Source: Roseivivax jejudonensis (GTDB taxonomy: Bacteria > Pseudomonadota > Alphaproteobacteria > Rhodobacterales > Rhodobacteraceae). From it: DNA of 64,000 nucleotides. Where the stretch lies: positions 372,001-436,000 of the forward strand of contig NZ_FWFK01000004.1 in the NCBI RefSeq assembly GCF_900172265.1, given 5' to 3'. This document shows positions 1 through 64,000 of this stretch, in pieces (positions within the stretch are counted from its first letter, which is position 1; the number at the start of each line of letters is the position of its first letter). The notes under the pieces were generated by a model. It saw only the letters and a list, made by a program, of their open reading frames with translations, had not been told where the DNA came from and did not search any database. The position numbers and the translations under genes are program-made.

Positions 1-41
1 TCGGCACGATTTTCCAGCTGTTCCAGCACGTCGACATCCAT
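1..41 (-). CDS. ArsR-family (BigR/SqrR-like) repressor, 5' fragment
   Basis: Only the first 13 codons are inside the window (start ATG at 41-39), reading M-D-V-D-V-L-E-Q-L-E-N-R-A. The product cannot be named from this alone. The call rests on context: it diverges from a YeeE/YedE pair and an ETHE1-like dioxygenase across a TATTAG/CTAATA palindrome. That is the layout of bigR/sqrR-controlled persulfide-detoxification operons in alphaproteobacteria. The short acidic N-terminus fits such ArsR proteins, whose HTH and sensor cysteines would lie outside the window. This is inference. Confidence 0.45.
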   Translation of the reverse strand, partial: MDVDVLEQLENRA

Positions 42-48
42 GTCATCA

Positions 49-86
49 AAATATTAGACTTTACTAATAAAGCAAGCACTAATATA
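49..86. promoter_or_regulatory. Palindromic operator/promoter of the persulfide locus
   Basis: ATATTAG (51-57), six bases, then CTAATAA (64-70) form an imperfect inverted repeat. A further CTAATAT half-site (79-85) pairs with the first arm at wider spacing. AT-rich TATTAG/CTAATA palindromes are the known operators of BigR/SqrR-type ArsR repressors. The element lies between two divergent starts and overlaps the only AT-rich, promoter-like stretch (TAATAT at 80-85), so repressor binding would block both directions. Confidence 0.6.
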
Positions 87-133
87 TGCGGCGTGGCCGG
101 GCGCTACCGCACGGCACCGACGCGGGAGACGCA

Positions 134-586
134 ATGGAACTGGACACCGCAACCGCCTTCACGCCACTCGCCTCGCTGGCCGGCGGCGTGCTCATCGGGC
201 TCAGTGCCGTCATGGTCATGGCCCTGTTCGGCCGGATCGCCGGCATCTCCGGAATCACGCGCGGCGTGATGGGCGCGCTGACGCCGGGCGCGGCCGGCAT
301 CGGCGATGCCGGCTGGCGGATCGGCTTCGTTCTCGGGCTGATCGCGGCGCCGCTGGCCGTCGCGACCGCCACCGGCGCCCTGCCCCGGCAGACCGTGCCG
401 GACGCCCTGCCGGGCATGGCGATCGCGGGGCTGGTCGTCGGCGTGGGCACCGCGCTCGGCTCGGGCTGCACCTCGGGGCACGGGGTCTGCGGGCTTGCCC
501 GGCTGTCGCCGAGGTCCTTCGCGGCGGTGGGCACCTTCATGGCAGCCGCGTTCGCGACCGTCTTCATCCTGCGTCACCTGGTCTGA
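134..586 (+). CDS. YeeE/YedE-family inner-membrane protein (first of pair)
   Basis: A 150-residue membrane protein of the YeeE/YedE (sulfur transport, PF04143) family. It has four or so hydrophobic segments and the family motif GSGCTSGHGVCGL near residues 112-124, whose conserved cysteine is thought to take part in passing thiosulfate or sulfane sulfur across the membrane. The start at 134 is chosen because GGGAG (124-128) precedes it at the right distance; an upstream in-frame ATG at 86 lies in the operator. It is the half-size form and works with the next gene as a pair. The operon then reads into an ETHE1-like dioxygenase, which points to export or handling of persulfide-derived sulfur. 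Confidence 0.85.
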   Translation: MELDTATAFTPLASLAGGVLIGLSAVMVMALFGRIAGISGITRGVMGALTPGAAGIGDAGWRIGFVLGLIAAPLAVATATGALPRQTVPDALPGMAIAGLVVGVGTALGSGCTSGHGVCGLARLSPRSFAAVGTFMAAAFATVFILRHLV

Positions 587-596
587 GGAGCGTCAC

Positions 597-1034
597 ATGC
601 GCAGCATAGCGGGATTTCTCGCCGGGCTCGTCTTCGGCCTCGGCCTCGTCGTTTCCGGCATGGCGGACCCGGCCAAGGTGCTCAATTTCCTCGACCTGTT
701 CGGCACGTGGGATCCGAGCCTCGCCTTCGTGATGGGCGGGGCGAGCGTCACGACATACGCGGGCTACCGCCTGACGTGGCGCCGCCCGGCGCCGGCGCTG
801 GCGTCCCGGTTCGACGTGCCGAGCGCCCGACAGATCGACGCGCCGCTGCTCACCGGCGCCGCGCTCTTCGGGATCGGCTGGGGCATCGGCGGCTTCTGCC
901 CCGGCCCCGCCCTCACCGCGCTGCCGATGGCCGCGCCCGGCACGCTGGTCTTCGTGCCGGCGATGCTTCTCGGGCTGTGGCTCGGCGGCCGCGCCAAAAC
1001 CGCGATGGAACGAACGTCAGGAGCGACCGCATGA
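597..1034 (+). CDS. YeeE/YedE-family inner-membrane protein (second of pair)
   Basis: A 145-residue partner of the preceding gene, again mostly hydrophobic helices. Its family motif is GGFCPGPALTAL near residues 101-112, with the conserved cysteine. TGAGGAG (584-590) is its ribosome site and overlaps the stop of the first half-protein. Its own stop overlaps the start of the dioxygenase (ATGA at 1031-1034), so the three are translationally coupled. Two half-length YeeE/YedE proteins beside a metallo-beta-lactamase-fold sulfur enzyme is the known bigR-blh-yeeE type arrangement. Confidence 0.85.
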   Translation: MRSIAGFLAGLVFGLGLVVSGMADPAKVLNFLDLFGTWDPSLAFVMGGASVTTYAGYRLTWRRPAPALASRFDVPSARQIDAPLLTGAALFGIGWGIGGFCPGPALTALPMAAPGTLVFVPAMLLGLWLGGRAKTAMERTSGATA

Positions 1035-1945
1035 CCGACAGCACCGACACCCGTATCGTCCGCCACTCCCCCTCGCGCGGGGCCGGAAGCCCGGACGTCT
1101 GGGGCATCTACGAGCCCGACACCGGCTCGATCCAGTACGTGTGCGCCGATCCGTCGACGCGCCAGGCCGCGCTGGTCGACGTCGTGCTGAACTACGACCC
1201 GCGCAGCGCGGCCACGTCGGAGGAGAGCCTCGAACAGGTCCTCGGCATCGTCGCGGACAACGGGCTGGAGGTCGCCTGGATCCTCGACACGCACCCCCAC
1301 GCCGATCACCTCATGGCGTCGGCCCGCCTTCACGAGAGGACCGGCGCACCCACCGCGATCGGCGAGAAGGTGCGCGAGATCGCCGATTTGTGGCGCGACC
1401 TCTACCATGCACCCGATGCGTTCGATCCCGACAGCGCGTTCTCCCGCCTCTTCGCGCATGGCGAGACCTTCGCGCTCGGCGATCTCGAGGTCGCGGTGAC
1501 GCTGTCGCCGGGGCATACGCTTGGCTCCATCACCTATCGCTGCGGCGATGCGGCGTTCGTGCACGATACCCTGATGCACGCCGACGTGGGCACCAGCCGC
1601 ACCGACTTTCCCGGTGGATCGGCCGCAATGCTGTGGGACTCGATCCAGGACATCCTGTCCCTGCCCGGGGACACCCGGCTCTTCGTCGGTCACGATTACG
1701 GCGGGCCGGACCGCGATGCGCCAGCGTGGGAAGCAACGGTGGCCGAGCACCGCGCCAACAACCCCCACGTGAAGGACGGCACCAAGCGCGAGGATTGGAT
1801 CGCCCGGCGCGAGGCGCGCGACGAAACCCTGCCGCTGCCCGACCGGATGCTCGCGGCGCTGCAGATCAACCTCGACGGCGGTCGCAAGCCCGCGCCCGAG
1901 GCCGACGGTCACAGCTACCTGAAGATCCCGCTCGACCGGTTCTGA
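1031..1945 (+). CDS. blh: Persulfide dioxygenase-like metallo-beta-lactamase protein (Blh/ETHE1 type)
   Basis: A 304-residue metallo-beta-lactamase-fold enzyme. It shows the metal motif THPHADH, the later ligands in GHTLGS and FVHDTLMH, and the C-terminal FVGHDY. This pattern belongs to the ETHE1/Blh group, iron enzymes that oxidise glutathione persulfide to sulfite. Relative to glyoxalase II it lacks the substrate-binding C-terminal helical domain. It starts inside the stop of the previous gene with AGGAG upstream at 1019-1023. Gene symbol and substrate are taken from operon context (repressor-operator, YeeE pair); other MBL hydrolase activities are not excluded by sequence. Confidence 0.85.
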   Translation: MTDSTDTRIVRHSPSRGAGSPDVWGIYEPDTGSIQYVCADPSTRQAALVDVVLNYDPRSAATSEESLEQVLGIVADNGLEVAWILDTHPHADHLMASARLHERTGAPTAIGEKVREIADLWRDLYHAPDAFDPDSAFSRLFAHGETFALGDLEVAVTLSPGHTLGSITYRCGDAAFVHDTLMHADVGTSRTDFPGGSAAMLWDSIQDILSLPGDTRLFVGHDYGGPDRDAPAWEATVAEHRANNPHVKDGTKREDWIARREARDETLPLPDRMLAALQINLDGGRKPAPEADGHSYLKIPLDRF

Positions 1946-1949
1946 TGCA

Positions 1950-2513
1950 CTAGCGTGTGACGTAGCGCGCGGCGATGTCGGCAACGCGGTCGGGCGCGAG
2001 GATTGGCGGCACGAGCGTCAGGAAGCCGCCGTCGCCGTCGAGCAGGTAGATGTGGCTGCCATGCGCGTAGACGGGTGCCCCGGCCGGGTCGTGGAACAGC
2101 ACCTCGATCTCGACGCCGAAGAGATCGCGGGTCGCGGCGAGCGCGGCCGCGTCGCCCGTCAGGCCGACGAACTCCGGGTGATGCAGGCGCAGCTTGGCCC
2201 CCATCGTGCCGACGGCGTCCCGCTCCGGATCGATTGTGACCATGACCGGAACCGCCGCGATGCCATCGCGGGCCAGCATGTCCGCCGCAGCCCCCATGAG
2301 CGGCAACGCCGCCGAACAGATCTGCTCGCAAATGGCGTAGCCGAAGAACAGCAGCTGCACATCCGCGCCCGGCGCGCGTTCCGTCCGGGTTGCGCCGCTG
2401 TCATCGACGAGCGTGAACGGCCCGCCGAGCGTGATCGGAAACGGCGCGGGCGCTGTCTCCGCCGCCGCCGCCCCGGTCGACAGCAGAGCAAGGAGCGCGA
2501 GCGCGCGGATCAT
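1950..2513 (-). CDS. SCO1/SenC-like thioredoxin-fold protein
   Basis: A 187-residue exported protein with an N-terminal signal peptide (cleavage after about residue 18). The thioredoxin-like body carries the SCO motif CEQIC (C62, C66) and a histidine in the position of the third copper ligand (H151, in YAHGSHIYL). SCO proteins deliver copper to the CuA site of cytochrome oxidase or act as thiol-disulfide reductases. It is the last gene of a three-gene operon; its ATG overlaps the stop of the gene before it by four bases. It ends five bases from the convergent dioxygenase gene. The two upstream genes also encode exported CxxxC proteins, suggesting shared copper or thiol work. Confidence 0.8.
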   Translation of the reverse strand: MIRALALLALLSTGAAAAETAPAPFPITLGGPFTLVDDSGATRTERAPGADVQLLFFGYAICEQICSAALPLMGAAADMLARDGIAAVPVMVTIDPERDAVGTMGAKLRLHHPEFVGLTGDAAALAATRDLFGVEIEVLFHDPAGAPVYAHGSHIYLLDGDGGFLTLVPPILAPDRVADIAARYVTR

Positions 2514-3088
2514 TCCACGCCCAGCCAGTCACGCACGAAGGCATCCTCGGCCTCCGGGCCGAGCCCGAGCCAGCCCTCTTCCTCGATCTCGGCGGTAACT
2601 CTCGGATCGCGGCGGAACCACGGCCCCTCGCCCGCGACCGACGGGTTCTCCCGCGCCCACACCTCTGTGAACCTGTTGGTCTCGGTCCATTCCTCTTCGG
2701 ACAGACGACGGATGCGCTGCACCTGGTAGACGTTGGTGGCGCCGATCTCCGGGTTCTCGATCAGCAGGCCGTCGACCTCCACGGTCTCGCCGCAATACGG
2801 CGCGAGATCCGCGACCGCGCCGCTGAACACGGTTTCGCGGTTCTTCAGCGGCATCACCAGCACCCCGTCTGCCTGCCGTTCCAGCGCCAGTTGCCGGCCC
2901 GGCGCGCACTCTTGGTCGCACGCGCCCGCAAGAAGACACAGCGGATCGACGACCGCGGCCTCGAACCGCGCTTTCTGTTCGCCGAAGAGGCCCCACTCGC
3001 TTGCCTCGGAACCGTCGGAGAAGTCCTGCGCCGCGGTCGGGACCGCCGGCGCCGCGATCAGGCTGAGGATCGTAAGTAGCTGCCGCAT
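2510..3088 (-). CDS. Exported cysteine-containing protein of unknown function
   Basis: A 192-residue protein with a clear signal peptide (cleavage after about residue 20, AA-QD). The mature part has four cysteines: C51, then C57-x3-C61 in CDQEC, and C99 in PYCGE. I do not recognise the family. The C-terminal half is acidic and Trp-rich (EGPWF, EEGWLG). It has GGAG eight bases before the start, follows the upstream gene with a one-base gap and overlaps the SCO-like gene, so all three are one transcript. The CxxxC shared with its neighbours is the best clue to a metal or redox role in the periplasm. Confidence 0.7.
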   Translation of the reverse strand: MRQLLTILSLIAAPAVPTAAQDFSDGSEASEWGLFGEQKARFEAAVVDPLCLLAGACDQECAPGRQLALERQADGVLVMPLKNRETVFSGAVADLAPYCGETVEVDGLLIENPEIGATNVYQVQRIRRLSEEEWTETNRFTEVWARENPSVAGEGPWFRRDPRVTAEIEEEGWLGLGPEAEDAFVRDWLGVE

Positions 3089-3089
3089 G

Positions 3090-3572
3090 TCACTGCTCCA
3101 CCGCGTCGTCGGGGATCGCGAAGCCCGGCACCACGCCGTAATCTTCGTGGTTGAGGTTCGTGATGTCCTGATCGCTCACCACTGTCTCGACCAGGATGTA
3201 CCGCAGCCCGTCACGCTCGTAGGCCAGTCCCTCTGCGGTGACGGTGTGCGACGCGAGGTTCAGCGCCGTGTCTCCGCCGGCGAGCTGGTCCGTTCCGGGC
3301 AGTTTGAGCACCATGTAGACCTCGCCCTCGGGCGTCAGCAGGCCGACCGGGATGCCGCCCGCCGAACACCACAACGCGCAGGTATGATGCGCCGATCCCA
3401 CGACCGCGTCGGGGCCGCCCATGACACCCGAGTAATAGCACCACGTGTCGATGATCTCGCCCTCGACGGTGATCCGCTCGCCGTCCTGCGCAGAGGCGCC
3501 GGCCGCGAAACCGGCTGAAAGCATTGCCGCAAGCGCCGCGCCGATCCGTTTTGTGTCTCCGCATCGCGTCAT
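3090..3572 (-). CDS. Exported small Cys/His protein, unknown family
   Basis: A 160-residue exported protein. The start at 3572 is preferred over an upstream in-frame ATG (3743) because GGGAGG precedes it and a signal peptide follows directly (cleavage near ASA-QD). The mature chain begins with a beta-rich segment VEGEIIDTWCYY (C45) followed by AHHTCALWC (H62, H63, C65, C69), then GGIPVGLL and repeated strands, compatible with a small OB-like fold with a metal or disulfide site; the fold is inferred. It is the first gene of the operon that ends with the SCO-like protein. Function is unknown. Confidence 0.7.
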   Translation of the reverse strand: MTRCGDTKRIGAALAAMLSAGFAAGASAQDGERITVEGEIIDTWCYYSGVMGGPDAVVGSAHHTCALWCSAGGIPVGLLTPEGEVYMVLKLPGTDQLAGGDTALNLASHTVTAEGLAYERDGLRYILVETVVSDQDITNLNHEDYGVVPGFAIPDDAVEQ

Positions 3573-3741
3573 CCGCGTGCCTCCCGCTTCGATTGCGTTC
3601 CGAGAACGGTATCGCGAATGCGCGTTACAGAGGCTGACGAATTCGTGGCCCGCGCAACAGCGTCCGTGAGCCCGGGCGCGAGTCTTGAAAGCGGCGCCGA
3701 TTTCCAAGATATAGCGGGAAGACCGACTGGAGGGATCTCCC

Positions 3742-4053
3742 ATGCGTGCGCGAATCTATCAGCCAGCGAAAACCGCCATGTCCTCGGGCCGCGCCGGGAC
3801 GAAGCACTGGGTGCTCGAATTCCTGCCCGAAAGCGCGCGGCGGGTCGATCCACTGATGGGCTGGACGTCGTCGGACGACACCCAGGCGCAGGTCCGGATC
3901 CGCTTTGCCACCCGCGAAGAGGCCGAGGAATACGCCCGCGACCACGGCATCGAGGCCGACATCCTCGAGCCCAAGCGCCGCCGCACGAACGTGCGCTCGC
4001 GCGGCTATGCCGAGAACTTCGCCTTCGACCGCCGCGGCGCCTGGACCCACTGA
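3742..4053 (+). CDS. Complex I accessory subunit, NDUFS4-type (ETC complex I subunit)
   Basis: A 103-residue soluble protein of the PF04800 family, homologous to mitochondrial NDUFS4 and present as a single small gene in many alphaproteobacteria. The N-terminal stretch R-A-R-I-Y-Q-P-A-K, the central W-x-L-E-F and the C-terminal [10 protein letters not shown] pattern are typical. It peripherally stabilises the NADH-oxidising arm of respiratory complex I on the cytoplasmic side. GGAGGG (3730-3735) gives a good ribosome site. It is monocistronic here and not next to nuo genes, which is the usual situation. Confidence 0.9.
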
Positions 4054-4149
4054 CCGCCGCCGCGCCGACCTGCGCTTCGTCAATCTGCGACTCTCACGAC
4101 ATGACCGCGCGCGCCTGATCCGGCGCGAGCGTGCCTGCCCGCGCTGTCC

Positions 4150-4163
4150 TTGACGCAGATCAA
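4150..4163 (+). promoter_or_regulatory. FNR/FnrL box upstream of bchE
   Basis: TTGAC-GCAG-ATCAA matches the FNR dyad TTGAT-N4-ATCAA at nine of ten positions and resembles FnrL sites of Rhodobacter. Its centre lies 59 bases before the bchE start. If it acts as a class II activator site (centre at -41.5), transcription would begin near 4198. Oxygen-responsive activation of bchE by FnrL is known in related phototrophs. Confidence 0.75.
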
Positions 4164-4179
4164 GGCCGAGCCGAGGGCC

Positions 4180-4203
4180 CTCTGTAAACCTGGGTTTACA
4201 GAG
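4180..4203 (+). promoter_or_regulatory. PpsR/CrtJ-type palindrome (TGT-N12-ACA) at bchE promoter
   Basis: Two perfect 11-base arms, CTCTGTAAACC and GGTTTACAGAG, are separated by TG. They contain TGT (4183-4185) and ACA (4198-4200) exactly 12 bases apart, the PpsR/CrtJ consensus. The site begins 16 bases after the FnrL box and ends within the bchE SD sequence. With a start near 4198 it would cover the -10 region, as expected for an aerobic repressor of a bacteriochlorophyll gene. Confidence 0.8.
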
Positions 4204-4215
4204 GAGAGGCATGCC

Positions 4216-5841
4216 ATGCGGATCTTGTTCATCCACCCGAATTACCGCTCCGGCGGCGCGGAGATTGCCGGAACCTGGCCGCCGGCCTGGGTCGCGTACC
4301 TCTCCGGTCACCTGCGGCAGGCCGGGTTCGACGACATCCACTTCATCGACGCGATGACCGACGACATTCCGGACGCCGAGCTCGCGCGCCGCATGGCCGA
4401 GCTGCGTCCCGACGTGGTCGGCGTCACCGCCATCACGCCGTCGATCTACCGTGCCGAGGACGCGCTGCGGATCGCGCGCGACACCGTTCCTGACGCGGTC
4501 CGTGTGCTGGGCGGCGTGCACGCCACCTTCATGTTCCGGCAGGTCCTGTCCGAGGCGCCGTGGATCGACGTGATCGTGCGGGGCGAAGGCGAAGAGGTCT
4601 GCGCCGCGCTTTTCACCGCCATCGCGGAGGGCCGCTGGCCGTCCGACCGGACACGGATAAGCGGCCTCGCCTATCGTGACGGCGACGAAATCGTCGCCAC
4701 ACCGGCAGCCGGCACGGTCAAGGACCTGTCGCGCATCCGGCCCGACTGGTCGATCCTCGAATGGGAGAAATACGTCTACATCCCGCTCAACACCCGCGTC
4801 GCGATCCCGAACCTCGCGCGCGGCTGTCCATTCACCTGCTCGTTCTGTTCGCAGTGGAAGTTCTGGCGCGACTACCGCGTGCGCGATCCGAAGGACGTGG
4901 TGGACGAGATCGAGGATCTGGTGGACCGCCACGGCGTCGGCTTTTTCATCCTCGCCGACGAGGAACCCACGATCAATCGCAAGAAGTTCGTGGCCTTCTG
5001 CGAGGAGCTGATCGCCCGCGGACTGCCCGACAAGGTCACCTGGGGGATCAACACCCGGGTCACCGACATCTATCGCGACCGGGAGCTTCTGAGCTTCTAC
5101 CGCCGCGCCGGACTTGTTCACGTCTCGCTGGGAACCGAGGCCGCCGCACAGATGAAGCTCGACCGGTTCAACAAGGAAACACGGGTCGACGAGAACAAGA
5201 CCGCTATCCGCCTGTTGCGCGAGGCCGACATCCTCGTCGAGGCGCAGTTCATCGTCGGCCTCGACAACGAGACGCCGGAGACGCTCGAGGAAACCTACCG
5301 GATGGCGTGGGACTGGCAGCCGGACCTCGCGAACTGGTCGATGTACACGCCCTGGCCGTTCACGCCGCTGTTCCAGGAATTGCGCGACCAGGTCGAGGTG
5401 CACGACTTCAGCAAGTACAACTTCGTCACGCCGATCATGAAGCCGGCGGCGATGGAGCGCGGCGAACTCCTCGACGGGGTGATGAAGAACTATCGCCGCT
5501 TCTACATGCGCAAGGCGCTGTTCCACTATCCGTGGCGCGGCACCGGGTTCCGCCGGCGCTACCTGCTCGGCTGCCTCTACGCGTTCATGAAGGCCGGTTT
5601 CGCGCGCACGTTCTACGATCTCGGCAAGGCCGGGTACTGGGGGCCGCAGACGAAGAACTCGGTCGATTTCCACTTCGACGACACACGCCAGATCGCCGAC
5701 GCACAGCTCGCAGACTGGGAGGCCGCAGCGGACCGCGCCGCGCGCGCCACCGAACGCCGCGAGGCGCTGCGCCAGCAAATGAAGGACCGCGCCGAAGCCC
5801 GCGCCTGCGGCGGCGGAACCCGGCAGATGGAGGACAGCTGA
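4216..5841 (+). CDS. bchE: Mg-protoporphyrin IX monomethyl ester anaerobic oxidative cyclase
   Basis: A 541-residue B12-binding radical SAM enzyme that forms ring E of bacteriochlorophyll without oxygen. The N-terminal cobalamin-binding domain (about 1-140, with PNYRSGG and VLGGVHATF) is followed by the radical SAM core with C204-x3-C208-x2-C211 in GCPFTCSFC and the adjoining [10 protein letters not shown]. The C-terminal part has [17 protein letters not shown], typical of BchE. The start at 4216 follows GAGGAGAGG (4201-4209); the in-frame ATG at 4150 falls in the FnrL box. It is followed two bases later by bchJ. FnrL and PpsR-type sites upstream suggest expression only at low oxygen. Confidence 0.93.
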
Positions 5842-5843
5842 CC

Positions 5844-6560
5844 ATGCCCGACGGTGCGGCGCCCCCGGCCCGCATCGGGCCGAACGCGGTTCTCCAGCTT
5901 TTGGCGGTGCTCGACGCGCGTGGCGATGCGACCGCACGCGACCGCGTCCTCGCGCGGGCGGGCCTCGACGCCCTGCCGTCAGGCGACGCGATGATCGCGG
6001 AGGACATGGCCGTCCGCCTGCATCATGCCCTGCGCCACGAACTCCCGCAGGAGGCGCCGTCGATCTTGCGCGACGCCGGACGACGCACGGCCGACTACCT
6101 CCTCGCCCACCGGATCCCGCGCGCGGCGCACCGGCTGCTTCGCGCGCTGCCGCCGCCGCTGTCCGCGCGTCTCCTGACGGCGGCGATCTCGCGTCATGCG
6201 TGGACGTTCGCGGGCTCGGGCCGCTTCCGTGCCATCCGGCGCGACCGCTTTGAGATCGCCGACAACGCCTTCGCGCGCGGCGTCTCGGCGGACCACGCGC
6301 TGTGCGTCTGGCACGAAGCGGTCTTTGCGCGGCTCTACGGCGAGCTCGTCGCGTCCGACATCGTCTGTATCGAGACCGCCTGCGCCGCCCGCGACCCGGG
6401 GGGTGTCTGCCGCTTCGAGTTGACGCTCGGACACGCTCTGCATCGAGATGACCAGATCGGCGCGCCGTTCGAACCGCTCAAGACAGGCTGTCCGACACGA
6501 CCGGGCGCACGGTCGCGCCGTCGCCGACACGAGGGAGGACAAGGATGCAACGGACCCTGA
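5844..6560 (+). CDS. bchJ: BchJ, bacteriochlorophyll biosynthesis protein with 4VR domain
   Basis: A 238-residue protein. The C-terminal half is a 4-vinyl-reductase-like (V4R) domain with the pattern FARGVSADHALCVWHEAVFARLY and several cysteines (CIETACAA, GGVCRFEL). BchJ was first called the 8-vinyl reductase; in related species it appears instead to bind and channel early Mg-porphyrin substrates. It follows bchE by two bases, with GGAGG at 5829-5833 inside the end of bchE. The bchE-bchJ order is the same as in Rhodobacter. No other photosynthesis genes lie in this window. Confidence 0.88.
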   Translation: MPDGAAPPARIGPNAVLQLLAVLDARGDATARDRVLARAGLDALPSGDAMIAEDMAVRLHHALRHELPQEAPSILRDAGRRTADYLLAHRIPRAAHRLLRALPPPLSARLLTAAISRHAWTFAGSGRFRAIRRDRFEIADNAFARGVSADHALCVWHEAVFARLYGELVASDIVCIETACAARDPGGVCRFELTLGHALHRDDQIGAPFEPLKTGCPTRPGARSRRRRHEGGQGCNGP

Positions 6561-6787
6561 GGATCGGACTACTCGCGTCGCCGTTGCCGGCGAACCGCGG
6601 CGACGCCCCAAAGGCCGGGCCCGCCACCGCCCGTTCGCATGCCCGCGCCGTCGAGCGGATCCTGCAGACCTACCCCGCGCCTGTCTGCCCGGACCTCGAG
6701 CCCGCCGCCATCGGCCACCTCGCCCGCACAGCCCTGCACGCCGTCGCCGCCGAACACGCGGCGCGCGCGCGGCTCACGACCCGGTGA
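6545..6787 (+). CDS. Small protein downstream of bchJ, unknown
   Basis: An 80-codon reading frame that starts 16 bases before the bchJ stop. A strong SD sequence, GGGAGG (6533-6538), lies six bases before the ATG, which is the main reason to list it. The sequence is Ala/Arg-rich, with a basic amphipathic C-terminal part (ARTALHAVAAEHAARARL) and one cysteine in YPAPVCPDLEP. I recognise no family. High GC makes chance frames common, so it may be spurious; if real, it would be co-regulated with bchEJ. Confidence 0.45.
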   Translation: MQRTLRIGLLASPLPANRGDAPKAGPATARSHARAVERILQTYPAPVCPDLEPAAIGHLARTALHAVAAEHAARARLTTR

Positions 6788-6828
6788 CGGGTCCGTTCCA
6801 TCGCCGGCCTTTTGCCTTGGTTGAGAGC

Positions 6829-6905
6829 TGGCGATCCCTTGAGGACTCGAACCCCAAACCTGCTGATTAGAAGTCAGCTGCTCTATCCAGTTGAGCTAAG
6901 GGACC
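6829..6905 (-). tRNA. tRNA-Arg (anticodon UCU)
   Basis: A 77-base gene including an encoded CCA. On the minus strand the acceptor arm starts GGTCCCT and pairs with AGGGATC. The anticodon loop reads CTTCTAA (anticodon TCT), and the T loop is TTCGAGT with a five-base-pair stem TGGGG/CCTCA. It reads AGA codons, rare in this GC-rich genome. It lies between the bchEJ region and katG. Confidence 0.95.
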
Positions 6906-7116
6906 GCTGAGGTCCTCTTGCCGCGAAACCGGGGCGTTTGGCAAGCGGCCCGCCCGAGGCGCGGGGGGCATCACAAACGCGGGTTCGGACTGGCCGGCGC
7001 TGTCGCGCGCTCCATGTCGCGCGCCGTGAGGGGTGCGCCCGGGGGGCGGCATCTTCGACCGGCGACGCGGCGCCGTGCCGCCGGTTTCGGCACCAGCGAC
7101 GGAAAGGATTCCTCCG

Positions 7117-9432
7117 ATGAAAGACGAACATGCAGCCACGCAGGGCGCCTGCCCGTTCCGCGGGACCCGGATCGGCGGCGCGGTCGGCTCCGAACCCCAG
7201 CTCGACCATTGGTGGCCGAACCGGCTGAAGGTGGAACTGCTGCACCAGGATCCGGCCGAGGCGAACGCGCTCGGGCATCACTTCGACTACGAAGAGGCGT
7301 TCTCCAAGATCGATTACGAGGCGCTGAAGCAGGATCTGTTCGACCTGATGAACTCGTCGGTCGAGTGGTGGCCATCCGACTACGGCAATTACGGCCCGCA
7401 GATGATCCGTATGGCGTGGCACTCGGCCGGGACATATCGCATCGCGGACGGCCGCGGCGGCGCCGGTCAGGGGATGCAGCGTTTCGCACCGATCAACTCG
7501 TGGTGGGACAACGGCAACACCGACAAGTCGCGGCGCCTGCTGTGGCCCATCAAGCAGAAATACGGCGCCGGCATCTCGTGGTCCGACCTCATGGTGCTCG
7601 CCGGGAACGTCGCGCTCGAGAACATGGGCTTCAAGACGTTCGGCTTTGGCGCCGGACGCGTCGATGCGTGGGAGGCGGACCGCGCCACCTACTGGGGCCC
7701 GGAGGGCTGGAACGGCAAGCGGCCGAACGAGGCGCCGTCGGGCCCCCTCGAGGGCCATCCCAACCAGATGGTCACCCGCGACCTGCGGTGGGAGGGTGAG
7801 CCGGACGCCGATCACTACGATCTCGAGAACCCGCTCGCGGCGTCGCACCAGTCGCTGATCTACGTCGACCCCGAGGGCCCGCGCGGCAACGGCGACCCGA
7901 TCGAGAGCGCCCGCGACATCCGCGAGACCTTTGCGCGCATGGCGATGAACGACGAGGAGACCGTGGCCCTGATCGCCGGCGGCCATGCCTTCGGCAAGTC
8001 GCACGGCGCCGTGCCCGCCGACAAGATCGGCCCCGCCCCCGAGGGCGCGCCGATCAAGGCGATGGGCCTCGGCTGGCAGAACCCCGAGGGCACCGGCTTT
8101 GCCCAGTACACGATGACCAACGGCATCGAGGGCTCCTGGACGCCCGAGCCGACCAAGTGGGACAACGCCTATCTCGAGAACCTCTTCAAGTTCGAGTGGG
8201 AGCAGACCGAGTCGCCCGCGGGGGCAATTCAGTGGAAGCCCAAGGATCCGAACGCGCCCCGGACGCCCGACGCGCATGTCGACGGGCAGATGAACGAGCT
8301 CATGATGATGACCTCGGACATCGCGCTGAAGGAAGATCCGGCATACCGCGAGATCTGCGAGAAGTTCCTTGCCGATTTCGACTACTTCTCGGATGCCTTC
8401 GCGCGGGCGTGGTACAAGCTGACCCACCGCGACATGGGGCCCAAGGTCCGCTATATGGGCCCCGAGGTGGCCGATGAGGACCTGCCGTGGCAGGATCCGA
8501 TCCCGGCGCTCGACCACGAGGTGGTGGACGCCTCCGACATCGCGGCGCTGAAGGCAAGGTGCCTCGACACCGGGCTGGGCGCGCCGGCGCTGATTTCGGC
8601 GGCGTGGGCCTCGGCCTCGAACTATCGCGACAGCGACAAGCGCGGCGGTGCCAACGGCGCGCGCATCCGCCTCTGGCCGCAGAATGGCTGGGACGTGAAC
8701 CGCCCGGCCGAGCTGTCGAAGGTGCTCGACGCGCTCGAGGGCATCCAGGCCGAGTTCAACGCGGCGCAGTCGGGCGGCAAGAAGATCTCGATGGCCGACC
8801 TGATCGTTCTGGCGGGCTGCGCCGGCGTCGAACATGCGGCCCGCGAGGCCGGCATCGACGTCACCGTGCCCTTCGTTCCGGGCCGGATGGACACCACGCA
8901 GGACTGGACCGACGAAACCTTCGAATGGCTCCGGCCGGTTGCCGACGGATTCCGCAACTACGTCCATCCGCAGGTGCGCTTTCACACGTCGCCCGAGGCG
9001 ATCTTCCTCGACCGCGCGGCGCTTCTGAAGCTCAGCGCGCCGGAATGGACCGCGCTGGCCGGCGGACTGAAGGTGCTCGACCAGAACTGGGACGGCGGCA
9101 AGCACGGGCTGTTCACGGACCGGCCCGGCGTGCTGACCAACGATTTCTTCCGCGTCCTGACGTCGATGGACTACGTGTGGCAGCCGCAGGATGACAGCGA
9201 GATGCTGTACGACCTGAACGACCGCGGCACCGGCGAGACGAAGTACACCGCCACGCGCTGCGACCTCGTCTTCGGCGCCAACGCGCAGCTGCGTCAGGTG
9301 GCCGAGGTCTACGCGGCCGATGACGGGCACGCGCGGCTCGTGCATGATTTCGTGGCCGTCTGGCACAAGGTGATGATGCTCGACCGCTTCGACGTGAAGG
9401 CGGAGCGCGACAAGGTGATGTCGATCTGCTGA
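7117..9432 (+). CDS. katG: Catalase-peroxidase
   Basis: A 771-residue bifunctional heme catalase-peroxidase that removes hydrogen peroxide. Active-site residues are all visible: distal R98, W101 and H102 in [13 protein letters not shown], proximal H290 in [10 protein letters not shown], and the Met-Tyr-Trp crosslink partners M275 (FARMAMND), Y249 (LIYVDPEGP) and W101. The C-terminal duplicated peroxidase-like domain is intact ([19 protein letters not shown]). No signal peptide is present. The ATG at 7117 follows GGAAAGGA. A hairpin terminator follows at 9457. No oxyR lies beside it, so regulation cannot be read from context. Confidence 0.97.
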
Positions 9433-9456
9433 TCGCACGCCCACGCGGCAAGGAAT

Positions 9457-9484
9457 GGGCCCGCCAGCGCGCGGGCCCGTTTTC
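9457..9484 (+). terminator. Rho-independent terminator of katG
   Basis: GGGCCCGC (9457-9464) and GCGGGCCC (9471-9478) form an eight-base-pair GC stem with a six-base loop, followed by GTTTTC. It starts 25 bases after the katG stop. Confidence 0.75.
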
Positions 9485-9602
9485 GTTCCCTGCAGGGGAA
9501 TCGCGCGCCCCAACAGGCCGCATCGCGGTGTCGCGCCGCCGGGCCCCTTGAACCACGGGCGTCCGACCGCAACTCTAGCGCAGACCCGAAGGAGCCCGCC
9601 CC

Positions 9603-11804
<2,202 letters not shown>

Positions 11805-11842
11805 GCGGCGGACCGCCAGATCAGGACCTCGGGCGCCGCGCG

Positions 11843-11865
11843 GCGTGCGGCGGAACGCCGCACGC
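11843..11865 (+). terminator. Stem-loop after uvrB
   Basis: GCGTGCGGCG and CGCCGCACGC form a perfect ten-base-pair stem with a GAA loop, 38 bases after the uvrB stop. No T tract follows, so termination would need Rho, or the stem may protect the 3' end. It could equally lie in the leader of the next small gene. Confidence 0.45.
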
Positions 11866-11913
11866 GGCTCGCGAGTTGATGAGGCAAACGCAACACCTCA
11901 TCGGAGACCTGAA

Positions 11914-12099
11914 ATGGAATATGGCCTGTTCGGACTGATCGTCCTGATCCTCGACATCTACGCGATCTACCAGACGCTGACGTCGCCTGCCTCGACGCTG
12001 TCGAAGGTTCTTTGGACGCTGCTCATCCTGATCCTGCCGGTGATCGGCTTCATCGCCTGGCTCATCGCCGGACCGCGCGGCAAGTCCGTGCGCGCCTGA
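11914..12099 (+). CDS. Small PLDc_N-like two-helix membrane protein
   Basis: A 61-residue protein with two hydrophobic helices (about residues 3-20 and 32-52). The pattern ends in P-V-I-G-F-I-A-W-L-I-A-G-P-R-G, characteristic of the phospholipase D nuclease N-terminal (PLDc_N) family of short integral membrane proteins. These are often stress-related, but their function is not established. GGAG (11902-11905) precedes the ATG. A hairpin beyond the stop is shared with the convergent stress-protein gene. Confidence 0.8.
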   Translation: MEYGLFGLIVLILDIYAIYQTLTSPASTLSKVLWTLLILILPVIGFIAWLIAGPRGKSVRA

Positions 12100-12105
12100 T
12101 CCGAA

Positions 12106-12142
12106 CCAAAAATCGCCGGCGCCGTCTCCTCGCGGCGCCGGC
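12106..12142 (-). terminator. Rho-independent terminator of the universal stress protein gene
   Basis: GCCGGCGCCG (12115-12124) and CGGCGCCGGC (12133-12142) pair perfectly over ten bases. Read on the minus strand the stem is followed by GATTTTTGG. It lies between two convergent genes and may stop the plus-strand transcript less efficiently. Confidence 0.8.
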
Positions 12143-12151
12143 GCCCCCGGT

Positions 12152-12559
12152 TCAGCGCACCACGTGAACCGAGCACGGCGCGTGGCGCACCACGCGGCCC
12201 GCCGTGGACCCCAGGAACCAGTCCTGCAGCCCAGGCTTGTGCGAACGGATGACGATCAGGTCGAAGCCTTCGTCGCGCACCACGTCGACGATCTTGGACG
12301 CGGGCGAGCCCGTCTCTGCCCGGATCTCGACATCCGCCTGATCGCGGAACGCCTCCTTCAGCGTCTCATAGACCTCCTTGCAGGAACGCTCGTAGACCTC
12401 CGACGGCACCTCTGCGGCGACGTAGAGGGGGATCACCTCCAGGACCGCCAGGGCCGTGATCGTGGTATCCGGGCCGGCAAGAGCCCGCGCGACCCCGATC
12501 GACTCGTCGAGTGCTTCGGCATGGTCGGGCGCGATCGGGATAAGAATCTTTTTGAACAT
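12152..12559 (-). CDS. Universal stress protein, UspA family
   Basis: A 135-residue cytoplasmic protein with the Usp alpha/beta fold. It begins M-F-K-K-I-L-I-P-I-A, has TGSPASKIVDVV in the middle and the ligand region near GSTAGRVVRHAPCSVHVVR at the C-terminus. The G-2x-G-9x-G(S/T) ATP loop is only partly kept. The ribosome site, AGGAGGTGATC, is a nearly full anti-SD match, implying strong translation. An FNR-like dyad lies 47 bases upstream, suggesting induction at low oxygen, as known for several Usp genes in purple bacteria. Its physiological role is not determined by sequence. Confidence 0.9.
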   Translation of the reverse strand: MFKKILIPIAPDHAEALDESIGVARALAGPDTTITALAVLEVIPLYVAAEVPSEVYERSCKEVYETLKEAFRDQADVEIRAETGSPASKIVDVVRDEGFDLIVIRSHKPGLQDWFLGSTAGRVVRHAPCSVHVVR

Positions 12560-12605
12560 GGATCACCTCCTGCCCGGACACTCGCCCGGTCACGGGCTAA
12601 GCGCT

Positions 12606-12619
12606 TTGATCCATGTCAG
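12606..12619 (-). promoter_or_regulatory. FNR/FnrL-like box upstream of the universal stress gene
   Basis: TTGAT-CCAT-GTCAG (read on the plus strand) fits the FNR dyad at eight of ten positions, and the CCAT core is frequent in FnrL sites of Rhodobacterales. It lies 47-60 bases before the start codon, which is close for a class II activator site, so a repressor role or chance is possible. Confidence 0.45.
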
Positions 12620-12657
12620 TTTTTTCCCGAATTCTGTGAAAATCGCAGCGGGACCGA

Positions 12658-13260
12658 TCAGCCGTCGCGGTGCTTGCCCACGTGCCAGCCCGTCGTCTCG
12701 GCCAGCCGCCGCGTGCCGCGGTCGATCGGCATCTCCTCGAGCGACGTGCCCATCGAGTCGTTCCAGCGGTTGAGAAAGCCGAACAGGGCCACGACCGACA
12801 TGATCTCGACCACGTCGTCGGGCCCCCAGTGTTCGCGGAGCCGGGCCGCTACGTCGCCGTCGACGGCGTTGGGCACCGTCGCGGCGCATTGCGCAAAGGC
12901 CAGCGCCGCCTTCTCGGCCTCGGAAAAATGCGGGCTGTCCTCGTAGCTCCAGACATTGTTCAGCCGATCCTCGGACGCTCCGAAGCGTTCGGACGCGAGG
13001 ATCATGTGCGCCTGGCAGTACAGGCAGCCCGACGCGAAGCTCGCGACATAGCCGATCAGCCGTTTGAACTCGGGCGTCACGTCCCCGTACTCGGCCATCA
13101 CCGCGCGGTTCAGCTCCGTATAGGCGCGCGCGATTTCGGGGCGGCGCGACATTGTGAGGATCGAATTCGGCACCCCGCCGAGCGTGCCTTCGAAGAACCT
13201 TACCTGGTCACGAAGATCCTCGGGAAGCGCCTCGGGCGCGAGCGGCGGAACAAGCGGCAT
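12658..13260 (-). CDS. AhpD-like carboxymuconolactone decarboxylase family peroxidase
   Basis: A 200-residue all-helical protein of the carboxymuconolactone decarboxylase/AhpD family. The redox motif SGCLYCQAHM carries the CxxC pair and the nearby histidine that make these proteins thiol-disulfide or alkylhydroperoxide reductases. The double-domain length and the later motif FLNRWNDSMG fit the peroxidase-related subgroup. The start at 13260 follows AGGAG. An upstream in-frame extension runs into the neighbouring divergent gene and is rejected. It sits near katG and a Usp gene, but each has its own transcription unit. Confidence 0.85.
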   Translation of the reverse strand: MPLVPPLAPEALPEDLRDQVRFFEGTLGGVPNSILTMSRRPEIARAYTELNRAVMAEYGDVTPEFKRLIGYVASFASGCLYCQAHMILASERFGASEDRLNNVWSYEDSPHFSEAEKAALAFAQCAATVPNAVDGDVAARLREHWGPDDVVEIMSVVALFGFLNRWNDSMGTSLEEMPIDRGTRRLAETTGWHVGKHRDG

Positions 13261-13386
13261 CGTCCATCTCCTGCAATCTGGCGCCACGCTAGGAGCGGCG
13301 GAGCCACGCCGCAAGCCGCGCCCGCCGCGCCAAGGCTCGACACCGGGTCGGGACTTGCTAGGCTCGCGGCGATCTGGAGGTTCGCC

Positions 13387-13794
13387 ATGTTGCGCCGCGC
13401 CGCTCTCTTGCCCGTCCTCGTCCTGCTGCTGCATGGCTGTGCCACGCCGCTCGAACGCTGCGTGTCGCAGGCCCGCGCGAGCCAGAGCGCGGCGGAGAAC
13501 GAGCTGCGCGAGCTCGAGCGGACGCTGGCGCGCGGCTACGCGACCGAACGGCGGGTGCGCACGCGACCGGTGTTCGGAAGCTGCTACGCCGGGCCCGGAA
13601 AACGCTATCCGTGCGTCGGCGAACGCGCCTATCCCTACACCGCGCGGGTCAAGGTCGACCTCGGACAGGTGCAGCGGCGCGCCGACGAGCTGCGCGCGCG
13701 TCTGCCCGCGCTCACGCGCTCGGCCGAGGCCGGCGCAGCGCAGTGCCGTGCGGCCTACGCCGCGTCGCTCGCGCCCGAGCAGACACCCGGCTGA
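13387..13794 (+). CDS. Putative small lipoprotein
   Basis: A 135-residue exported protein with a short signal peptide ending in the lipobox L-L-L-H-G-C (C19), so it is probably a lipid-anchored periplasmic or outer-membrane protein. The mature part is Arg- and Ala-rich, partly helical (AENELRELERTLARG), with four more cysteines (ERC, GSCY, YPCVG, AQC) that could form two disulfides. GGAGG precedes the ATG. I do not recognise the family. It is followed 37 bases later by the glycerate kinase gene. Confidence 0.75.
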   Translation: MLRRAALLPVLVLLLHGCATPLERCVSQARASQSAAENELRELERTLARGYATERRVRTRPVFGSCYAGPGKRYPCVGERAYPYTARVKVDLGQVQRRADELRARLPALTRSAEAGAAQCRAAYAASLAPEQTPG

Positions 13795-13831
13795 CCCGAA
13801 GACAGGATCGCCGAACGGCAAGGAGACGGAG

Positions 13832-15097
13832 ATGTCCGAGGCGACGGATCTGCGAGACCTCGCGCGGCGGCTCTACGATGCCGCGGTCGCCGCCGCCGAT
13901 CCCGCGCGCGCCCTCACCCGCGCAATGGCAACGGATCCGCCGCGCAGCGTGACCGGGCGGACGTTCCTCGTGGCGTTCGGCAAGGCCGCACCGGCCATGG
14001 CGCGCGCCGCGCTCGACCGGCTGGGCGGTGCCGATGCCGCGCTCGTGGTAACCCATCACGGCAACGGGGCCGACGTGCCGGGCGCCCGGGTCCTGACCGC
14101 CGGCCACCCCGAACCGGATGCCGACGGGGTGGCCGCCGCGGAAGAGGTGCTGACGCTTCTGGACGAGGCCGGGCCGGGCGACCGCGTGATCGCGCTGGTT
14201 TCGGGCGGGGGCTCGGCGCTTCTGCCGGCACCGGCGCCGCCGCTCACGCTCGCGAACAAGCGCGATGCGACCCGTGCGCTCCTGGCCGGGGGCCTCGCGA
14301 TCGAAGAGGTCAACCTGGTCCGCCAGCACCTGTCGGAGCTGAAAGGCGGCGGCATGGCACGCCGCGCGGCGCCGGCCGAGGTGACGGCCTACATCCTGTC
14401 GGACGTGATCGGCGACGATCTGCGTGCCGTCGCGTCGGGGCCAACCGCGGGCCCGCTCGGCACCGCCGACGAGGCTCGCGCACTCCTGACCCGGGCCGGC
14501 CTGTGGTCCGCCCTGCCCGCCCCGGCGCGGCGCCGGCTCGAGGCTGCGGCGGCGCCAGGTCCCGTGCCCAAGGCGCGCAACGTCCTGATCGGATCGAACC
14601 GGATGTCGCTCGAGGCGATGGAGGCGGAAGCAACGACGCAGCGCGTGCCGGCGCGGATCGTCGACGCGGCGCTCGTCGGCGATGTTGCCCGGGCCGCCAA
14701 GCGGATCGTCGAGCGGTTCGAGCAGACCGACCACCCGATCGCGCTCCTCTTCGGGGGCGAGACCACCGTTCGGTTGGCCGGCCACGGCACAGGCGGACGC
14801 AACCAGGAACTGGCGCTCCGCGTCGCGCTCACCGCGCCGGAGACCGGGGCGGCATGGGTGTTCCTGTCCGGCGGGACGGACGGGCGCGACGGGCCGACCG
14901 ACGCGGCCGGCGCGATCGTCGATGCCGGAACGCCCGTGCGGATCAGGGCCGCCGGCGGCGATGCCCGCGCGCTTTTGGCGGACAACGACAGCTACGCCGC
15001 GCTCGAACTGTCGGGTGACCTTCTGCGGGTCGCGCCCACCGGCACCAACGTGGCAGACGTGCAGGCACTGATCCTCGCACCACCGGCCGACGGCTGA
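13832..15097 (+). CDS. Glycerate 2-kinase / MOFRL family (TtuD/GckA)
   Basis: A 421-residue enzyme of the type-II glycerate kinase family, often annotated hydroxypyruvate reductase TtuD. It would phosphorylate D-glycerate to 2-phosphoglycerate. The N-terminal DUF4147 Rossmann-like domain has AFGKAAPAMA and ALVSGGGSALL with KRDATRALLAGG. The C-terminal MOFRL domain has GGETTVRL, GGRNQELAL and SGGTDGRDGPTDAAGA, the acidic and glycine residues of the active site. AAGGAG (13820-13825) precedes the start. It links the serine cycle, tartrate or glyoxylate carbon to glycolysis; no pathway neighbours are present. Confidence 0.88.
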   Translation: MSEATDLRDLARRLYDAAVAAADPARALTRAMATDPPRSVTGRTFLVAFGKAAPAMARAALDRLGGADAALVVTHHGNGADVPGARVLTAGHPEPDADGVAAAEEVLTLLDEAGPGDRVIALVSGGGSALLPAPAPPLTLANKRDATRALLAGGLAIEEVNLVRQHLSELKGGGMARRAAPAEVTAYILSDVIGDDLRAVASGPTAGPLGTADEARALLTRAGLWSALPAPARRRLEAAAAPGPVPKARNVLIGSNRMSLEAMEAEATTQRVPARIVDAALVGDVARAAKRIVERFEQTDHPIALLFGGETTVRLAGHGTGGRNQELALRVALTAPETGAAWVFLSGGTDGRDGPTDAAGAIVDAGTPVRIRAAGGDARALLADNDSYAALELSGDLLRVAPTGTNVADVQALILAPPADG

Positions 15098-15101
15098 ACG
15101 C

Positions 15102-15872
15102 TCAGTCGCGCCGCCCCTCGAACCGGCGCAACGTCACGCCCGCGGCCTTGAGCCCGTCGCGCACGGCGCGCGCGATCGCGAGTGCCGTCTTGCCGTCGCC
15201 GTGCAGGCAGATCGTGTCGACCGCGGCGGGAATGCGTGCGCCGCTTTCGGCCACGATCGCGCCGGCGCCCACCATCTCCACCATCCGTCGCGCCGCGATC
15301 TCGGGGTCGTGGATCACCGCGCCGGGCTCTGCCCGATCCACCAGCGTGGCATCGTCGTTGTAGGCCCTGTCGGCAAAGATCTCTCCGGCCCAGATGCAGC
15401 CCAGCGACCGCGCCGCCCGTTCCTGCGCGGTGCCGGCGAGAACCATGACGATCATGTCGGGATCGAGCGCGAGCGCGGCCTCGTAGGCGGTGCGCGCCAT
15501 CGCCTCGTCCTCGGCGGCCATGTTCGCCATCGCGCCATGCAGCTTCAGATGTCGGACCGTGCCACCCGCCGCGCGCGCCATGCCCTGGGCGGCGGCGACC
15601 TGGTATTGGACCGCGTGCGCGAGCGCACCGGGCGTCATCTGGATCCGTCGGCGGCCGAACCCTTCGAGATCGCGAAATCCCGGATGCGCGCCGATGCCCA
15701 CGTCGTTGGCCACCGCGGCCGCCATCGTCGCCGCCATCACGTCAGGGTCGCCGGCGTGAAAGCCGCAGGCGATGTTGGCAGACGTCACGACATCGAGCAG
15801 CGCGGCATCGTCGCCCATCGGCCAGGGGCCGAAGCTTTCGCCCATGTCGGCGTTGAGGTCCACGTGATCCAT
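15102..15872 (-). CDS. pxpA: 5-oxoprolinase subunit A (LamB/YcsF family)
   Basis: A 256-residue member of the YcsF family. Characteristic motifs are DLNADMGESFG at the N-terminus, SANIACGFHAGDP, GAHPGFRD and LKLHGAMAN, and the C-terminal CLHGDG. PxpA binds 5-oxo-L-proline and works with PxpBC for ATP-driven ring opening to glutamate, clearing a spontaneous damage product of glutamine. It is the third gene of pxpB-pxpC-pxpA, 13 bases after pxpC. It converges on the glycerate kinase gene with four bases between. Confidence 0.93.
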   Translation of the reverse strand: MDHVDLNADMGESFGPWPMGDDAALLDVVTSANIACGFHAGDPDVMAATMAAAVANDVGIGAHPGFRDLEGFGRRRIQMTPGALAHAVQYQVAAAQGMARAAGGTVRHLKLHGAMANMAAEDEAMARTAYEAALALDPDMIVMVLAGTAQERAARSLGCIWAGEIFADRAYNDDATLVDRAEPGAVIHDPEIAARRMVEMVGAGAIVAESGARIPAAVDTICLHGDGKTALAIARAVRDGLKAAGVTLRRFEGRRD

Positions 15873-15885
15873 CGCGTTGCCTTTC

Positions 15886-16890
15886 TCAGAGCTCGTCGCC
15901 GGCGGTGACCCCGCCGACCAGCGTGTAGGACAGAAGGTCGGGAATGTCGGCCGGGTCGCGCACGAGGGGCGCGACGCGCCCGCGCAGCCCGGCCAGCAGC
16001 TCGCGATGCGCCGCGACCGCCGTTCGCGCCTCCTCGAGCGTGACGAACCGGAACGACAGCGCGACGCCCGGCGCCGCCTGTGCCACGCGCGGCAGGTCCG
16101 GAGGTATGACCGTGCCGATGCGCGGATAACCCCCGGTGGTCTGGCTTTCGGCCATCAGGACGTAGGGCACGCCGTCCCCGGTGATCTGGATGTCACCGGG
16201 CACGATCACCTCGGACACGACGCTGAGCCCGCCTTCGACGCCGAACCCCTCGCCCTCGAAGGCGAGCCGCGCGCCATGCCGGTTCGACCGCGGGTCCTTG
16301 GCAAAGGCCGTCTGCTCGAACCGCGTGCGCGTCTCCTCCGGGAAGAACGCCGTCTGCAGGCTCGGCGCGACGCGGATCGTGCCGCCGGAGAACCTGGCCT
16401 CGGGCGTCAGCTTCAGGCCGGTCGGCCCGTCTTCGCTCCCGGCGGGCACGACGTCGCCCCGGGCAAGCGGCGCGCCGAGGCCCGCCGCGAGGTGCGCACC
16501 CCGGCCGCCGAGCACGGGCGCCACGTCCACGCCGCCGCCGAGATGCAGGTAGCCGTAGAGCCCGGCCTCGGCCGGCCCGATCTCCAGCCGCGCGCCGTCC
16601 GGCAGGTCATGGCTCGCGGCCCAGCTCACGGCCGCGCCGTCGATCCGCGCGCGCATCGGCGCACCGGTCAGCGCGATCCGGAGGTCGCCCTCGGCCACGA
16701 AGGTGCCGCCGGTCCCGGCCATCTCGAGCGCCGCGAGCCCGGCGTCCTGCCGCAGGAGCGCCGCGCCCTCGTGGAGCGCGTCGACATCCATCGCACCGCC
16801 GCGCGACAGCCCCTCCGCGATCCAGCCGGGCCGGCCGAGATCCTGGACGGTGACCTGCGGACCGGCGGACAGGACGCGCAACCCGCTCAT
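15886..16890 (-). CDS. pxpC: 5-oxoprolinase subunit C (biotin-dependent carboxylase-like)
   Basis: A 334-residue protein of the KipA/allophanate hydrolase subunit 2 family. It shows TVQDLGRPG near the N-terminus, GAMDVDALHEGAALL and the conserved QTTGGYPRIG and VALSFRFVT toward the end. With PxpB it forms the ATP-dependent part of 5-oxoprolinase. The ATG overlaps the pxpB stop (ATGA at 16887-16890), so both subunits are translated together. Confidence 0.93.
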   Translation of the reverse strand: MSGLRVLSAGPQVTVQDLGRPGWIAEGLSRGGAMDVDALHEGAALLRQDAGLAALEMAGTGGTFVAEGDLRIALTGAPMRARIDGAAVSWAASHDLPDGARLEIGPAEAGLYGYLHLGGGVDVAPVLGGRGAHLAAGLGAPLARGDVVPAGSEDGPTGLKLTPEARFSGGTIRVAPSLQTAFFPEETRTRFEQTAFAKDPRSNRHGARLAFEGEGFGVEGGLSVVSEVIVPGDIQITGDGVPYVLMAESQTTGGYPRIGTVIPPDLPRVAQAAPGVALSFRFVTLEEARTAVAAHRELLAGLRGRVAPLVRDPADIPDLLSYTLVGGVTAGDEL

Positions 16891-17612
16891 GCGATATCCT
16901 CCCAATCGGCACCGCCGTCTTCGGCGGCCTCGACCTCGGCAAAGCGCGCCTCGTCGACGGCGGGAAAGCTGACCTCGTCGCCCGGGCGCAGCACGAAGGG
17001 AGTCTCGGCCTCGGGCCGGAACAGCCGAAGCCCGGTCTGGCCGACATGCCGCCATCCTGTCGGCGAACCGACCGCGAAGAGCACGAGCTGTCGCACCGCC
17101 ACCACGAGCGCCGCAGCCGGCACCTGCGCGAGCTCGGAGCGGCGGGGAATGTCCCACGCCTCGGACAACGTGCCGAGATAGGGTTGGCCCGGCGCGAAGC
17201 CGATCGTCGTCACGCGCAGCCGGGCCGCCGACAGCTCCGCCACCGCCGTCTCGGCGTCCAGTCCGGCGGCCTCCGCCGCCTCGGCCAGTTGCGGGGCGCG
17301 GTCCGTGCCGTAAAGCGTCGGCACGCGCCAGTGCCGGCGTCCCGCGGGCAGCGGCGCCTCGGTCCAGTCGCGCGTTTCGAGAAGCTGCCGCGCCGCGGCC
17401 TCCACCCTTTCCGGGTCCGCATCGTGCGACAGCCTCAGGTAAGCCGAGACGAGAGAGGTCGCGGTTTCCGACACGCCGTCCGGCGCCTCGGCCGCGAACG
17501 CCGCGCGATAGGCCAGCGCCGCGCGATTGGCGGGCTCGCTCAGCCGGTCGGCGAAGCGGACAAGAAGCCCCTCCGTGCCCACCGCGTCGATCCTTGGAAA
17601 GCGTTCGGTCAT
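16887..17612 (-). CDS. pxpB: 5-oxoprolinase subunit B
   Basis: A 241-residue protein of the KipI/allophanate hydrolase subunit 1 family with the signature IGFAPGQPYLGTL and, near the C-terminus, GWRHVGQTGLRLF. The start at 17612 is favoured because GGAGG is six bases upstream; the in-frame ATG at 17618 directly abuts GGAGG. It is the first gene of the pxpBCA operon, transcribed away from the CoA-binding protein gene with about 80 bases between. Confidence 0.93.
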   Translation of the reverse strand: MTERFPRIDAVGTEGLLVRFADRLSEPANRAALAYRAAFAAEAPDGVSETATSLVSAYLRLSHDADPERVEAAARQLLETRDWTEAPLPAGRRHWRVPTLYGTDRAPQLAEAAEAAGLDAETAVAELSAARLRVTTIGFAPGQPYLGTLSEAWDIPRRSELAQVPAAALVVAVRQLVLFAVGSPTGWRHVGQTGLRLFRPEAETPFVLRPGDEVSFPAVDEARFAEVEAAEDGGADWEDIA

Positions 17613-17695
17613 CCGCATCCTCCGGAGCACACAAAACGCTCCCGTCGGGCGGAGGACAAGACCCGAGAGACTGCGGCGGCGCGCGCCAGGGCCGG

Positions 17696-18166
17696 TCAGA
17701 GCTTCGAGGAGATCACCCCGGTGGCGAAGCCGCCCTTTCGCAACTCGCCGAACAGACGCTGATGCTCGATCTTGGGACAGCGGTCCTGCACGACGTCGAG
17801 ACCGCGCGCCTCGGCTGTTGCCGCCGCCTCCTCGTTGCGCACCCCGATCTGCATCCACACGAGCCTGAGATCCGGCAGGGTGGCCAGCGCCTCATCGACG
17901 ATGGCCGGCACGGCGTCCGAGCGACGGAAGATGTCGAGCATGTCCACGCCCTCGTCGGCCAGCTCGTCGAGGCCTGCGCGGACGGTTTCGCCGAAGAGCT
18001 CGGTGCCCGCATGGCCCGGGTTGATCGCGATCACCCGGTAGCCGCGCCGCGACAGGTATCGGCCGACGTAATTCGACGGCCGGACCGGATTCGGCGAGGC
18101 GCCGACCACCGCGATCGTCTTCGCGCGGGTCAGCAGCGATTTCAGATAGGCGTCCGAATAGCTCAT
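17696..18166 (-). CDS. CoA-binding domain protein
   Basis: A 156-residue single-domain Rossmann protein of the CoA_binding_2 family (YccU-like). It begins after M-S-Y-S-D with KTIAVVGASPNPVRPSNYVGRYL, the nucleotide-binding loop, and later has VWMQIGVRNEEAAATAEARGLDVV and DRCPKIEH. Such proteins resemble the nucleotide-binding domain of succinyl-CoA synthetase; their cellular role is unclear. An in-frame ATG at 18208 overlaps the hairpin at 18201, so the start at 18166 is preferred. Confidence 0.85.
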   Translation of the reverse strand: MSYSDAYLKSLLTRAKTIAVVGASPNPVRPSNYVGRYLSRRGYRVIAINPGHAGTELFGETVRAGLDELADEGVDMLDIFRRSDAVPAIVDEALATLPDLRLVWMQIGVRNEEAAATAEARGLDVVQDRCPKIEHQRLFGELRKGGFATGVISSKL

Positions 18167-18188
18167 GCCCTGCTCTAGCCCGTGTGAC

Positions 18189-18224
18189 GGCAAGAAAAAA
18201 GCGCCCAAGGAAAACCTTGGGCGC
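18189..18224 (-). terminator. Strong Rho-independent terminator
   Basis: GCGCCCAAGG (18201-18210), loop AAAA, CCTTGGGCGC (18215-18224) is a perfect ten-base-pair stem. On the minus strand it is followed by six T (18200-18195). It ends a minus-strand transcript, either read-through from the hydroxylase gene 146 bases away or a small RNA made in the gap. Confidence 0.88.
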
Positions 18225-18320
18225 CAGGTACGGAACGAGGGACAGTGAAGGTCTCGCGGGGGTTCCGATCCCGCGGCCTACACAGCAATATGGACCCAAA
18301 AGCCACAGTGTGAAGGCCCG
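18195..18320 (-). ncRNA. Candidate small RNA ending at the terminator
   Basis: Between the hydroxylase stop (18370) and the terminator there is about 145 bases without a reading frame but with structure. CGCGGG (18255-18260) pairs with CCCGCG (18270-18275). A segment ACAGTGAAGGTC (18242-18253) is repeated with two changes as ACAGTGTGAAGGCC (18305-18318), and ACACTGTGGC follows on the minus strand. A structured region closed by a canonical intrinsic terminator is typical of a bacterial sRNA. No convincing promoter is visible, so the 5' end is a guess, and it may be only the 3' UTR of the hydroxylase mRNA. Confidence 0.3.
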
Positions 18321-18369
18321 TAAAGCGTTCGTGAACGAAAACTCTTGACCTTTGCCCCAAGGTGTCGGG

Positions 18370-20664
18370 TCACTCGGCCGCCACGGCGCCGGTCTCGAGC
18401 ATTTCCCACACCCGCATCGGGGTGAACGGGATGTCCGCCTGACGCACGCCGCGATCCCAGAGCGCGTCCTGCACCGCGTTGGCCACCGCCGCGATGGCGC
18501 CGACGGTCCCGGCTTCGCCGCACCCTTTCATGCCGAGCTGGTTGGCCGTCGAGGGCACGGGTTCGGTCGAGAAGCCGATCATCGGCAGATTGTCCGCCCG
18601 GGGCATCGCGTAGTCCATGAAGGACGCGGTCAGCAGCTGCCCGTCCTCGTCGTAGACGACCCGTTCGAGCAACGCCTGCCCCAGACCCTGCGCCACGCCG
18701 CCATGCACCTGGCCCTCGACCAGCAACGGGTTCACGAGGTTGCCGAAATCGTCGACCACGCCGTAGCGGTCGACGCGGACCTGTCCGGTCTCGGGATCGA
18801 CCTCGACCTCGGCCACGTGCGCGCCGTTCGGGAACGATCGCGCCTCGAGCTGGGCGGTGGCCGAATGCACCAGCAGGTCCTCGCGGCCGGCCGCCCGCGC
18901 CATCTCGGCGACCTCGAGGATCGTCGGCGAGATGTTGGATCCTTCGGCGCGGAACCGCTCGTCGTCCCACGTGATCGCGTCTTCCGGCACGCCCATCTCC
19001 GGGGCGAGGAAGGTCTTGAATGCGCTGACGATCTGGTCGACCGCCGTGAGAGTCACGTTGGTCTGCACGGTGACAGAGCGCGACCCGCCCGTGCCGCCGC
19101 CCCGCGCGATCAGGTCGCTGTCGCCCTGGACGACGCGGATCGCGTCGACCGGGATTCCGGTCTGGTCCGACAGGAACTGGCGATAGACCGTTTCGTGGCC
19201 CTGCCCGTTCGACTGCGTACCGACATACATCACCGCGCCGCCATCCTCGAATTCGATGCGCACGTCTTCCGACGGAGAGCCGAGGATCGCCTCGATGTAG
19301 TAGCAGATCCCCTGCCCGCGCAGCTTGCCCTCGGCCTCCGAGGCGGCGCGGCGCGCGGCGAAGCCGGCCGCTTCGGTCGCCTGGGCCGCCGAATCGAGCA
19401 CACGTCCGAACGCGCCCACGTCGTAGGTCTCACCGGTGACGGTCGTGTAGGGGAATTGCTCGGGCCTGATGAAGTTGATGCGGCGCAGCTCCCACGGATC
19501 GACCCCCAGTTCCCGCGCGGCGCGGTCCATCATCCGCTCGAGCAGGTAGTTCGCCTCGGGCCGTCCGGCCCCGCGATAGGCGTCCACCTGCGTGGTGTTG
19601 GTGAAATACCCCTCCGAACGCAGCCAGGCCGTCGGCACGTCGTAGACGCCGGTCAGGACGCGGCTGAAGAGATGCGTCTGCATCAGCGGCCCGAACCCCG
19701 ACAGGTAGGCACCGAGATTCGAGCGGGTATGCACGCGATACCCGGTGATCCGGTTGTCCGCGTCAAAGGCCAGCTCCGCGTCGGAAACGAGGTCGCGCCC
19801 GGAATTGTCCGACAGCATCGCCTCGCCCCGCTCGGAGAACCAGCGCACCGGGCGGCCGAGATGCCGCGCCGCGTACGCGACCAGGAAATACTCGGGATAG
19901 GGCATGGTCTTGGTGCCGAAGCCGCCGCCGACGTCGGGCGTGGTGACGTGCACATCGTCGGCCTCGAGGCCGAACGCCTTGGCGAGGAGCTTCTTCATCT
20001 CCCAAACGCCCTGCCCGGAAAAGGCGAAATGCAGCCGCGCGCCGTCCCATGTCGCGTGGCAGCCGCGCACCTCCATCGGATTCGAGATCACGCGGCTGTT
20101 CTCGACCGTCAGGCGCACCACGCGCGCCGCGGCGTCGAAGGCGGCGGCCGTCGCGGCCTCGTCGCCGATGCCGTAGTCGAAGGCGCGGTTGTCGGGCAGC
20201 GCATCGTGGATCGGCGTGTCGCCGGGCGCCGTGGCCATCTGTGCCGGCCGGTCGACGAGATCGAGCTCGATCAGCTCGGCCGCATCCTTCGCCGCCTCGG
20301 CGCTCTCGGCGAACACGACCGCGACCGGTTCGCCCACGAAGCGCACGCGGCCCTCGGCCAGGATCGGGCGGCGCGGCGGCTCGGTCTTCGTGCCGTCCCG
20401 GTTGGGCACCATGACCGTCGGCAGGCCGAGCGTCAGGCCGGCCTCCGCGAGGTCCGCGGCCGTCAGCACCGCATGAACGCCCTCGGCCCCGCGCGCGGCC
20501 GAAACGTCGAGACCGGTGATGTCGGCGTGTGCGACCGGCGACCGGAAAACATGGGCGAAGAGCGCGTCCTCCGGCGCGGTGTCGTCGATGTAGCGGCCCG
20601 CCCCGGTGAGGAAGCGCAGATCCTCGACACGTGTGACGGGCTGGCTCTTGCCGAACTTTTCCAT
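18370..20664 (-). CDS. Xanthine dehydrogenase-family molybdopterin-binding large subunit
   Basis: A 764-residue subunit holding the Mo-cytosine-dinucleotide active site. N-terminal a/b hammerhead domain (about 20-135), then the two molybdopterin-binding domains with GGGFGTK, AYRGAGRPEANY, GTQSNGQGHET and the catalytic-glutamate region GCGEAGTVG. The active-site loop is AYRGAGR, not AYxCSFR, so this is a form-II type and not a true aerobic CO dehydrogenase CoxL. Substrate is unknown. No FAD (CoxM-like) or 2Fe-2S (CoxS-like) subunit is adjacent, which is odd because the family normally needs both; they must be elsewhere, or the protein uses other partners. Confidence 0.88.
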   Translation of the reverse strand: MEKFGKSQPVTRVEDLRFLTGAGRYIDDTAPEDALFAHVFRSPVAHADITGLDVSAARGAEGVHAVLTAADLAEAGLTLGLPTVMVPNRDGTKTEPPRRPILAEGRVRFVGEPVAVVFAESAEAAKDAAELIELDLVDRPAQMATAPGDTPIHDALPDNRAFDYGIGDEAATAAAFDAAARVVRLTVENSRVISNPMEVRGCHATWDGARLHFAFSGQGVWEMKKLLAKAFGLEADDVHVTTPDVGGGFGTKTMPYPEYFLVAYAARHLGRPVRWFSERGEAMLSDNSGRDLVSDAELAFDADNRITGYRVHTRSNLGAYLSGFGPLMQTHLFSRVLTGVYDVPTAWLRSEGYFTNTTQVDAYRGAGRPEANYLLERMMDRAARELGVDPWELRRINFIRPEQFPYTTVTGETYDVGAFGRVLDSAAQATEAAGFAARRAASEAEGKLRGQGICYYIEAILGSPSEDVRIEFEDGGAVMYVGTQSNGQGHETVYRQFLSDQTGIPVDAIRVVQGDSDLIARGGGTGGSRSVTVQTNVTLTAVDQIVSAFKTFLAPEMGVPEDAITWDDERFRAEGSNISPTILEVAEMARAAGREDLLVHSATAQLEARSFPNGAHVAEVEVDPETGQVRVDRYGVVDDFGNLVNPLLVEGQVHGGVAQGLGQALLERVVYDEDGQLLTASFMDYAMPRADNLPMIGFSTEPVPSTANQLGMKGCGEAGTVGAIAAVANAVQDALWDRGVRQADIPFTPMRVWEMLETGAVAAE

Positions 20665-20742
20665 GGGGCGTCCTCGCTGTGGCCGGGTGAGGCGGAGACT
20701 AGAGAGGCCGCTCGCAGTGTCCAGCCCCGCGCCCGGCGCGCG

Positions 20743-21870
20743 TCACTCGGCCGCCCCGAGCGTGACGACGTCGCGCGCGCCGTAGCCGTTGAACCCGGTG
20801 ACCAGCGCCGCACCATAGGCGCCCATGCCCGGGATCAGCACGTAATCGCCCTCGGCCACGTCGCCGGGCAGCGGCAGGGCGTCGGGCAAGCGGTCGAGGC
20901 TGTCGCAGGTCGGCCCGAACACGACGCGGCGCACGGGGTCCCCGCGCCGCGCGGCTCCGTCGGGCGAGACGACGCGGATCCGTGCCGCGGGCGGCAGGTC
21001 GCGCCATTCCCCGAGCGCGCCATAGACGCCGTCGTTCAGGGTGATCGCCTCCGCGCCCGTCGCCTTGACCCGCAGGCACAGCGTGACGGCCTCGGCAACC
21101 ATCGCGCGCCCGGGTTCGCACAGGAGCGTCGGCGGCGCGTCGAAGGCCGTGCGCGCAGCGGACCCGATCGCGTCGAAGATACGCGCGAGGTCCGGCGCAT
21201 CGGCGTCGCGGTGCGACGGAAACCCGCCGCCCACGTTCAGCCGCGCCAGCGGGACACACGCCCGCGCGGCGACGTCGGCTGCCGCGTGGATGTAGCGCGC
21301 CCAGGCCGCACCGTCGGTACACTGCGTTCCGGGATGGAAGGTCATCGACGGGGTCAGCCCGCGCGCCGCCACCTGCCTCAGAAGCTCCGCCGCGACGTCG
21401 GGATCGGCCCCGAACTTGGCCCCGAAATCGTAGACCGCGCCGGCGACCGGCAGGCGCAGGCGCACCGATACCTCGGTGCCGGGCGCAAGAGCCGACAGCT
21501 TGTCGAGCTCCGAGGCCCGGTCGACCGACCACGAGGCGACGCCCCGGGCGCGGCCCGCCGCGATCTCGTCGCCCGAGCGCACGGGATTGTTGTAGTGCAG
21601 CACTGCCCCCGGCGCCGCCGCGCGCACGCGCGCCATCTCTTCCGGCGAGGCCACGTCGAACGCCGCGATCCCGGCCGATGCCAGCGTCTCGAGGATTTCC
21701 GGCGCGGGGTTGGCCTTGACCGCGTAGGTCACCTGTCCCGGAAACTCCGCGCGGAACCGCCGCGCCGTCTCGGCGAGCCGGTCGGGCCGGAAGAAGAAGA
21801 CCGGCGCGTCGGGGCGCCGCCGGACCAGATGCGCGACCGGGTCGGTTGCGGGTATGTCGTGCGTGGTCAT
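20743..21870 (-). CDS. Ornithine/diaminopimelate-type PLP decarboxylase (fold type III)
   Basis: A 375-residue group-IV decarboxylase. The PLP lysine is K52 in YAVKANP; later motifs are HPGTQC, NVGGGFPS, CEPGRAMV and FGPTCDSLD with the active-site cysteine, then GMGAYGAAL. This set matches eukaryotic-type ornithine decarboxylases and related lysine/ornithine decarboxylases, giving putrescine or cadaverine. The start at 21870 follows CAGGAG; a longer in-frame version (21984) would run across the promoter of the divergent Lrp regulator. That neighbour may control it in response to an amino acid. Confidence 0.85.
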   Translation of the reverse strand: MTTHDIPATDPVAHLVRRRPDAPVFFFRPDRLAETARRFRAEFPGQVTYAVKANPAPEILETLASAGIAAFDVASPEEMARVRAAAPGAVLHYNNPVRSGDEIAAGRARGVASWSVDRASELDKLSALAPGTEVSVRLRLPVAGAVYDFGAKFGADPDVAAELLRQVAARGLTPSMTFHPGTQCTDGAAWARYIHAAADVAARACVPLARLNVGGGFPSHRDADAPDLARIFDAIGSAARTAFDAPPTLLCEPGRAMVAEAVTLCLRVKATGAEAITLNDGVYGALGEWRDLPPAARIRVVSPDGAARRGDPVRRVVFGPTCDSLDRLPDALPLPGDVAEGDYVLIPGMGAYGAALVTGFNGYGARDVVTLGAAE

Positions 21871-21972
21871 CCTGCCGCTCCTGCTCGTGTTTTTCTCAGG
21901 ATCACCGCGGCAAATGTCGAAGTCTCGCGTCATATCTGACAGAGTGGCGTCAAAACCGGGCAGAGCGACGAC

Positions 21973-22410
21973 ATGGACAGGCAAATCGACGAAACCGATG
22001 CAGCGCTCCTCGCCGCGCTGGCCGAGGATGCCCGGGCCTCCGTGGCGGCGCTCGCCCGTCGGCTGGGGATCGCGCGCACCACCGTGCAGGCGCGGATCGA
22101 GCGGCTTGAATCACGCGGGGTGATCGCGGGCTACACATTGCGCACCGGCGCGCGGATGCGCCCCGCGCTGCGCGCCACCGTGCTCGTGTCGATCGAACCG
22201 CGCTCCGGCCCCGCGGTTCTGGCGCGCCTGAAGGCGCTTCCGGGCGTGGAGGCCGCACACACCACGAGCGGCCGCGTGGATATGATCCTCGAGGTGGTCG
22301 CGGACACGACCGAGGCGCTCGACCGCACCCTCGACCGGATCGGCGAGGTTCAGGGCGTGAAGAGCTCGGAAAGTCTCATCCACCTGTCGACCAAGATCGA
22401 CCGTCGCTGA
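21973..22410 (+). CDS. Lrp/AsnC family transcriptional regulator
   Basis: A 145-residue regulator. N-terminal winged HTH (DETDAALLAALAEDARASVAALARRLG, then TTVQARIERLESRGVIAGY) and C-terminal RAM ligand-binding domain (VLVSIEPRSGPAVLARLKALPGVEAAHTTSG). These proteins sense amino acids as octamers or dimers. It diverges from the decarboxylase with 102 bases between, a common layout in which the regulator controls its neighbour. The ribosome site is weak. Its 3' end overlaps the convergent hydrolase gene by 35 bases. Confidence 0.92.
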   Translation: MDRQIDETDAALLAALAEDARASVAALARRLGIARTTVQARIERLESRGVIAGYTLRTGARMRPALRATVLVSIEPRSGPAVLARLKALPGVEAAHTTSGRVDMILEVVADTTEALDRTLDRIGEVQGVKSSESLIHLSTKIDRR

Positions 22411-23209
22411 GCGCGGCGAGATCGCCGCGCAAGACCTCGGCCACTGCCTCGGCATGGGTGATCGGCACCATGTGCCCGGCGCCGGGGATGACGCTCGCGC
22501 GCGCGCCCGGAAGGCGCGCGGCAAGCCCCTCGTGCACAGCGGCCATGATCGGATCGGATTCGGCGCCGCGGATCAGCCGTACCGGAACTGCGATCGCCTC
22601 GGGCACGCCGGGCGCGAGAAGTCCCTTGGCGTCGTCGTTCAGCACGTCACCCACCGACAGCGTCAGCGGCATCTGCCCTGCCAGCCGCTCCCGCGCCGCC
22701 TCGGGCAGATCGTCCCAGTCGCCTTCGCCCCAGCGCGCGGTAAAGAGCCGTGCCGCCTCCTGCCAGTCGCCGCGCGACGCCGCGGCATCGAGCGGGCCGT
22801 ACGCCGCGCGGTTGGCGGCGAAGCGATCGGGGGCAACGTCCCGCGCCGCGGCAAAGAGCACCGGCTCGATCAACGTGAGCGATCGCACCGCCTCCGGCCG
22901 CGTCTGGGCCAGCCGAAGCGCCACGGTCGCACCGAAGGAATGCCCCACGAGATGCGCCGGTCGGTCGAGGAACGATGCGGCGATGTCGGTCACGAGGTCG
23001 TGCAGGTCGCGCTTGCCGTCCCACGGCGCGCTGCGCCCGTGCCCCGGCATGTCCGGCGCCGTTGCCGTCCAGAAATCGCCGAGCGCATCGGCCAACCCGG
23101 CCCAGGCCCGCGACTGCGCCAGCGCGCAATGCAACAATAGTGCCGGCGCCGCGCCCGATCCGAAGACCCGCCAGCGGACCGGATGCCCGGCCCGAACGTC
23201 CTCTGGCAT
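22376..23209 (-). CDS. Alpha/beta hydrolase
   Basis: A 277-residue alpha/beta-hydrolase-fold protein. Elements in order: oxyanion region LLLHCALAQSRAW, PDMPGHGRS, the nucleophile elbow GHSFGAT, and the terminal GAGHMVPITHAEAV with the catalytic histidine. The usual HG after the first strand is HC here. Substrate cannot be told. Its ATG overlaps the stop of the isomerase gene (TGATG at 23207-23211). The last 35 bases overlap the convergent Lrp gene. Confidence 0.88.
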   Translation of the reverse strand: MPEDVRAGHPVRWRVFGSGAAPALLLHCALAQSRAWAGLADALGDFWTATAPDMPGHGRSAPWDGKRDLHDLVTDIAASFLDRPAHLVGHSFGATVALRLAQTRPEAVRSLTLIEPVLFAAARDVAPDRFAANRAAYGPLDAAASRGDWQEAARLFTARWGEGDWDDLPEAARERLAGQMPLTLSVGDVLNDDAKGLLAPGVPEAIAVPVRLIRGAESDPIMAAVHEGLAARLPGARASVIPGAGHMVPITHAEAVAEVLRGDLAALSDGRSWSTGG

Positions 23210-23808
23210 CAGATCCGGCCCGCGAGATGCAGGTCGAGATCCTCCAGCCGGTCGTGGCCCCAGAACCGCTGCCCGCCGTCGACGATGTAGAACGGCGACC
23301 CGAAGGCGCCCTGCGCCACCGCCTCTTCGAGGTTCGCGGCATAGGCCTCCGCCCCGGCCAGCAGGCCACTGTCGGCAAGCGCCGGGTCGAACCCCGCCGC
23401 GGACAGGCAGTCGCGCACGGTAGCGTCGGCGGCGATGTCGCGGTCCTCGGCCCAGCAGGCACGCAGAATGCCGTGAACGAGCGCGCCCAGGTCGCCGCCG
23501 CCGGCCTTCTGCGCCGCGATGATCGCGTAGCTCGAGGGCGCGGGGTTCGTCGGCCAGTGGGCGGGCTTCAGCTGCATCTGCATGTCGCGTTTCTTCGACA
23601 GTCGCAGGATCTCCTGCGCGCGGTATTCCTGCCGTGCGGGGTGACGCTCTGCCGGAGGCGTGCCGCCCGTGCGCGCGAACAGCGCCATGATGTCCAGCGG
23701 CTTGTAGGAGATGGACGCGGCGCGGCGCGTCGCGATCTCCTCGAGCCCCAGCCCGGCGAGGTAGGTGAACGGCGATAGCGTCGAGAAGTAGTAGTCGATA
23801 TGCGGCAT
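23209..23808 (-). CDS. 2-hydroxychromene-2-carboxylate isomerase family protein (DsbA-like fold)
   Basis: A 199-residue GST-kappa/HCCA isomerase-type protein. It starts [16 protein letters not shown], where the S-P-F-T-Y replaces a thioredoxin CxxC, and ends with [19 protein letters not shown], a hallmark of the family. Members isomerise aromatic-ring-derived dienols or bind glutathione. No naphthalene-type degradation genes are near, so the physiological substrate is open. It is coupled to the alpha/beta hydrolase, which suggests a short catabolic step. Confidence 0.88.
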
Positions 23809-23901
23809 CGCGGCGTCTCCCGTCGGGCTTCGGCTTTGCCGGACGGTAGGGCCATGCTAAGCGCACCGCAACCTGACGATTCCCCTCGGAGCCCCTGCCG
23901 C

Positions 23902-24912
23902 ATGCCCACCGTGATCGAACCCAAGCTCATCTCCGGAAACGCGAATCTGCCGCTCGCCCGCGCGATCGCACGGCGCATGTCGCTCTATCGGGGGATGTCG
24001 GTCGGGCTCGTCGACGCGCGGGTCGAGCGCTTCAACGATGGCGAGATCTTTGTCGAGGTGTTCGAGAACGTACGCGGCGAGGACATGTTCGTCATCCAGC
24101 CCACGTCGAACCCGGCCAACGACAACCTGATGGAGCTCCTGGTGATGACCGACGCGCTGCGCCGGTCGTCCGCGGCTCGGATCACCGCGGTCATTCCCTA
24201 TTTCGGCTACGCGCGGCAGGACCGGCGCACCAAGGCGCGCACGCCGATCACGTCCAAGCTGGTGGCCAACATGATCGCCAGCGCGGGCATCGAGCGGGTC
24301 CTGACGATGGATCTGCACGCCGCGCAGATCCAGGGCTTCTTCGATATCCCGGTCGACAACCTCTATGCCTCGCCGATCTTCGCGCTCGACATCCTGAGCC
24401 AGTTCAAGGGCGACCTTCAGGATGCGATGGTCGTCTCGCCCGACGTGGGCGGCGTGGCGCGGGCGCGTGAGCTCGCCAAGCGGATCGACGCGCCGCTGTC
24501 GATCGTGGACAAGCGCCGGGAAAAGGCCGGCGAGGTCGCCGAGATGACCGTGATCGGCGAAGTCGCTGGCAAGAAATGCTTCATCGTCGACGACATATGC
24601 GACACCGCCGGAACGCTTTGCAAAGCGGCGGAGGTGCTCAAGGAACACGGCGCGACCGAGGTTCACGCCTACATCACCCACGGCGTGCTCTCGGGCCCGG
24701 CGGTGGAGCGGATCTCGAACTCGGTCATGAAGTCGCTCGTGATCACCGACTCGATCGCCTGCACCGAAGAAGCGCAGGCGGCGCCCAACATCCGCGTTGT
24801 CCCGACCGCGCCGATGTTCGCCCAGGCGATCCTGAACATCTGGAACGGCACCAGCGTGTCGTCACTGTTCGAGACGGAGACGCTCGGCCCGATCTACGAG
24901 GGCATCCTCTGA
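23902..24912 (+). CDS. prs: Ribose-phosphate pyrophosphokinase
   Basis: A 336-residue PRPP synthase making phosphoribosyl pyrophosphate from ribose-5-phosphate and ATP for nucleotide, His and Trp synthesis. Visible motifs: [17 protein letters not shown], the divalent-metal/ATP site [29 protein letters not shown] and the PRPP loop [13 protein letters not shown]. The start at 23902 (GGAG at 23888) matches the family N-terminus; an in-frame ATG at 23854 would add 16 atypical residues. It is monocistronic. Confidence 0.95.
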
Positions 24913-24976
24913 AGCGAAACGTCCGGCCGCCTCGTCGTCGGATCGGGACCGGGGCGCGCGGCGCCCGAAGCCGGGG

Positions 24977-25327
24977 TCAATAGAGCGTCCAGTCATCCTC
25001 ACTCGCGACGGGCCCGATCGCCATCCACGACAGGCGCACGCGCGCGATGCGGGTGTCGCCCCAGGTTCGGAAGACCATCTCGAACCCGTCGGCGGCGACG
25101 TTCTCCGTGGAGAGATCGGCGCGCATGTTGGCCGCCGCGTCGACATCCCACAGCGCGAGCGACAGGTGCACGGCGGGCGGCGCGCTGAACGGATCGGGAA
25201 ATTCGACGCGCCGGCGCCGCTCGCGCGATCCGGACCCGGTCCACATCTCGCCGCCATCGGCGAAGTCCGAGAACAGTTCCACGGTCCCCTGCGCCACGCC
25301 CATGCGATGGCTGTCGAAAGTCCTCAT
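24977..25327 (-). CDS. H-type lectin domain protein
   Basis: A 116-residue protein consisting almost entirely of one H-type lectin domain (PF09458). It shows the N-terminal GTVELFSDFADGGEMWTG, the core FPDPFSAPPAVHLSLALWDVD and the C-terminal VRLSWMAIG. In animals and amoebae this six-stranded fold binds N-acetylgalactosamine; bacterial versions are of unknown role. No signal peptide is seen, so it is probably cytoplasmic. The start at 25327 is chosen because the domain begins just after it. Confidence 0.8.
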   Translation of the reverse strand: MRTFDSHRMGVAQGTVELFSDFADGGEMWTGSGSRERRRRVEFPDPFSAPPAVHLSLALWDVDAAANMRADLSTENVAADGFEMVFRTWGDTRIARVRLSWMAIGPVASEDDWTLY

Positions 25328-25410
25328 GCGGTCGTCCCGTCCGGTGCGTGCCGCACAGTGTCGGGGATCGCGGGCGGTTTGCAAACCCTCGCTTGTCGCA
25401 ACCCCCTAGT

Positions 25411-25445
25411 CGCAAAACGAAAAGAGGCGCGCCCGCGGGCGCGCC
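25411..25445 (-). terminator. Terminator of the atp operon
   Basis: GGCGCGCCC (25426-25434) and GGGCGCGCC (25437-25445) form a GC-rich stem. On the minus strand it is followed by TCTTTTCGTTTT. It begins 43 bases after the atpC stop. Confidence 0.8.
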
Positions 25446-25488
25446 CCTGTCATCTCGGGATACCGGCGAGCGACAGGCCCGCCCGGGA

Positions 25489-25926
25489 TCAGAGGTTCGG
25501 CTGCTTCTCGGACAATCCGATATGGCCACCGACAGCAACCATGTCGGCCAGAAGCTTGGCCGCATCGTCGACCGGGCCGGGCTCGTTCTCGAAGGACTCC
25601 TTGGCCTTGCGATACTTTTCCTCGGCTTCGCTGACGAGATCCTCGTAGGTCTGCTGATCCATTTCCTCGCGCGGCAGCGCGCGCTCGGCCAGGACCGACA
25701 GGCCCTCGCCCAGCTCGGCGAAGCCGCCGGTCACGACGAACTGTTTGGTCTCGCCCTTGGCGGTCTCGACCGTCAGGATGCCGGGGCGCAGCGTCGTGAT
25801 GAGCGGCGCATGGTTCGGCATCGCCGTCATGTCGCCGTCTGCACCGGGGATCTGGACCGACGCGACCTCTTCCTGCAGCAGCCGCCGCTCGGGGCTGACG
25901 AGATCGAAATTCATGGTCTCCGCCAT
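25489..25926 (-). CDS. atpC: F1F0 ATP synthase subunit epsilon
   Basis: A 145-residue subunit of the F1 central stalk. The N-terminal beta-sandwich is seen in [37 protein letters not shown] and [11 protein letters not shown]; a helical C-terminal part ([19 protein letters not shown]) follows. It couples rotation to the c-ring and damps ATP hydrolysis. Last gene of atpHAGDC, 45 bases after atpD. Confidence 0.96.
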
Positions 25927-25971
25927 TGGTCACTCCTTGTTGGGCGGGGCGCACCCCGCCCGGCATCAGTC

Positions 25972-28306
<2,335 letters not shown>

Positions 28307-28318
28307 ACGCTGTCCTCC

Positions 28319-29857
<1,539 letters not shown>

Positions 29858-30418
29858 TTATCCGACCTCTTTCATGGCATTCTGGAGGGAGGCGAGCTTC
29901 GAGCGGATCGAGGTGTCGATCATCTTCGAGCCCACCCTGACAACGAGACCGCCGATCAGGCCGGCGTCCACCTTGGTGTTCAGCTTGACGTCGCGGCCGA
30001 CCTTGGACTTGAGCGTATCGGCCAGCGCACTGCGCTGCGCGTCGGTCAGCTCGACCGCGGAAGTGACGTCGGCGGTCACCTCGCCCTTTTCTTCGGCGAT
30101 CATGTCGCGCAGCTGCGCGATCAGCGCCGGCAGGACGAACAGGCGCCGCTTGGACGCCATGAGCGCGAGCGTGTTCCGCACCGGCGTCGACAGGCCCATC
30201 TTTTCGGCGACCGCGCCGATCGCTGCCGACTGCGTGTCGCGGCTGTAGACCGGCGAGTGGATCAGTTCGGACAGCTCGTCGCTGTCGGACAGCGCCTGCG
30301 CCAGGTCGTCAACATCCCGTTCGAGCGTGTCGAGCGCACCCTCTTCCTTGCTGAGGGAAAACAGGGCGGCGGCGTAACGCTCGGCGATACCGGAGGAAAT
30401 CGAAGCTGGTTCGGACAC
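29858..30418 (-). CDS. atpH: F1F0 ATP synthase subunit delta
   Basis: A 186-residue peripheral-stalk subunit. The N-terminal six-helix domain begins [19 protein letters not shown] and the C-terminal part has [22 protein letters not shown], the family signature. I start it at GTG 30418 because GGAAGG lies six bases before it and the family starts M-S-E-P. The ATG six bases further up (30424) touches the SD sequence and would add Met-Asp. First gene of the operon. Confidence 0.95.
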
Positions 30419-30424
30419 GTCCAT

Positions 30425-30722
30425 CCTTCCGTATGTCGAGCCCCCGTGGCCGCCTTCGCGAGGCCAGGAGGCGGAGCGGTGGAGCCTCGGACACGGGCCA
30501 AGGCGTCAAAATCAGCGCGGATGTAGCAGAGGCACCCCCACCCCGCAACATGGTAAGAGGTTTTTTACGGGCGCCCGAAAGCCCCTGTTTTCAGGGCGAT
30601 CGCGCCACCTGCGACCATCTGCGCGCGGCATGTGGCTTAACCGGTTCGCTTTTTCGTGAGCCCCCGCGCCTGACTCGCGGGCGCCGGCGCGATTGCAACG
30701 GTCGCCGCAGCGCGGCACGGGA
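30425..30722. other. Intergenic region upstream of the atp operon
   Basis: About 300 bases without a convincing gene. It holds the probable atp promoter (30521-30548) and a leader of about 90 bases. Further up, GGGCGCCC (30568-30575) and CCCTG-TTTT-CAGGG (30583-30596) are small inverted repeats just beyond the end of the methyltransferase gene, possibly its transcript end. No tRNA or riboswitch-like motif was seen. Confidence 0.5.
30521..30548 (-). promoter_or_regulatory. Probable sigma-70 promoter of the atp operon
   Basis: On the minus strand TTGCGG (30548-30543), a 16-base spacer and CTACAT (30526-30521) resemble the alphaproteobacterial housekeeping promoter (TTGAC...CTATAT). Transcription would start about 95 bases before atpH. 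Confidence 0.5.
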
Positions 30723-31460
30723 TCAGACGGGCTTTGCCACCGGTTTGGGCGCCAGCGACCCCAGCGGCTCGCGCACGCGCTCGCCGATACCGCGCCGCGT
30801 CGGCGGATAGCGCTTGGACGCCAGGACCATCATGACGCCGCCGGCCATGACCGCGGGGATCGACCGGCCGACGCGCTCCCACAACGGACCCGTGCGCATC
30901 CAGAACCGCCGTGTCGACGGCGGCTGGTAGAGCACCGAGACATGATCCTCGGGGATGAAGTCGTGCGCCTTGAGCTGCGCCTCGAGCTGGCCGCGCGAAT
31001 ACGGGCGCCCGTATCCGAAGGGCGTGCGGTCCGACCGCGCCCAGAGGCCCGACCGGTTTGGCACCACGAACAGCGCCTCGCCCCCCGGGCCCAGCACCCG
31101 GTAGCATTCGTCGAGAAGCGCCGACGCGTTGTCGCAGGTCTCGAGCCCGTGCATCACCACGAGCCGGTCCACGTGCCCGGTCTCCAGCGGCCAGTCCGTC
31201 TCGTGGCTGAGAACCGATACGTTCGGCAGCCCCGCGGGCCAGTGCATCACGCCCTGCGGCGCCGGCATGAGCGCCACGACCCGGCGCGAATCCGCGAGGA
31301 ACGGGCGCAGCAGCGGCAGCGCGAAGCCGTAGCCCGCCACCGTGTGACCGTGCGTGTCGGGCCATGTCGTGCGGACCCGGTCGCGCACGATCTTCTGCGC
31401 CACGCGGCCGAGCGCGTTGCGATAATAAAAGTCGCGCAGGGTGCGCACGTCGAGATGCAT
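30723..31460 (-). CDS. Class I SAM-dependent methyltransferase
   Basis: A 245-residue methyltransferase of the Methyltransf_11 type. The SAM site is recognisable though degenerate: [15 protein letters not shown] (motif I), [15 protein letters not shown] (after motif II) and [20 protein letters not shown] (motif III region). The substrate is unknown. It diverges from gloB across 74 bases; this pairing is commonly seen in Rhodobacterales, but I cannot say why. A hydrophobic stretch near 212-222 ([15 protein letters not shown]) is probably part of the fold. Confidence 0.85.
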
Positions 31461-31534
31461 TGCAGCGCTCCCGGGCTACGTCCTAGCCTCTGGCCGGACA
31501 CGTCCGATGCGGACTCTTACTGACACGGAGCGAA

Positions 31535-32308
31535 ATGGAAATGACCCTCGATCTCGTGACCCTCCCCGCCTTGTCGGATAACTACACGTTCCTGTTGCAT
31601 GATGACGACAGTGGCGCGACGGCGGTGATCGACGTTCCGGAGGCCGCGCCGATCGACGCGGCGCTGCGCGAGCGCGGCTGGACGCTGTCGGAGATCTGGC
31701 TGACCCACCACCACGCGGATCACATCCAGGGCGTCGAGGCGCTTCTGGCGAAGCATCCGGCAAAGGTCACCGGCGCGCGCGCCGACACCCATCGTCTGCC
31801 GCCGCTCGACCGCGCGGTATCCGATGGCGACAGCTTCACCTTCGGCGGCGAGGAGGTGCACGTGATGGACGTCTCCGGGCACACCGTGGGCCACATCGCC
31901 TTTCACCTTCCGGGCTCCACGATCGCGTTCACCGCCGACAGCCTGATGGCGCTCGGCTGCGGCCGGGTTTTCGAAGGCAGCATGGAGCAAATGTGGGACA
32001 GCCTGCAGAAATTCACCGTTCTCGATCCCGAGACGACGATCTGTTCGGGCCACGAATATACCCAGAAGAATGCCGAGTTCGCGCTCACTATTGAACCGGA
32101 CAGTTCAGCGCTTAAATCTCGTGCTGACGCCATCGCGGCGGCCCGGGCCCGGGGCGAGCCCACGGTGCCGTCGCGCCTCTCCGATGAACTCGCCACCAAT
32201 CCGTTTCTCCGTGCGGCCGACGAGCCCGTCCGCCGCAACCTGGATATGATGGATGCCCCCGCGGCCGAGGTCTTTGCCGAGATCCGGCGCCGCAAGGACG
32301 CCTTCTGA
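31535..32308 (+). CDS. gloB: Hydroxyacylglutathione hydrolase (glyoxalase II)
   Basis: A 257-residue metallo-beta-lactamase enzyme that hydrolyses S-lactoylglutathione, the second step of methylglyoxal detoxification. It has THHHADH, GHTVGHI, DSLMALGCGRVFEG and GHEYTQKN, and the C-terminal substrate-binding helical domain (VPSRLSDELATNPFLR) that separates it from the ETHE1 type at the start of this window. GGAG lies four bases before the ATG; the next ATG (31541) is an alternative. Confidence 0.95.
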   Translation: MEMTLDLVTLPALSDNYTFLLHDDDSGATAVIDVPEAAPIDAALRERGWTLSEIWLTHHHADHIQGVEALLAKHPAKVTGARADTHRLPPLDRAVSDGDSFTFGGEEVHVMDVSGHTVGHIAFHLPGSTIAFTADSLMALGCGRVFEGSMEQMWDSLQKFTVLDPETTICSGHEYTQKNAEFALTIEPDSSALKSRADAIAAARARGEPTVPSRLSDELATNPFLRAADEPVRRNLDMMDAPAAEVFAEIRRRKDAF

Positions 32309-32401
32309 CGTCACCCGGGCGGATGACGCACAGAGGTCACGCAGTCGCCTTGGTCACGCCGATTGTGAGGGCGACCGTCACAGAAAATACTTGAAGCAGT
32401 G

Positions 32402-32413
32402 GGTCGATCGACC
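32402..32413. promoter_or_regulatory. Palindrome in the clpA promoter region
   Basis: GGTCGATCGACC is a perfect 12-base palindrome 70 bases before the clpA start. It lies after a possible -35 (TTGAAG, 32391-32396) and before an AT-rich -10-like stretch (AACTTTAA), which is where a repressor would bind. The rest of the 174-base gap shows no gene. Confidence 0.35.
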
Positions 32414-32482
32414 GAACTTTAACTTCAAGAGGCAAAGTTGGAGGCTGCGGCCTCCGGCGCAGACAAGAGGAGCACATAACCC

Positions 32483-34810
32483 GTGCCTTCATTCTCGAAC
32501 ACTCTTGAGCAGGCCATCCACGCGGCGCTGGCGCTGGCGAATTCGCGCAGCCATGAGTTCGCGACGCTCGAGCATCTCCTTCTCGCGCTGGTCGACGAAC
32601 CGGATGCCGCCCGCGTGATGAAGGCGTGCGACGTCGATACAGAGGACCTTCGCACCAGCCTGGTCGAATTCATCGACGGTGACCTGTCCAACCTCGTCAC
32701 CGACATCGAAGGATCGGAGGCGGTGCCGACCGCGGCCTTCCAGCGTGTCATTCAGCGCGCCGCCATCCACGTGCAGTCGTCGGGCCGCACCGAGGTCACC
32801 GGCGCAAACGTGCTCGTCGCCATCTTCGCCGAGCGGGAATCGAACGCGGCCTACTTCCTGCAGGAGCAGGAAATGACGCGGTACGACGCGGTGAACTTCA
32901 TCGCACATGGCGTCGCCAAGAACCCCGCCTACGGCGAAAGCCGCCCGGTCCAGGGTGCCGCCGAGGAGGAAGAAGCCCAGCAGGCAGAAACCGCCGCCGC
33001 CGGCGACCAGAAGGAATCGGCTCTCGGCAAGTATTGCGTCGATCTCAACGCGAAGTCCCGCAAGGGGGACGTCGACCCGCTGATCGGGCGCGACGGCGAG
33101 GTCGAGCGCTGCATCCAGGTGCTGTGCCGCCGGCGCAAGAACAACCCGCTGCTCGTGGGCGATCCCGGCGTCGGCAAGACCGCAATCGCCGAAGGCCTCG
33201 CGCGCAAGATCGTCAACGGCGATACGCCGGAGGTTCTCGCCAACACGACCATCTACTCGCTCGACATGGGCGCGCTGCTCGCCGGGACCCGCTACCGCGG
33301 CGACTTCGAGGAGCGTCTGAAGGCCGTGGTCAACGAGCTCGAGGAGCATCCCGACGCGGTGCTGTTCATCGACGAGATCCACACCGTGATCGGCGCCGGC
33401 GCGACATCGGGCGGCGCGATGGACGCCTCCAACCTCCTGAAGCCTGCGCTTCAGGGCGGGCGGCTGCGCACCATGGGCTCCACCACCTACAAGGAGTTCC
33501 GCCAGCACTTCGAGAAGGACCGCGCGCTTAGCCGCCGGTTCCAGAAGATCGACGTCAACGAGCCGTCCGTCGAGGACAGCGTGAAGATCCTCAAGGGCCT
33601 GAAGCCCTATTTCGAGGAGCATCACGCGATCAAGTACACCAACGATGCGATCAAGACGGCGGTCGAGCTTTCGGCGCGCTACATCAACGACCGCAAGCTG
33701 CCCGACAAGGCGATCGATGTGATCGACGAAGCCGGTGCGGCCCAGCACCTCGTGGCCGAATCGAAGCGGCGCAAGTCCATCGGCGTGAAGGAAATCGAGG
33801 CCGTGGTGGCCAAGATCGCCCGCATCCCGCCGAAGAACGTGTCGAAAGACGACGCAGAAGTCCTGCGCGATCTCGAGGGCTCGCTGAAGCGCGTGGTCTT
33901 CGGCCAGGATCCGGCGATCGAGGCGCTGTCCTCGGCGATCAAGCTGGCACGGGCCGGCCTGCGCGAACCGGAAAAGCCGATCGGCAACTACCTGTTCGCG
34001 GGTCCGACCGGCGTCGGCAAGACCGAGGTCGCCAAGCAGCTGGCCGATACGCTCGGCGTGGAGATGCTGCGCTTCGACATGTCGGAATACATGGAGAAGC
34101 ACGCCGTCAGCCGTCTGATCGGCGCACCGCCGGGCTATGTCGGGTTCGACCAGGGCGGCCAGCTGACCGACGGCGTGGATCAGCACCCGCACTGCGTGCT
34201 GCTGCTCGACGAGATCGAGAAGGCGCACCCGGATGTCTACAACATCCTGCTGCAGGTGATGGACCACGGCTCGCTGACCGACCACAACGGCCGGACGGTC
34301 GATTTCCGCAACGTGATCCTCATCATGACCTCGAATGCCGGCGCGACAGAGCAGGCGAAGGCGGCGATCGGCTTTGGCCGGGACCGTCGCGAGGGCGAGG
34401 ACACCGCGGCGATCGAGCGGACCTTCACGCCGGAATTCCGCAACCGTCTCGACGCGGTGATCTCGTTCAAGCCGCTGCCGCGCGAGGTGATCCTGCAGGT
34501 CGTCGAAAAGTTCGTGCTGCAACTCGAGGCCCAGCTTCTGGACCGTGGCGTCACGATCGAGCTGACCCGTCCCGCCGCCGACTGGCTGGCCGAGAAGGGC
34601 TACGACGACAAGATGGGGGCTCGCCCGCTGGGCCGCGTCATCCAGGAGCACATCAAGAAGCCGCTCGCCGAAGAGCTGCTCTTCGGCAAGCTCCAGAAGG
34701 GCGGCGTCGTCCGCGTGTCGGTCAAGGACGACACGCTGCAGCTGGATCTCGACGGTCCCGAGAAGCGGCGCCTGTCGTCGAAGCGTCCGCCGCTGCTGAC
34801 CGCAGAGTGA
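32483..34810 (+). CDS. clpA: ATP-dependent Clp protease ATP-binding subunit ClpA
   Basis: A 775-residue AAA+ unfoldase that feeds proteins to ClpP. Clp N-terminal repeats (1-145, FATLEHLLLALVDEP), first AAA module with GDPGVGKT and VLFIDEIH, second module with GPTGVGKT, LIGAPPGYVGFDQGG and VLLLDEIEKAH, and the IGF loop (AAIGFGRD) that docks on ClpP. No coiled-coil middle domain, so it is ClpA and not ClpB. The start is GTG with GAGGAG ten bases upstream. clpS, usually just before clpA, is absent here. The stop overlaps the start of a secreted M23 peptidase. Confidence 0.96.
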   Translation: MPSFSNTLEQAIHAALALANSRSHEFATLEHLLLALVDEPDAARVMKACDVDTEDLRTSLVEFIDGDLSNLVTDIEGSEAVPTAAFQRVIQRAAIHVQSSGRTEVTGANVLVAIFAERESNAAYFLQEQEMTRYDAVNFIAHGVAKNPAYGESRPVQGAAEEEEAQQAETAAAGDQKESALGKYCVDLNAKSRKGDVDPLIGRDGEVERCIQVLCRRRKNNPLLVGDPGVGKTAIAEGLARKIVNGDTPEVLANTTIYSLDMGALLAGTRYRGDFEERLKAVVNELEEHPDAVLFIDEIHTVIGAGATSGGAMDASNLLKPALQGGRLRTMGSTTYKEFRQHFEKDRALSRRFQKIDVNEPSVEDSVKILKGLKPYFEEHHAIKYTNDAIKTAVELSARYINDRKLPDKAIDVIDEAGAAQHLVAESKRRKSIGVKEIEAVVAKIARIPPKNVSKDDAEVLRDLEGSLKRVVFGQDPAIEALSSAIKLARAGLREPEKPIGNYLFAGPTGVGKTEVAKQLADTLGVEMLRFDMSEYMEKHAVSRLIGAPPGYVGFDQGGQLTDGVDQHPHCVLLLDEIEKAHPDVYNILLQVMDHGSLTDHNGRTVDFRNVILIMTSNAGATEQAKAAIGFGRDRREGEDTAAIERTFTPEFRNRLDAVISFKPLPREVILQVVEKFVLQLEAQLLDRGVTIELTRPAADWLAEKGYDDKMGARPLGRVIQEHIKKPLAEELLFGKLQKGGVVRVSVKDDTLQLDLDGPEKRRLSSKRPPLLTAE

Positions 34811-35772
34811 TGCTGCGCGCCAGTGCAGCGATCCTGATCGCCTCCGCCGCGCCTGCCGCGGCGGAGGCTTTTCTGTCCGTGCCGCTCGACTGCACGCTCG
34901 GGCAGGACTGCTTCATCGAGGATTATCACGACGTCCAGCCCGGCCCCGGGCAGCAGGACTATACCTGCGGGATCAAGTCGCGCGACGCGCACTACGGCAC
35001 GGACTTCGCGCTTCTGTCCTTCAACGCGATGGAGCGTGGCGTCGACGTGCTCGCGGCGGCCGACGGCGTGGTCGAGGCGACCCGAGACGACGAGGACGAC
35101 ATCCCCTTCACGCCCGAACGCCGCGCCGCGATCGAAGGACGCGAGTGCGGCAACGCCGTGCGCATCGGCCACGACAACGGGTACCAGTCGCTCTACTGCC
35201 ACATGAAGAAGGGCTCCATCGCCGTGTCGAGCGGCGACCGGGTTTCGGCCGGCGACACGCTGGGCCAGGTCGGGCTGTCGGGCGAAACCAATTATCCTCA
35301 CGTGCATTTCGCGCTCTTGCGCGGCTCCGAGCGGGTCGATCCCTTCGCGCCGGACAGCACCGCGACCTGCGGCGCCGGCGGCGACACGCTCTGGCTGGAT
35401 CCTCCCGCGTATATCCGCTCGGGGCTCTTCACCGCCGGTTTCTCGATCGAAGTGCCGACCTTCGAGGACGTGCAGTCGGGCGCCGCGCGGCACAAGCGCT
35501 CTGCGCCGAACGAGCCGCTCGTGCTCTACGGCCACGCCTTCTATCCAGAGGCCGGCGATGTCCTGAACCTGTCTGCTAAGGGGCCGGAGGGCGAGATCTT
35601 TGCCGAGGACGTGATGATCGAAGAAAGTCGCGCGCAGCTCTTTCGCGCCGTCGGCCGCCGCGCCCCCGACACGGGCTGGCCCGAGGGCACTTATCACGGC
35701 AGCGTCCGGCACACCCGCGGGGATACCGTGATCGCCATCCGCCACGCCGAGATCGACGTCACCTCCGACTGA
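34810..35772 (+). CDS. Secreted M23 (LytM-type) peptidase
   Basis: A 320-residue exported protein (signal peptide to about residue 19). The zinc ligands are visible: HYGTDF (H-x3-D), RIGHDNGYQSLYCHM, and HVHFALL (H-x-H). These enzymes cut peptidoglycan cross-bridges. The C-terminal third (about 225-320) is a beta-rich domain of unknown type (EPLVLYGHAFYPEAGD). It has no SD sequence of its own and starts in TGATG with clpA, so its translation depends on clpA, an unusual partner for a cell-wall hydrolase. Confidence 0.85.
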   Translation: MLRASAAILIASAAPAAAEAFLSVPLDCTLGQDCFIEDYHDVQPGPGQQDYTCGIKSRDAHYGTDFALLSFNAMERGVDVLAAADGVVEATRDDEDDIPFTPERRAAIEGRECGNAVRIGHDNGYQSLYCHMKKGSIAVSSGDRVSAGDTLGQVGLSGETNYPHVHFALLRGSERVDPFAPDSTATCGAGGDTLWLDPPAYIRSGLFTAGFSIEVPTFEDVQSGAARHKRSAPNEPLVLYGHAFYPEAGDVLNLSAKGPEGEIFAEDVMIEESRAQLFRAVGRRAPDTGWPEGTYHGSVRHTRGDTVIAIRHAEIDVTSD

Positions 35773-35776
35773 GACA

Positions 35777-35796
35777 CGCGCCCGCAAGAGGGTGCG
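35777..35796. terminator. Possible stem-loop between convergent genes
   Basis: CGCGCCC and GGGTGCG pair over seven bases (one G-U) around GCAAGA, in the 33-base gap between the M23 peptidase and the MotB-like gene. There is no T tract; weak candidate only. Confidence 0.25.
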
Positions 35797-35805
35797 CGTG
35801 CGTCC

Positions 35806-37794
35806 TCAGCCCTCCGTCAGCTTAAGCTCGATGCGCCGGTTCTGAGCCCGCGCCTCCGCGGTGTCAGCGGGATTGATCGGCTGGTACTGTCCGAACCCGT
35901 TGGCAGCCAGCCGCTGCGGCGACAGGCCGTGTTCGTCGATGAGGTAGCGCACCACTGACAGCGCCCGCGCCTGGCTCAGATCCCAGTTGTCCTCGAACCG
36001 TGCGTTTGCGCGCACCGGCGTGTCGTCGGTATGCCCGTCGACGCGGATCACCCAGTCGAGCTCGTCGGGGATGTCCGCGGCCACGCGCTGCAGAATGTCG
36101 GCCACGCGCGCGATCTCCTGCCGCCCCTGCGGCGACAGCGTGTCCGCGCCCTGCGCGAACAACACCTCGGAGGAAAAGACGAACCGGTCGCCTTCGATCC
36201 GGACACCCTCGGTGTCGCCCAGAACCTCGCGCAGCCGCCCGAAGAACTCCGATCGGTAGCGCTCCAGGTCCTGCGCCTCCGCCTCAAGCCGCTGGCGCTC
36301 CGCCTCTTCCAGCGCGCGCCGGCGGCGCTCCTCGGCGGCGACCTGGGCCAGCGCCTGGTTCAGGTCCTGGCCAAGGGTCTGCAGCTCCACCTGCGCCGCC
36401 GCGTCGCGCGCCTTGTAATCGTCGAGCAGCGCCTGCAGCTGCGACAGCTGCGTGCGCAACGTCGCGACCTGCTGGTTCAAAAGCTCGGTCTGGCGCACCG
36501 CCTCGTCGGCCCGGTCGCTCTCGGTCGCCAGCTCGGCGCGCGCCGTTTCGAGAAGCGCCGCGCGTGTGTCGGCCTGCGTCTGCGCATCCTCGGCAGCGCC
36601 CTCGGCCTCCTGCCGCGCCGCCAGCGCCGCGACCAGCCGGTCGCGCACCTCGGTCTCCGACAGCTCGGCCGCCTCTTGCGCCGCGACCGCGGCGGCCAGC
36701 AGTTCCGACAGCTCCGCCGAACGCGCCTCGGCGACGTCGAGCTCCGCCCGCAGCGTCTCGGCCGTTTGCGCCCGCTCCTCGGCTGCGGCGCCCTGCGCTG
36801 CCAACTCCGCCTCAAGTGCCGCGGTTTCGTCCTCGAGGGCGGCGATGCGCGCCGTTGCCGACTGCGCCGCATCCGCCTCGGCCAGCGCCTGCGCGAGGCG
36901 CGCGTTCAGGTCGTCCTCCGCCGCCCGCGCCGCGGCCAGCAATGTCAGCGTCTCCTCCGCCTCCGCGCGCTCGGCTTCGAGCGCCAGCGTCATCGCCGTC
37001 AGTTCGGCGTTGGCGGCCTCGAGCCGGGCGCGCAGCGCCCGCGCGGCCTCCGCCTCGGCCAGCCGGGCCTGCTCTTCTTCGGTCAGCTGCGCCTCCAGCC
37101 CCTCGACCTCGCCCGAAAGCGCGGCGATCCGGCCGCTCGCCGCGTCGCCCTCGGCACGCAGATCGGCCACCAGCGCCTCGAGCGCCTCGCGCTGCGCCGC
37201 GGCCAGCCGCGCGGCCTCGGCCTCGCGGTCGGTCTCGGACCGCGCCTTCGCCAGCGCCAATTCCAGCGCGTCGCGCTCCTCGGCCAGCGCGTCGCGCGCC
37301 GCGGTCAGGTCCGCCTCGGACGCACTCAGAGCCGCGACCTCGGCCTCGGCCTCCTCCTGCCGTGCCAGAAGCGCCGCGACCCGGTCCTCGAAATCGGCGA
37401 TTTCGGCCTCGGCCGCGGCAAGATCCGCCGCCTGCGCATCGCGCGTCTCGGACAATTGGCGAATGATGGCATCCTGCTCGGCCAGCCGCGTCTCGGTGTC
37501 GTCGAGCGTCGCCGTCAGCTCGCCCAGCTGTCCCTCGAGCGCCGCGTTCTCGCGCTCGGCCACCCCGAGCGCCGAGGCGAGCGAGGAGACCTCGGCGGCC
37601 AGCTGCGACAGCCGGCTTTCCTGGCTTTCGATCTGGGTCTCCTGCCCGGTGATCGTCTCGCGCAGGACGAACTGGATCACCATGAAGATCGTCAGCACGA
37701 ACATGAGCACGAGCAGAAGGCCGGTCATCGCGTCGACGAAGCCCGGCCAGATCGCGGTCTGGACGCGTTGCCCGGATCGGCGCGCCAGCGCCAT
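35806..37794 (-). CDS. MotB/OmpA-like stator protein with very long coiled coil
   Basis: A 662-residue protein. Residues 1-19 are cytoplasmic; one membrane helix (about 20-44, FVDAMTGLLLVLMFVLTIF) carries an aspartate (D21) where MotB, ExbD and ZorB have the proton-binding Asp. Residues about 45-511 are nearly pure Ala/Glu/Arg coiled coil without proline. The end (512-662) is an OmpA/MotB peptidoglycan-binding domain (VDGHTDDTPV, NWDLSQARA, NRRIEL). With its MotA/TolQ-like partner (3 bases before it) it should form a proton-driven unit in the inner membrane. The coil is far longer than in MotB. Function is unknown; no flagellar genes are near. Confidence 0.85.
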   Translation of the reverse strand: MALARRSGQRVQTAIWPGFVDAMTGLLLVLMFVLTIFMVIQFVLRETITGQETQIESQESRLSQLAAEVSSLASALGVAERENAALEGQLGELTATLDDTETRLAEQDAIIRQLSETRDAQAADLAAAEAEIADFEDRVAALLARQEEAEAEVAALSASEADLTAARDALAEERDALELALAKARSETDREAEAARLAAAQREALEALVADLRAEGDAASGRIAALSGEVEGLEAQLTEEEQARLAEAEAARALRARLEAANAELTAMTLALEAERAEAEETLTLLAAARAAEDDLNARLAQALAEADAAQSATARIAALEDETAALEAELAAQGAAAEERAQTAETLRAELDVAEARSAELSELLAAAVAAQEAAELSETEVRDRLVAALAARQEAEGAAEDAQTQADTRAALLETARAELATESDRADEAVRQTELLNQQVATLRTQLSQLQALLDDYKARDAAAQVELQTLGQDLNQALAQVAAEERRRRALEEAERQRLEAEAQDLERYRSEFFGRLREVLGDTEGVRIEGDRFVFSSEVLFAQGADTLSPQGRQEIARVADILQRVAADIPDELDWVIRVDGHTDDTPVRANARFEDNWDLSQARALSVVRYLIDEHGLSPQRLAANGFGQYQPINPADTAEARAQNRRIELKLTEG

Positions 37795-37797
37795 GGC

Positions 37798-39072
37798 TCA
37801 GCCCTCCCGGCTCTGTTTGGTCTGGAACCGCTGCGGCCGCACGGTCGAGGAGGGCCCCTGCCCCGTGCCGCCTGCGGCCGCGCCCGATCCGCCACTCGCC
37901 GGCGCCGTCTGACCGCGTGGCGCGGTCTGCCGGCTGATCTGGCCCAGCGTCCGCGTGAGCGCCGCCAGATCGGTACGCAGCTCCGCCATGCTTTCCTGCC
38001 GGCCGGCCGAGATCTCCTCGAGCAGGCGCAGCATCTGCACGTCGATCGACCGCAGCCGCATCCGGCTTTCGGCGTCGAGCGCGCCCTCGGTCTCGCGCGA
38101 GCCCAGCGCCTCGACAAGACGCTCCTGCCCGTCCGCGATGCGGTTGAGCGCGGTGGCCGACGGCGCCGTCGCCTCCATCCGCTCGGTCATGCGTTCGAGC
38201 GAATCCGCCAGTTGGCCCAGCCGCGCCTCGACCTCGCTGCGCGCATCCTCGGACCGGGCATAGAGCGACTGCATCGCCTCCATCTGGTCGGCCACCTGTT
38301 CCAGAGCGAGCGCCGCGCCGGACATCTCGTCGCCGCCGTCGGACGCCGACACGCCGATCCGCGTGATCGACGACAGCCATTCCTCCAGCTCACGGTAGAA
38401 CCGGTTCTGCCCGTGTCCCGCGAACAGCTCCAGCAGCCCGACGATCAGCGACCCGGCCAGACCCAGAAGCGAAGAGGCAAAGGCCACGCCCATGCCGCCC
38501 AGCTGCCCCTCGAGACCGTTCATCAGGCGGGCGAAGACCTCGGTCCCGCTCTCGCCATCCTCCGGCACCAGGCTGCGGATCGTGTCGACCAGCGCCGGCA
38601 CCGTCGTCGCCAGCCCGTAGAACGTGCCGAGCAGGCCGAGAAAGATCAGCAGCGACACGATGTAGCGGGTGATCTCGCGCGCCTCGTCGATCCGCTGCGC
38701 CACCGAGTCGAGGATCGAGCGCGTCGAGGTCGTGGTGATCTGCATCCGCCGCCCGCGCGAACGCAGGAGCGTCGCCAAAGGCGCCAGGAGGCGCGGGGCG
38801 CGCCGTTCGCGGTCGTCGCGCCCGCCGGTTACGAAGCCCTCGATCCAGCGCACCGACGTGATGATCTGCGCGACCTGCCAGAAACAGGCGAGCACGCCCA
38901 CCACGAAGACCGCGAGGATGAACCCGTTGAGATACGGGTTCGCCTCGAACACCGGCAGCACCCGCGGCAGCGCCATGATGGCGCCCGCCACGCTCAGCAC
39001 GAGCACCGCCACCATCGCGAGGGTCTGGCGGATCGGCTGGGAGAACTGGGGATCGACGTCCGGCTGCGCCAT
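37798..39072 (-). CDS. MotA/TolQ/ExbB-family proton channel protein
   Basis: A 424-residue membrane protein. Two N-terminal helices (about 17-35 and 49-70), a cytoplasmic loop, then the conserved pair of channel helices YIVSLLIFLGLLGTFYGL and GMGVAFASSLLGLAGSLIVGLL, as in MotA/TolQ. The C-terminal 190 residues are cytoplasmic: helical (SEDARSEVEARLGQLADSLERM) then a Gly/Ser/Gln-rich disordered tail. It is upstream of the MotB-like gene in one operon, so the two form a stator. It is not typical MotA (different loop) and not TolQ (much longer tail). Confidence 0.85.
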   Translation of the reverse strand: MAQPDVDPQFSQPIRQTLAMVAVLVLSVAGAIMALPRVLPVFEANPYLNGFILAVFVVGVLACFWQVAQIITSVRWIEGFVTGGRDDRERRAPRLLAPLATLLRSRGRRMQITTTSTRSILDSVAQRIDEAREITRYIVSLLIFLGLLGTFYGLATTVPALVDTIRSLVPEDGESGTEVFARLMNGLEGQLGGMGVAFASSLLGLAGSLIVGLLELFAGHGQNRFYRELEEWLSSITRIGVSASDGGDEMSGAALALEQVADQMEAMQSLYARSEDARSEVEARLGQLADSLERMTERMEATAPSATALNRIADGQERLVEALGSRETEGALDAESRMRLRSIDVQMLRLLEEISAGRQESMAELRTDLAALTRTLGQISRQTAPRGQTAPASGGSGAAAGGTGQGPSSTVRPQRFQTKQSREG

Positions 39073-39158
39073 CGGCGGACCGCCTCTCGGAAACGCTAGG
39101 GGTTTGAATGCAAAATCACGTTCGGACCCTATGCGGGTTCACGGGGCAAGCCAAGCGG

Positions 39159-39692
39159 TCACGCTGCAAGTGCACGGACACGTTCGCTTAACCATTGCAG
39201 TTCTGCATCCGGGATGCCCAGTTCGGCCAGATGACTGGCGGTATTCCAGAGATACTCGGTATTGGGTCCGCGTCCGCCCACCGCGCGGGCGATGATCTGC
39301 GCCTGCTCCTCCAGCGTCAGATGCGCCGCGTACTGCACGTGATCCGGGTCGATCACGTAGGCCAGCGCCGTCAGCGCGCCGTCGGGGGTTTCGAGTTCGA
39401 CCAGCCGTTCGAGGTAGGCCGAGGAAACGAGTTCGCGCTCGCGCAGGTAGGCCAGCACCGCCTCGGTCTCGTCGTCCTGCGCGGCCAGCGCGAGCCCGTC
39501 GCAGGACGCCCCCGGCTGCGCGTCGAGAGCGAGAACGAGGCCCGGATCCTCGGCGGTGCCGCGATGATGGACGGAGCGCATGCAGAAGCTGCGGTGGTAG
39601 CCGGTCAGCCGGGCCCGGCGGGTCTGAGCGACCTCGAACCCCGGGTTCCAGAGCAGCGATCCGTATCCGAACACCCAGAGGGTCATGGCCAT
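39159..39692 (-). CDS. Gamma-glutamylcyclotransferase, ChaC type
   Basis: A 177-residue enzyme of the ChaC family, which releases 5-oxoproline and Cys-Gly from glutathione. The substrate loop VFGYGSLLWNPGF is at residues 7-19, and the catalytic-glutamate helix follows RERELVSSAYLER. The end WNTASHLAELGIPDAEL is typical. The 5-oxoproline made would be recycled by the PxpABC enzyme also in this window. ATG 39692 and 39686 are both possible; the second has better SD spacing. Confidence 0.88.
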   Translation of the reverse strand: MAMTLWVFGYGSLLWNPGFEVAQTRRARLTGYHRSFCMRSVHHRGTAEDPGLVLALDAQPGASCDGLALAAQDDETEAVLAYLRERELVSSAYLERLVELETPDGALTALAYVIDPDHVQYAAHLTLEEQAQIIARAVGGRGPNTEYLWNTASHLAELGIPDAELQWLSERVRALAA

Positions 39693-39751
39693 GGTCCTCG
39701 TCTGACCGCGCCTGTAAACACGATCGACGAGCGGGCCGAAAGGGGCAGGAG

Positions 39752-40687
39752 ATGAAGAGACTGGCGATCCTCGTGGCGGCTGCAGCGGTGCTGTGGTCAG
39801 GCTACTGGTGGGTTGAGGCGCGGGCCTTCCGGTCGCTGACCGCCGGCGCCTTCGCCGATCTGCAGGCCGACGGGTGGGAGGCGCGCTATTCCGACCTGTC
39901 GGTGTCGGGCTTTCCGAATCGCGTCGACGCGACGGTCGAGGATCTCGTCCTGGCCGATCCGCCCGGCGATACCGCGTGGGAAGCTCCGTTCGTGCAGGTC
40001 TTCCGCCTCGTCTACGATCATTCGCATTTCATCTTCGCCTTCCCCGAACGCCAGCACGTGACGCTTGACGGCACGCGCTCCGATGTGACGAGCGAAGGGC
40101 TCCGCGCGAGCCTCGTGCTCGGGCCCGGGCAGAGCCTCGGCCGGCTTCATGCCGAGGCGGTGCGGCTGACCGCGGTGTCCGACGACGGGCGGCTCGACCT
40201 GTCGGACCTGCGCGCCAACCTCGACGCGGTGGAGCCCGGATCGCGGGACTATCGCCTGTCGGTCGCAGCGAAGGACGGCCGCGAGGCCGACCGCGACCTG
40301 AGCCTGCGCGCGACGCTCACCTTCGATGCCCCGCCGGGGCTGTCGGACGCCGCCGCGCGGATCGAGACGATCGACATCGCACGCGCCGAATACACCCTGC
40401 CCGATGCGCGCGTGCGCCTGTCGGGCACGCTCGACGTGGACGACCGCGGGCGGCTTTCGGGCGATGTGTCGATCCTCGCCGAGGATTGGCAGGCCCTGCT
40501 CGACGATGCGGTGGACGAAGGCCGCGTCCCCGAAAGCTGGGCCGAGACGGCCGAGGACGCGCTCGGCCTCGTGGCGCGCATCCGCGGCTCCGAGGCGACG
40601 CTCGACGTCGGGCTGCGGCTCGAACGGGGCGAGGTGTATCTCGGACCCGTGCGGATCGGCGAAGCCCCCCGCTTGCCGGCGGAATGA
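39752..40687 (+). CDS. DUF2125 domain protein
   Basis: A 311-residue exported or membrane-anchored protein (N-terminal helix about 4-22, LAILVAAAAVLWSGYWW). The rest is beta-rich, with FADLQADGWEARYSDLSVSGFPNR and VYDHSHFIFAFP near the start, the conserved opening of the DUF2125 family found in Rhodobacterales and Rhizobiales. A central repeat-like beta region resembles AsmA-type lipid-transfer proteins, but that is speculation. Function unknown. It diverges from the ChaC gene. Confidence 0.85.
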   Translation: MKRLAILVAAAAVLWSGYWWVEARAFRSLTAGAFADLQADGWEARYSDLSVSGFPNRVDATVEDLVLADPPGDTAWEAPFVQVFRLVYDHSHFIFAFPERQHVTLDGTRSDVTSEGLRASLVLGPGQSLGRLHAEAVRLTAVSDDGRLDLSDLRANLDAVEPGSRDYRLSVAAKDGREADRDLSLRATLTFDAPPGLSDAAARIETIDIARAEYTLPDARVRLSGTLDVDDRGRLSGDVSILAEDWQALLDDAVDEGRVPESWAETAEDALGLVARIRGSEATLDVGLRLERGEVYLGPVRIGEAPRLPAE

Positions 40688-40751
40688 CGATCCCGGGTTG
40701 CGCGTGGCCGGCCGGCCGGAGGACACTCGCCCGCGCACCCGGAAGGATCCC

Positions 40752-42026
40752 ATGACCGACGCCCTCTCCCACCGCATCGCCGACAGCCGCGACGACCTCG
40801 TCGCGCTGACGTGCGAGCTCATCCGCGTGCCGACACGCAACCCGCCGGGCGAGAACTATCGCGCGATCTGCGAGCTCTTGGAGACCCGGCTGCGCCGTAC
40901 CGGGTTCGACTGCCAACTGATCCGGGCGACCGGCGCGCCGGGCGACACCGACGCGTTTCCGCGCTGGAACATCGTGTCGCGGCGCGAGGGGCGCCGCCCC
41001 GGCCCGTGCCTGCATTTCAACGGGCATACCGATGTCGTCACCGTGGGCGAAGGCTGGACCCGTGATCCCTTCGGCGCGGCGGTCGAGGGCGACCGGATCT
41101 ACGGCCGCGGCGCCTGCGACATGAAGGGCGGGCTCGCCGCCGCGATCGTCGCGGCCGAGGCGTTCATCGCCACGTATCCCGACTTTGCCGGCGCGATCGA
41201 GATCAGCGGAACCGCCGACGAGGAATCCGGCGGCTACGGCGGCGTCGCGCATCTCGCCCGGGAGGGCTGGTTCGCACCGGGCCGCGTCGATCACGTCATC
41301 ATCCCCGAACCGCTCGGCAAGGACAGGATCTGCCTCGGTCACCGCGGCGCGTGGTGGGCCGAGATCGAGACCCGGGGTGAGATCGCGCACGGCTCGATGC
41401 CGTTTCTCGGCGATTGCGCGGTGCGGCACATGGGGGCCGTGATCGCCGCGTTCGAGGCCGAGCTCTTCCCCTCTCTCGCGGCGCGGCGCACGGACATGCC
41501 GGTGATCCCGGACGGCGCGCGCGCCGGAACGCTGAACATCAACGCGCTGCACGGCGGCGCGCCGGAGCGCGCGCCGGACGACACCGCACTGCCCGCCTGC
41601 AACGTGCCCGATCGCTGCGTGATGCAGATCGACCGCCGGGTGCTCGTCGAGGAGGGCGTGGACGCCGCGGCCGAGGAGATCGCGGCGCTGCTCGACCGTC
41701 TGAAGGCGACGCGCCCGGGCTTCGACTACGCGCTGCGCGAAATCAACCGCGTGATCCCGTCGATGACGGACCCGGATGCGCCGGTCGTCACGACGCTGCA
41801 GGGCGCCATCGCCGACACGTTGGGCGCCGAGGCCGCCTTCGTCGCGTCGCCCGGCAGCTACGACCAGAAGCATATCGACCGTATCGGCACGCTGAAAAAC
41901 TGCGTCGCCTACGGGCCCGGCATCCTCGAACTTGCGCACAAGCCCGACGAGTGGATCGGGATCACCGACATGCTCGACAGCGCGCGGGTCATGGGACGCG
42001 TGATGGAGCGCCTTCTGCTTCCCTGA
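40752..42026 (+). CDS. M20 family deacylase (ArgE/DapE type)
   Basis: A 424-residue zinc hydrolase. Metal-binding motifs are FNGHTDVV, GRGACDMKGG, and GTADEESGG (Asp and Glu pair), with PSMTDPDAP and GSYDQKHID near the end. The family includes acetylornithine deacetylase, succinyl-diaminopimelate desuccinylase and carboxypeptidase G2-like enzymes; this long form is closer to the ArgE/DapE group, but the substrate cannot be told. GGAAGG precedes the ATG. It converges on panC. Confidence 0.88.
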   Translation: MTDALSHRIADSRDDLVALTCELIRVPTRNPPGENYRAICELLETRLRRTGFDCQLIRATGAPGDTDAFPRWNIVSRREGRRPGPCLHFNGHTDVVTVGEGWTRDPFGAAVEGDRIYGRGACDMKGGLAAAIVAAEAFIATYPDFAGAIEISGTADEESGGYGGVAHLAREGWFAPGRVDHVIIPEPLGKDRICLGHRGAWWAEIETRGEIAHGSMPFLGDCAVRHMGAVIAAFEAELFPSLAARRTDMPVIPDGARAGTLNINALHGGAPERAPDDTALPACNVPDRCVMQIDRRVLVEEGVDAAAEEIAALLDRLKATRPGFDYALREINRVIPSMTDPDAPVVTTLQGAIADTLGAEAAFVASPGSYDQKHIDRIGTLKNCVAYGPGILELAHKPDEWIGITDMLDSARVMGRVMERLLLP

Positions 42027-42039
42027 GCGGGGGTTCCGG

Positions 42040-42885
42040 TCAGGTTACGGGTACGTTGTCGATGAGCCGCACGCCGTCGATCCACGCGGCGCCAAAGAGG
42101 CGGGACGGCACGCCGGCGTGGTCGAGCAGGCGCAGATCGTCCGTCGCGCGAAGATCGAGGTATTCGACATCCGAGAACCCCGCGGCGAGGAGCCGCGCGC
42201 GCGCCTCGGTGGCGACGGCCTCGCCCGCCTCGCCGGTGCGCAGCGCGGCAGCCATCGTGCCCAGTTCGCCCGAAAGCACGGGCGCGACCGCCCGCGCGGC
42301 CGCCGACAGGCGAACATTGCGGGACGACAGCGCGAGGCCGTCATCCTCGCGGACTGTCGGACAGCCGATCACCTCGACACCGAGATCGAGATCCGCCGAC
42401 AGCCGTTGCACGACCCGAAGCTGCTGGAAATCCTTCTCGCCGAACCATGCGCGATCCGCGCCGGTCTGGCGAAAGAGCTTGGTCACGACCGTGGTGACAC
42501 CATCGAAGTGCCCCGGCCGGCGCGCACCGCAGAGAACGTCCGTCAGCCCGCTCATCGACACCGTGGTCGCGAAACCCGGCGGGTAGACCTCCTCTGGGTC
42601 CGGCACGTAGAGGGCGTCGACGCCGAGCGGCGCGAGGATCGCGGCGTCGCTCTCCTCGGTGCGCGGGTAGCGGGCGTAGTCCTCCGGCACGTCGAACTGG
42701 CGCGGGTTCACGAAGAGCGTGACGATCACCCTCTCGGCGCCCGCCTGGGCCGCCCGCACAAGGCTCAGGTGTCCGGCATGGAGCGCGCCCATCGTCGGCA
42801 CCACGCCGATCGTTGCGCCCTCTTTCCGCCACTCGGCGATCCGCGCGGACAACGCGGCGCGGCTGCGCACGATCGGCGTCGTCAT
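42040..42885 (-). CDS. panC: Pantothenate synthetase
   Basis: A 281-residue enzyme that joins pantoate and beta-alanine with ATP. Motifs: [14 protein letters not shown] with the HxGH signature, [26 protein letters not shown] and SSRNVRLS (KMSKS-like). panB, which normally precedes panC in this group, is missing; a 36-codon frame with a strong SD sequence sits in its place and overlaps the panC start. Confidence 0.96.
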
Positions 42886-42992
42886 GCGCCCGCCCTCGCC
42901 GTGGCGACACGACCTGCGGGCGCGCCGACTGCGGGCGTCGTGGTTTGGACCGCTTTCGGTTCGGGCCCAGGGGATCGGACTGTCGCGCTCAT
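42882..42992 (-). CDS. Putative 36-residue leader peptide overlapping panC
   Basis: A short frame (ATG 42992-42990) with GGAGGAG six bases upstream, the best SD sequence in this interval. Its TGA overlaps the panC ATG (ATGA). The peptide begins M-S-A-T-V-R and is rich in Pro, Ala, Thr and Val, with no run of one amino acid that would suggest attenuation. It may recruit ribosomes for panC, whose own SD is weak, or be the remnant of a lost panB, whose N-terminus often starts M-S-A-T. Not recognised otherwise. Confidence 0.5.
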
Positions 42993-43179
42993 GGCCGCTC
43001 CTCCGTCGTTTCGGGGCGGCCCCTAGCAGGTTTCGTCCGAACTGTCACAGGGGCCGGGCGGCTCGGCTCTTGAACGCACGCGAGGTTCCGGGCCACTCTT
43101 CGCGGTATGACGGCACCGCCCGCCCGGGGCGGCGCACCTTCGGCGTGGCGAAAGCCTCGCGCCCCTAGGAGAGCCACGC
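42993..43179. other. Promoter region between panC leader and peptide-importer operon
   Basis: Divergent promoter region. TTGAAC at about 43071 is a possible -35 for the importer operon. GGAG-like AGGAGAG precedes the importer start at 43180. No RNA gene or repeat was seen. Confidence 0.4.
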
Positions 43180-44661
43180 ATGACCACCCGCATCCTCGCC
43201 CCGTTCGCCCTCGCCGTGCTCGGACTCGGCGCGGCGCCCGCCGCCGCGCAGCAGAGCGACCTGACCCTCGCGATCCAGTTGGAGCCGCCGCATCTCGATC
43301 CGACCTCGGCGGCGGCGGGGGCCATCGACTCGGTGCTCTATGCCAACGTCTTCGAGGGGCTCACCCGGTTCGCGGCGGACGGCAGCATCGAGCCAGCGCT
43401 GGCCGAGAGCTGGGAGATCTCGGAGGACGGGACCACCTACACCTTCACCCTGCGCGACGGCGTGACCTTCCACGACGGCAGTGCGTTCGATGCCGAGGAC
43501 GTGGTCTTCACCCTCGACCGCGCCCGCGGCGAGGACAGCGTGAACGCGCAGAAAGCGCTCTTCGAGGGGATCGAGAGCGTGACGGCGACTGACCCCACCA
43601 CGGTCGAGATCACCCTCGCCGAACCCGACGGCGCGTTTCTGTTCAACCTCGCCTGGGGCGACGCCGTCATGGTCGCGCCCGAGAGCATCGAGGACATCAA
43701 GACCGCTCCCGTCGGCACCGGCCCCTTCGCGTTCGAGCGCTGGGTGCAGGGCGACCGCGTCGACCTCGTGCGCAACGACGCCTACTGGGGCGAGTCGCCG
43801 GCGCTGGAGACCGCGAGTTTCCGCTTCATCTCGGACCCGACGGCGGCCTTTGCGGCGATGATGGCGGGCGACATCGACGTCTTCTCCAATTTCCCGGCGC
43901 CGGAGAACCTGCCCCAATTCGAGAGCGATCCGCGCTTCCAGGTGCTGATGGGCTCGTCCGAGGGCGAGACGATCCTGGCGATGAACAATGCGCGCGCGCC
44001 GCTCGACGACGCGCTGGTGCGGCAGGCCATCGCCCACGCCATCGACCGGCAGGCGATCATCGACGGCGCGATGTATGGCGCGGGCACGCCGATCGGCACG
44101 CATTTCGCCCCGCACCATCCCGACTACGTGGATCTGACCGAGCTATCTGCGCACGACCCCGAAAAGGCACGCCGCCTGCTGGCCGAGGCGGGCGAGGAGG
44201 AAGGCATGAGCCTCACTCTCAAGCTGCCGCCGCCGCCCTATGCCCGCCGCGGTGGAGAGATCCTGGCCGCGCAGCTGCGCGAGGTCGGAATCGAGACGGA
44301 GATCGTCAATCTCGAATGGGCGCAATGGCTCGAGGAGGTGTTCCGCGCAGGCGAGTTCGATCTGACCATCGTCAGCCATACCGAGCCGATGGATATCGGC
44401 ATCTATGCCCGGCCGGACTATTACTTCGCCTATGACAGCCTCGCCTTCCAGGAGCTGATGGCCGAGTTGTCGGCAACGACGGAGCCCGAGGCGCGCTCGT
44501 CGCTGCTGAAGGACGCGCAACGGATGATCGCCGAGGACTACGTCAACGGCTTCCTGTTCCAGCTCGCCTGGCCCACCGTCGCAGACGCCGGGATCGAGGG
44601 GCTGTGGCGGAACCAGCCGACGCAGGCCAACCCCCTCGCCGATGTGCGCTGGAGGGAGTGA
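43180..44661 (+). CDS. Peptide/opine-type ABC transporter substrate-binding protein
   Basis: A 493-residue periplasmic binding protein of family SBP_bac_5 (DppA/OppA type). Signal peptide with AAA-QQ cleavage near residue 24, then LEPPHLDPTSAAAGAIDSVLYANVFEGL, AESWEISEDGTTYTFTLRDGVTFHDG and FNLAWGDAVMV. The ligand is unknown. First gene of an importer operon with, in order, a GNAT, two permeases, a fused ATPase, an SDR and a DmpA-type peptidase, which suggests import of a peptide-like or amide substrate. Confidence 0.92.
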   Translation: MTTRILAPFALAVLGLGAAPAAAQQSDLTLAIQLEPPHLDPTSAAAGAIDSVLYANVFEGLTRFAADGSIEPALAESWEISEDGTTYTFTLRDGVTFHDGSAFDAEDVVFTLDRARGEDSVNAQKALFEGIESVTATDPTTVEITLAEPDGAFLFNLAWGDAVMVAPESIEDIKTAPVGTGPFAFERWVQGDRVDLVRNDAYWGESPALETASFRFISDPTAAFAAMMAGDIDVFSNFPAPENLPQFESDPRFQVLMGSSEGETILAMNNARAPLDDALVRQAIAHAIDRQAIIDGAMYGAGTPIGTHFAPHHPDYVDLTELSAHDPEKARRLLAEAGEEEGMSLTLKLPPPPYARRGGEILAAQLREVGIETEIVNLEWAQWLEEVFRAGEFDLTIVSHTEPMDIGIYARPDYYFAYDSLAFQELMAELSATTEPEARSSLLKDAQRMIAEDYVNGFLFQLAWPTVADAGIEGLWRNQPTQANPLADVRWRE

Positions 44662-44726
44662 TCCGCAGCGGCTTGCCCTTCGCCGCGCCCTTTGCTCATC
44701 TGCAGCGGGGCAAGCGCGAGGACGAG

Positions 44727-45188
44727 ATGCGGATCAGGCCGACCGAGGCGGAGGATGTCGAGGGGATCAGCGCGATGCTGACCGCGCTGACGGCGGCGGG
44801 CAAGCGCACCCGCCCGAGCGATCCGGACTTCGTGCGCGCGACCTACGTCGCGAACCCACAGCTCGTCGCGAGCCACGTCGCCGAGGATGACGACGGCCGC
44901 ATCATCGGCCTGCAGGTCGTGATGCGCGCCGGTCCCGACGATCCCTTCGGCGTGCCCGAGGGCGGTGGCTCCATCGGCACGCATGTCGCGCCCGATGCCG
45001 GACGCCGCGGGATCGGCCGTGCGCTCTTTGCCCGCACACGTCCGATGGCGGAGGCCGCCGCGCTGAAGACCCTCGACGCCAGCATTGCCGACGACAACGA
45101 CGACGGCCTCGCCTACTACGAGGCGATTGGCTTCCGAACCGACCGGACGGGCGACGGACGCATCGTGAAACGAATGACGCTCGGCTGA
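44727..45188 (+). CDS. GNAT family N-acetyltransferase
   Basis: A 153-residue acetyltransferase. It starts M-R-I-R-P-T-E-A-E-D and has GTHVAPDAGRRGIGRALF, the acetyl-CoA pyrophosphate loop (R/Q-x-x-G-x-G/A), then DNDDGLAYYEAIGF. GAGG precedes the start at 44727. It lies 65 bases after the binding-protein gene and 16 before the first permease, inside the importer operon, so it may acetylate the imported compound; this is inferred from position. Confidence 0.88.
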   Translation: MRIRPTEAEDVEGISAMLTALTAAGKRTRPSDPDFVRATYVANPQLVASHVAEDDDGRIIGLQVVMRAGPDDPFGVPEGGGSIGTHVAPDAGRRGIGRALFARTRPMAEAAALKTLDASIADDNDDGLAYYEAIGFRTDRTGDGRIVKRMTLG

Positions 45189-45204
45189 TGCCGCGGCACG
45201 GCTC

Positions 45205-46149
45205 ATGCTGAGCTACGCGCTCCGCCGCCTCGTGTCGCTGGCGCTCAGCCTCGCGGTCGCCTCGCTCGTGGTGTTCCTCGTGGTCGAGGTCGCGCCGGGC
45301 GATCCGGCTCGCTACATGCTCGGCACCGGCGCACAGGAGGATACCGTTGCCGCGTTGCGGGCCGAACTGGGTCTCGACCGTCCGCGGGTGGAGCGATACC
45401 TCGCATGGGTCGGCGGGCTTCTGACCGGCGATCTCGGCACGTCCTACACCTACCGCACGCCGGTGGCGCAGATGGTGGCCGACCGGCTCTGGGTGTCCCT
45501 GCCGCTGGCGCTCTTCGCGCTCGCACTGTCGACGCTCCTCGCCTTTCCCGCCGGGCTCTATGCCGCCGCGCGGCGCGGGCGGGCGGGCGACGTCGCGGTG
45601 ATGGGCGCGACACAGCTCGGCATCGCGGTGCCGAACTTCTGGTTCGCGATGCTGCTCGTGCTGCTGTTCGCCATCAATCTCGGGTGGTTCGGCGCAGGCG
45701 GCTTTCCCGGCTGGTCCGATCCGCTGGCGGCGATCAAGGCACTGACCCTGCCGGCCGTCGCGCTCGCCCTGCCGCAGGCGGCGATCCTGGCGCGGGTGCT
45801 GCGATCGGCGCTGATCGACGTGCTGGGCGAGGATTTCATCCGCACCGCCCGGGCCAAGGGCCTCACCCGCTTCCAGGCGCTCTGGCGTCACGGCGTGCGC
45901 AACGCGCTGATCCCGGTGCTGACCATTGTCGGTCTGCAGTTTTCCTTCCTGCTCGCCGGCGCGATCATCATCGAGCAGGTGTTCTTCCTGCCCGGCCTCG
46001 GCCGGCTGATCTTCCAGGCGATCTCGGCCCGCGACCTGATCGTGGTCGAAAGCGTGGTGATGCTGCTCGTCTTCGCCGTCATCCTCGTCACCTTCCTGAC
46101 CGACCTGGCCTACGCCTGGGTCGATCCGCGGCTGAGGCGGCGGCGATGA
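45205..46149 (+). CDS. ABC transporter permease (DppB type)
   Basis: A 314-residue inner-membrane permease with about six helices. The N-terminal segment (SYALRRLVSLALSLAVASLVVFLVVEVAPGDPA) and the EAA loop (DFIRTARAKGLTRFQALWRHGVRNALIPV) are typical of DppB/OppB. Its stop overlaps the next permease start (ATGA at 46146). Confidence 0.93.
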   Translation: MLSYALRRLVSLALSLAVASLVVFLVVEVAPGDPARYMLGTGAQEDTVAALRAELGLDRPRVERYLAWVGGLLTGDLGTSYTYRTPVAQMVADRLWVSLPLALFALALSTLLAFPAGLYAAARRGRAGDVAVMGATQLGIAVPNFWFAMLLVLLFAINLGWFGAGGFPGWSDPLAAIKALTLPAVALALPQAAILARVLRSALIDVLGEDFIRTARAKGLTRFQALWRHGVRNALIPVLTIVGLQFSFLLAGAIIIEQVFFLPGLGRLIFQAISARDLIVVESVVMLLVFAVILVTFLTDLAYAWVDPRLRRRR

Positions 46150-46961
46150 CGCGGCGGCTGCTTCCCGGGGCGGTCCTGTCGGCGCTGGTCATCCTCGCCG
46201 CGCTGGTCAGCTTCGTCTGGACCCCAGGCGACGTCGCAAGCGTCGAGGTGGCGCAGCGGCTGCAGCCGCCGTCGGCGGCGCACTGGCTCGGCACCGACCA
46301 GCTCGGCCGCGACATCCTGTCGATGCTGATGGTCGGCGCGCGCACGTCGATCGCCGTGGCGCTGCTCGCCGTCGGCATCGGGATCGGCGCGGGCGTGCCG
46401 CTCGGCCTCGCCGCGGCGGCGCTGCACGGCTCGTGGCTCGACGAAGTCATCATGCGCGGCAACGACCTGATCTTCGCCTTTCCGGCCCTCGTCATTGCCA
46501 TCCTGATCACGGCGATCGCCGGACCCGGCGCCGTCAACGCCATCGTCGCCATCGGGATCTTCAACGTGCCGGTCTTCGCCCGGCTGTCGCGCGGGGCGGC
46601 GCTGTCGCTCTGGTCGCGCGACTTCGTGCTGGCCGCGCGGCTGGCCGGCAAGGGCAAGCCCCGCATCAGCGCCGAACACATCCTGCCGAACCTCGCGAAC
46701 CTTCTGATCGTGCAGGGCACCATCCAGTTTTCGCTCGGCATCCTCGCCGAGGCGGGCCTGAGCTATGTCGGGCTCGGCGCGCAGCCACCCGTTCCCTCCT
46801 GGGGCCGGATGCTCGCCGAGGCGCAGACCCTCGTCGCCATCGCGCCGCATGTCGCGCTGATGCCGGGGCTCGCCATCGTGCTGACGGTGCTCGGGCTCAA
46901 CCTGCTCGGCGACGGGCTGCGCGACGCGCTCGACCCGCGGCTGCGGGACCTGCGGACATGA
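46146..46961 (+). CDS. ABC transporter permease (DppC type)
   Basis: A 271-residue second permease. HWLGTDQLGRDILSMLMVGARTSI and the EAA loop (DFVLAARLAGKGKPRISAEHILPN) identify DppC/OppC. It forms the channel with the preceding gene. Its stop overlaps the ATPase start (ATGA at 46958). Confidence 0.93.
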   Translation: MTRRLLPGAVLSALVILAALVSFVWTPGDVASVEVAQRLQPPSAAHWLGTDQLGRDILSMLMVGARTSIAVALLAVGIGIGAGVPLGLAAAALHGSWLDEVIMRGNDLIFAFPALVIAILITAIAGPGAVNAIVAIGIFNVPVFARLSRGAALSLWSRDFVLAARLAGKGKPRISAEHILPNLANLLIVQGTIQFSLGILAEAGLSYVGLGAQPPVPSWGRMLAEAQTLVAIAPHVALMPGLAIVLTVLGLNLLGDGLRDALDPRLRDLRT

Positions 46962-48550
46962 GCCTGCTCGCGATCCGGGATCTTTCGGTGACGATCGGCG
47001 GGCGGCCGGTGCTCGACCGCGTGTCGCTCGATCTTGCGCCGGGCGAGATCCTCGCGCTCACCGGGGAAAGCGGGTCCGGCAAGTCGATGACGGCGCTCGC
47101 CACGATGGGTCTGCTGCCGCAGGGCGCCCGGACCGAGGGCGCGATCCGGCTCGACGGCACGGATCTGACGACCCTTCCCGAAGCCGCGCTGTGCCAGTTT
47201 CGCGGACAGGCGATGGGCATGGTCTTCCAGGAGCCGATGACCGCGCTCAACCCGGTGCAGCGGATCGGCGACCAGGTCGCCGAGGTGCTGACGCTGCGCG
47301 GCGCGCCGCGCGCGGAGGCACGTCGCCGCGCCGCCGACACGCTGGCGCGGATGGGTCTCGACCCCGAACGGGTGCCGCCCTCGCGTTTTCCGCACGAATT
47401 GTCGGGCGGACAGCGCCAGCGCGTCGGGATCGCGATGGCCGTGGCCGCCCGACCGCGCCTGCTCGTGGCGGACGAGCCGACCACCGCGCTCGACGTGACG
47501 ACACAGGCGCGGATCCTCGACCTGCTCGTCGGCGTGGTGCGCGACGAGGGCATGGGCCTTCTGCTCATCACCCACGACCTCGCCGTGGTGCACGGCCGGG
47601 CCGACCGGATCGCGGTGATGCAGACCGGCCGCATCGTCGAAGAAGGGCCGGTGGCGCGCGTCTTTGCCGAACGCCGGCACGCCTACACCCGCGCGCTGTT
47701 CGCCGCCTCGCGCCATCGGCCGGCGCTCGGCCCGGCCCGGACCTACGGGCCGCTTCTCGACGTCGCGCAGGTGACCCGCGACTATCCCCTGCCCCGGCCG
47801 CATCCCTTTGCCAAGGCGCGCAAGGCCCGCGCGCTCGAGGATGTCAGCCTGACGATCCGGGCCGGCGAGCGGGTGGGGCTCGTCGGGCCCTCGGGCTGCG
47901 GCAAGTCCACGCTCACCCGCGCGATCCTCGGGCTCGAACGCCCCGATGCCGGGTCGGTCACGCTGGGCGGCCGTCCCGTGCGGGCCGATCGCCGAGACCC
48001 CGATCTGCGCCGCCGCATGCAGGCGGTGTTTCAGGATCCCTATGGCAGCTTCGACCCGCGCCAGCCGGTCGCCCGTCTGGTGGCCGAGCCGCTGCACTTG
48101 CTCGGCCGGGTGCCGGACGCGCCCGACCGCGTCGCCCGCGCGCTCACAGCCGTGGGGCTGGCGCCGGAGGACGGCGCCCGGTCGATCCATGCCTTCTCGG
48201 GCGGGCAGCGACAGAGGATCGCCATCGCGCGGGCGCTCGTCACGGGGCCGGATCTCGTCGTCTTCGACGAAGCCGTCTCTGCGCTCGACGTGCGGGTCCG
48301 GGCGGGTATCCTCGACCTGATCGCCGGACTCTCGCGTGAGGAGGGCCTGGCCTACCTGTTCATCACCCACGACTTGACGGTCGCGCGCGGGCTCTGCGAC
48401 CGCATCGTGGTGATGGAGGCGGGCCGTATCGTCGAGGATCGCGCGACCGAGGATCTCTTTGCCGCGCCGGCGCACCCGGCGACCGAACGACTGATCGCGG
48501 CGGCGCCGACCCTGCCGGCGCAGCATCCGAGCGAGGAGGAAAGACCATGA
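46958..48550 (+). CDS. ABC transporter ATPase with two fused nucleotide-binding domains
   Basis: A 530-residue fusion of DppD-like and DppF-like ATPases. Domain 1: Walker A GESGSGKS, signature LSGGQRQR, Walker B LLVADEPTTALD. Domain 2: Walker A GPSGCGKS, signature FSGGQRQR, and FDEAVSALD. Each has its own H-loop (LLITHDLAV, LFITHDLTV). It powers the importer with the two permeases. The fused form is common in peptide importers. Confidence 0.94.
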   Translation: MSLLAIRDLSVTIGGRPVLDRVSLDLAPGEILALTGESGSGKSMTALATMGLLPQGARTEGAIRLDGTDLTTLPEAALCQFRGQAMGMVFQEPMTALNPVQRIGDQVAEVLTLRGAPRAEARRRAADTLARMGLDPERVPPSRFPHELSGGQRQRVGIAMAVAARPRLLVADEPTTALDVTTQARILDLLVGVVRDEGMGLLLITHDLAVVHGRADRIAVMQTGRIVEEGPVARVFAERRHAYTRALFAASRHRPALGPARTYGPLLDVAQVTRDYPLPRPHPFAKARKARALEDVSLTIRAGERVGLVGPSGCGKSTLTRAILGLERPDAGSVTLGGRPVRADRRDPDLRRRMQAVFQDPYGSFDPRQPVARLVAEPLHLLGRVPDAPDRVARALTAVGLAPEDGARSIHAFSGGQRQRIAIARALVTGPDLVVFDEAVSALDVRVRAGILDLIAGLSREEGLAYLFITHDLTVARGLCDRIVVMEAGRIVEDRATEDLFAAPAHPATERLIAAAPTLPAQHPSEEERP

Positions 48551-49287
48551 GACTCAAGGGAAAACGCGCGGTGGTGACCGGCGCGGCCTCCGGCTTTGGC
48601 GCCGGGATCGCGCAGCGGTTCGCCGAGGAGGGCGCGCAGGTGATGGTCGCCGATATCGCCGTCGGGGCCGCCGAGACCTGGGCCCGCCGCATCGGCGGGA
48701 TCGCCCACGAGGTCGACGTCGCCGACGGCGACAGCGTCGACGCGATGGCCGAGACCGCGCTGCGCGACATGGGCGGCATCGACATCCTGGTGAACAATGC
48801 CGGGGTGACGCACCTGCCGACCGCGCTCGAAGATGTCGAGGAAGAGGAGTTCGACCACGTCTTCGCGGTGAACTGCAAATCGGTCTACCTGACGGCCCGC
48901 GCGCTTGTCCCGGCGATGAAGAGCGCCGGCGCCGGCACGATCGTCAACGTCGCCTCCAGCGCGGCCCTGTCGCCACGGCCGCGGCTCAACTGGTACAACG
49001 CGTCCAAGGGCTGGATGGTCACCGCGACCAAGACGATGGCGGTCGAGCTCGCGCCCTTCGGCATCCGCGTGAACGCGCTGGCGCCGGTGGCCGGCGACAC
49101 GCCGCTGCTCAAGCGGTTCCTGGGCGAGGACACGCCGGAGCGGCGCGAGCAGTTCCTCGCGACGATTCCGCTCGGCCGGTTTTCCGCGCCCGAGGACCTC
49201 GCGGCAGCGGCGCTTTACCTCGCCTCGGACGAGGCGGCGATGGTCACCGGAACGGTGCTCGAGGTCGATGGCGGACGATGCATCTGA
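48547..49287 (+). CDS. Short-chain dehydrogenase/reductase
   Basis: A 246-residue classical SDR (FabG-like). Cofactor loop VVTGAASGFGAGIA, NNAG at about residue 82, catalytic SSAA...YNASKGW (Y-x-x-x-K), and the C-terminal VTGTVLEVDGG. The start overlaps the ATPase stop. With the importer, GNAT and peptidase it probably acts on the imported compound or its alcohol product; substrate unknown. Confidence 0.92.
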   Translation: MRLKGKRAVVTGAASGFGAGIAQRFAEEGAQVMVADIAVGAAETWARRIGGIAHEVDVADGDSVDAMAETALRDMGGIDILVNNAGVTHLPTALEDVEEEEFDHVFAVNCKSVYLTARALVPAMKSAGAGTIVNVASSAALSPRPRLNWYNASKGWMVTATKTMAVELAPFGIRVNALAPVAGDTPLLKRFLGEDTPERREQFLATIPLGRFSAPEDLAAAALYLASDEAAMVTGTVLEVDGGRCI

Positions 49288-49300
49288 GCGGGGCGTGGCA

Positions 49301-50323
49301 ATGACGCCGGGCGGGCGCAATCTCATCACCGATATCCCCGGCCTGCGGGTCGGCAACGCCTCGGACGCGGCGTTGAAATCGGGCACGACCGTGCTGACCG
49401 CCGACCGGCCGATGACCGCGGCGGTATCGGTGCAGGGCGGCGCGCCCGGAACGCGCGAGACGGATCTCCTCGCTCCCGAGATGACCGCACCCGGCGTCGA
49501 CGCAATCGTGCTCTCGGGCGGGTCGGCCTTCGGCCTCGGCGCGGCGGACGGCGTGATGGCGGGCCTGCGCGGGGCCGGACGCGGCTTCGCCGTGTTCTCG
49601 GCACGCGTGCCGATCGTTCCGGCGGCGATCCTCTTTGACCTGCTGAACGGCGGCGACACCTCATGGGACGACAGCCCCTACCCCGCGCTCGGGCGCGCGG
49701 CCTACGACGCGGCGGCGGCGGATTTCGCGCTCGGCAGCGTCGGCGCCGGAACCGGCGCGCAGACCGCGCGGGTCAAGGGCGGCCTCGGCTCGGCGAGCCT
49801 CGTCCTGCCGGGCGGGGTCCGCGTGGGCGCGCTCGTCGCAGTGAACCCGATGGGCTGCGTGTTGACGCCGTCGGGCCGGCATTTCTGGGCCGCGCCGTTC
49901 GAGGTCGGCGACGAGTTCGGCGGGCTCGGGCCCGATCCCGCTTCCGGTCTTCAGCCGCTGCCGGCCAGCCGCAAGGTGTCGGCCATGGCAGCGCAGGGCA
50001 ACACGACGATCGCGGTCGTGGCGACGGATGCCGCCCTCGACAAGGCGCAGGCTCGGCGGCTGGCGGTGGCCGCGCATGACGGCATCGCCCGCGCCATCGT
50101 GCCCGCGCACAGCCCGTCCGACGGCGATCTCGTCTTCGCCGTCTCCACCGGCACGCGCGACTTGACCGATCCGGGCATCGAGCTCGGGCCGCTGGGCCAT
50201 GCGGCGTCGGTGGCGCTCTCGCGCGCGATCGCCCGCGCGGTATGGGAGGCGACGCCGGCTGCCGGCGACACGCTGCCAACGGCGCGCGAAACCTTCGGCC
50301 AGGCGGCAGGCGACGCCCAGTAG
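49301..50323 (+). CDS. P1 family peptidase (DmpA/BapA type)
   Basis: A 340-residue protein of the S58/DmpA family of self-cleaving N-terminal nucleophile amidases. NLITDIPGLRVGNA opens it, and GSAFGLGAADGVM, GAGTGAQTARVKGGLGSAS and VGALVAVNPMG are the family motifs; the nucleophile position is followed by a typical QGNTTIAVVATDAAL segment. These enzymes release N-terminal D- or beta-amino acids or amides. Last gene of the importer operon. The start could also be 49268, overlapping the SDR gene; 49301 is used because the family begins there. Confidence 0.9.
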   Translation: MTPGGRNLITDIPGLRVGNASDAALKSGTTVLTADRPMTAAVSVQGGAPGTRETDLLAPEMTAPGVDAIVLSGGSAFGLGAADGVMAGLRGAGRGFAVFSARVPIVPAAILFDLLNGGDTSWDDSPYPALGRAAYDAAAADFALGSVGAGTGAQTARVKGGLGSASLVLPGGVRVGALVAVNPMGCVLTPSGRHFWAAPFEVGDEFGGLGPDPASGLQPLPASRKVSAMAAQGNTTIAVVATDAALDKAQARRLAVAAHDGIARAIVPAHSPSDGDLVFAVSTGTRDLTDPGIELGPLGHAASVALSRAIARAVWEATPAAGDTLPTARETFGQAAGDAQ

Positions 50324-50381
50324 ATGTAGCGGCTCAGATCACGCGCCGCCGCGCGATCCGCGGCAACGACGGTCCTTACCG

Positions 50382-51587
50382 TCACGACACGAACAACTGT
50401 GCGCCGAACGGCGCCTCCGGTGCGCCGCGCGGCGTCACCCAGACGACAGGAAAGCGTGGCGGAGGGCCAAGCGGCGCGTCCAGGTCCGTCATCACCACGA
50501 CGACCGACGGGCCGAGCGTCCGGCACCGCGCCATCAGCGGACCGAAATCGGTGCCGCCCCCCGTCCGCATCTCGACAAGGTCCGGCAGACCCGCCGCTCC
50601 GGGCGCGAGCTTTTCTTCGAAATGCACGTCGTCGTCAAAGCCCAGCACCCAGGTTTCGGCCCCGCTGCGGCGCGCGACACCCCGCAATTCGGCCGCAAAC
50701 AGCCCGAGCATCTGGGTATCGACTGAACTGGAGGTGTCGATGGCGGCCACCACGCGGGGCGCCTCGGTCATACGTTGGCGCCCCGGCGCGACCGGGGGCC
50801 CTTCGCGCCCCTCGCCCCGTGCCAGCGCGTCCGCCGCCGCCCAGCGCCCCGAAGGCCGCCGCCACGTCGGCCGCGGTGCCTCGATCAGCGCCCGGGCAAG
50901 CAGGCGACGCAGGCGCCGCTCCCAAGCGATCCGGGGCGGCGCACTATCGGCCAGACGGCCGAGCACCGCGCCTATTCCGCTGCCTGCCCCCCGCCCGACC
51001 GAGAGCGCGCGTTCCAGGTGGCCCGCCCAGGTTTCCGCGTCCTGGTGCGCGGTCCCGCCCTGCCCCGGCGCCAGATCCGAGACGAAGGCGCGGGCCGCGC
51101 CGTAGTCCCCCGCGCGCCGCATGGTTCCCGCGTCGTGGTGAAGCCGAAGAGCCAGCCGGTCGGCATCCCATTCCGCCAGCGCCGCGGCGGGCGTGCCTGT
51201 CGCCTCACCGATCTCGTCCAGAAGCTCGACCAGCGACACGCGTGGTCGGGGCAGCGTGTGGCCCGCAGACGTCAGCGTGTCGTTGACGATCGCGTCGGCG
51301 GCCAGCGCGTAGAGAGCGGGATCGAAGGCCGACCCGATCCGGTCGGCCATCGCGTCGGCGCGGGGTCCATGGCGCAGCGCGACGTGCAGCACGTGATGCG
51401 CCGCGATCCCCACCTGTTCGGCGACCGGCCGGGTGTCGAAGCCCGGACCGTAGCGGATCGTCTCGCCCTCCGTCCGCGTAGGCCCTGGATCGTCGCGATG
51501 CGTGCACCACAGCGCCAGCGTCGCCAGGCCCGGATCGACCTCGCCCAGATGACCCAGGGCCGTCCTTGCGCGGCTCGAATGGATCAC
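50382..51587 (-). CDS. VWA-like protein with metallopeptidase-type domain (DUF2201)
   Basis: A 401-residue protein. N-terminal putative-metallopeptidase domain with AAHHVLHVALRHG (H64, H65, H68, H73); relatives have HExxH here, so the catalytic glutamate seems replaced by histidine. C-terminal VWA-like domain with the metal-ion site D283-T-S285-S-S287, TGGGTDF and MTDLDAP. It lies after a MoxR-type AAA+ gene and overlaps it by four bases. MoxR ATPases and VWA proteins usually act together as metal-insertion or assembly chaperones. Target unknown. Confidence 0.8.
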   Translation of the reverse strand: MIHSSRARTALGHLGEVDPGLATLALWCTHRDDPGPTRTEGETIRYGPGFDTRPVAEQVGIAAHHVLHVALRHGPRADAMADRIGSAFDPALYALAADAIVNDTLTSAGHTLPRPRVSLVELLDEIGEATGTPAAALAEWDADRLALRLHHDAGTMRRAGDYGAARAFVSDLAPGQGGTAHQDAETWAGHLERALSVGRGAGSGIGAVLGRLADSAPPRIAWERRLRRLLARALIEAPRPTWRRPSGRWAAADALARGEGREGPPVAPGRQRMTEAPRVVAAIDTSSSVDTQMLGLFAAELRGVARRSGAETWVLGFDDDVHFEEKLAPGAAGLPDLVEMRTGGGTDFGPLMARCRTLGPSVVVVMTDLDAPLGPPPRFPVVWVTPRGAPEAPFGAQLFVS

Positions 51588-52687
51588 GCGAGGCCCGCCG
51601 CGTCGCGCTCGGCCATGTAGGCGGCATAGACCTCGGACCGGGCAAAGGCCGCCTGCCAGCCGCGGTCGAACGCCTTGCGGATCAAGACCTCGAAGCCGAA
51701 GCTTACCAGCTCGGCCAGCGGCAGCGCGCGCTGTGCGGGGGCCCTAAGGTCGCGAATGTCCGCGAGGACCTCGATCGTGGTGTCGATCGTGTCGGGCGTC
51801 GCGCGCGCGGCCAGCGCATAGCCGAGCGCTGTAAGCCCGTTCAGCCCGTCGGGATAGAGAGCCGCACGATCGCGCCGCGGCGCTGCCAAAAGTGCCTCGA
51901 GATCGAGCGCCGCAGCGATCTCGTCGGCGACGAGCTCGTATTCGGCCGCTGCCGCCACGCCCACCGTCCCGGCGATCATCGCGTGGCGCTGGCGGCGGTC
52001 CGTCACCGCGGCGACGATGCGGCTGACCCGTGTCCAGGCGCGCGGAGTGGCGGCCACGGTCTCTCCGCGCCGGATCGCGGCCTCGGTCGTTTCCAGAAGA
52101 TCGGGCCTCGCGCGCAGGAACGCCACGACCGAGGGATGGATACCCGCGCCCACGGCATAGCGTTCGACCCAGTCGCGCGCATCCGCCCCGACGACGAGGT
52201 GCACCAGCCGATCCGACAGCGCGGTCCCCATCTCGTAGGCGATTGCGCCATCCTCGACAGTGTTGCCCGCGGCGACGACGAGGGTCGCATCGGGCAACCG
52301 GTAGGTGCCGACGCGGCGCTCCTGCAAAAGGCCGTAGACGGTCGGCTGCAAGGCGGGCGCCGCAGCGGTCAACTCGTCGAGGAAAAGCACGGATGGCGCG
52401 TCGCCATGCGGCAGATCCTCGGGCGGATACCACAGCGTGCGCCGCGTCTCGTGGTCGTAATACGGCAGGCCGCGGAGGTCCTGCGGCTCGATCGTGCTGA
52501 GACGCAGGTCGTGCAGGACCGCACCATGGCGGGCGGCCAGCGTCTGCACGATCTCGGTCTTGCCGACGCCGGGGCGCCCGTGCAGCATCCAGGATGCAGT
52601 CAAGTCGCCGTCCGCCTGTGCCCGCCACGCGGCGCCCAGGATCTCGAGCGCGTCGCCCGGCGCGACCTCGGCGGCGTTGACGCTCAT
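51584..52687 (-). CDS. MoxR-type AAA+ ATPase
   Basis: A 367-residue AAA+ ATPase. Walker A GRPGVGKT at residues 37-44, Walker B VLFLDELT at about 100-107, sensor-like AAGNTVEDGA, and ATPRAWTRVSRI. The N-terminal half is that of MoxR/RavA relatives (RLSTIEPQDLRGLPYY). It overlaps the gene before it and the VWA gene after it (ATGA each), so the three are made together. Confidence 0.85.
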   Translation of the reverse strand: MSVNAAEVAPGDALEILGAAWRAQADGDLTASWMLHGRPGVGKTEIVQTLAARHGAVLHDLRLSTIEPQDLRGLPYYDHETRRTLWYPPEDLPHGDAPSVLFLDELTAAAPALQPTVYGLLQERRVGTYRLPDATLVVAAGNTVEDGAIAYEMGTALSDRLVHLVVGADARDWVERYAVGAGIHPSVVAFLRARPDLLETTEAAIRRGETVAATPRAWTRVSRIVAAVTDRRQRHAMIAGTVGVAAAAEYELVADEIAAALDLEALLAAPRRDRAALYPDGLNGLTALGYALAARATPDTIDTTIEVLADIRDLRAPAQRALPLAELVSFGFEVLIRKAFDRGWQAAFARSEVYAAYMAERDAAGLA

Positions 52688-53388
52688 GCCCCGGCCTCCA
52701 CCGGTTCCCCCGTGCGGGCAATCCAGGCCGCCATGCGCGCATGCCCCGAAACCGAGCGCGCGTCGATCTCTACCTCGCGGACATAGGTGTCCTCGCGCTG
52801 GTTCGCGGCCAGAAGGTGGGCCTCGGTCAGCTCTGCATCGAAAAGCCCCGCGTGCAGGATCGCGCGGTCATCCGCCTGGAGGTCCAGAAGGTGCGGCGCT
52901 GGGTGTGCCGATTGAACCGACACCAACGTCAGGGGCGGCACGCGGGCAAGCTCGGACTGCTCGACGACAAGGCGCAGATCGCCTTCGCGCAGGTCGTGCG
53001 CCGCCGCGATCCGGCGCAGGCAGCCGCGCGCGCGGAAGGCCAGGCGGTCGAGCCGCCGCCCGGCCTCGTCGGCGTCGACCCGCCGCTTGCGCGCCTCGGG
53101 GGCCAGCCGCAGCACGCGCATCTCGACAAGCGACAGCACGATCACCATCGGCAATGGCGCCTGCGCGATGGGCAGCGCCAGATGCGGCCAGATTGCCATT
53201 GCCAGCAGAAAAGGGATCAATGCCGAGACGTAGCGCAGGATCTGAACCTCGAAGATCAGCCGCGCGAGATCGCGCCCACAAATGCCGCGCCGGGGCCACG
53301 GCATGATCCGGCCGAACACCTTCTTGGGCAGGCTGCGCGTGTCGAGCGCGGCGGGGTTCAGCACGGTTTCTCGCGTCAGCACGAACAT
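52684..53388 (-). CDS. Membrane protein of the MoxR-VWA operon, unknown
   Basis: A 234-residue protein with two adjacent hydrophobic helices (about 54-74 and 76-96, ALIPFLLAMAIWPHLAL and PLPMVIVLSLVEMRVL). The N-terminal part is basic; the C-terminal 130 residues are soluble and Arg/Asp-rich, and would face the cytoplasm. I recognise no family. As first gene of the operon it may anchor the ATPase-VWA pair at the membrane, which is inference from order and overlaps. Confidence 0.7.
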   Translation of the reverse strand: MFVLTRETVLNPAALDTRSLPKKVFGRIMPWPRRGICGRDLARLIFEVQILRYVSALIPFLLAMAIWPHLALPIAQAPLPMVIVLSLVEMRVLRLAPEARKRRVDADEAGRRLDRLAFRARGCLRRIAAAHDLREGDLRLVVEQSELARVPPLTLVSVQSAHPAPHLLDLQADDRAILHAGLFDAELTEAHLLAANQREDTYVREVEIDARSVSGHARMAAWIARTGEPVEAGA

Positions 53389-53533
53389 GGGGTCTCGCGG
53401 CGTGGTCGAAGCTTAATCCACGATGTGCGCCCCGTCCGCCTGGCTGCAAGGCCCGCTTTGCCGCAGGGGCACGGCGTCGCACGTCGCACGAGGTTACGCG
53501 CGCGATGGTCCCGCTGCTAGCTTTCGCGGACCC

Positions 53534-54031
53534 TCAGTAGATGTAGCGGATTTGATCGGTCCAGTAGCGTTCGATCCGGCGCAGGCTGTGCGTGATCTCG
53601 TCGAACCCTTCGCGGCCGACGACGCCGCTGGTATGCAGCCCCTCCGCCTGACGTTCGAAGAGTTGCTGCACGATATCGCGGATGTGGCGCCCCCGCTCGG
53701 TCAGCCGCACCCGGACAGAGCGCCGGTCAATCTCGCACCGCTGGTGGTGCATGTAGCCGGTCTCGACCAGCTTCTTGAGATTGTAGCTGACGTTGGAGCC
53801 CTGGTAGTAGCCACGGCTCTTCAGCTCGCCCGCCGTCACCTCGTTGTCGCCGATGTTGAACAGCAGCAGCGCCTGCACGGCGTTGATCTCGAGGATCCCG
53901 ACACGCTCGAACTCGTCCTTGATGACATCGAGCAACAGCCGGTGCAGCCGCTCCACCAGCGACAGCGCATCGAGATAGCCGGCCATGAAGCTCGATCGTT
54001 CCGCCGGGGCCAGTGTCGAATGCACGCTCAT
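53534..54031 (-). CDS. MarR-type regulator, LdtR/PetP-like
   Basis: A 165-residue winged-helix regulator. The conserved core reads RLHRLLLDVIKDEFERVG, AVQALLLFNIGDNEVTAGELKSRGYYQGSNVSYNLKKLVETGY and RRSVRVRLTERG, a strongly conserved alphaproteobacterial MarR group that includes LdtR, a regulator of an L,D-transpeptidase gene, and PetP of Rhodobacter. It has about 148 bases before the MoxR operon. petR is not next to it. Targets cannot be read from this window. Confidence 0.88.
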   Translation of the reverse strand: MSVHSTLAPAERSSFMAGYLDALSLVERLHRLLLDVIKDEFERVGILEINAVQALLLFNIGDNEVTAGELKSRGYYQGSNVSYNLKKLVETGYMHHQRCEIDRRSVRVRLTERGRHIRDIVQQLFERQAEGLHTSGVVGREGFDEITHSLRRIERYWTDQIRYIY

Positions 54032-54115
54032 CGAAGTCTCCAGTTCCCTAGTGGGACGGAGATTCGTCGAAAATTCCTGACAAGCTGTTAAGTCTCGCGC
54101 AGTGACGCGCCGACT

Positions 54116-54384
54116 TCAGCGCGCGACCTCCAGCGTGCTCCGGACATGCGCGATCAGCGGCGCGTGTTGCTCGGGCGGCGGCTGCTGGCCGCTGACCCAC
54201 GCATAGAGATCCTGGTCGCTCTCGTCGAGCAGCGCCTCGTAGGCGTCGAGCTCCGCATCCGACATGTCGTCGAGCGCGGCGTCGGCAAAGCGCATCAGGA
54301 TCAGGTCCATCTCCTTGATCCCCCGGCGCATCGAACGCATGCGCAGACGTTTCAGCCGCACCTCGCGCGGTTCGGCCGCCGCGG

Positions 54385-54388
<4 letters not shown>
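54116..54388 (-). CDS. sdhE: Succinate dehydrogenase assembly factor SdhE
   Basis: A 90-residue protein that helps attach FAD to the flavoprotein subunit of succinate dehydrogenase. The family signature R-M-R-S-M-R-R-G-I-K-E-M-D and LDAYEALLDESDQDLYAWVSG is intact. Its ATG overlaps the stop of the XRE regulator (ATGA at 54385-54388), an unusual coupling for this gene. Confidence 0.93.
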
Positions 54389-56077
<1,689 letters not shown>

Positions 56078-56094
56078 ACCCAGGGAGGAGCACC

Positions 56095-56496
56095 ATGTCG
56101 GGACCGCTGCCGGACTACTATTTTCGCGTCCGCGAAAACGGCGCCTTCGTGTATCGCATCGACGCGGAGAACAGGCACCGACGCATCGAGATGGAACAGA
56201 TTGCCGTGGTCAACATCCGCAACGGCGAGATCAAGCCTCACGGATCGCGCACGCTCGACGATGCCGACATGGCCGAGATCCGCCGCTGGATGACCGAGCG
56301 CCAGGCGCTTCTGGCAATGCGCGACATCGACGACATCCATCGCACCGTCGACCACCTGAACCTGACGGCGCACTGGGCGCAGAGCCGCGCCACCGACGAC
56401 CAGCTCGAAGAGGTGACCGACGCGCTTCTTCTGGCGATGCACGACCTGCGCACGGTCCTCGTGCGCAAGAAGGCCGACCGGCTGGCCGGCGAGTGA
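56095..56496 (+). CDS. Small conserved protein downstream of aspartate aminotransferase
   Basis: A 133-residue cytoplasmic protein, start supported by GGGAGGAG. It begins with a beta-rich stretch (YYFRVRENGAFVYRIDAENRHRRIEMEQIAVVNIRNGEIKPHG) and continues as helices (ADMAEIRRWMTERQALLAMRDIDDIHRTVDHLNLTAHWAQ). I recognise it as a Rhodobacterales-type conserved hypothetical without a known function. It is probably co-transcribed with the aminotransferase. Confidence 0.8.
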   Translation: MSGPLPDYYFRVRENGAFVYRIDAENRHRRIEMEQIAVVNIRNGEIKPHGSRTLDDADMAEIRRWMTERQALLAMRDIDDIHRTVDHLNLTAHWAQSRATDDQLEEVTDALLLAMHDLRTVLVRKKADRLAGE

Positions 56497-56503
56497 TCGC
56501 GCT

Positions 56504-57517
56504 TCAGGCCACGTCGTAGTAGGCGCGATACCACGCGACGAAGCGGGCGACACCCTCGGCCACGGGCGTCGACGGCCGATACCCAGTGAGCCGTTCGAGC
56601 AGGGTTGCGTCTGCCCACGTGGCGGGCACGTCGCCCGGCTGCATCGGCATCAGGTTGCGCGTCGCCGGGCGCCCCGTCGCCGCTTCTATCGCGTCGATGA
56701 ACGCGCCGAGTTCGACCGGTTCGGAATTCCCGATGTTCACGACGCGGAACGGCGCGACCGGCGACAGGCTGTCGCCCTCGGGCACGGCGCCGTCCGCCGG
56801 ACGCTCGGGCACCGCACGGGCGAGTCGCACGATCGCCTCCACGAGATCGTCGATGAAGGTGAAGTCGCGGCGCATGTTGCCGTGGTTGTAGACGTCGATT
56901 GGCGCGCCCTCGAGGATCGCGCGGGTGAACCGGAAAAGCGCCATGTCCGGGCGCCCCCACGGCCCGTAGACCGTGAAGAAGCGGAACATGGTCGTCGGCA
57001 ACGCGAAGAGATGCGCATATGAATGCGCCATGCTTTCGGTCGCCTTCTTCGTCGCGGCGTAGAACGACATCTGGTGATCCGCGCGGTCGGTCTCAACATA
57101 CGGCATGTGGTCGTTTGCCCCGTAGGCCGATGAGGTCGAGGCCAGCAGCAGATGCCGCGGCGGATGCGCCCGCGCCGCCTCGAGCAGCTCGAACGTGCCG
57201 GCGAGGTTGCTCTCGAGGTAGCTGCGCGGCGCCTCGATCGACGCGCGCACGCCGGCCTGCGCGGCAAGGTGGATCACGAGGTCGGGCTGCTCGCGCGCGA
57301 ACAGCGCGGCGAGCCGGCCGGGCTCCTCCAGCCGGGCGATCTCGGGCACGAAGGTGTCGTAGGGCGCCAGAAGCGCATGGCGCGCCTCCTTCAGCGCGAC
57401 ATCGTAATAGTCCGTCATCGCGTCGAGCCCGACGACCCGCATGCCGTCATCGAGGAGCCGCTTGGCGACGTGAAAGCCGATGAAGCCGGCCGAGCCGGTC
57501 ACGAGGACGGTCTGCAT
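56504..57517 (-). CDS. NAD-dependent nucleotide-sugar epimerase (UDP-glucuronate 4-epimerase type)
   Basis: A 337-residue extended SDR. Cofactor loop VTGSAGFIGFHVA, IHLAAQAGVRASIEAPRSYLESNLAGTFELLE, catalytic YAATKKA, and FFTVYGPWGRPDMALFRFT typical of UDP-glucuronate 4-epimerases that supply UDP-galacturonate for surface polysaccharides. The start at 57517 is that of the Rossmann domain. It converges on the preceding genes; no sugar-polymer cluster is near. Confidence 0.9.
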   Translation of the reverse strand: MQTVLVTGSAGFIGFHVAKRLLDDGMRVVGLDAMTDYYDVALKEARHALLAPYDTFVPEIARLEEPGRLAALFAREQPDLVIHLAAQAGVRASIEAPRSYLESNLAGTFELLEAARAHPPRHLLLASTSSAYGANDHMPYVETDRADHQMSFYAATKKATESMAHSYAHLFALPTTMFRFFTVYGPWGRPDMALFRFTRAILEGAPIDVYNHGNMRRDFTFIDDLVEAIVRLARAVPERPADGAVPEGDSLSPVAPFRVVNIGNSEPVELGAFIDAIEAATGRPATRNLMPMQPGDVPATWADATLLERLTGYRPSTPVAEGVARFVAWYRAYYDVA

Positions 57518-57639
57518 GTGGCGCTCTCCGGAATGCTGGCGGATCGCGCTCCATTCACCATGCCGGGCGCACGAAGGAAAGGGGCGGCGCGACCCGGGAC
57601 CTTTCCGCAGCGACCGCCCCACGCATCCGGCTGGCACGG

Positions 57640-57671
57640 AAAAGGCCCCCGGCGATTGCCGGGGGCCTTTT
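57640..57671 (-). terminator. Bidirectional terminator downstream of rpoC
   Basis: AAAAGGCCCCCGGC, loop GATT, GCCGGGGGCCTTTT: a perfect 14-base-pair stem with U-rich ends in both directions. It lies 22 bases beyond the rpoC stop and ends the rpoBC transcript. Confidence 0.92.
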
Positions 57672-57692
57672 GTCCGCGATGCGGTGCCGTGA

Positions 57693-61949
<4,257 letters not shown>

Positions 61950-61982
61950 GTCTTCCTCATGTCGAAGAGGGTGCGGGGGAGG

Positions 61983-62007
61983 CACCGGCGCGGGGTCCGC
62001 GCCGGTG
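61983..62007 (-). other. Stable stem-loop in the rpoB-rpoC gap
   Basis: CACCGGCGCGG and CCGCGCCGGTG pair perfectly over 11 bases around GGT, in the 89-base gap between rpoB and rpoC. There is no T tract, and both genes are essential on one mRNA, so it is not a terminator; an RNase site or stability element is more likely. Confidence 0.5.
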
Positions 62008-62038
62008 GCGAGCGAAGAGGCGCGTCAGGCGCCTGTCC

Positions 62039-64000
<1,962 letters not shown>

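Follow-up and report, generated by a model that had tools for sequence, protein, structure and literature searches.

Architecture of the locus

The window, a 64,000-nucleotide stretch of Roseivivax jejudonensis DNA, carries on its minus strand a gene for a MotB-like subunit (B) and, 3 bp upstream of it, a gene for a channel subunit (A); both open reading frames are intact (Table 1). A first-pass annotation, made from the letters alone, had described the pair as a MotA/MotB-like stator whose B partner has a very long periplasmic coil. As a whole its observation was confirmed, while its interpretation is partly supported.

The genes flanking the pair were checked by family profiles and synteny and encode GloB, ClpA, an M23 peptidase, a ChaC-like protein, a DUF2125 protein and an ArgE-type deacylase, in agreement with the first-pass statement that flagellar, Tol and Exb neighbours are lacking. 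Rhodobacteraceae for the most part retain this arrangement, with ChaC-A-B facing M23-ClpA-GloB. The ChaC-like gene, on the same strand as A, is retained in most of them. The M23 peptidase gene (34807-35772, plus strand) is convergent with B, its start overlaps the clpA stop, and its place is kept in several, not all, Rhodobacteraceae. An open frame of 1022 aa that lies opposite the two genes (36031-39099, plus strand) is most likely a by-product of the high GC composition.

Table 1. Features of the A-B locus, in window coordinates.
Feature	Position	Strand	Basis or remark
Gene B: MotB-like subunit, 662 aa (TM helix, long coil, PG-binding domain)	35806..37794	-	NF006542, 790.6 bits
B OmpA/MotB-type PG-binding domain, residues about 531-661	35812..36204	-	PF00691, Foldseek, alignment
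B periplasmic coiled coil, residues about 44-518	36241..37665	-	No Pro; heptad register; AF2 helices
B TM helix, residues about 19-42, signature WPGFVDAMTGLLLVLMFVL	37669..37740	-	
Codon of B Asp21, putative ion-carrying residue	37732..37734	-	ZorB D24 equivalent by position (PMC11890865)
Gene A: MotA/TolQ/ExbB-type channel subunit, 424 aa, four predicted TM helices	37798..39072	-	
A cytoplasmic helical tail, residues about 250-383	37924..38325	-	AF2
Codons of A Ser200-Ser201, TM4 motif GMGVAFASSLLGLAGSL, S201 invariant	38470..38475	-	
Codon of A Thr150, TM3 motif FLGLLGTFYGL, invariant column	38623..38625	-	
ChaC-like gene upstream of A	39159..39692	-	PF04752, E = 4e-43; conserved neighbour, at most a putative member of the system
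TM, transmembrane; PG, peptidoglycan; AF2, model-predicted structure.

B carries a membrane Asp and an intact peptidoglycan-binding site

Position 21 of the B TM helix, picked out in the first pass as an Asp in the channel position, is Asp in 162 of 162 orthologues, collected with a search pattern that admitted Asp or Asn; an acidic TM residue is what is expected of B subunits in the 5:2 ion-driven motor superfamily. The C-terminal domain, previously read as an OmpA/MotB peptidoglycan-binding domain, is indeed one, matching PF00691 (E = 3e-19) and, by Foldseek, the MotB-like PDB entry 3khn (E = 1.7e-12). H588, T589, D590, L606, R610 and R653 are invariant or nearly so in the orthologue alignment. 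PG-binding residues are known from work on Pal and ZorB (PMC11890865), and by correspondence read from alignments and that paper, the OmpA Asp/Arg pair and ZorB T187, R203 and R254 are matched by D590, R610, T589 and R653.

B is a clear member of NCBIfam NF006542 (PRK09039.1-1; 790.6 bits against a curated cut-off of 388), one of the entries NF006542-NF006546 (PRK09039). The first-pass annotation had allowed that the family might already be described with a known job: it does have a name, "peptidoglycan -binding protein", and the function is left blank. The literature searched held no functional study of the NF006542 family and no experiment on A or B, and neither the CenKR nor the DalA paper refers to the pair in the passages searched; presumed R. 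sphaeroides locus tags also led to nothing relevant. What we describe here for this family is a register-locked coil of free length and a placement on the Zor side of the motor superfamily.

A is closest to ZorA-like channel subunits

In structure comparisons, the predicted model of A came nearest to TolQ, ExbB and ZorA (Z of about 10-11), and it aligned with MotA across all four TM helices at Z of about 9. Helical bundles form a background at Z 7-9 in such comparisons, so we also relied on motif and tree evidence; Foldseek E-values were weak (best 0.011). Although A falls below the gathering cut-off of PF01618 (E = 0.037), its predicted fold bears out the TolQ/MotA-type partner proposed in the first pass. 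The traits of A subunits in the 5:2 superfamily, an ExbB/MotA fold with a TM3 Thr and a TM4 Ser/Thr, are present, and with the invariant Asp of B, the ExbB-type TM3/TM4 motifs of A and the intact PG-binding site the stator-like reading of the pair holds. AF2 places three helices in the A tail (250-302, 304-329 and 334-383). Short A proteins (about 297-321 aa, with little tail) were paired with short B coils in a first sample, a relation that was weak in a larger one (r = 0.29).

Profile searches linked A to ZorA1 (E = 1e-12) and B to ZorB3 (E = 3e-27). In a tree of 56 A-type sequences, in which branches are long and the ZorA set had been picked with a ZorA profile, the A family forms one clade (100/98) that is sister to ZorA-like sequences (99/84) and not nested within them, and that is set off from TolQ/ExbB and flagellar MotA (99/90). 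Two sequences labelled MotA (mot_L269 and mot_L271) lie on long branches outside the flagellar group. The family is thus closest to ZorA-like proteins, nearer to them than to flagellar MotA. ZorAB itself is a PG-anchored 5:2 motor (cryo-EM 8qyd and 8vvn; PMC11890865); its TM Asp, D24, is matched by Asp21, its GTFxGL and TAFxxS motifs are shared with A, and its OmpA-type PG domain has H, T, L, R and R residues that correspond to those of B. A 2025 survey of MotAB relatives reported no OmpA-type domain in non-flagellar B subunits (PMC12505986), a pattern to which the B family, like ZorB, is an exception.

With MotAB/PomAB the pair shares a MotB-type PG domain (NWxLSxxRA motif), a four-TM A subunit and a TM Asp, but it lacks a MotA_N match and a flagellar context and forms a separate clade; MotB has a short plug and linker, whereas B has a coil of hundreds of residues. 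With TolQR/ExbBD it shares the core fold of A, the GTxxG motif in TM3 and an envelope setting, but B ends in an OmpA/MotB-type domain rather than a TolR/ExbD domain. The pair has neither the TolR-type B and tolA/tolB/pal neighbours of Tol-Pal nor the ExbD-type B and TonB partner of ExbBD-TonB, and the same genome encodes a separate TolQ/TolR (G000:C19) and an ExbB beside an ORF that reads as TonB-receptor-like from its sequence (G000:C17). A third, weak PF01618 match in this genome (G000:C20) falls within a large ORF of unrelated kind and was put down to chance.

The coil of B appears locked in register but free in length

In Roseivivax B, 496 residues separate Asp21 from a conserved FF motif at the coil end, of which about 473-475 are coil, close to the roughly 465 proline-free, Ala/Glu-rich residues of the first-pass count and likewise without Pro. 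Across 150 non-redundant B orthologues, no Pro occurs in 59,927 coil residues; a previous set of 104 sequences, cut a little differently, had 2 in 51,866. Windowed power at 3.5 residues was 2.88 in the B coil, compared with 1.01 +/- 0.24 and a maximum of 1.97 in 200 shuffles, and a 7-state register model (HMM) gained 0.169 nats/residue against at most 0.035 for periods 5, 6, 8 and 9. Only two register shifts interrupt the 473 residues, near residues 313 and 497. AF2 models residues 19-525 as almost all helix at moderate confidence (mean pLDDT 72). Heptad periodicity, register model and AF2 helices leave unsupported a mostly disordered region, which the first pass had named as an outcome that would count against its reading.

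The distance from Asp21 to FF ranges from 140 to 2197 residues in the 150 orthologues (median 412), and its remainder on division by 7 is strongly biased (24, 6, 3, 77, 7, 1 and 32 in classes 0-6; p = 1e-41). The bias persists when only the 93 distinct lengths are counted (p about 2e-14), where moduli 5, 6 and 8-11 show nothing. Moduli 6, 8 and 9 likewise had small p-values across the non-redundant orthologues (8e-7 for modulus 9); as this signal is gone among distinct lengths, it probably reflects shared ancestry. The three favoured classes lie 4 apart, as heptads plus hendecads would produce. Among 52 disjoint nearest sister pairs of differing length, 21 differ by an exact multiple of 7 (7.4 expected; p = 4e-6), and in pairs more than 60% identical, 48 of the 83 indel blocks have a length divisible by 7 (12 expected; p = 4e-20, gap blocks within one pair being not fully independent). 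Lone uncompensated indels of 7, 14, 35, 56 and 91 residues are borne between close relatives. Altogether, the quantised lengths, the indel blocks and the register model argue that the coil is real and continuous, and suggest that its length may be almost any, if changed by whole heptads.

Coils of Rhodobacterales span about 300 to 2200 residues, while the distance is exactly 178 in S. meliloti and seventeen members of a rhizobia-type group. One orthologue (L049; G022:C12, 9902-16994, plus strand) encodes 2364 aa in one frame with a coil of about 2170 residues; its register shifts, about 30 and all of one kind, suggest hendecad-like insertions. Internal repeats were rejected as a source of coil length, blastp having found no self-matches in the coils of five B proteins.

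The first-pass annotation had noted that a straight coil would measure about 69 nm, far more than a normal periplasm, and had proposed that it folds back, runs along the wall or is looped. The problem is real, and relatives make it more acute: one orthologue would reach about 325 nm if straight. Folding back is disfavoured, because the lone uncompensated indels of 7-91 residues suit a parallel dimer better than a hairpin; these and the lack of a mod-14 preference argue, short of proof, against an antiparallel arrangement. A long coil would therefore have to bend, or else take an oblique course or one along the wall. The heptad-quantised lengths support a coiled coil that is continuous, parallel and in register, and that in Rhodobacterales is free to vary in length; given this register constraint, B most likely acts as a rod or cable of two strands without a break. 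The 178-residue coil, at about 23 nm, could roughly cross the periplasm. Since coil length varies so widely, we rejected a periplasmic ruler for the class as a whole; it could still apply where the coil is fixed at 178.

The pair is core to Alphaproteobacteria and has a probable rgsF neighbour in Sinorhizobium

Among 385 alphaproteobacterial genomes sampled, 250 have A, nearly always as one copy; beyond this class it turned up in few Pseudomonadota only (299-genome phylum sample). The pair is vertically conserved and core to the class. No phage record searched matched A, and recruitment from phage was rejected on this basis. In one complete genome of 0.9 Mb (L187; G092:C2), the A gene shows two in-frame stops by search, which suggests decay in a reduced genome.

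In loci from beyond the Rhodobacteraceae, the pair mostly comes last in a block that holds thiE, efp and an inositol-monophosphatase (IMPase) gene, joined in some by glycolytic genes and a gene for a secreted Sel1-repeat protein. In 19 of 48 class or phylum loci (L053, L054, L056-L059, L160, L162-L165, L167, L168, L171, L174-L176, L190 and L191), a further gene, C, lies directly upstream of A. Its products measure about 300 to over 1000 aa, carry a signal peptide and are strongly Pro-rich over a long stretch, and their OmpA-like domain is without the usual PG-binding Asp; no NCBIfam family scored above cut-off, and Rhodobacteraceae, the Roseivivax-type genome included, have no orthologue.

In S. 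meliloti CP090106.1, the order is thiE, sel1-repeat gene (381 aa), IMPase, A, B. This 3.7-Mb record (L273, L274) is labelled plasmid pSymB, probably wrongly; its size and genes such as pgk, purE and hemH point to the S. meliloti chromosome. Near the pair lies a 605-aa M15 peptidase that matches RgsC (SMc04010) in corrected length and domain, and four gene steps from it a DUF1036 gene occupies the expected place of RgsB (SMc04006). Counting gene by gene from the peptidase via the RgsB position identifies the sel1-repeat gene, two genes upstream of A, as rgsF (SMc03995), by numbering and domain and without sequence comparison. RgsF is a periplasmic, essential protein with Sel1 repeats that is needed for polar growth, and its depletion yields short round cells (PMC7327166, PMC5929573). 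This numbering would make A SMc03993, a gene reported to contain a ChvI-bound fragment (PMC3687685); one paper gives SMc03994 as ribosomal protein S21 (PMC9611204), which clashes with the IMPase that our numbering puts there. We rejected the pair itself as an Rgs pair: the Rgs proteins are others, and rgsF is a neighbour.

Searched at E up to 1e-5, the Roseivivax-type genome gave no RgsF match, and matches in other Rhodobacteraceae are mostly weak (best E = 1.5e-23), such cross-matches being expected of a Sel1-repeat query; the rgsF link may thus not carry over from the rhizobia-type setting to Rhodobacteraceae. It may also be incidental, because the block holds the housekeeping genes thiE, efp and IMPase as well.

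A candidate peptidoglycan-anchored motor for the envelope

With moderate confidence, we propose that A and B form a non-flagellar, ion-driven, PG-anchored inner-membrane motor of the 5:2 type, on a ZorAB-like branch, that serves envelope growth or division. The motor class is likely; the role in envelope growth, drawn from gene neighbourhood in other orders, is our best current guess. By analogy with ZorAB and MotAB, an A pentamer would enclose two B TM helices, and ions, probably protons, would cross via Asp21 and the TM3/TM4 hydroxyls of A, driving A against B. The two B chains would exit the membrane as one parallel, in-register coiled coil ending in two PG-binding domains, a continuous and torsionally coupled tether anchoring the motor to peptidoglycan, so that force could act between inner membrane and wall. 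In Rhodobacterales, with coil length freed, the coil would presumably lie obliquely or along the wall. The site of action is most likely cell-wall growth or division. The first-pass annotation had spoken of a proton-driven envelope machine of unknown use; its stator-like reading stands, and the rgsF neighbour narrows the use without settling it. More tentatively, Mot, Tol, Ton and Zor may have an additional ancestral counterpart in this pair: a class of rotary motor that is ion-driven, anchored to PG and devoted to alphaproteobacterial wall growth or division. It would pass torque or pull through a parallel coil selected for register, not length, and so could work with tethers of about 20 to over 300 nm.

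The coil could instead be a passive or mechanosensing linker that joins inner membrane and peptidoglycan and fixes or monitors the distance between them, with ion flow secondary or gated. The intact PG-binding site, the register-locked coil and its fixed 178 residues in the rhizobia-type group agree with such a linker, but the invariant Asp21 and the conserved TM3/TM4 hydroxyls indicate ion use and the range of 140 to 2197 residues contradicts a class-wide spacing ruler; we regard it as unlikely. Quite unlikely, too, is a Tol/Ton-like transducer that moves an outer-membrane partner, with gene C as a TolA/TonB-like or Pal-like protein. The position of gene C speaks for this, as does the co-precipitation of S. 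meliloti TolQ/TolR with the Rgs network including RgsF; against it, Rhodobacteraceae do without gene C, which is therefore not obligatory, and B ends in a PG-binding domain instead of a TolR/ExbD fold.

The sister position of ZorA-like proteins and the ZorA1 and ZorB3 matches raise the prospect of Zorya-type anti-phage defence, in which A-B would sense phage perturbation of the envelope and fire a cytoplasmic effector. Zorya, however, has ZorC/D/E effectors, whereas the tested genes adjacent to this core pair are none of these; it has a long cytoplasmic ZorA tail and a short ZorB linker, whereas here the A tail is short and the long coil is periplasmic and in B; and near-universal single copies with conserved synteny are unlike a mobile defence gene. 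We consider defence very unlikely. A flagellar or gliding stator, suggested by the MotB-type PG-binding domain of B and the MotA-like four-TM topology of A, was rejected as highly improbable, as the genome has no flagellar MotA_N (PF20560) match, flagellar neighbours are lacking and the A clade is separate from alphaproteobacterial flagellar MotA.

The motor-like A-B pair, present in most Alphaproteobacteria without a known job, marks a large gap in envelope biology. Its coil, varied about 15-fold in length among orthologues with the heptad register kept, is a clean natural experiment: since length varies while register stays, what each contributes to a tether under force can be told apart. 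Through the neighbouring rgsF, a part in polar growth is open to direct testing.
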